Virus record (IMG/VR): IMGVR_UViG_3300044816_000005
Span: 1 to 23,812 of that record
Strand: one strand, 5' to 3'
Length of the DNA: 23,812 nucleotides
DNA from: a virus
The position numbers and the translations under genes are program-made. Positions 1 to 23,812 of the stretch are shown one piece after another (the first letter of the stretch is position 1; each line of letters begins with the position of its first letter). The notes beneath the pieces are model-generated. The model did not search any database. It saw nothing but the letters and a program-made list of their open reading frames with translations, and was not told the origin of the DNA.

Positions 1-266
1 GCGCCCGGAGACGTCGGGGTCGGCACCGGAGCCTCACCGGCCTTGATCAGCTTCGAGTTGGCGCTGGCGAGCCCGGCCGCGTTGGCCTTGCCCGCCTTAT
101 CAGCCGAGTGCGCGGTGTTGTTGGCCTGGCCAAGCTTGACGAACAGGAAGGCGACGACCATGGCGATCACAACGACCACGCCGAACATCACCCATACCAG
201 TCGCTCAGTCCGCGGTCGCAATACCGCCTTCGGAATCTCAGTCGCTACTGACTGCGAATGCGTCAC
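1..266 (-). CDS. Small single-pass membrane protein, lysis-region candidate (C-terminus cut by window edge)
   Basis: The frame opens with GTG at 264-266 and runs off the left end of the window. A good ribosome site (AGGAGGG) lies just upstream, inside the end of the preceding gene, and the start overlaps that gene's stop as GTGA (263-266). The visible 88 residues have a basic N-terminus, one clear membrane segment at about residues 24-43 (VWVMFGVVVVIAMVVAFLF), then an Ala/Asn/Lys-rich stretch and a Pro/Thr-rich segment (PVPTPTSPG). This layout, a short inside tail with one helix and an extended outside Pro-rich arm, resembles small membrane proteins encoded near holin and endolysin genes in actinophages. 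A holin or spanin-like role is inference; no catalytic motif is visible. Transcribed together with the 72-aa gene before it. Confidence 0.75.
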   Translation of the reverse strand, partial: MTHSQSVATEIPKAVLRPRTERLVWVMFGVVVVIAMVVAFLFVKLGQANNTAHSADKAGKANAAGLASANSKLIKAGEAPVPTPTSPG

Positions 267-481
267 TTGTGGCCCTCCTGCTTGTTGTCGCGCCGGTGGA
301 TTTCGTCCTCGAGCTCTTTGAGGCGGTTCTCGTCCTCGATCTCTTTGCGCACGCGGCCTTCAATCGCTTGGGCCGCCGCGAGCTTGTCCTTGCGGATCTC
401 GCTACGAACGGTGAAGTACAGGGCGATGATCGAAACGATCAGCGCGGCGCCCGCAAGGATGTTGGGAATTTGGTCGCTCAT
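263..481 (-). CDS. 72-aa membrane protein with charged coiled-coil tail, holin-like candidate
   Basis: ATG at 479-481 follows a strong ribosome site (AGGAGGGG, about 7 nt away). The protein has one N-terminal membrane helix (about residues 6-23, PNILAGAALIVSIIALYF) and then a highly charged, probably coiled-coil tail rich in Lys, Glu and Arg (EIRKDKLAAAQAIEGRVRKE). Small size, one membrane helix and a charged C-terminus fit a holin or accessory lysis protein, and the position downstream of the tail genes fits a lysis cassette. No endolysin is visible, so it would have to lie left of the window. The gene overlaps the next membrane gene by 4 nt (GTGA), so the two are probably translationally coupled. 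A candidate promoter for the pair is at 524-552. The function is inferred from shape and place only. Confidence 0.75.
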   Translation of the reverse strand: MSDQIPNILAGAALIVSIIALYFTVRSEIRKDKLAAAQAIEGRVRKEIEDENRLKELEDEIHRRDNKQEGHK

Positions 482-523
482 GCATCTGCCCCTCCTGCGT
501 TGCGGGTGAAAAGTCGGCGGGAT

Positions 524-552
524 GATGTATCAGGCGCTATGCGGGTTGACAA
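524..552 (-). promoter_or_regulatory. Candidate sigma-70-type promoter for the two membrane-protein genes
   Basis: On the minus strand TTGTCA (547-552) is followed after 17 nt by TACATC (524-529). The -35 box matches TTGACA in five of six positions; the -10 box is weak. Transcription would begin near 517, about 35 nt before the ATG of the 72-aa gene and upstream of its ribosome site. This would let the lysis-region genes be expressed apart from the tail operon, from which the plus-strand gene at 571-1155 separates them. Confidence 0.35.
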
Positions 553-565
553 ACCCATTAGGTTT
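543..565. repeat. Two overlapping inverted repeats in the divergent control region
   Basis: GGGTT-GACA-AACCC (543-556) and AAACC-CATTA-GGTTT (551-565) are perfect 5-bp inverted repeats that share bases. They lie between the divergent starts of the minus-strand 72-aa gene and the plus-strand 194-aa gene and cover the candidate -35 box on the minus strand. They could be an operator, but 5-bp arms are short and chance is possible. Confidence 0.4.
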
Positions 566-570
566 TGATT

Positions 571-1155
571 GTGGCTCAAACCCGGCATCCTTCCGAAATT
601 CTCCGCGCTGCGCGCCAGGCGCTTGACTTCGCGAAGCAGGGCGCCCACGACTACAGCGCCGGTGGCGATCGGCGCGTCTCGGGTTTGTTCAACGCCATCA
701 CGTCAGGACGCTCTGTCACCTTCGTTTTGCAAAACCTTCGTGGACGTGCAGAAGGGTTTGAGGACTGGTACACCCCCATCACGGCCGAGCTCGCCGTCAG
801 CGCTGTTGCGAAGTGGGCCAAGAACTTGAGAAACGATATTGAGAAGCGGGGCGACACGGGGGCGCTGATGACAACCCTGCACATCAAGTATCTGGACTCA
901 AGGATGATCCAGCAGTCAGCCCCATCCGGTACGACCCAGACGGTCCTGGGCGACGAATGGGGACGCAACTACTGGGTCGTGCGACTTGCTGACGGTACCG
1001 ACGAGAAGATCTATTTCGCGCTCGCGCCCGAGGTTGGAGTTGCCAGCGTCGTCCTGAACAGCGCCCCAAACGGTAGAGCAGTAGATGACCTTCTGGCCGA
1101 ATACATCAGCATGCTCGAAGCGATCGTTTCCTCGGCGGAACAACAGTTCGGCTAG
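571..1155 (+). CDS. Unrecognised 194-aa protein, lone plus-strand gene (moron candidate)
   Basis: This is the only convincing plus-strand gene in the window. An in-frame TTG lies at 565, but GTG at 571 is preferred because AGG at 560-562 is then about 8 nt upstream; leaderless initiation is also possible. The product is soluble, with no signal peptide or membrane helix. Residues about 1-90 are mostly helical (SEILRAARQALDFAKQGAHD), the middle holds a beta-rich segment (WGRNYWVVRLADGTDEKIYF), and the C-terminus is helical (VDDLLAEYISMLEAIVSSAE). I do not recognise a family. The gene is inserted between the tail genes and the presumed lysis genes, against the direction of transcription. That position and orientation are typical of morons, which are often expressed in lysogens and alter the host or exclude other phages. 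That role is inference. Confidence 0.75.
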   Translation: MAQTRHPSEILRAARQALDFAKQGAHDYSAGGDRRVSGLFNAITSGRSVTFVLQNLRGRAEGFEDWYTPITAELAVSAVAKWAKNLRNDIEKRGDTGALMTTLHIKYLDSRMIQQSAPSGTTQTVLGDEWGRNYWVVRLADGTDEKIYFALAPEVGVASVVLNSAPNGRAVDDLLAEYISMLEAIVSSAEQQFG

Positions 1156-1356
1156 TCGGAGCGCCCTGTTAAGCCGGGTCATTCAAGCTGCGCGGCGCTG
1201 AAAGCGCGAGCCCCCTGGTTAGCTAACGTTCGTCGTCTTGCGACTGTCCCTGCTGCTGAGTGCGTATCCTCAGCGTCGTCCTTGGCTTTGCCAACTTGTC
1301 ACGTGTCCTGCACACTACAAATCAGAAATCCACTTCGGCAACCATTGGCTCATGCG
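1156..1356. other. About 200-bp intergenic region between convergent genes
   Basis: This stretch separates the stop of the plus-strand 194-aa gene from the stop of the minus-strand 81-aa gene. It holds a 5-bp stem with a 3-nt loop (GCGCT-gaa-type, 1195-1207), a 10-bp perfect palindrome GTTAGCTAAC (1218-1227) and the short frame described at 1315-1353. Neither hairpin has a T-run, so I cannot call a terminator, although two converging transcription units should end here. Confidence 0.5.
1315..1353 (-). pseudogene. 12-codon frame with strong ribosome site, possible truncated gene start
   Basis: ATG at 1351-1353 lies 7 nt after GGGAGG (1361-1366), which is inside the end of the 81-aa gene. The frame reads MSQWLPKWISDL and stops at TAG (1315-1317). 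The spacing and ribosome site are as good as those of real genes in this operon, yet the frame ends at once and what follows is non-coding. It may be the remaining 5' end of a gene lost when the plus-strand gene arrived, or simply a chance short frame. Confidence 0.25.
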
Positions 1357-1602
1357 TCAGCCTCCCGCCGTCAAACCTCCCGAACCTGGCCCTGCCTCCG
1401 GTGCAGAAGCCTGGGCAGGCGCTAGTCCCGGCGCCATCTTCTGGTGGTTCGGGATCAGGGAACTGATCGCCGCGGTAACCTCCGCGGTGACCGGCGGCGC
1501 CACATAGACCCCGTTGTCTAGGCGCACACCCGGTCCGAGATCGATGCAGGTCTCGCCCACAAGTTGACCTTCGTACGACGTTGGATCGGCTGGCTCGGTC
1601 AC
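1357..1602 (-). CDS. 81-aa hypothetical protein, last gene of the tail operon
   Basis: GTG at 1600-1602 overlaps the stop of the preceding fibre gene as GTGA, with AAGGAG 10 nt upstream. A longer reading of this frame begins far inside the upstream gene and is rejected because the overlapping part has no protein-like character. The product starts acidic and polar (TEPADPTSYEGQLVGETCID), has a central segment with short beta-prone stretches (GVRLDNGVYVAPPVTAEVTAAISSL cut to its key residues: GVYVAPPV and TAAISSL), and ends in an Ala/Gly/Pro-rich low-complexity tail. I do not recognise it. Coupling to the fibre gene suggests a tail-tip or fibre accessory role, but this is inference. Confidence 0.7.
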   Translation of the reverse strand: MTEPADPTSYEGQLVGETCIDLGPGVRLDNGVYVAPPVTAEVTAAISSLIPNHQKMAPGLAPAQASAPEAGPGSGGLTAGG

Positions 1603-2375
1603 GGTGACTGCACTCCTTGGAGTAGAAGGGTCTGAACTGCGATCGTTCCGGCCCCGGATAGGCGAATGCCGTCGACACCGATTTGCGGCAGGCTTCCGAA
1701 CGTCCACCCTGCTGGCCAGTAATAGGTTGCCGACCACACGGAGAAGGCGTCCGTGACGGTCGGGCTGGTTGCAACCACGGTGCCGTCCACGGTTAGCTGA
1801 AATTGCCCAGTGGTCCCCGCATCGGCGTGGATGTAGAACGCGAACGTCATTCCCGGGTTTTGCCGCTCATGGAAGCCGAGCAACAGGTTCTGATACGTAG
1901 CGCTGGTCGACGTAGGCCACTGGCTCGTGGTCATGCTGTACAGGCCGCTGCTGGCTAAATGGGGACGTGCGAGACCAGCGCCGCCGTTTGTGTCGTCCGA
2001 CACGATGACGTTCCCGCTGCGGTCCCATATGCCAACGAACTGCTGGCGAGTGTGACCGGGTGTCGAGTTGAGGTCGGCAACAGAGAGCGCCAGTGATCCG
2101 TCATCGCGGCTCAGTTTGGTGATCATCTGCTGTGTGGCGCCATCGGCTGGTGTCGAGTTGAACCCGGCCTGACCGAGGTAGGCAACGATTCGACCAGAGT
2201 TCGGGTCAATCACCTTGAAGTAGCCACCGTTGAGGATCTGGAGGCCGCCCTTGTCGATCGTGGCGGCGTTGAGCACGTTGGTCGCCATTAACCGCTGTAC
2301 GAGCTTCTCGAGCTCGGCAACCCGGCGCGCCAGATCGTCGGGCCCGGGCGGCATCGCGTGGGCAATTCCGGACAT
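1599..2375 (-). CDS. Minor tail / tail fibre protein (258 aa)
   Basis: ATG at 2373-2375 with GGGAG upstream. The N-terminus is a short heptad-like helix (DDLARRVAELEKLVQRLM, about residues 13-30) that could trimerise. A beta-rich fibre segment follows (INGGYFKVID-like and GRIVAYLGQAGF), and the C-terminal half (about residues 115-255) looks like a carbohydrate-binding-type beta sandwich with repeated aromatic and Thr/Ser positions (FAFYIHADAGTTGQFQLTVD). This layout, a coiled-coil anchor and then a jelly-roll-like end, is usual for receptor-binding fibres at the end of actinophage tail operons. It begins 3 nt after the upstream minor tail gene's stop and overlaps the next gene by 4 nt. Host-receptor binding is inferred from architecture and position. 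Confidence 0.7.
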   Translation of the reverse strand: MSGIAHAMPPGPDDLARRVAELEKLVQRLMATNVLNAATIDKGGLQILNGGYFKVIDPNSGRIVAYLGQAGFNSTPADGATQQMITKLSRDDGSLALSVADLNSTPGHTRQQFVGIWDRSGNVIVSDDTNGGAGLARPHLASSGLYSMTTSQWPTSTSATYQNLLLGFHERQNPGMTFAFYIHADAGTTGQFQLTVDGTVVATSPTVTDAFSVWSATYYWPAGWTFGSLPQIGVDGIRLSGAGTIAVQTLLLQGVQSP

Positions 2376-2378
2376 TGG

Positions 2379-3509
2379 CTAGCTCCCTAGGATGATCGGC
2401 TGAATGGTGGTGTCGGTCGACTCGTAGCCGATGCAGCGCGTCACGCCCTGCGCTGGCTCGGGATAGGTCGGACCGGTGAGCCGAAAGCCGATGTCATCAC
2501 CGATCAACCAATCGACCCCGTACGTCAGTCCGGGCTTGATCGCTGATGTGAGCTGGATCGACTGCTTCCCGTTCTGCATCACGTCACGCTGGCCATCGGC
2601 GTGCTTCTGCAATGCAGCTTGGTCGGTTACTGGAACCGAGGGCGAGAATCGGTACTCGAGGTGCGGACGACGGCCGGGGGCGGCTGCGACCGATCTCGCT
2701 TGACCTCGACCTGGGCCACTTCCGAGGGAAGCCATCACGACATTGGCGCCCGCACGGTAGGACCAATCAGAGGTCACGGTCGCGTCGATCAGATCCGAGG
2801 CCTCGAACGTGGCGTCGGGTGCACGTCCCGGTAGCACTGCTGAGCCGATGCGATTGCCGACGTCGAGCACCGGCACGATGCGATCCTGATCCGAATCGTG
2901 CAGCCACTCCCAGTGCATCGTCCATTCGCAGCCGCCAGAGATGCCGTTGAGCTCCTGCAAGCAGGCGTAGACCGTCTTGTCGTCGTAGTCGTGATACGTG
3001 CGAAGCTGATGCGTGCCGGCGCCACCGATGACCCGCACAGTCACCGGCACTCCGGGGATGCCCAGCACGGGAGCGGCGACGAACTGCGCGATCAGATCCG
3101 AAACGATGACGTTCTGATCCTTGGTCGTTCCGACGTTCGTCGGGTCGGTCGTGTAATCGCCGACGTTGCAGCGGTCGAGGTAGCCCTCACCCGTGATCAG
3201 GGGCAGGCTGTACGCGTTACCAAGCTTGGTGATTCCCTGATTGACGATGCCGCCCCACTCGATCACTTCGCTCCCCGGCGCGCCGCGGTAGGCGATCAGG
3301 ACCGATGACCACGGCTCGACGGCGAGCGGCCAGCTGGGATCGATTGGACGCTTGCCCGTGTAGGGATCAACGTCGGGAATAATGAGCGTCGCGGTGTTGG
3401 TCTCGTACTGCCCGAGAGTGCGCCGGTACGGCTGATCGGCTGCCAGCGTCGGCAGGTACGCCGTGATGGCGCCCGTGAGCAGGTCGGCGGCGAGCCACTG
3501 GAGGGCCAT
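2379..3509 (-). CDS. Minor tail protein, Gp37-like baseplate/tail-tip component (376 aa)
   Basis: The ATG at 3507-3509 shares a base with the stop of the upstream gene (TAATG), so translation is coupled. Key stretches are an N-terminal beta region (WLAADLLTGAITAYLPTLAA), a WGG-containing strand segment (EVIEWGGIVNQ) near residue 85, and a middle region with DQNVIVSDLIAQFV and SGGCEWTMHWEWL. This pattern is like the ReqiPepy6 Gp37-like minor tail proteins common in actinophages, which form part of the tail tip beneath the distal tail ring. Length and position after the tape measure and distal tail genes fit. Assignment rests on remembered family features and gene order, without a search. Confidence 0.7.
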   Translation of the reverse strand: MALQWLAADLLTGAITAYLPTLAADQPYRRTLGQYETNTATLIIPDVDPYTGKRPIDPSWPLAVEPWSSVLIAYRGAPGSEVIEWGGIVNQGITKLGNAYSLPLITGEGYLDRCNVGDYTTDPTNVGTTKDQNVIVSDLIAQFVAAPVLGIPGVPVTVRVIGGAGTHQLRTYHDYDDKTVYACLQELNGISGGCEWTMHWEWLHDSDQDRIVPVLDVGNRIGSAVLPGRAPDATFEASDLIDATVTSDWSYRAGANVVMASLGSGPGRGQARSVAAAPGRRPHLEYRFSPSVPVTDQAALQKHADGQRDVMQNGKQSIQLTSAIKPGLTYGVDWLIGDDIGFRLTGPTYPEPAQGVTRCIGYESTDTTIQPIILGS

Positions 3510-4588
3510 TACTTGATCAACACTTCCCAGATGACCGTGCCGGTGTTGGATCCAGAGTTCAGCCGGTACGCGCCCGTGCCAACCGCGCGGAGCATCTGCG
3601 CGGCGGGGGTAAGCGAGGTCGTGGACGCAGGGATGGTGAACGTGCCGGAGAAGATGCCGGGGATCGAGTCAGACGCAGCGCCACTGAAAGACTGCGGCGC
3701 CTCCGGGGGGACAGTCGGACCCGCGCCGAGCACGACCCGGCCGAGGTACGTGGCCGACGACGTGACGATCGTCCCGCACAAGGTCGCGGTGATGACCGCC
3801 GTGTGCGTGCCGTCCTGCGCCCACGCCGGGACGGGGATGCCGGGGCAGGTCGCGAGAGTGGTGAACGTGCCCGCACCGAAGTCGGCGTTAGCGACGTTCT
3901 GGATCAGCCGGTCGAAGTGCCGGGTCGTCGGCGAGAACAGGTCCCAGGTGGCGCCGTTCCAGGACTCTTCACAGTTGGTGTCCTGCCGGTAGACCGCCAG
4001 CCCGTCGTAGGCGTACCCCGACGTGACCAGGGAGTCGCGCTCGGCTTGGTTGCGAACGAGCACCCGTCCGCCAGCGGCGGCGAGCCGCGGGCCCACGAAG
4101 CTGACCGTGGGTGCCGTGCCTGCCGCCGGCACGTTGATCTGGTACATGCGTATCGACTGAGGGGGGTCAGCGGGCGCTACGCCCGAGCCGGCCGATCCCG
4201 CGGTGTAGACGATGGCGACGCTGGGAACCGTTGATCCGTCTGACTCAGCCGGATCAAACAGTTGCACGCACAGCGTGTCAATGCGAGCCAGTGAGGCGTG
4301 CGCGGCGTTGACCGCGCCGGTCTGCGCCGTGTCGAACGAGTAGGCGTAGCAGCTGGCCTCGGCTGCCGCCTCGACGTCGAGCATGCCGGCGTGCGGACCG
4401 ACCGAGTAGCTCGTCGACGTCGGGAGGGTTGTCACCGGCTCGCCGCCTGGACGCACGCCTGAGCGCCCGCCGAGCGGTCGCGCGGTAGTTGCGCCGCCGA
4501 ACAGCGCTGCGAGCGTCTGGCGCAGCTTGCGGCCCGTGTATGAGGGCGCCCCTGCGACGGCGTCGACTGGCCAAACGTATGCGCCCAC
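3509..4588 (-). CDS. Minor tail protein (359 aa), possible receptor-binding component
   Basis: GTG at 4586-4588 follows GGAG by 7 nt (TTGGAGCCTTCTA then GTG). The N-terminal part (about residues 1-130) has the style of actinophage minor tail proteins that begin with a short aromatic strand (GAYVWPVDAVAGAPSYTGRK), continue with an RPLGGRSGVRPGG loop and a beta domain around SVGPHAGMLDVEAAAE. The middle region holds RDSLVTSGYAYDGLAVYRQD, then a WNGATWDLFSP segment like a short surface-exposed motif. The C-terminal 130 residues are Thr/Ser/Ala-rich and beta-prone, like a sandwich domain (TFTIPASTTSLTPAAQMLRA). A role at the tail tip is likely from position; the exact function is unknown. Confidence 0.65.
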   Translation of the reverse strand: MGAYVWPVDAVAGAPSYTGRKLRQTLAALFGGATTARPLGGRSGVRPGGEPVTTLPTSTSYSVGPHAGMLDVEAAAEASCYAYSFDTAQTGAVNAAHASLARIDTLCVQLFDPAESDGSTVPSVAIVYTAGSAGSGVAPADPPQSIRMYQINVPAAGTAPTVSFVGPRLAAAGGRVLVRNQAERDSLVTSGYAYDGLAVYRQDTNCEESWNGATWDLFSPTTRHFDRLIQNVANADFGAGTFTTLATCPGIPVPAWAQDGTHTAVITATLCGTIVTSSATYLGRVVLGAGPTVPPEAPQSFSGAASDSIPGIFSGTFTIPASTTSLTPAAQMLRAVGTGAYRLNSGSNTGTVIWEVLIK

Positions 4589-4616
4589 TAGAAGGCTCCA
4601 ATGCTGTGAGTCGGGG

Positions 4617-5534
4617 TCAGATCCATGCGGGCCACGCCGTCACGGTGAGCAGGGCAGCCGGATCAGCGGCAGCGGCAGTGAATGCCCATGTGTTGTCGCC
4701 TGGATCGAAGCCCGACCATCCGCGCTGTGTCACCAGTCCGGCGCGACTGGCCTGACCGTTGGCGAGCACGATCTTGTTGTCCATGTCGACTTCGAGCCAC
4801 TCGCCGGCCGTGAGCACGAGGTTCGCGGCAAAGATGAGCTGAGTGCCCGAGGTCACGTGCGTTACCCGGGGCCCGGTGCACGGTCCATCGATCCGCAGCT
4901 TGACTGGCCCGGTGGCGTCGCCTGGATTGAAGAGATTGACCTGGCCCGATACGACCGTCGAGTTGATCGCGAACGGCACGGTGAACGGGACGACGAGACC
5001 GCCGATCGACGAGGGGAGCCTTGTCTTCCCCGGGATCGCGATGCCGAGTTTGCGGCTGTCCGGCGCTTTGAGCTGCGCCGTGAAAGTGGCGAGGTTCGGC
5101 GATGGGTACCGTACGACAGTGACGCCGCCCGGGCAGTAGACGACGGTCGACTTGGAGACGCCGAACTCGGTCCGGGTGATCACCGTGGCACCGAATGACA
5201 GTGCCTGCTTGAGTCGGCTCAGCGCGGCGTCACGATCACCGGGATCGCGGACCTGAACGCTGCCGAGCAGAACGAGATCCTTGGCCATCCGGAAGGACGG
5301 CGACACGTCGCTGACATCGGCAGCCGGCCGTTGCGTAATGACCATCGTCGATCCAGTCGACGAGTCCCACCCGTCGACCCGGACTCGCCATCTCGCAGGA
5401 TCATCGACCAGATCCAGGGCACCGATGACCGTACGTCCGATCGCGTAGGCAGGATCGGTGCGTGGTGCGATCGAATTCCCGCTGAAGTCGAAAACGGTGA
5501 AGGCGTCGCCGCCGTCGAGAATCGTATCGACCAT
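4617..5534 (-). CDS. Distal tail protein (Dit-like) / siphovirus tail component (305 aa)
   Basis: The start overlaps the tape measure stop as TGATG (5532-5536). The gene directly follows the tape measure gene, the usual place of the Dit protein that forms the ring joining the tail tube to the tip. Residues 1-130 form a ring-type N-terminal domain in appearance (ARWRVRVDGWDSSTGSTMV, then FRMAKDLVLLGSVQVRDPGD), and about residues 195-300 form a second beta-sandwich domain (VNLFNPGDATGPVKLRID, ending WSGFDPGDNTWAF). That C-terminal style is shared with siphovirus tail component proteins, where it often contacts other tip proteins. The identity is supported by order and architecture, not by a search. 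Confidence 0.75.
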   Translation of the reverse strand: MVDTILDGGDAFTVFDFSGNSIAPRTDPAYAIGRTVIGALDLVDDPARWRVRVDGWDSSTGSTMVITQRPAADVSDVSPSFRMAKDLVLLGSVQVRDPGDRDAALSRLKQALSFGATVITRTEFGVSKSTVVYCPGGVTVVRYPSPNLATFTAQLKAPDSRKLGIAIPGKTRLPSSIGGLVVPFTVPFAINSTVVSGQVNLFNPGDATGPVKLRIDGPCTGPRVTHVTSGTQLIFAANLVLTAGEWLEVDMDNKIVLANGQASRAGLVTQRGWSGFDPGDNTWAFTAAAADPAALLTVTAWPAWI

Positions 5535-8500
5535 CAGGCGGACCTAGCCGTCACGAAGAGCCCGACCCGAGTTGCCAAGGCTGCACCGTCCTCATTGGGT
5601 CGCTGAATGATGGTGAACTGGTTAGTCACGGTCGGCCGGTTGTCGTTCCGACTGGAGAGGCCGCCACTCGCCGAGCTCGACCGCGATCCGACCTTGACCA
5701 CGCTGGCCGCGTCGGACAGATGCTTGACGGCTGCGTTGGACAACGACTTGCTCGCCGCCTGGACGGCACTGCCCTTGCTGGCAATGCCGATCGCGAAGCC
5801 CTCGCCGACGTTGGCACCGTCACCCATGGGAACCTTGGCGGGCGAGTGGATGCCGAGATCCTTGCGGATCTGGCTGGTGACCAAGCTGGCGAGATGCGAT
5901 GCCGCTGTCTTGACCTGCGCGTCCTGGGAGGACAGCCCCTTGATGAAGCCGATCGCGGTCTGGATACCGCTGTCGTACATCGACCCTGAGACCTGCTTGC
6001 CGGCCTTCTGCGCCGCGGCGTTCATCTTGGCCGTCAGGGCATCGATGGCTTTGATCTGATCGCCGCTCGCGCCGGCCAGCGCGTTGACGTTGGCGCCCGC
6101 TGTGGTGACGCCCTCCTCGCCGAGTATCTGGATCTGGGACTTGTCCAGACCCTTACTCTTGAGGATGGCCAGCTGAGCAGTGAACTTCTCAGTCGCGGCA
6201 ACCTTGGCCTGGAGTTCCTTGATGATCGATTCCGGGCTGGCGCTCGCCGTGAATCCGTTGGACGACGCGCCCGCGGTACCGATGTCGAACTCGGAGTTGA
6301 TCTTGTCCGCCACCTTGGCCTGCTCAGCGGCAGACGCGGCGCGCAGCGATGCGAGCTGTGCATTCTGTGCCTTGACCTGGACGGCGATCGCTGCCCGCTG
6401 GTTGGCATAGGCCTGTAACTGCTTGTTTTCCTTGCCCAGGACGCCGACCAGTGCGTCGTTGCCGAGACCCTTGAGTGCGGCTTGGTGCACGTCGTTGATC
6501 AGCTTGCTCATCGCGGAGTTGATCGACTTGGCCGTGCCCGTGACGGCCGTGACCAGCCCGGGCAGATCGTGCTGGATCGCCGAGAACCGGATGGCGTCGC
6601 GGGCAGCAGCCAGCGCCTTCGCTGCAGCTACGGCCGCACTGTTACTGGCTGCCGATCCCGAGCCGCTCGACTTCGTCGCGTAGGTCGGAGCCGTGTACGA
6701 CGCGATAGCACCCGCGGCGCCGCCTGTTGCGAACTTGGCCGCGCCGGACTGGATCAACTGGCGCAACCGATAGATCGCAGACTGGCCACCGGCCTTCTGC
6801 ACGTCATCGGCGGTGAGCACGTGCTCGCCCTTGGACAGCAATGCCGGGATTGAGTCCGACGTTGCAGTTCCCGGACCATCGACCCCGCCGCCGCCGGCCT
6901 TCTGTGCCTTGGCGGGTCCGTTGGGCAAGGTGATGCCCTGGGTAGTCGTGTCCACAAAGAACTGGTAATGCTTGCCGTTGACGGTGCCGATCTGCACCAG
7001 GAGCTTGTCGAGCTTGTCCTTGGCCGCCTTGGTGTCAACGTCGACCTTGGGATTGGCCTTGACGGTCGAGAGCTTGCCGATCGACTTGATCAGCGCGTTG
7101 ACCGCTTCATCGGATAGTCCGGCCGCGTGGGCGGCCTTGCGGATCGCGTCCTCGTTCTTGGAGAGCTGCGTGTTGCCGGCCTTGAGCCCGGTGGTCATAT
7201 CGGTCTGCGCAGCAACGCTGTCCGCGATCGCCTGAGCCTGATCCTTGGCCGCCTGGATGATGGTGACCAGACCCTCGCGGTTCTTGCGGCCCTCGGCGGT
7301 GTTCTGCGCCATGGCCTTGCCGCTGTCGCCGAATGACTTGGCGTTCGAGTCGATGGTCTGACCGAGGGTGTCCAGAGAGTCCAGGAACGCATTGGTCGAT
7401 GTCTCGACACTGATATTGATGCCGTTCAGGGTGTCGAGCGAGTCCTTGAGCAACTCGGCCGCGGTCTTCTGCTTGACCATCGCCTGCGTGGTGTCGTTGA
7501 CCGTCGAGCCAACGGCCGCCTGTCCCTGCACGAGATTGCCGCTGGCGTCGACCGTGTAAGTCAGCGCCGTCTCGAGCGCGGTCACCTTGGCTGCAGCCTC
7601 ATCGGCCGCCGTTGCCGTGGACCCAATTGCCAGCGCCTGATCGCGTGCCGCGATCGCGGCCTTGCTCAGATCACCGTTCTGACCGATGAGCTCGTCCCGA
7701 AGTTTGCCGACGTCGCGCGAAGCATTATTGGCTGCTCCACCCGAGCCGAGCAGTGAGATCTGGTAGGTGCGCAGCTTCTCATCGACCGCGTTGAGCGCAT
7801 GGCCGCCAGCCATGACAGCGTCCGTAAGATCTTTTTGCCCAATACCGGCCTTGAGCGACGTTTCATAGGCGTTCTTGTCTGCGAGCTGCTTGGCGAGCAC
7901 CGCTCGAACGCTGCCGCCGAGGGCGCCGTTGTCGGAGATGATGGCCTGCGTCAGGCTCTCGATCTCAGCCTTGTTCTGCCGCACCTGGCTGGCATGCTTT
8001 TCCCACGCGTATGCAGCGACGCCGAGAGCCAGCCCGAGGCCACCCAGGACGATCGAGGTGCTACTGATCGAAGCTTCCCCGGCCTTGAGTGCGACCATGG
8101 ACTCGCCAGCAAGCTCGGCTCGATTTCGGAGCGCTTCCAGCGCGGTCGACACGGCGGCGACTGCGGTCTTGACAACCGTGTAGCCCTTATAGGCGGCCCA
8201 CATCCCAAGGACGGCCGTGCCAACAACGGTGATGAGCTGACGATGGCTGTCGAGCTCGTGACCAGCCTCACCCAGGCCACCGACGAGCAGCTTAAGGACA
8301 GCAACCGCGGCATGGAAGGTCGGCACGAGCACGCTGCCGAGCTCCTGCTCGAGCGGTTGCAGGGTGTGCTGAACCAACGCGATCGCGCTGGGCAGCTTGT
8401 CGCCAAACCAGAACGCGGCAGCCGTCAGCGCCGGCTCGACCTTGCCGTAGATGTCGATGGCCCAGGATGTGACCTCCTTGCGCAGCTGTGCGCCGGCTGC

Positions 8501-9820
8501 CGAGAGGCCGCGGTTCATCTTGTCGGCGTAGTCCTGGACGTTGCCCGCCTGCATGGCCTTGTAGAACTTATCGAATCCGGCCGAGCCCTCGACTGCGAAG
8601 TTCAGGACGGCGTTCTTGGCGCGCGCACCAAAAGCGGTCTGCACGGCTTGGCCGAACTGCTGAGGATTGAGCCGGTTCTGGGCAGCGTGCAGTTGATCGA
8701 GCACGACCGGGAAGCCGACGAACTGACCCTTGGCGTCGTACGCCGAGACGCCGAGTTCGGCGAGAGCCGCCTTGGCTGCCTTGGCGGTCGGGTTGAGCCG
8801 CGTGAGCATGTTCTGCAGCGCGGTACCGCCGAGGCTGCCCTGCATGCCGGACTTGGCCAGCTCGACGAGCGCGGCGGCCGTCGTGGTGACGTCCATGCCC
8901 ACGGTCCGAGCGGTCGGGCCTGCGTACTTGAGGCCGTCGAACAGGTCCATCAGCCCGCCACCGGCCGAGTTGGCTGCAGCAGCGAGCACGTTGGCCACAT
9001 GGCCGGCCTGGTCGGCCTTGAGATGGAAGTCGTCGAGGGTGTCGCCCAGCACGCGCGCCGAGTCGGCAGTCTGGACCTGGGCGGCCGAGGCGAGCAGGAG
9101 TGTGGGCCGGGCGGCGGCCATTGCGCGGTCGAGCGAAACGCCGGACTTGACGAGGTCGTCCATGGCGGCCGCGGCGTCGACAGCGGTTGCCTTCGGGATC
9201 GTCAGATCCTTGCCCAGTGCGATCGCCTCGGTGCGCGCCCGGGCCATCTGCTCAGTGGTGCCGTGGCTGGCCGCCTGGACGCCATTGAGGGCGGTGGTCA
9301 GCTCGGCGCCGGACTTGGCGAACTCGAGACCCTTCATGGCGAGCTCGAAGCCGCCGAGCATCAGGCCGAACTTGGCAGCGGTCTCGACCGCGCTCGCAGC
9401 TCGAGACTTGAGCCCGTTGGAGAAGCTGCTATCTGCAGCCGCCTTGTTCGCCGCCTCGATCGATGCGGCGACGGACCTGCTTGAGGTCGCGAGGCGATCG
9501 TTCGCGCGGATAAGAGCGGCCTCGGCGCTGGCGAGCATGCCGGCAGATGCCCCGCCACCTTCGAGAACGGTGTTGTAGCGCTCCTGGGCGGCCACGGCAG
9601 ACAGTTGGGCCGCGCGAAGCTTGCCCGACTGCGCAGCGACGGTCTCAGCCGTCTTGCCTGCACCCTTGAGCGCGGTCTCGCCCTTGACAACCGACTCGCC
9701 CATCTTGGTGGCAGACGCGCCAGTGAGGTCGAGACCGCGCTGCGCGGTTGTGATGCCCCGATCGAACGTGCCCGACTCCAGGCGGAGATACGCGACAAGT
9801 TCACCGACTGACAGGGGCAT
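5534..9820 (-). CDS. Tail tape measure protein, TP901 type (1428 aa)
   Basis: This is the longest gene in the window. ATG at 9818-9820 follows CAGGAG about 11 nt upstream, inside the end of the frameshifted chaperone frame. Residues about 160-400 match the TP901/PhageMin_Tail core (KATAVDAAAAMDDLVKSGVS, GGLMDLFDGLKYAGPTARTV, SLGGTALQNMLTRL). Two hydrophobic helices lie at about 530-553 (VVGTAVLGMWAAYKGYTVV) and 587-605 (SIVLGGLGLALGVAAYAW), as expected for a protein that enters the host membrane during DNA delivery. A Gly-rich linker then gives the common motif GPGTATSDSIPALLSKGEHV near residue 985. The rest is helical, Ala/Lys-rich and coiled-coil-like. At about 0.15 nm per residue the tail would be roughly 0.2 micrometre long (inference). 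It sets tail length and is built with the chaperones encoded just upstream. Confidence 0.95.
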   Translation of the reverse strand: MPLSVGELVAYLRLESGTFDRGITTAQRGLDLTGASATKMGESVVKGETALKGAGKTAETVAAQSGKLRAAQLSAVAAQERYNTVLEGGGASAGMLASAEAALIRANDRLATSSRSVAASIEAANKAAADSSFSNGLKSRAASAVETAAKFGLMLGGFELAMKGLEFAKSGAELTTALNGVQAASHGTTEQMARARTEAIALGKDLTIPKATAVDAAAAMDDLVKSGVSLDRAMAAARPTLLLASAAQVQTADSARVLGDTLDDFHLKADQAGHVANVLAAAANSAGGGLMDLFDGLKYAGPTARTVGMDVTTTAAALVELAKSGMQGSLGGTALQNMLTRLNPTAKAAKAALAELGVSAYDAKGQFVGFPVVLDQLHAAQNRLNPQQFGQAVQTAFGARAKNAVLNFAVEGSAGFDKFYKAMQAGNVQDYADKMNRGLSAAGAQLRKEVTSWAIDIYGKVEPALTAAAFWFGDKLPSAIALVQHTLQPLEQELGSVLVPTFHAAVAVLKLLVGGLGEAGHELDSHRQLITVVGTAVLGMWAAYKGYTVVKTAVAAVSTALEALRNRAELAGESMVALKAGEASISSTSIVLGGLGLALGVAAYAWEKHASQVRQNKAEIESLTQAIISDNGALGGSVRAVLAKQLADKNAYETSLKAGIGQKDLTDAVMAGGHALNAVDEKLRTYQISLLGSGGAANNASRDVGKLRDELIGQNGDLSKAAIAARDQALAIGSTATAADEAAAKVTALETALTYTVDASGNLVQGQAAVGSTVNDTTQAMVKQKTAAELLKDSLDTLNGINISVETSTNAFLDSLDTLGQTIDSNAKSFGDSGKAMAQNTAEGRKNREGLVTIIQAAKDQAQAIADSVAAQTDMTTGLKAGNTQLSKNEDAIRKAAHAAGLSDEAVNALIKSIGKLSTVKANPKVDVDTKAAKDKLDKLLVQIGTVNGKHYQFFVDTTTQGITLPNGPAKAQKAGGGGVDGPGTATSDSIPALLSKGEHVLTADDVQKAGGQSAIYRLRQLIQSGAAKFATGGAAGAIASYTAPTYATKSSGSGSAASNSAAVAAAKALAAARDAIRFSAIQHDLPGLVTAVTGTAKSINSAMSKLINDVHQAALKGLGNDALVGVLGKENKQLQAYANQRAAIAVQVKAQNAQLASLRAASAAEQAKVADKINSEFDIGTAGASSNGFTASASPESIIKELQAKVAATEKFTAQLAILKSKGLDKSQIQILGEEGVTTAGANVNALAGASGDQIKAIDALTAKMNAAAQKAGKQVSGSMYDSGIQTAIGFIKGLSSQDAQVKTAASHLASLVTSQIRKDLGIHSPAKVPMGDGANVGEGFAIGIASKGSAVQAASKSLSNAAVKHLSDAASVVKVGSRSSSASGGLSSRNDNRPTVTNQFTIIQRPNEDGAALATRVGLFVTARSA

Positions 9821-9826
9821 CGCTGG

Positions 9827-10524
9827 TCACGCTCCTGTCGGGGTTTGGTTGTCACGGAACTGCCGGGATAGGCGCGAGTCGATCGAGAGCAGGCCAGCGA
9901 TGCGAACTCGGAGCCAACGGGCGTCGCGAGCGGCCAGGATGCCGCTCGCGACGTCGATTCCCTTGTCTTGCAGATCGTTCTCGATGAGATCCCACTGCTG
10001 GAGCAAGTCGGACCATGTGATGGGGGCGTCGGCTAGGGCTTCTTCCGGGAGCTCGTACCACTCCCAGAGGCCCGTTTCCGGGTCGTAGTCGCCGCACCCG
10101 TACTCGTCCGGATCGATGTCCTGGGCGCCCGGCGCGGCGCCGTCGCTTTTCCCGCCGAGATCCAGATCGCCTCGGCAACCGACTCCTGGCCGAGCTGCCA
10201 GTAGTAGGCCGTGACGCCTGCGTGCTTGAGCTCGGGGCCCGTCACGCCGCCCCTGACCATCACGTCGAAGGCATCGCCGAGTGCGAGCTTGATCAGATCG
10301 AGCTCGCTGATCTCGTCGATCTCGGTGTCACTGGCGGCAAGGACGGCATCGGGGTCGTCGGACAGCTTGGCCGCATCCTCAATGACCTTGGCTGCGCGAG
10401 CCTGGATCTCCTGCAGTCGCAGCCACACCTGAGCGGTGACCGGCCCTACGTTGTAGGACCGGCCACCGATCGGGAGCGTGAGCTTCGGCGAGTCAATGAA
10501 CTCGCGGAGGTCAGCAAGAGCCAT
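9827..10524 (-). CDS. Frameshifted tail assembly chaperone, long form (about 232 aa, G-T type)
   Basis: Ribosomes that start at ATG 10522-10524 and slip by -1 at 10147-10153 read a second frame to TGA at 9827-9829, six bases before the tape measure ATG. The joined product is residues 1-126 of the short form plus 106 new residues. The second-frame part is protein-like: an acidic start (SDGAAPGAQDIDPDEYG), then YDPETGLWEWYELPEEALAD, WSDLLQQWDLIENDLQDKGI and WLRVRIAGLLSIDSRLSRQF. The last segments resemble the C-terminal half of actinophage long chaperones. By analogy with lambda gpGT, the short form coats the tape measure protein and the long form also binds tail tube subunits. The second frame has no good start of its own, which supports expression by frameshift. 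Confidence 0.88.
10033..10524 (-). CDS. Tail assembly chaperone, short form (163 aa, G type)
   Basis: The start at 10522-10524 is chosen because it overlaps the major tail protein stop as TAATG; a longer reading of the frame begins inside that gene and is not protein-like. The product begins MALADLREFIDSPKLTL, carries a conserved-looking core (VTAQVWLRLQEIQARAAKVI, then DEISELDLIKLALGDAFDVM), and ends with a basic Arg/Thr/Ser-rich tail after the slip site. That tail is probably a by-product of reading past the slip site in frame 0. The gene lies between the major tail protein and tape measure genes, the fixed place of tail chaperones in siphoviruses. There is no ribosome site of its own, so coupling to the tail protein gene is likely. 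Confidence 0.9.
   Translation of the reverse strand: MALADLREFIDSPKLTLPIGGRSYNVGPVTAQVWLRLQEIQARAAKVIEDAAKLSDDPDAVLAASDTEIDEISELDLIKLALGDAFDVMVRGGVTGPELKHAGVTAYYWQLGQESVAEAIWISAGKATAPRRAPRTSIRTSTGAATTTRKRASGSGTSSRKKP
10147..10153 (-). promoter_or_regulatory. Programmed -1 frameshift slippery heptamer GGGAAAA
   Basis: In the chaperone reading frame the codons are GCG GGA AAA GCG, giving the XXXYYYZ heptamer G-GGA-AAA. Slipping back one base pairs GGG and AAA, and the next codon is AGC, entering the second frame that is open to 9827. Both the heptamer and its position, about three quarters through the short form, match known G/GT-type tail chaperone frameshift sites. Confidence 0.88.
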
Positions 10525-11258
10525 TACGGCATCGGGTTCGTGATGAGCGTCCGCTGGCCGTTGCCGGTCAGGGTGCAGGTCACGCCGCCGAGGGCAGAGG
10601 TGCTGCCGCCGTCCTCGTTCCACTGGACCTGAGCGAAGCCTTCGTAGGCTTCCGGTCCCTTGTTGCGGTCATACCAGCGGATCCGTACGACGGCAGCGGC
10701 GCCGAACTGATCCTGAGCCGCACGCAGCACTTCCTGGCCGGGGTCGTAGCCGCCGGTCGTGAGGCCCTTCTTGCGGCCCAGCTTGACGACGTTGGACCAC
10801 TTGAGCATGGTCTTGACGTCCGAGCCCCAGCCGTTGGAGTCGTAGTCCGAGTCGTCGACCATGGTGTCGGCGACGGCCGGCTGGAAGTCCATGACGGCGC
10901 GCACCGGGATGTATCCGGTGCCGTCCTGGGCGACGGAACTGTCCACGTCCAGCTTCCACTTGCGGGCCAGCGACGAGACCAGAGTCTCGGGCACCGTGAC
11001 CGCGGTGTAGGTGAACGGGGTGCCGGCCACGGCGATCGCGCTGAGGCTGTCGACGACCCGCACGGGCGAGGTGCCCGCGACGCCGGGCGGCGTCTTGAAG
11101 GTCAGCGACGTCGCGGTCGGGGTACCGACGATGATGGCCAGCTTGGAGCCGACCAGCACGTCCTGGACGAGATCCAGGCCGGTACCGGTGATGACGCACG
11201 AGGTACCGCCCAAGGCGGACCCCGTGGTCGGGGTGTACGAGGTGATGGCAAGAGCCAT
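10524..11258 (-). CDS. Major tail tube protein with N-terminal IPT/TIG-like domain (244 aa)
   Basis: ATG at 11256-11258 with GAGGAGG 8 nt upstream. Residues about 1-88 read as an IPT/TIG immunoglobulin-like domain (ITSYTPTTGSALGGTSCVIT, then VLVGSKLAIIVGTPTATSLT and GTSPVRVVDS). Residues about 90-244 are the tail tube part (LARKWKLDVDSSVAQDGTGY, VRAVMDFQPAV, VVKLGRKKGLTTGGYDPGQE, and the end region IRWYDRNKGPEAYEGFAQVQ). Position between the tail terminator and the chaperones is canonical for the major tail protein. The Ig-like domain is at the N-terminus, whereas extra Ig domains in major tail proteins are more often C-terminal. These domains usually decorate the tail surface and may bind host carbohydrate weakly. 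The first 11 bases of this gene (ATGGCTCTTGC) recur at the start of the next gene. Confidence 0.88.
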   Translation of the reverse strand: MALAITSYTPTTGSALGGTSCVITGTGLDLVQDVLVGSKLAIIVGTPTATSLTFKTPPGVAGTSPVRVVDSLSAIAVAGTPFTYTAVTVPETLVSSLARKWKLDVDSSVAQDGTGYIPVRAVMDFQPAVADTMVDDSDYDSNGWGSDVKTMLKWSNVVKLGRKKGLTTGGYDPGQEVLRAAQDQFGAAAVVRIRWYDRNKGPEAYEGFAQVQWNEDGGSTSALGGVTCTLTGNGQRTLITNPMP

Positions 11259-11278
11259 GACTGCGCCTCCTCAGGCGG

Positions 11279-11710
11279 TTAGTCGGTGCGGTGCCGCGTA
11301 GGCCAGGCGACCTGCGCGTAGTAGTTACTGCTTCGTTCCCACCGCTGATTTGCGTCTTGCGGTAGCGGGAGGCTTGATTGGCGGCTGATCAGCACGACCG
11401 GTGTGCCACCGACCGTGACGTCGCGCAATCCCTCGAGAAGGTCGAAGATTGCGTCATCGCGGCCGTCCACCGTGCGCGGATCCTTGCCGCCCCGAGTCCT
11501 GATCTGCAGTCCGATCGTCGAGTCGTTCAGCTCGGGGTGATCGAATACCGGGTACGGCGTGAGGACGATCAGGTCGTCGGGCGACTCGGGAGTTGCTCGG
11601 ATCGTGATGGCGATCTGCCCGGGGGTGTAGACACCGGTCGGAGTCCAGATCCCGATATTGGCGCCGGCAATCAGCTCGGCGATGCCGGTCACAAACTCGG
11701 TCATCGTCAT
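11279..11710 (-). CDS. Tail terminator protein (143 aa, minor capsid/DUF-type)
   Basis: ATG at 11708-11710 overlaps the upstream stop (ATGA), with GAGG upstream; a second ATG at 11702-11704 is an alternative start two codons later. The protein has the pattern of the phage minor capsid/tail terminator family: an N-terminal helix (EFVTGIAELIAGANIGIWTP), beta strands with TIRATPESPDDLIVLTPYPV, and a late LQIRTRGGKDPRTVDGRDDA segment followed by a helix FDLLEGLRDV. It lies immediately before the major tail protein, the usual place of the hexameric ring that stops tail polymerisation and joins the tail to the head. Identification rests on remembered family style and order. Confidence 0.75.
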   Translation of the reverse strand: MTMTEFVTGIAELIAGANIGIWTPTGVYTPGQIAITIRATPESPDDLIVLTPYPVFDHPELNDSTIGLQIRTRGGKDPRTVDGRDDAIFDLLEGLRDVTVGGTPVVLISRQSSLPLPQDANQRWERSSNYYAQVAWPTRHRTD

Positions 11711-12075
11711 GTGCTGGTGACCTCGCGCATCGCGGCGGCGACTGGCTCGAAGGCCGATTCGCCAGCCTCGAGCATGGTGCGCTCGAGGAACTTGGCCTCG
11801 CCCCGCTCGTGCTTGTAGGTCATATCCTCGTGCTGGATGGCCGCGTAGAACGCGCTGTAGGCGATCGCGACCGCATCCGACTCAGCCTCGATCACCAGCT
11901 CGGCGCGGCCGGTGTCGCGCATGTGAACTTCGTGGCGCGAGTTGGGATCGTAGGGCGCTCGTGCGCTGGAAACGGCGAGAAGCGCCTTGCCGGCTGCGAG
12001 CAGTCCACGCCGGCGTGCTGCCGCGAGCTGGACCTGGGCGGCCGGGTTCATGGTGACCTTGACTTCGACGCCCAT
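11707..12075 (-). CDS. HK97 gp10-like neck protein / tail completion protein (122 aa)
   Basis: ATG at 12073-12075 is chosen because GAGGAGG lies 6 nt upstream; the frame is open further but that part overlaps the previous gene. The start reads MGVEVKVTMNPAAQVQLAAA, followed by a long helix with Arg and Ala (RRRGLLAAGKALLAVSSARA). Then come APYDPNSRHEVHMRDTG, strands with AYSAFYAAIQHEDMTYKHER, and the helix KFLERTMLEAGESAF. A helix, then a beta sheet carrying an 'E.H...' surface loop and a closing 'KFL' helix, is the HK97 gp10-like pattern. Its place between stopper and terminator is standard. It overlaps the terminator start by 4 nt. Confidence 0.8.
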   Translation of the reverse strand: MGVEVKVTMNPAAQVQLAAARRRGLLAAGKALLAVSSARAPYDPNSRHEVHMRDTGRAELVIEAESDAVAIAYSAFYAAIQHEDMTYKHERGEAKFLERTMLEAGESAFEPVAAAMREVTST

Positions 12076-12085
12076 GCGGACCTCC

Positions 12086-12406
12086 TCAGGAGAGATGAAC
12101 CTCGATGTGGTCGAGACCTTCGAGGGATCCGGAATCGAAACGGGCAAGCGTGATCACGCGGGACTCGCGGCCGGATGACGTTGTGACCATGGATCCGAGG
12201 GCGAACAGCGACGCGAGGGTCAACTCGCCAAACACGGTCGAGGTGGATACGACCTCGGTGCCGCTAGCGTCGCGTACGAGCTTGGTGACGTCCTCGACGA
12301 AAACCAGCGCCGGCACGGCGGATGCCCATTGGTCGCCGTAGGCACCGGCACCGAGCTTGGTCTCGACTGCGACCGTGTGGACCCACCACTCATCGAGCTC
12401 GGACAC
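12086..12406 (-). CDS. Head-tail stopper / head closure protein (106 aa)
   Basis: GTG at 12404-12406 with AAAAGGAG 5 nt upstream. The sequence is short and beta-rich with an acidic start (MSELDEWWVHTVAVETKLGA), a strand pair around DQWASAVPALVFVEDVTKLV, and a closing beta region with GSMVTTSSGRESRVITLARF. Size and fold pattern match head-tail stopper proteins, which close the portal after packaging. The adaptor gene should normally sit right before it; here an HNH gene and its leader lie between them. The ribosome site is intact, so the stopper is probably still made. Function comes from size, order and neighbours. Confidence 0.7.
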   Translation of the reverse strand: MSELDEWWVHTVAVETKLGAGAYGDQWASAVPALVFVEDVTKLVRDASGTEVVSTSTVFGELTLASLFALGSMVTTSSGRESRVITLARFDSGSLEGLDHIEVHLS

Positions 12407-12421
12407 GCGAACTCCTTTTAG

Positions 12422-12835
12422 CTAAGCTGCGATCCGGCGTCGAGGGTGAGCGAGGACGTCGCACTTGCGGCAATGTCGGCGACCAAGCTTGTCGACGTAG
12501 GTGTTCGCCTGGGCGAACTCGTGACCATGTGAGCAGTGCGTCTTGCGGCGGTTGTTCTCGCCGACCGTGCCGCGCCTGACGTTCTCCGCGTGCGTCACGG
12601 GCTCAAGGTGCTCGACGTTGACGCACAATCGTGTCCGGCAAAGATGATCGAGCTGAAGCTCGAGCGGTATCTCCTGGACAAGGTGCTCGTATGCCAGGCG
12701 ATGTGCCTGCTGCGTCTTGCCGTCAAGCCAGAACAGCCCGTAGCCACCACGGGAGGCCGCCTGCCAGAGATGGCAACCGTCCGGCTGCGTCTCGACCTTC
12801 GGGAGAAAGCGTTCGACCCAGATAAGCTGATCCAT
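12422..12835 (-). CDS. Free-standing HNH homing-type endonuclease (137 aa)
   Basis: ATG at 12833-12835 follows GGAG by 6 nt; an in-frame TTG four codons earlier is less likely. The HNH_3-type core is at residues about 60-90: LDHLCRTRLCVNVEHLEPVT with Asp63-His64, Asn73, His76 and His82 in the ordered positions of a beta-beta-alpha metal site. Residues 19-50 (DGCHLWQAASRGGYGLFWLD, then AHRLAYEHL) form the lead-in strands of that family. The C-terminus (Cys101, His103, Cys122, Cys125) may bind zinc and help DNA recognition. It is inserted between the adaptor and stopper genes, 15 nt before the stopper start. Such stand-alone HNH genes spread by cutting phages lacking them. The unusual part is the long structured leader at 12836-13041. 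Confidence 0.88.
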   Translation of the reverse strand: MDQLIWVERFLPKVETQPDGCHLWQAASRGGYGLFWLDGKTQQAHRLAYEHLVQEIPLELQLDHLCRTRLCVNVEHLEPVTHAENVRRGTVGENNRRKTHCSHGHEFAQANTYVDKLGRRHCRKCDVLAHPRRRIAA

Positions 12836-12861
12836 GTTCGACTCCAACCAGTCGGGCCACG

Positions 12862-12890
12862 CCCCCGGACGATTGCCATCGTCGCGGGGG
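12862..12890. other. Stable 12-bp hairpin just upstream of the HNH gene
   Basis: CCCCCG-GACGAT (12862-12873), loop TGCC (12874-12877), then ATCGTC (12878-12883), one bulged G, and CGGGGG (12885-12890). On the plus strand the stem is followed by TTTTCC, so it could act as an intrinsic terminator for stray antisense transcription. On the minus strand it forms a hairpin in the HNH leader, ending 26 nt before the ATG, where it could influence translation of the nuclease. Confidence 0.6.
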
Positions 12891-12916
12891 TTTTCCTTGT
12901 TCTGCAGGGGGTGAAG

Positions 12917-13035
12917 CGGGACGGGGCGCAGGACCGCTCATCAGAGAGTGAAAGGCACCCGGCGTGGAACTCTCCGAGCGATCCTTAACGCGGGCCAATG
13001 TCCTTTGCCGGGCGCGAGTTTGACGCCCCGCCCCG
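12917..13035 (-). ncRNA. Predicted structured leader RNA of the HNH gene (novel candidate)
   Basis: In the minus-strand transcript, 13035-13024 pairs with 12928-12917 over 12 bp (CGGGGCGGGGCG with CGCCCCGTCCCG, one G-U pair). Inside this, 12985-12976 pairs with 12939-12930 over 10 bp (AGGATCGCTC with GAGCGGTCCT, one G-U). A three-base bulge (GAT) then leads to 12975-12969 pairing with 12949-12943 (GGAGAGT with ACTCTCT, one G-U). A short CAC/GTG stem closes the tip. The wobbles are legal only on the minus strand, which is the transcribed strand. The region is non-coding on both strands. Pairing was found by eye in GC-rich DNA, so no folding energy is claimed. Confidence 0.45.
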
Positions 13036-13041
13036 AAGTCG

Positions 13042-13551
13042 CTAGCGGGCGCCGAGGATTCGGTAGCGGTTGAGCACGAGCTGCTCGACCACCAACAACT
13101 CACCGGCGGTGGCCGTCTTGGAGTACGTGAACGAGGTGCTGCCCATCGTCTTGGACTGCTTGCCGCTGCTGGCTGTCGGCATGCGCTTGGTGATCGACGC
13201 GAGCACGGAGGGAATCTCGGCGGGCAAGGTGTCCACCGTGTAGCCACCGGAGTAGGTCACACCGACGTTGCGCTGCCCGTAGGGCCACACGTTGCCGCGG
13301 GCCCAGCTATTCCAGACCAAGCAGCCGTTCTCAGACCAATCGCAGTCCATGCCCGGGCCGATCGTCGGCACGGTGACAGTGCCCCAGCGGTCGGTCACGG
13401 ATATGGCGGACACGCCGGTCACGTGCAGCGAGGGCAGCAGCAGCAGATCGTTGCCGGTGCCGTCGAGCTTGATGGTGCGGTCGGTCACGACCTCGGTTGG
13501 ATCCCACCCGCACCAGGCGACCATCGCCGCCTGGGCGAGTGGATCGGTCAT
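13042..13551 (-). CDS. Head-tail adaptor (connector) protein, gp6-like (169 aa)
   Basis: ATG at 13549-13551 lies 2 nt after the previous stop. The N-terminus is helical with aromatic residues (LAQAAMVAWCGWDPTEVVTD). It is followed by a beta segment (TIKLDGTGNDLLLLPSLHVT), WGTVTVPTIGPGMDCDW, and NVGVTYSGGYTVDTLPAEIP, then the helix IPSVLASITKRM. The 'G(Y/F)..LP..I' pattern before the last helix is typical of gp6-like and SPP1 gp15-like adaptors, which bind the portal and recruit the stopper. The order, after capsid genes and before the stopper, agrees. The stop is followed by the structured leader of the HNH gene. Confidence 0.75.
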   Translation of the reverse strand: MTDPLAQAAMVAWCGWDPTEVVTDRTIKLDGTGNDLLLLPSLHVTGVSAISVTDRWGTVTVPTIGPGMDCDWSENGCLVWNSWARGNVWPYGQRNVGVTYSGGYTVDTLPAEIPSVLASITKRMPTASSGKQSKTMGSTSFTYSKTATAGELLVVEQLVLNRYRILGAR

Positions 13552-13553
13552 GA

Positions 13554-13790
13554 CTACTTGGTCTCGACCGTCTTGGACTCCGGGGTGACGACCTTGGTCT
13601 CAGCGTCGTCGATGGACTTGACCTCGACGTAGGCGCCATCCTGGATGGTTTGGATCACCCGGGAGGCGTGCAGCTCGTCGTGGTCGTGCGACCGGAACTC
13701 TTCGGTCTCGCTCGGCCGCGCGATGCCTGCCTCGGTAACCACGGGCGGGGTGTGGTTCTCGTAGTCGTCGGTGCGGTGCTCGTCGGTCAT
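13554..13790 (-). CDS. 78-aa acidic hypothetical protein, head region
   Basis: ATG at 13788-13790 with AAGGAG about 8 nt upstream; the frame is open for another 20 codons but without protein-like content. The product is short, acidic and hydrophilic (MTDEHRTDDYENHTPPVVTE), with a central FRSHDHDELHASRVIQTIQD and a C-terminus of beta-prone and charged residues (AYVEVKSIDDAETKVVTPES). No family is recognised. It lies between the major capsid and adaptor genes, where small unrecognised genes are common in actinophages; a head-completion or capsid-associated role is possible. It follows the long hairpin at 13825-13878. Confidence 0.7.
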   Translation of the reverse strand: MTDEHRTDDYENHTPPVVTEAGIARPSETEEFRSHDHDELHASRVIQTIQDGAYVEVKSIDDAETKVVTPESKTVETK

Positions 13791-13824
13791 GATGCAGCTC
13801 CTTGATCGATGGGATGGACCCTGG

Positions 13825-13878
13825 TGCGCAGTGGCGGGAGGCTCGGCCACGAGGGAAAGCCGGTCCCGCCACTGCGCA
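13825..13878. terminator. Long perfect inverted repeat after the major capsid gene
   Basis: Perfect 15-bp arms TGCGCAGTGGCGGGA (13825-13839) and TCCCGCCACTGCGCA (13864-13878) enclose 24 nt. Inside the loop GGCT can pair with AGCC, and CTCG with CGAG. The hairpin starts 10 nt past the capsid stop on the minus strand and has no T-run, so it may be a partial terminator, an mRNA-stabilising element that raises capsid output, or both. GC-rich hairpins without T-runs are common in actinobacteria. Confidence 0.65.
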
Positions 13879-13888
13879 GATCAGAGGC

Positions 13889-15145
13889 TTACGTCCAGGT
13901 CGGGGTGACCGTTCCGAAGCCACCGGCGCGGTAGATGGCGAGCGCGAGGCGCTCTTCACCACGAGCCGTGATCAGGTTGTTCTCGAAGTCGTCGACGTTC
14001 GAGTTGGTGAGCTCGACCGTGATGCCCGAGCGACGGAACACCTGGCCGCACTCCTGGAAGCCGCCGACCACGATCTTGCTGGACAGCGGTGCCGGCGTGA
14101 CGACGGTCTTGAGACCCCAGAACTGCATCACGTTGGTGTACTGGCCGTTGCCGTACGAGCCCATGAAGGGGCCACCGGCGTAGTACTGGCCATTGAGATC
14201 CTTGCCGAGCTGGACGTGCTGCCAGTTCAGGGGATCGATGACGATCGCGTCCGGCTCGACGAAGGCGTTGAAGCGGATCGCGGTGATCTGCTTGTAGACC
14301 GCATCGATGACCGTGGTCGCCCCGCCGAGAGCATCGGTGCCCGCGGCCGCGATGTCGGTCTGGAAGCCGCTGCGGCCCAGCAGGCCGGGCACGCTCGGGT
14401 AGCCGGTGCCGACGAGCAGCTCGCTGTCTTCCTTGAGCTTGACGCCGAACATCAGGCGGTTCTCGAGGAAGGACCGGAACGCCGGTGCGTCCTCGATCAT
14501 CTCGTCGGTCATCTTCATCAGGTGGGCGATCTTGCCGACCTGCTCGACGACCCGGGCAACGATGTCGTCCGAGAGCGGCTTCTTGCCCTTCTCTGCCACG
14601 CCGGCCGCGCTGTTGTTGAACGCGGTCTCCTTGACGTAGGAGATCTGGTTGCTCGAGGTCGAGCCCTGGGCGAACAGATCCGCGATGAGCAGCTTGCGGA
14701 ACTTGAGCTCGACGATGCCCGGCAGGTAGTCGGGCATGATCGTGGCGCCCGCAGCACCGGTCGGGAAGCCGTTGGCGAAGGTCGTGCCTTCGTCGATGAT
14801 CCCGGGCACCTTGACCTCGGTGGCGTAGGCGAACCGGCCGCCGTTGGACTTCGCGACCAGAGCGTTGCGATACGCCTCGGACTCGACGACCTGTTGGCCG
14901 ATGCCCTTGGCGCGCTGGATCGCGGCCTCTTCCGCCTTGGCGTCGTCGGCAGCGTCGCCGCCCTTGATCAGGCGCTCGGCCTGCTCCCACATGGCGATCG
15001 AGTCGGAGAAGGTCTTGAGGTCGACCTCGAGCTTGTCGAGCTCGACCTTCTTCTCGGCCTGGGTCATCTCGGCGTTGTCCACGCACGCCTGCGCCTTGAG
15101 GGCGAGGCTGCGCATGCCGTTCTTGGATTCGAGCAGAGTGGGCAC
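13889..15145 (-). CDS. HK97-type major capsid protein (418 aa)
   Basis: GTG at 15143-15145 with CGGAG about 7 nt upstream. The N-terminal 100 residues are a helical, charged delta-domain-like scaffold (LALKAQACVDNAEMTQAEKK, then KVELDKLEVDLKTFSDSIAM), expected to be cut off by the protease encoded upstream. The mature fold then shows typical signals: ATIMPDYLPGIVELKFRKLL, the strand ISYVKETAFNNSAAGVAEKG, and the long helix region VEQVGKIAHLMKMTDEMIED. Next is the P-domain region FLENRLMFGVKLKEDSELLV with GTGYPSVPGLLGRSG, and at the end VVVGG-like and ERLALAIYRAGGF. Length with the propeptide matches HK97-fold proteins. It forms the icosahedral shell. Confidence 0.95.
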   Translation of the reverse strand: MPTLLESKNGMRSLALKAQACVDNAEMTQAEKKVELDKLEVDLKTFSDSIAMWEQAERLIKGGDAADDAKAEEAAIQRAKGIGQQVVESEAYRNALVAKSNGGRFAYATEVKVPGIIDEGTTFANGFPTGAAGATIMPDYLPGIVELKFRKLLIADLFAQGSTSSNQISYVKETAFNNSAAGVAEKGKKPLSDDIVARVVEQVGKIAHLMKMTDEMIEDAPAFRSFLENRLMFGVKLKEDSELLVGTGYPSVPGLLGRSGFQTDIAAAGTDALGGATTVIDAVYKQITAIRFNAFVEPDAIVIDPLNWQHVQLGKDLNGQYYAGGPFMGSYGNGQYTNVMQFWGLKTVVTPAPLSSKIVVGGFQECGQVFRRSGITVELTNSNVDDFENNLITARGEERLALAIYRAGGFGTVTPTWT

Positions 15146-15183
15146 GGTGTTGCTCCGTTCTTGTTTGAAAGGAAGGGGGAGGC

Positions 15184-16182
15184 CTAGTCGGCCGACTGCG
15201 CGAGGATGCTCAGAGCGAACGCCCTCAGTTGCAGGTCGACATCGGACTCGGCGGCGGCGGGCTCGTCGGTGACCTCGGCGGCAGGTTCGTCTGCGGCGGG
15301 GGTTACCGGCTCATCGGCGGCGGCGGGGTCTGTCTGGTCGTCCTGGTCTTGTGTGAGCGACTTGGCGGCCGCGGCAGGCACAACCTGCTCGACCATGGTC
15401 ACGCGAGTCGGCTCACCGAGCTCGACCGTGCCGTCGTCGGCGTAGGTGTAGTCGCATTGCCACTGGCCGCGGAGGTCGCTGCTGCCGCCGACCCGGTACA
15501 CGACCGAGTAATCGAAGGTGGCCAGCGTCCATGCGTACATGTCATCGCCCGGGTAGCGGGAATCGATCGCGTCACTGAGTGCCTGCTGGCGCTGCTCGTA
15601 CGAGCCGGCGACCGCCTTGGTGTCCGCCCGGAATCCCTTGGTCCGGATTCCGTTGGCGATCAGCAGGCGGGTGACTAGCTGGCCGATCTCGGACGGGTCG
15701 GTGGGTGCGGAGGCGGTCAGCTCGGTCGAGAGATCGAGCGCCTTGGAGTTCAGCACGAGCGCCTCGCGGTTGCTCGGGATGGCGACGAATGCGCCGTTGA
15801 GCAGCTCCCGCGTGGTCCGCGTCTTGCCGTCCTTGGTGGACTTCTCGCTCATGAACGCGACCGAGGTCGTCCGGATGTGGCCCTCCTTGACGAGGGTGCG
15901 GCACTCCTGCGCGCGGTCGAGCGAGGAGTAGGTGCCGGACACGATCAGCCGGCCGTCCTTCTCGATGCGCGGTGCACCGGATCCGACCGTCGAGGCGACG
16001 CTCATGCCGTGATCGGTGTCGAAGGTGATGTGCTCGGGTAGCGGCTGCTTCCAGTCCTCGGATGCCAGCTCGTCGCCGTCCCGGTCGAGAGCGGGGGTCG
16101 AGAGGACTACCTCGAAGGTGCCGGGGAAATCGTCATCACTACCCGTGTTGACGATCGCGGCGTCCTTGCGGATCACGTTCAT
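15184..16182 (-). CDS. HK97-type prohead protease (332 aa)
   Basis: ATG at 16180-16182 with AAGGAG just upstream. The N-terminal 150 residues fit the serine prohead protease family (S78): FEVVLSTPALDRDGDELAS, then His58 in HITFDTDHGMSV and Ser107 in EGHIRTTSVAFMSEK, followed by LLNGAFVAIPSNREA. It cleaves the capsid delta domain and itself during head maturation. Residues about 165-265 are an extra domain (SYEQRQQALSDAIDSRYPGD, then YAWTLATFDYSVVYRVGG, then YADDGTVELGEPTRVTMVE) that I have seen in phage protease and scaffold proteins of this group. The last 60 residues are Ala/Glu/Asp-rich, like an internal scaffold tail. Confidence 0.88.
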   Translation of the reverse strand: MNVIRKDAAIVNTGSDDDFPGTFEVVLSTPALDRDGDELASEDWKQPLPEHITFDTDHGMSVASTVGSGAPRIEKDGRLIVSGTYSSLDRAQECRTLVKEGHIRTTSVAFMSEKSTKDGKTRTTRELLNGAFVAIPSNREALVLNSKALDLSTELTASAPTDPSEIGQLVTRLLIANGIRTKGFRADTKAVAGSYEQRQQALSDAIDSRYPGDDMYAWTLATFDYSVVYRVGGSSDLRGQWQCDYTYADDGTVELGEPTRVTMVEQVVPAAAAKSLTQDQDDQTDPAAADEPVTPAADEPAAEVTDEPAAAESDVDLQLRAFALSILAQSAD

Positions 16183-16223
16183 GGTGGCTCCTTCGGAGGT
16201 TGACCGACGACGGCTGGCCGGTT

Positions 16224-16260
16224 CGGGCCCGCGGTAGCACTGAGCGCCACCACGGACCCG
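16224..16260 (-). other. 15-bp RNA hairpin between decoration protein and protease genes
   Basis: In the minus-strand transcript CGGGTCCGTGGTGGC (16260-16246), loop GCTCAGT, then GCTACCGCGGGCCCG (16238-16224) form 15 consecutive pairs including three G-U wobbles. On the plus strand the wobbles would be A-C mismatches, so the structure favours the transcribed strand. There is no T-run. It lies in the 84-nt gap between two head genes and could reduce readthrough or protect upstream mRNA. Confidence 0.55.
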
Positions 16261-16266
16261 TCAGGC

Positions 16267-16647
16267 TCAGTACGCGATGACGTCGTAGCGAACGGTCGAG
16301 GTCTCGGTGTTGCTGGTGGACCCGATGGTGAAGCTGGTGCCGGCGGCCTTGGCCGAGATGAACAGCGCACCGGGTGTGCCGCCCAAAACCCTGCTCGCCA
16401 CGCGGATGACCGAGTTGGCGGTGATCCTGGTGTCGGCGACGACAACCGATCCGGCAACGAGTACGGCGGTGCCGGTCTTCACGCCGGCGATGTAGTCGAG
16501 CGCGGTCCATGCGGTCACGCCATCGCCGACCTTCATCCGGCCGGTGTCGGACTCGACGGCCAGCTCGAACGGCGGAATGACGGGGTTGACCGCGGTGAAG
16601 TCGGCGGCGGTGCCACCGTGCACGCAGTTGTCCTGCAGGTTGCTCAT
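16267..16647 (-). CDS. Capsid decoration / head fibre protein with MTD-N-like motif (126 aa)
   Basis: ATG at 16645-16647 overlaps the portal stop (ATGA). Residues about 27-53 contain the motif pattern of the major tropism determinant N-terminal domain and similar trimeric fibre proteins (FELAVESDTGRMKVGDGVTA, with WTALDYI after it). The C-terminal half (about residues 57-126) is a repetitive beta segment (VAGSVVVADTRITANSVIRV, then GTPGALFISAKAAGTSF and TSNTETSTVRYDVIAY) often seen as a capsid fibre or decoration module in actinophages. It sits between portal and protease, unlike a tail fibre, so I favour a head-surface role. That the protein trimerises is inference. Confidence 0.75.
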   Translation of the reverse strand: MSNLQDNCVHGGTAADFTAVNPVIPPFELAVESDTGRMKVGDGVTAWTALDYIAGVKTGTAVLVAGSVVVADTRITANSVIRVASRVLGGTPGALFISAKAAGTSFTIGSTSNTETSTVRYDVIAY

Positions 16648-18071
16648 GACTTCTCTTTTCTAGGCGGGCGCCCGCCTCGTTTGGTTGGTGGTGCGTATTG
16701 CACGACCGTGCGAGTGCCCTGCTGACGTGAGGCGAGCGCGTCGTCCTGCTGCTGAGCGGCATCGTCTGCAGCGTCCTGGGCGTCGTCGATCTCACCGGGC
16801 GAGGCTGGTGCCTGGGCGGTGATGGTGACGCGCTCAGCCGGGCGGCCCAGCTCCTGCAAGGCGGCGTTGGCGTAGAGCTTGTCGGCGACCGGGCCGGCGT
16901 CGTCGAGATCGAACATCGGCCGACCTTCGGACGGCTTCATGACGCCCTTCTCGATCAGCTGGCCAACGGCAACGGCCCGCTTCTCGAAGTCACCCCGCAG
17001 CACCTCGTCCAGCGCGAAGCGGGCATCCGTCGAGCCGGACAGGTCAAACTCCGGGCGCAGGAAGAAATCGATAGTCGATTCCATATCCTCGAGCCGCGGC
17101 GGCATCGTGTCGCGATACAGCGAGCGCATCTGCTCGGTGATGTTGGAGAAAGTCGCGTGATCGAGGATGTGGATCACGGGCGGCGGCACGTCGTAGACCA
17201 TGCAGCCCTCTTGCAGGTTGAGCTTGCGCGACTCGATGTACTGCATCTCGACGGCCGTGTGCTGGATCGGGACGGGCTTGGCACCCTCCTCGAGCACCAG
17301 AGTGCCGCCGGCCGCGTCGGGCCCGGCGTGATTGCTCATGATTGTCTTCTGCAGGCGGCCGTACGCCTTGTCGCTGAGTGCCGCCGGTGCCGAGATCATG
17401 AGATCCGGGCGAGCGCCCTTCTTCCAGCTCGACGCATTCGCGCGCCGGCTGGCGTCCTCGGCGAGCAGGGTCGAGTTGAGCGACTCGAGCCGGGACAGTC
17501 CGCGCATGAGGTTGTCCGGGTTGTAGCGCAGGAACGGCACGACGTCCTCGGCGGGAACCTTGAGCAGGCCGGCCGACGCGACGCCCAGCGTGAACACGTA
17601 GAAGAGGTGCCACTGCTTGGTCTTGAGATCCTGCTCGCGCAGGATCGCCGTCCGCGACGGGTGCATCGGGAACAGCGCGACGACCTGGCCCGCGACCCGG
17701 ATCTTGAGCCAGAACGCCTCGCCGTAGATCTCATACGTCGATGCGGTCCAGCGCCAGAAGTTGAACGGTGACATCGTGGGGCACGGCGTCTTGAGCAGCT
17801 TGGCGTAGGGCGAGTCGAGCACGAGGTTCTTGCCGCTGGCCGGCGCGTTGTCCCAGACCTGGATCGTCAGGCGTGCGACCGCGTTGGCCAGCTTGTCGAC
17901 GAGCGTCGCAATCATCGGCTGCTTGCGGTACAGCTGGCCGTAGGCGGCGAACTTGTTGGCCAGCTCGAGGCCCTGCTCGGCGTAGAAGTAGCCGGTGGCC
18001 GAGGCGAGCGGCGTGGTTTCGCCAAGCGCCTGCGGTGCGAAGTCGAGCGACTGCCCGCGGGAGATGATCAC
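16644..18071 (-). CDS. Portal protein, HK97 type (475 aa)
   Basis: GTG at 18069-18071 overlaps the preceding stop (GTGA). The sequence follows the HK97-type portal pattern: FAAYGQLYRKQPMIATLVDK and LTIQVWDNAP near the start, LKTPCPTMSPFNFWRWTAST, YEIYGEAFWLKIRVAGQVVA, VPAEDVVPFLRYNPDNLMRG, and the clip/stem region LDHATFSNITEQMRSLYRDT with MESTIDFFLRPEF. The C-terminal tail (about residues 405-475) is Gln/Asp/Ala-rich and basic at the end, usual for the variable portal tail inside the head. It forms the dodecameric ring through which the terminase pumps DNA. Length is normal for the family. Confidence 0.93.
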   Translation of the reverse strand: MIISRGQSLDFAPQALGETTPLASATGYFYAEQGLELANKFAAYGQLYRKQPMIATLVDKLANAVARLTIQVWDNAPASGKNLVLDSPYAKLLKTPCPTMSPFNFWRWTASTYEIYGEAFWLKIRVAGQVVALFPMHPSRTAILREQDLKTKQWHLFYVFTLGVASAGLLKVPAEDVVPFLRYNPDNLMRGLSRLESLNSTLLAEDASRRANASSWKKGARPDLMISAPAALSDKAYGRLQKTIMSNHAGPDAAGGTLVLEEGAKPVPIQHTAVEMQYIESRKLNLQEGCMVYDVPPPVIHILDHATFSNITEQMRSLYRDTMPPRLEDMESTIDFFLRPEFDLSGSTDARFALDEVLRGDFEKRAVAVGQLIEKGVMKPSEGRPMFDLDDAGPVADKLYANAALQELGRPAERVTITAQAPASPGEIDDAQDAADDAAQQQDDALASRQQGTRTVVQYAPPTKRGGRPPRKEKS

Positions 18072-18289
18072 AGGATCTCGGGACGCTGGAAGTATGCGAT
18101 CTCGGCGCGCGGCAGGTACAGCCGGCCGTCGACGCTGACCCGGCCGGTCTTGTCGACGGCGAACGGATCGAGCAACTCGATCGTCGACTCGTCGTGATCG
18201 TCGAGCAGGCCGTCGAAAGTCTCACCGGACTTGAGCGTGATGACGAAACGCTCGCGGAGCATCTGGCGCAGGAGTCGGTCTCGACGCAT
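18068..18289 (-). CDS. 73-aa protein between terminase and portal, Sm-like pattern
   Basis: ATG at 18287-18289 with AGGAG 8 nt upstream that overlaps the terminase stop region. A longer reading of this frame is rejected because it runs over the terminase gene. The protein begins basic (RRDRLLRQMLRERFVITLKS) and contains LKSGETFDGLLDDHDESTIE, then a charged loop and PRAEIAYFQRPEIL. The middle part resembles the Sm1 motif of the Sm/Hfq-like fold (a 'L..G..F.G.L...D....' strand set). Small genes at this place occur in many actinophages and I do not know their function. Possible roles include regulation of terminase-portal contact; RNA binding is speculation from the motif. Confidence 0.75.
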   Translation of the reverse strand: MRRDRLLRQMLRERFVITLKSGETFDGLLDDHDESTIELLDPFAVDKTGRVSVDGRLYLPRAEIAYFQRPEIL

Positions 18290-18299
18290 GGCGCGACTC

Positions 18300-20024
18300 C
18301 TATCCGGGAATGACCAGCGGCTCGCGGGTCTCGTAGATGCTTGGGGTCTCGTGCTCGGCCGCCTGCATGGCGACCGCGAGGGCTGTTGCCGCGGCAGAGA
18401 ATCCGTCGATCTTGTCCATCGACTTGGCCTTGTCGGGCTTGATGTTTCCGTTCGAGTCGATGTAGACGCGGAGGTTGTCGGCCATCCAGCGAAAGACCGG
18501 ATTGCCGCCGTGGCGGAACAACGGCTTGGCCGCGGTGCCCTTGAGCACCAGGCGCTCGATCTCCTTGAGCGGAGCCGAGAGCGACGCCACACCCTGGGCC
18601 ACGCCGACCATGAGGTCCTCGTCCTCGTTCTGCAGGTCAACGACCAGCTGCGAGGCGTGCCACCGGTCGTAACCGATGTTCTTGACGTCGAAGGTTTCCA
18701 GATCCTTGTGCGCCTGCGTGGCGATCCAGTCGTAGTCGGTCACGTCGCCCGGGGTGAGGGTGAGGTGTCCGCTCTTGACCCAGCCCGAGGCCGTGCGCTG
18801 CGTCCGCTTGTCGAGAGCGTCGAGCGATGCCTCGGGCGTGTAGAACCGGGCCAGCACGTCGTAGCCACCGCGGTCGGCGTCCGGGAACAGCCAGACCAGC
18901 GCGGTGATGTCCGAGACCGAGCCGAGGTCGATGCCGCCCCACGCCTTGCGGCCGGCGAGCTTCTGCTCGTCGATGATCGAGGCGTTGCGATCCCAGCGGG
19001 TCAGGTCGATGAACCGAGCATCGAGCGATGAACGGATGCCGAGGTGCAGCCGCTCGTAGGACGCCATGGCGACCGGGTTGGCCTTGGCTTTGTCGGCCGC
19101 CTGCTTCATGAACGAGCGGCTCGGCGTCACCGGGTACAGCGGGTTGGCATTCGCAATCGTCTGCTCGCTGAACGGGTCTTCGCGCCTATCCGCTGCGAAC
19201 ACCACGCCGTACATCGCCGGCGCCTTGAAGACGCGGGCGGCGATCTTCTCGATGAGGTCACGCCGCTGGGCGTAGACCGATGTGACCTGGCCATCGTCCG
19301 CAGTCGTGATGATGAAGACCAGCGGTTGCGACCGGGCACCCGTGCCGGACTCGATCGCCTCGAGCAGGTCGGGGGACTTGTGCACGTGCAGCTCGTCAAC
19401 CAGGCCGCCGTGCACGTTGGCACCGTGGGCGAGGTCACCGCGGGAGCTGACCGCCTTGACGACCGAGCCGTCTCTCGCCTTGATGATCTCGGACTTGAGC
19501 GCACGCACGCCCGCGTCGAGCAGCACCTTTGACGACTTGGCGACCGCGGCCAGCGGCTTGTATGCCTGGCCGGCCTGGTCGCGTGACGCGGCGCCCAGGA
19601 TTACCTGCGCTCCCGGCTCGTCATCGGCGAAGCCGAGGTACATCGCGAGGCTGGCGACCAGTGTGGTCTTGGCGCCCTTGCGGGGCATCTCGACGTAGGC
19701 GTCGCGGATGATCCGGCGGTTGACGCCGTCCTCGTCCGGGGCGACCCAGCCGAAGACGGGGGCGATGATGTAGGCGACCTGCACCGCGGCCGGCACGATC
19801 GGCGTGTTGGCCCACTTGCCCTGCGTGTGCTTGAGCTTGCCGAGCGCGGTGATGACCTTGTCGACCTTGGCCGGATCGAAGACCGCGCCTTTGACGGTGC
19901 GCGGCTCGGGTGTCCGGATCAGCGGGACGCAGGTCGGGATCTCGTAGCCGCGCGATTCGAGGTACCAGAGAATCTCGGGCGAGAGCTTGGCCGAGAGCCT
20001 AAGCGAACGGGTTGCTCTCGCCAT
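18300..20024 (-). CDS. terL: Terminase large subunit (574 aa, Terminase_1 type)
   Basis: ATG at 20022-20024 with AAGGGAG 6 nt upstream; the start overlaps the small subunit's end by 26 nt. The ATPase half shows a Walker A at residues 114-121 (PRKGAKTT, Ala instead of the usual Gly before Lys) and a Walker B at about 206-211 (GGLVDE). The nuclease half has Asp366 in WGGIDLGSVSDITALVWL and late motifs DRWHASQLVVDL and FRWMADNLRVY. Length and order fit the Terminase_1 family. It is the motor that translocates DNA into the prohead and cuts it, acting with the small subunit and probably the HNH protein. Packaging is therefore likely cos-type. Confidence 0.95.
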   Translation of the reverse strand: MARATRSLRLSAKLSPEILWYLESRGYEIPTCVPLIRTPEPRTVKGAVFDPAKVDKVITALGKLKHTQGKWANTPIVPAAVQVAYIIAPVFGWVAPDEDGVNRRIIRDAYVEMPRKGAKTTLVASLAMYLGFADDEPGAQVILGAASRDQAGQAYKPLAAVAKSSKVLLDAGVRALKSEIIKARDGSVVKAVSSRGDLAHGANVHGGLVDELHVHKSPDLLEAIESGTGARSQPLVFIITTADDGQVTSVYAQRRDLIEKIAARVFKAPAMYGVVFAADRREDPFSEQTIANANPLYPVTPSRSFMKQAADKAKANPVAMASYERLHLGIRSSLDARFIDLTRWDRNASIIDEQKLAGRKAWGGIDLGSVSDITALVWLFPDADRGGYDVLARFYTPEASLDALDKRTQRTASGWVKSGHLTLTPGDVTDYDWIATQAHKDLETFDVKNIGYDRWHASQLVVDLQNEDEDLMVGVAQGVASLSAPLKEIERLVLKGTAAKPLFRHGGNPVFRWMADNLRVYIDSNGNIKPDKAKSMDKIDGFSAAATALAVAMQAAEHETPSIYETREPLVIPG

Positions 20025-20448
20025 CGTCGGCTCCCTTCGCGGCGGGGGTGCGGGCCCGCGCCACGAAGGTCATGCCGAGCTGGGCTGCGTACTTGAGGAA
20101 CATCTCGGACTCGGCCCGGAACACTGCCTCGGCCGGGTGCTTGCGCGCGTCGTTCTCGCGATCGATCACCGTGACCGTGTCGCCGACCTCATCGGCCGCG
20201 ACCCGTGCCATCAGGAAGTGGCGCAGGGCAAGCTCGACGGCCGGCGCGTCCGAGGGGGCGATCAGGCCGGTGCGGTCGAGCTCGGGCACGATCTGATCCC
20301 AGAGCAGGGAGAGCGCCGGGTTGTCGGTGACGGTCTGAGGCTTGGTCGGCGCGACCTTCGGCACCATCTCGGCGGCCGTGTCGGCGGTCTCGGTGTCGGT
20401 GACGGCCCGGAGGTGGACCGGGAGCTTGAGCGCGCCGCGTGCTCCCAT
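19999..20448 (-). CDS. terS: Terminase small subunit (149 aa, P27-type)
   Basis: ATG at 20446-20448 is chosen over an earlier in-frame ATG because GAGGTG lies 6 nt upstream and the earlier part would cover the cos-like palindrome. The product starts MGARGALKLPVHLRAV, the short N-terminal peptide usual in P27-type small terminases, followed by a helix block (LSLLWDQIVPELDRTGLIAP, then ALRHFLMARVAADEVGDTV) and KHPAEAVFRAESEMFLKYAA, QLGMTF. It recognises the packaging site and delivers DNA to the large subunit. The candidate site lies directly upstream at 20449-20638. It ends inside the large subunit gene. Confidence 0.88.
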   Translation of the reverse strand: MGARGALKLPVHLRAVTDTETADTAAEMVPKVAPTKPQTVTDNPALSLLWDQIVPELDRTGLIAPSDAPAVELALRHFLMARVAADEVGDTVTVIDRENDARKHPAEAVFRAESEMFLKYAAQLGMTFVARARTPAAKGADDGESNPFA

Positions 20449-20638
20449 GCTGATCACCTCACGTATGGACGGAAACGGACACATTGACCTTTTAGGTCAA
20501 TGTGGACCAAAGAAAAGACCGAAATGATCATCGGTGTACGGAAGCGAACCCCTGTCGGTGGCGACCCCCTTGGGCATTAGAGATCTTTCGACCCCTATGT
20601 CCGTTTCGGGCACCGGCTCGCATCGTGGTGAATGACAG
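20449..20638. other. Candidate cos region between the HNH and small terminase genes
   Basis: This 190-bp non-coding stretch lies where HK97-like phages with an HNH gene beside terS carry their cos site. It contains three direct repeats of GCGAACCCCT type: 20544-20553, 20561-20570 (GCGACCCCCT) and 20588-20596 (TCGACCCCT). It also has a 10-bp inverted repeat framing them: GAAACGGACA (20472-20481) and TGTCCGTTTC (20599-20608), plus the palindrome at 20480-20504. Repeated short sites are what a small terminase needs for binding. The exact nick position cannot be read from sequence alone. Confidence 0.5.
20480..20504. promoter_or_regulatory. 25-bp palindrome upstream of the small terminase gene
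   Basis: Perfect 11-bp arms CACATTGACCT and AGGTCAATGTG are separated by TTT (20491-20493). The element lies 31 bp upstream of the terS start, within the cos-like region. It could be a protein-binding operator, part of the terminase recognition site, or a transcript hairpin. No T-run follows on the minus strand, so a terminator is less likely. Confidence 0.6.
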
Positions 20639-20971
20639 TCACCGCTCGCCGTAGCGAGCGTGGCACGACAGGCACAGCGGGCGCATGCGGTGATGAGCGT
20701 CAGGATCGCTCGCACCTCGCTCGACGAGCGAGCGCCGCGTCTCTGGCCAATGGTCGGGCACCTCGGCCAGCACACCACACAGCACGCACAGCGGGTGCTC
20801 TCGCAGGAAGCCCGGCCGTACGTACGTGCGCCATCGGTAGCCGTAGCCTCGCTGCTCAGGTGATGCACGTGAGCTGTCATGCCTGGCCTTGCGCTGCCTC
20901 GTGCACGTGGGGCAGCGACCACGCACCAGTGCCTTGCATCGTGGGCACAGACGCGCTGGTGCGTTCGGCAT
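20639..20971 (-). CDS. HNH endonuclease beside terminase (110 aa)
   Basis: ATG at 20969-20971; no clear ribosome site is visible, so the start is less certain. The N-terminus has two Cys pairs, Cys9/Cys12 and Cys20/Cys23 (CPRCKALVRGRCPTC), which could form a zinc knuckle. The core GYGYRWRTYVRPGFLREHPL leads to Cys62/Cys65 (CVLCG) and the Asp73-His74 pair (PDHWPETRRS). The end has HHRMRPLCLSCHARYGER with Cys100, Cys103 and His104. This is the HNH type commonly encoded next to small terminases, where in HK97-like phages it is needed for specific cutting at cos. The first residues and missing ribosome site suggest weak or coupled translation. Confidence 0.88.
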   Translation of the reverse strand: MPNAPARLCPRCKALVRGRCPTCTRQRKARHDSSRASPEQRGYGYRWRTYVRPGFLREHPLCVLCGVLAEVPDHWPETRRSLVERGASDPDAHHRMRPLCLSCHARYGER

Positions 20972-20995
20972 TCAGCGTGGGCCACGGCAAGGCGA

Positions 20996-21025
20996 GGGCC
21001 CCGCACCACGTGGGTGACGGGGCCC
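20996..21025. terminator. Strong GC hairpin between regulator and packaging genes
   Basis: GGGCCCCG (20996-21003) pairs with CGGGGCCC (21018-21025) over 8 bp, and CACC pairs with GGTG inside it after a one-base bulge. On the minus strand it lies 80 nt past the stop of the 312-aa gene and 25 nt before the HNH gene. It has no T-run and may be a factor-independent terminator of the GC-rich kind or an attenuator that separates the upstream gene set from the packaging module. A (TG)n run (21031-21042) flanks it. Confidence 0.5.
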
Positions 21026-21104
21026 TGCACTGTGTGTGTGGTGAGGCGTGCAGTCCGGATCTCCAGACACTTCTAACGCCTTACTCACGGGACTGTGACA
21101 CACG

Positions 21105-22043
21105 TCAAGCACCTTTGCGTGACGACACGCCGATCAGCTTGGCAGCGGCTCGCTTGCGTGCCATCGCATCCTCACGCTCGATCAGGTCGAGCACGTCGCC
21201 CACGCGGTACATCGGACGTCCTCTGGTGTCGTGCTTGGTGGGCGGCAGCCAGCCGCGCTCCTTCCACTTGCGGATGCGCTCCTCCGTCATGGGCTGGTCG
21301 AGCGAGGTGAGGGCGGTGGCGATGGTGGCAGGGCTGGCCACCACGTTGCGTGAGTCGCGGATCAGCTGATCGACGCGGCCGTCCACGTGGTAGATCTGCT
21401 TGCATCCACGCGTTGAGCAGCTGTGCCATTCCTCGCCTCGCGCGACGTACATTGCCCGACGACAGTCATCGCAGGGCCCGAGGTAGATCGGGATCGGTGG
21501 CAGATCGGTGACCTCGAGCAACTCGGCGTACAAACCGGCGAATGCTGCAGCGCATGCCGAGGCTTGCGGGCTGAGCCTGATCGCATCGACGTGCCGGGCC
21601 AGCCATCCGCACAGCGCCGCGGTGCTGCTTGGCACGACGAGCTGGCCACGCCGCCGAATCCACCGGCACGTGTCGTGATCGCACTCCCGATCGCCGCACC
21701 GAGCACCGAGCAGGATCGGGTGCCGGTCGTCGAGCCGGATACCTCGGTGATCGGCTGTGTCGCGCACCCAGGTCGTGATCACGTTGCGCGCCTCGTGCAG
21801 CAGCGCGAATACCTCGGGTCGATACGCCAGCGGCCGGACCTTGCCCTTGGTTGACGATCCGCCATCTCCCTGGCTCACGATCGTGTCCTGCCTGCAGGCG
21901 GTGTCCTCGACCTCTGCGAGCCGTCCGGGCAGGTCTGTGAGCGTGCGGCGCAGCTGGTCGGTGCAGTCCTTGCACAGGAACTCATCGCCGAGCGGCCGGC
22001 CGCAATCGCATCGGCGCCGGGCCGCGTGTTTCGATCGGCTCAT
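21105..22043 (-). CDS. Zinc-finger and helix-turn-helix protein, regulator candidate (312 aa)
   Basis: ATG at 22041-22043 overlaps the previous stop (ATGA) with GGAG about 10 nt upstream; the longer frame reading covers the previous gene. Residues 12-27 hold a Cys-rich knuckle (CDCGRPLGDEFLCKDC). More Cys/His groups follow in the middle (GARCGDRECDHDTCRW, later CDDCRRAMYVARGEEWHSC). Near the C-terminus (about residues 235-295) a MerR/excisionase-like helix-turn-helix is visible: TALTSLDQPMTEERIRKWKE, then RGWLPPTK and RPMYRVGDVLDLIERED. Such multi-domain proteins are common upstream of actinophage terminase genes and are usually called HTH DNA-binding proteins. Control of the late operon is a reasonable inference. 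Confidence 0.8.
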   Translation of the reverse strand: MSRSKHAARRRCDCGRPLGDEFLCKDCTDQLRRTLTDLPGRLAEVEDTACRQDTIVSQGDGGSSTKGKVRPLAYRPEVFALLHEARNVITTWVRDTADHRGIRLDDRHPILLGARCGDRECDHDTCRWIRRRGQLVVPSSTAALCGWLARHVDAIRLSPQASACAAAFAGLYAELLEVTDLPPIPIYLGPCDDCRRAMYVARGEEWHSCSTRGCKQIYHVDGRVDQLIRDSRNVVASPATIATALTSLDQPMTEERIRKWKERGWLPPTKHDTRGRPMYRVGDVLDLIEREDAMARKRAAAKLIGVSSRKGA

Positions 22044-22267
22044 CGTGGGGTGACTCCAAGTCCGTTGTCGCAGTTGAGGCAGAACACGCAGTTGGACGCC
22101 TCGCTGTACTCGGTGTTGAGCCGGATCGGATGCACGCGAGCGAGCGGCTGCTTGCACCATCGGCACGGCCAGCTCGCGATCATCGGCGACGACAGGCTCA
22201 GCCGGCCGAACTCGTCGCGAGCCGGAACGGCTGGCTCGAGGTCGCTCACGTCGTCGTCACTTGCCAT
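22040..22267 (-). CDS. Small zinc-ribbon-like protein (75 aa)
   Basis: ATG at 22265-22267 with GAGGGTGG just upstream. The N-terminus is acidic (MASDDDVSDLEPAVPARDEF). Two Cys pairs, Cys35/Cys38 (CRWC) and Cys60/Cys63 with Cys66 (CVFCLNC), are 22 residues apart, a zinc-ribbon spacing. No family is recognised. It overlaps the gene before by 11 nt and the regulator gene after it by 4 nt (ATGA), so it is made as part of a coupled set of small cysteine-rich proteins. A nucleic-acid or protein-contact role is only inferred. Confidence 0.7.
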   Translation of the reverse strand: MASDDDVSDLEPAVPARDEFGRLSLSSPMIASWPCRWCKQPLARVHPIRLNTEYSEASNCVFCLNCDNGLGVTPR

Positions 22268-22406
22268 GCTGACCACCCTCTTCCCGGCGTGCCCGGTGGC
22301 ATCTTGGGCACGTAATCGACCCGTCATGCTCGGAATGCAGGGCGTTGAGATCCCAGACGCCGCCGCAATCGGTGCAGTTGGCCGGCATCTCGATTTGGTC
22401 GCTCAT
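22257..22406 (-). CDS. 49-aa zinc-finger protein
   Basis: ATG at 22404-22406 overlaps the stop of the upstream 74-aa gene (ATGA). The product has two CxxC pairs, Cys11/Cys14 (CTDC) and Cys33/Cys36 (CPRC), with a WDLNALHSEHDGSIT loop between them, a compact zinc-ribbon. It is shorter than usual gene-finder cut-offs. A different frame in the same place is rejected because it lacks the cysteine pattern and coupling. The 3' end encodes GGQHGK in the repeat shared with the upstream gene. No specific function can be given. Confidence 0.65.
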   Translation of the reverse strand: MSDQIEMPANCTDCGGVWDLNALHSEHDGSITCPRCHRARREEGGQHGK

Positions 22407-22441
22407 CGGGTACCACCGTCCGGGTTGCCATGCTGACCACC
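22261..22441. repeat. 17-bp perfect direct repeat at two gene junctions
   Basis: TTGCCATGCTGACCACC occurs at 22261-22277 and again at 22425-22441, 164 bp apart. The first copy holds the ATG of the 75-aa gene and the end of the 49-aa gene; the second lies in the end of the 74-aa gene. In the two genes it encodes the same GGQHG peptide. It looks like a local duplication of a gene end or start. Confidence 0.8.
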
Positions 22442-22627
22442 ACGAGGGGTAAAGGCGACGGACTCTTCGTATACGTCCACGACATGCTCAGGGTGAGATG
22501 CACCCAGGGCAGCCCAGCCACAGCCGCAGCCCCTAATATCCTTGCGCCAGTGGTAGATGAGGGTAGCCACCAGCACCTCACGGTTGTACGGCCCTGGCGT
22601 CACCTCGCCGCTCTCGATGTCGCTCAC
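22403..22627 (-). CDS. 74-aa hypothetical phage protein with CGC motif
   Basis: GTG at 22625-22627 overlaps the stop of the resolvase gene (GTGA). The protein begins MSDIESGEVTPGPYNREVLV, then has an aromatic-basic stretch (ATLIYHWRKDIRGCGCGWAA) with Cys34 and Cys36, and LGASHPEHVVDVYEESVAF. The combination of a Cys-X-Cys with a following Ser-His-x-x-His suggests metal binding, and I recall similar small proteins in actinophage genomes without a function. The C-terminal GGQHG lies in the direct repeat shared with the next gene. It is part of the coupled run. Confidence 0.7.
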   Translation of the reverse strand: MSDIESGEVTPGPYNREVLVATLIYHWRKDIRGCGCGWAALGASHPEHVVDVYEESVAFTPRGGQHGNPDGGTR

Positions 22628-23187
22628 GTGGCCACCTCGACCGCGGCACTGCGCACGGGCCACTTGACCCCGTCGAGCGCTGATCGGTGCTGTGCGGGCA
22701 GCACGGCGATCGGGTGGCCCAGGTGAGCCATGCCCATCGCGTACAGCACCGCGGCGTCGGCCTCGTTGTTGTTGGTGACCATGATCGGCAACCGCTGCAC
22801 GACGGCGATGAGCACCGAGTCCTTGTCGGCGTTGCCCTTGCCGGTCGCGTACTTCTTGAGCTGGCTGGTGATCACGATGGCCACCGGCACACCGACATCG
22901 AGCAGGCGATCGCGGATCATCCAATGCAGGCCTGCGCGATCGGTCGACTTGCCGGTGTTGCTCGAGTACGCGGGTGCTTCGATCACTGCGAGGTCGGCCA
23001 TCATCTCGACGCAGTAGCCGGTGATCTGCGCCGTGATCTCACGGAGCCGCATCAGGTCATGCAGCGGCGTCCCGTCCTTGCCGGGCGCCTTGCTCGTGAA
23101 CGTGCTGCAGCCGAACGATGAGGCGACGCCCGTCGCGGTCAGGCTCGGATCAATCCCGATCACTCGGAGCTCAGAAGGGGCATTCAT
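22624..23187 (-). CDS. RuvC-like Holliday junction resolvase (187 aa)
   Basis: ATG at 23185-23187 is chosen because it starts the RuvC fold directly; the frame is open much further into the upstream gene without protein-like content. Asp13 lies in VIGIDPSLTATGVA, Glu70 in DLAVIEAPAYSSNTGKS, and Glu142/Asp144 in NNNEADAAVLYAMG, matching the acidic residues of RuvC. The basic strand TSQLKKYATGKGNADKDSV is also typical of the family. It would cut branched DNA during phage replication or recombination, and such enzymes can clear branches before packaging. The ribosome site is weak and the start overlaps the upstream gene by 17 nt. It ends within the next gene (GTGA). Confidence 0.85.
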   Translation of the reverse strand: MNAPSELRVIGIDPSLTATGVASSFGCSTFTSKAPGKDGTPLHDLMRLREITAQITGYCVEMMADLAVIEAPAYSSNTGKSTDRAGLHWMIRDRLLDVGVPVAIVITSQLKKYATGKGNADKDSVLIAVVQRLPIMVTNNNEADAAVLYAMGMAHLGHPIAVLPAQHRSALDGVKWPVRSAAVEVAT

Positions 23188-23596
23188 CAGGGGTGGCGCC
23201 TTTCTCGATGTTCGGATTAATGACTTTGCTGTCGGCTGTTTGCGATTCATTGAATTGCGTATCGCAGCGATGCAACGCGAGCACGTCCGCTTTAGGGCTG
23301 CTGCCCGCCGGACTGCCGAGGATGCGGTGCGAGTCGCGGAAATCGATCTCGTAATGGTCGAATAGCCATTCGAGCGAGAATGTCGGCTGACCATTGAATA
23401 GCGCAGCCACTTCACCCATCGGCGTCAATGGCGTGAGGTCGCACGCGGTCGGCATCCCGCCGAGGTCGGCGTCCAGGCCGACCATGACGGGCCGCTGGCA
23501 CCGCCGGCAGATCCGCCCTCGCGCCTTGCGGGAGACGCCATCGGCGTTCCACTGGCCTTTGGCCTCGAGGATGCTCTTGAGCCGCTGGTCGATCAT
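23171..23596 (-). CDS. 141-aa hypothetical protein with CxxC motif
   Basis: ATG at 23594-23596 overlaps the stop of the upstream gene (ATGA). The N-terminus is helical and basic (MIDQRLKSILEAKGQWNADG), followed by Cys30/Cys33 (ICRRCQRPVMVGLD) and a segment with GGMPTACDLTPLTPMGEVAA. Later come FSLEWLFDHYEIDF and a polar C-terminal region with little structure. I recall similar phage proteins with a single Cys knuckle but no function. Its end overlaps the resolvase start by 17 nt. No specific call is made. Confidence 0.7.
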   Translation of the reverse strand: MIDQRLKSILEAKGQWNADGVSRKARGRICRRCQRPVMVGLDADLGGMPTACDLTPLTPMGEVAALFNGQPTFSLEWLFDHYEIDFRDSHRILGSPAGSSPKADVLALHRCDTQFNESQTADSKVINPNIEKGATPDECPF

Positions 23597-23808
23597 GCCC
23601 GCCGCCGGACGATCTCGCCGGTGCGCTTGTTGACGAGATTGCCATCGCGCCAGGTCAGGTCAGTCTCATCGACCTCGCCCGGTGCGAGGTGCTCATTTTC
23701 GGTGTTCGCCGCACCGGCTCCATCGGGCTCCGACCTCGCCCCGCCGGACCCTACTACGTAGGGGTCCGGGCGAGGTGGGCGAGCGACGTAGCTGACCCGA
23801 CTTGGCAC
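23593..23808 (-). CDS. 71-aa hypothetical protein at the right edge (possibly longer)
   Basis: GTG at 23806-23808 is the first start seen, but the frame stays open to the window edge, so the real start may lie beyond it. The visible protein is low in complexity at first (Pro/Gly/Arg/Ala-rich) and ends with a more regular segment, VDETDLTWRDGNLVNKRTGE, then IVRRRA. No family is recognised. Its stop overlaps the next gene's start as ATGA, supporting that it is a translated gene. A 6-bp-arm palindrome lies inside it near 23750. Confidence 0.55.
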   Translation of the reverse strand: MPSRVSYVARPPRPDPYVVGSGGARSEPDGAGAANTENEHLAPGEVDETDLTWRDGNLVNKRTGEIVRRRA

Positions 23809-23812
23809 ATCG

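What the first reader, a model, noticed from the sequence alone, without database searches (positions are those of the whole stretch)
12836..13041. Structured non-coding leader attached to a free-standing HNH gene in the head-tail operon
Seen directly: about 200 nt without a gene, in an operon where most genes touch or overlap. Its minus-strand RNA can form a 12-bp outer stem (13035-13024 with 12928-12917), a 10-bp inner stem with a 3-nt bulge and a 7-bp continuation, plus a separate 12-bp hairpin (12862-12890) just before the HNH ribosome site. Several pairs are G-U and therefore favour the transcribed strand. HNH genes in phages are known mobile elements, but a large folded leader is not a standard part. 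It could be a regulatory RNA, a co-mobile RNA partner of the nuclease, or the remnant of a larger element. I know of OMEGA/HEARO RNAs beside IscB nucleases, but this HNH protein is far too small to be IscB.
Basis: partly seen in the sequence, partly recalled or inferred. Interest (0 to 1): 0.75.

Follow-up and report, generated by a model that had tools for sequence, protein, structure and literature searches.

The report
Antisense RNA over phage endonuclease start
The folded stretch before this phage's mobile HNH nuclease gene most likely encodes a roughly 65-base antisense RNA on the opposite strand that covers the gene's ribosome-binding site and holds it in check; the same element sits in front of well over a hundred different genes in actinobacterial phages and chromosomes and is not in Rfam.

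Summary
The gene-free stretch and its stems are real, but the part that matters is smaller than described and probably acts on the other strand. Only the last ~66 nt (12836-12902) is conserved. It recurs directly before the start codon of at least 149 distinct genes, mostly HNH, GIY-YIG and endonuclease VII genes, in IMG/VR contigs, named Arthrobacter phages, a Streptomyces plasmid and actinobacterial chromosomes. Both hairpins covary strongly. Three independent signals put the folded RNA on the strand opposite the HNH mRNA. First, stem departures read as A-C mismatches on the sense strand (32, against 3 G-U), which are G-U wobbles on the antisense strand. Second, an antisense -10 box (TANNNT) lies at nt 8-13 of the downstream ORF in 120 of 149 cases, against 21 of 1,102 control ORFs. 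Third, a U-rich tract follows the larger antisense hairpin. Best reading: a ~63-68 nt cis-encoded antisense RNA that blocks translation initiation of a mobile endonuclease, working like IS10 RNA-OUT but unrelated in sequence and absent from Rfam. The large outer stem (12917-13035) has no detected homologue and is unsupported. HNH plus leader is an insertion: relatives have the empty site. No transcript or regulation has been shown.

The parts
12836..12898 (+). Predicted antisense RNA: 5' end about 12834-12836, 3' end in the U-tract about 12892-12899
   Evidence: Two perfect hairpins, -31.8 kcal/mol, z -3.96; model R1 hit 12902-12830 on the minus strand, 66 bits, E 2.7e-16; homologues in at least 149 loci
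12823..12828 (+). Antisense -10 box TAAGCT (TANNNT), inside codons 3-5 of the HNH gene
   Evidence: Same position (ORF nt 8-13) in 120 of 149 homologues against 21 of 1,102 control ORFs
12836..12857 (+). Antisense hairpin H2': 8-bp stem with two G-U pairs; loop complementary to the Shine-Dalgarno region
   Evidence: the pair next to the start codon is 42 A-U / 39 G-C with 0 exceptions among 81 sequences
12861..12891 (+). Antisense hairpin H1': long GC-rich stem with one bulge, the stem of a probable intrinsic terminator
   Evidence: Covaries along the stem; the antisense fold is more stable in 73 of 81 homologues
12891..12898 (+). U-rich tract TTTTCCTT after H1' (terminator tail)
   Evidence: Sequence; homologues average 4.6 A in the 9 nt 5' of H1 on the sense strand against 1.7 background
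12842..12845 (-). Shine-Dalgarno GGAG of the HNH gene, inside sense hairpin H2
   Evidence: Sequence; invariant in alignment A2 (part of the search pattern)
12422..12835 (-). Free-standing HNH endonuclease gene (HNH_3, 137 aa, ATG start)
   Evidence: Pfam HNH_3 E 4e-9
12407..13041 (-). Inserted segment: HNH gene plus its upstream region, between head-tail adaptor and next gene
   Evidence: In relatives L020 and L021 (65-68% capsid identity) the adaptor stop overlaps the next start codon (GCGATGAGC), so the site is empty
12902..13041 (-).
   Evidence: No homologue found; z -2.1 / -0.5

Best explanation
The conserved 66 bp is a cis-encoded antisense RNA gene laid over the translation start of the HNH gene. 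RNA polymerase starts on the plus strand from a -10 box inside codons 3-5, makes a ~63-68 nt RNA of two hairpins, and stops at the U-tract after the larger one. This RNA is the exact complement of the ribosome-binding site and start region of the HNH mRNA. Its loop carries CCU-type sequence complementary to the Shine-Dalgarno, so pairing (probably loop first) would block ribosome binding and keep the mobile nuclease low, more strongly as phage genome copies accumulate. Shown here by sequence: recurrence, covariation, strand asymmetry, antisense -10 box, U-tract. Inferred: transcription, pairing, repression, copy-number dependence.
For: Element precedes 149 non-redundant ORFs; a scrambled pattern gives 0 hits against 64. 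Covariation in 81 elements chosen on H2 only: 95.3% of cells paired, 215 double-changed cells vs 63 +/- 10 shuffled, score 0.396 vs 0.113 with 0/500 shuffles, slid versions at most 0.062; same in a CM-found set. Strand: sense G-U 3 vs A-C 32, plus an invariant C-A at 53-73 that is G-U on the antisense strand; 1 vs 20 in the second set. Antisense TANNNT at ORF nt 8-13 in 120/149, 1-6 in equal windows further in, control ORFs 21/1,102; it was not part of any search pattern. Also in 15 of 20 host-chromosome copies. U-tract enrichment. TANNNT is the documented SigA -10 sequence of M. smegmatis (PMC6448022). A sense -10 box lies 14-24 nt upstream of H1 in 42/77, background about 3, so many copies have facing promoters. 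Copies in one phage have different loops. IS10 RNA-OUT is a known 69-nt antisense RNA to a transposase start region (PMC5006887).
Against: No transcript data. No antisense -35 consensus was seen, and in the window the U-tract is interrupted by CC. The window copy lacks a recognisable sense -10 box, so its mRNA would come from operon read-through, where a weak antisense RNA might matter less. The 5' end is inferred from the -10 box. Most genomes carry only 1-4 copies, so multi-copy inhibition is speculative.
Confidence: 0.76

Rival explanations
1. Sense-strand translational operator: the mRNA leader itself folds into H1 and H2, and H2 hides the Shine-Dalgarno until something opens it, as with the mobE and I-TevI hairpins of T4-like phages.
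For: SD and start codon always lie in or beside H2. Sense H2 folds at about -6 kcal/mol. In 14 variants with a non-canonical H2 each 5' arm matches its own 3' arm better than a swapped one: -4.92 vs -4.03 +/- 0.29. A sense -10 box about 20 nt upstream of H1 in half the copies makes the element the whole 5' leader. Precedent reviewed in PMC2988022.
Against: Stem departures are A-C, not G-U, on the sense strand, and a C-A mismatch is invariant. The fixed antisense -10 box inside the ORF is unexplained. Both could coexist, because complementary strands share hairpins.
Confidence: 0.13
2. A strand-separating module: H1 is only an intrinsic terminator that stops antisense or converging transcription at the front of newly inserted genes, and the antisense promoter is incidental.
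For: H1' is followed by a U-rich tract on the antisense strand.
Against: Does not explain H2 with its covarying end pair, the placement on the start codon, or the fixed antisense -10 box feeding a ~65-nt transcript.
Confidence: 0.06
3. A DNA-level site (operator, or mobility end of the HNH element) that happens to be palindromic.
For: Dyad symmetry; facing promoters; several copies per genome. The Cluster K ESAS repeats were interpreted as DNA sites (PMC3203893).
Against: The sequence changes freely while pairing is kept, loops and a one-sided bulge are asymmetric, and the wobble asymmetry needs a single-stranded RNA.
Confidence: 0.03
4. OMEGA/HEARO-like guide RNA of the nuclease, or remnant of an intron or larger element.
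For: RNA next to an HNH gene that is an insertion.
Against: Protein has only HNH_3, no RuvC or bridge-helix domain matched; no Rfam match; same RNA precedes non-nuclease genes; flanking genes intact.
Confidence: 0.02

Closest known systems
IS10/Tn10 RNA-OUT (antisense RNA to the transposase mRNA RNA-IN)
   Same: Short (69 nt) antisense RNA from a promoter facing the gene, complementary to the translation initiation region of a mobile-element enzyme (PMC5006887)
   Different: Different sequence and architecture (two hairpins here; one long stem in RNA-OUT, from memory); no Rfam match; controls endonucleases and assorted accessory genes of actinobacterial phages; antisense promoter lies in codons 3-5; no experiment yet
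SAS/ESAS start-associated sequences of Cluster K mycobacteriophages (and EF Microbacterium phages)
   Same: Repeated element at the ribosome-binding site of a subset of accessory genes with an upstream inverted repeat (PMC3203893, PMC7302621)
   Different: Different sequences (GGGATAGGAGCCC); authors found no support for RNA hairpins in ESAS; model R1 finds no convincing site in Cluster K phage Anaya
RBS-sequestering hairpins of T4-like homing endonucleases (mobE, I-TevI)
   Same: Post-transcriptional restraint of phage homing endonucleases at the ribosome-binding site (PMC2988022)
   Different: Those are sense-strand hairpins; here the structural evidence points to the antisense strand
OMEGA/HEARO RNAs of IscB
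   Same: Structured RNA beside an HNH-encoding gene
   Different: No IscB domains, no sequence relation, other strand

Membership tests
Cis-encoded antisense RNA of a translation start region (functional class) | Dedicated promoter on the opposite strand | tested here: met
   -10 box TANNNT at fixed ORF nt 8-13 in 120/149 vs 21/1,102 controls; sequence evidence only, no -35 seen
Cis-encoded antisense RNA of a translation start region (functional class) | Stable fold of the antisense strand with a 3' terminator | tested here: met
   z -3.96 for window + 12836-12898; U-tract enrichment; wobble asymmetry
Cis-encoded antisense RNA of a translation start region (functional class) | The transcript exists and regulates the gene | not testable with these tools
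   No RNA-seq or genetics available
RNA-OUT family (IS10) | Sequence/structure match to the known family | tested here: not met
   Both strands of the window and 17 member loci against all Rfam 15 models: no match to the element
SAS/ESAS of Cluster K phages | 13-bp SAS GGGATAGGAGCCC and 17-bp promoter-like inverted repeats | tested here: not met
   Different sequence; R1 best hit in Anaya 17.3 bits, E 0.0045, not at a SAS site
OMEGA/HEARO RNA with IscB | IscB-type protein (RuvC + HNH) beside the RNA | tested here: not met
   137-aa protein with HNH_3 only
OMEGA/HEARO RNA with IscB | HEARO covariance model match | tested here: not met
   No Rfam hit up to E 5 in 12400-13150
T4-type RBS-sequestering hairpin | Sense-strand hairpin covering the SD | tested here: inconclusive
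   Sense H2 covers the SD, but the wobble pattern favours the antisense strand

The most novel reading that the evidence does not exclude
A large, undescribed family of antisense RNA modules of actinobacterial phages and chromosomes: a portable ~70-bp cassette with facing promoters that travels with homing endonucleases and other accessory genes and shuts their translation down in a copy-number-dependent way, with variable loops giving each copy its own specificity.
Probability: 0.4. Interest if true: 0.86.

Novelty: new variant of a known kind. Interest (0 to 1): 0.72.

Why it matters
How free-standing phage homing endonucleases are kept from harming their carriers is known in a few T4-like cases. 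This would give a common, sequence-recognisable control device in actinobacterial phages, reaching at least 33 of 297 sampled Actinomycetes genomes and many genes of unknown function. It offers a covariance model, precise promoters and an immediate laboratory test, and it suggests that the first codons of these genes are shaped by a promoter on the other strand.

Tried and rejected
Rfam search of window and members: no match to the element. tRNA scan: none. DNA homologues of the upstream 140 nt: none. HNH relatives L002-L019, found by protein: none carries the element at the HNH start, so it is not a fixed part of HNH_3 genes; a weak hit in L018 lies far from its HNH gene. I first favoured a sense RBS-hiding hairpin; it dropped to second place when the A-C/G-U asymmetry and the antisense -10 box appeared. 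Start-codon pairing proposed by RNAalifold (columns 48-51/75-78): rejected because the covariation supports 52-75 instead. ESAS membership: rejected. A plasmid hit, L041, lies inside a long ORF that looks like a transporter gene and is taken as chance. Patterns CCCCCGCGA... and its scrambled control were run on the same collection: 64 vs 0 hits. Control class of the Variovorax genome: 0 of 274 genomes, with stricter filters in both class searches. Text searches for the motif letters and for antisense RNA with HNH phage genes found nothing relevant; the library lacks most subscription journals.

Full report
WHAT IS IN THE WINDOW. The window is a virus record of 23,812 bases. A 5,407-base stretch is identical to a contig of a Pseudonocardiales metagenome-assembled genome (L032). 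On the minus strand lie the capsid gene, a head-tail adaptor (13042-13551), the HNH gene and the tail-side genes. The HNH gene is HNH_3. In the two closest relatives found (L020, L021; capsid 65-68% identical) the adaptor's stop codon overlaps the next start codon (GCGATGAGC), so 12407-13041 of the window is an insertion.

CHECK OF THE OBSERVATION. The stretch 12836-13041 folds better than shuffled sequence (z -2.99 minus, -2.41 plus), and the named repeats exist. The strength is not evenly spread. The upstream 140 nt has z -2.1 (-) and -0.5 (+), close to what some 5% of the contig's windows show, and no homologue. I therefore leave the large outer stem as unsupported.

THE CONSERVED ELEMENT. 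A low-stringency DNA search found the last ~60 nt in Arthrobacter phages Bauer, Persistence, Tiff81 and Pitbull and in a Streptomyces atratus plasmid, each time just before an HNH-type ORF. A pattern scan of IMG/VR on hairpin 1 plus GGAGTC gave 64 stretches; a scrambled pattern of the same composition gave none. After removal of redundancy, 149 elements with distinct downstream genes remain. Pfam matches among those genes: HNH_3 44, HNH_5 15, HNH 15, MUG113 11, T5orf172 10, endonuclease VII 8, GIY-YIG 4; the rest have no match or unknown domains (families overlap). Chromosomal copies also precede DUF6415 and unmatched small genes.

COVARIATION. In 81 elements (80 of them with exact hairpin-2 bases as the selection, plus the window), 95.3% of pair cells are standard, 215 cells changed on both sides (63 +/- 10 in shuffles), and the score is 0.396 against 0.113, with no shuffle reaching it; sliding the partners destroys it. 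The pair beside the start codon is A-U in 42 and G-C in 39 with no exception. A set found by the covariance model, with host-chromosome copies, shows both-sided changes in hairpin 2 as well (this alignment leans towards its model). Own hairpin-2 arms fit better than swapped ones. The model finds the window copy at 66 bits, 1-4 copies per phage record, 33 of 297 Actinomycetes genomes at E <= 1e-6, and 0 of 274 genomes of the class of Variovorax.

WHICH STRAND. On the mRNA strand the stems contain 3 G-U but 32 A-C cells, and a C-A mismatch in hairpin 2 is invariant; the second set has 1 against 20. Read on the other strand, all these A-C cells are G-U wobbles. The antisense hairpin 1 is more stable in 73 of 81. 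For the window, 12836-12898 gives z -3.96 on the plus strand, with the first base paired and TTTTCCTT after the second hairpin; the minus strand gives -2.71.

THE ANTISENSE PROMOTER. If the RNA is antisense and starts at hairpin 2, its -10 box must lie inside the downstream gene. It does: ANNNTA on the sense strand (TANNNT antisense) begins at ORF nt 8 in 120 of 149 cases and somewhere in nt 6-14 in 136, against 1-6 in equal windows further into the same ORFs and 21 of 1,102 in other ORFs of the same loci. No search pattern covered these bases. Host-chromosome copies show it in 15 of 20. TANNNT is the SigA -10 sequence reported for Mycobacterium smegmatis (PMC6448022). The spacing puts the 5' end at or next to the covarying base beside the start codon. 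The window has TAAGCT at 12823-12828.

THE SENSE SIDE. A sense -10 box lies 14-24 nt upstream of hairpin 1 in 42 of 77 elements (background about 3), with A-rich sequence between. About half the copies are thus flanked by facing promoters. The window copy has no such sense box, so its HNH mRNA probably comes from the structural operon.

MECHANISM. Best reading: a ~63-68 nt antisense RNA, complementary to the whole translation start region, represses the mobile endonuclease, as RNA-OUT does for IS10 transposase (69-nt antisense RNA, first 35 nt complementary to the translation initiation region; PMC5006887). The strand asymmetry fits: the antisense RNA is well folded while the mRNA hairpins carry mismatches, which should leave the mRNA easier to translate when the antisense RNA is scarce. 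Copies within one phage have different loops, as expected if each regulates its own gene. Transcription, pairing and repression are inferred, not shown.

LIMITS. E-values from the model use a short calibration. Sets were drawn by patterns, so frequencies of the exact hairpin-2 bases are biased (hairpin 1, the end pair and the antisense -10 box are not). Absence from Rfam 15 and from the papers searched does not prove that nobody has described the element.

Noticed in passing
window 12847 / 12835: The mechanical ORF call starts the HNH gene at TTG 12847; the conserved element places the start at ATG 12835 (137 aa).
   Followed up: yes
window 12902-13041: GC-rich 140 nt with a 12-bp outer stem, no homologue and no sense -10 box; why this copy has so long a spacer is unexplained.
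   Followed up: partly
window 20639-20971: A second small HNH-like ORF beside the terminase genes (by eye; no Pfam match) lacks the element.
   Followed up: partly
L114, L130, L156, L209 (about 40 nt before the start codon): A sub-type with a different, longer hairpin 1 (GCCCCCGACCCGATTGCGACGGGCCGAGGGCAAGAG) but the same hairpin 2.
   Followed up: no
L062, L066, L067, L079: The element precedes phage genes beginning MI(V/L)TGAF (probably the DUF6941 matches), not nucleases, with a longer gap to the start codon.
   Followed up: no
genome G255: One actinobacterial chromosome carries 10 model matches at 39-48 bits; several hosts have multiple copies, some before small unknown genes.
   Followed up: partly
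L235 (Mycobacterium phage Anaya), SAS sites: The SAS GGGATAGGAGCCC could itself form a 3-bp hairpin with the Shine-Dalgarno in its loop; some ESAS arms look like TTGACA/TACTGT promoters with dyad symmetry.
   Followed up: partly
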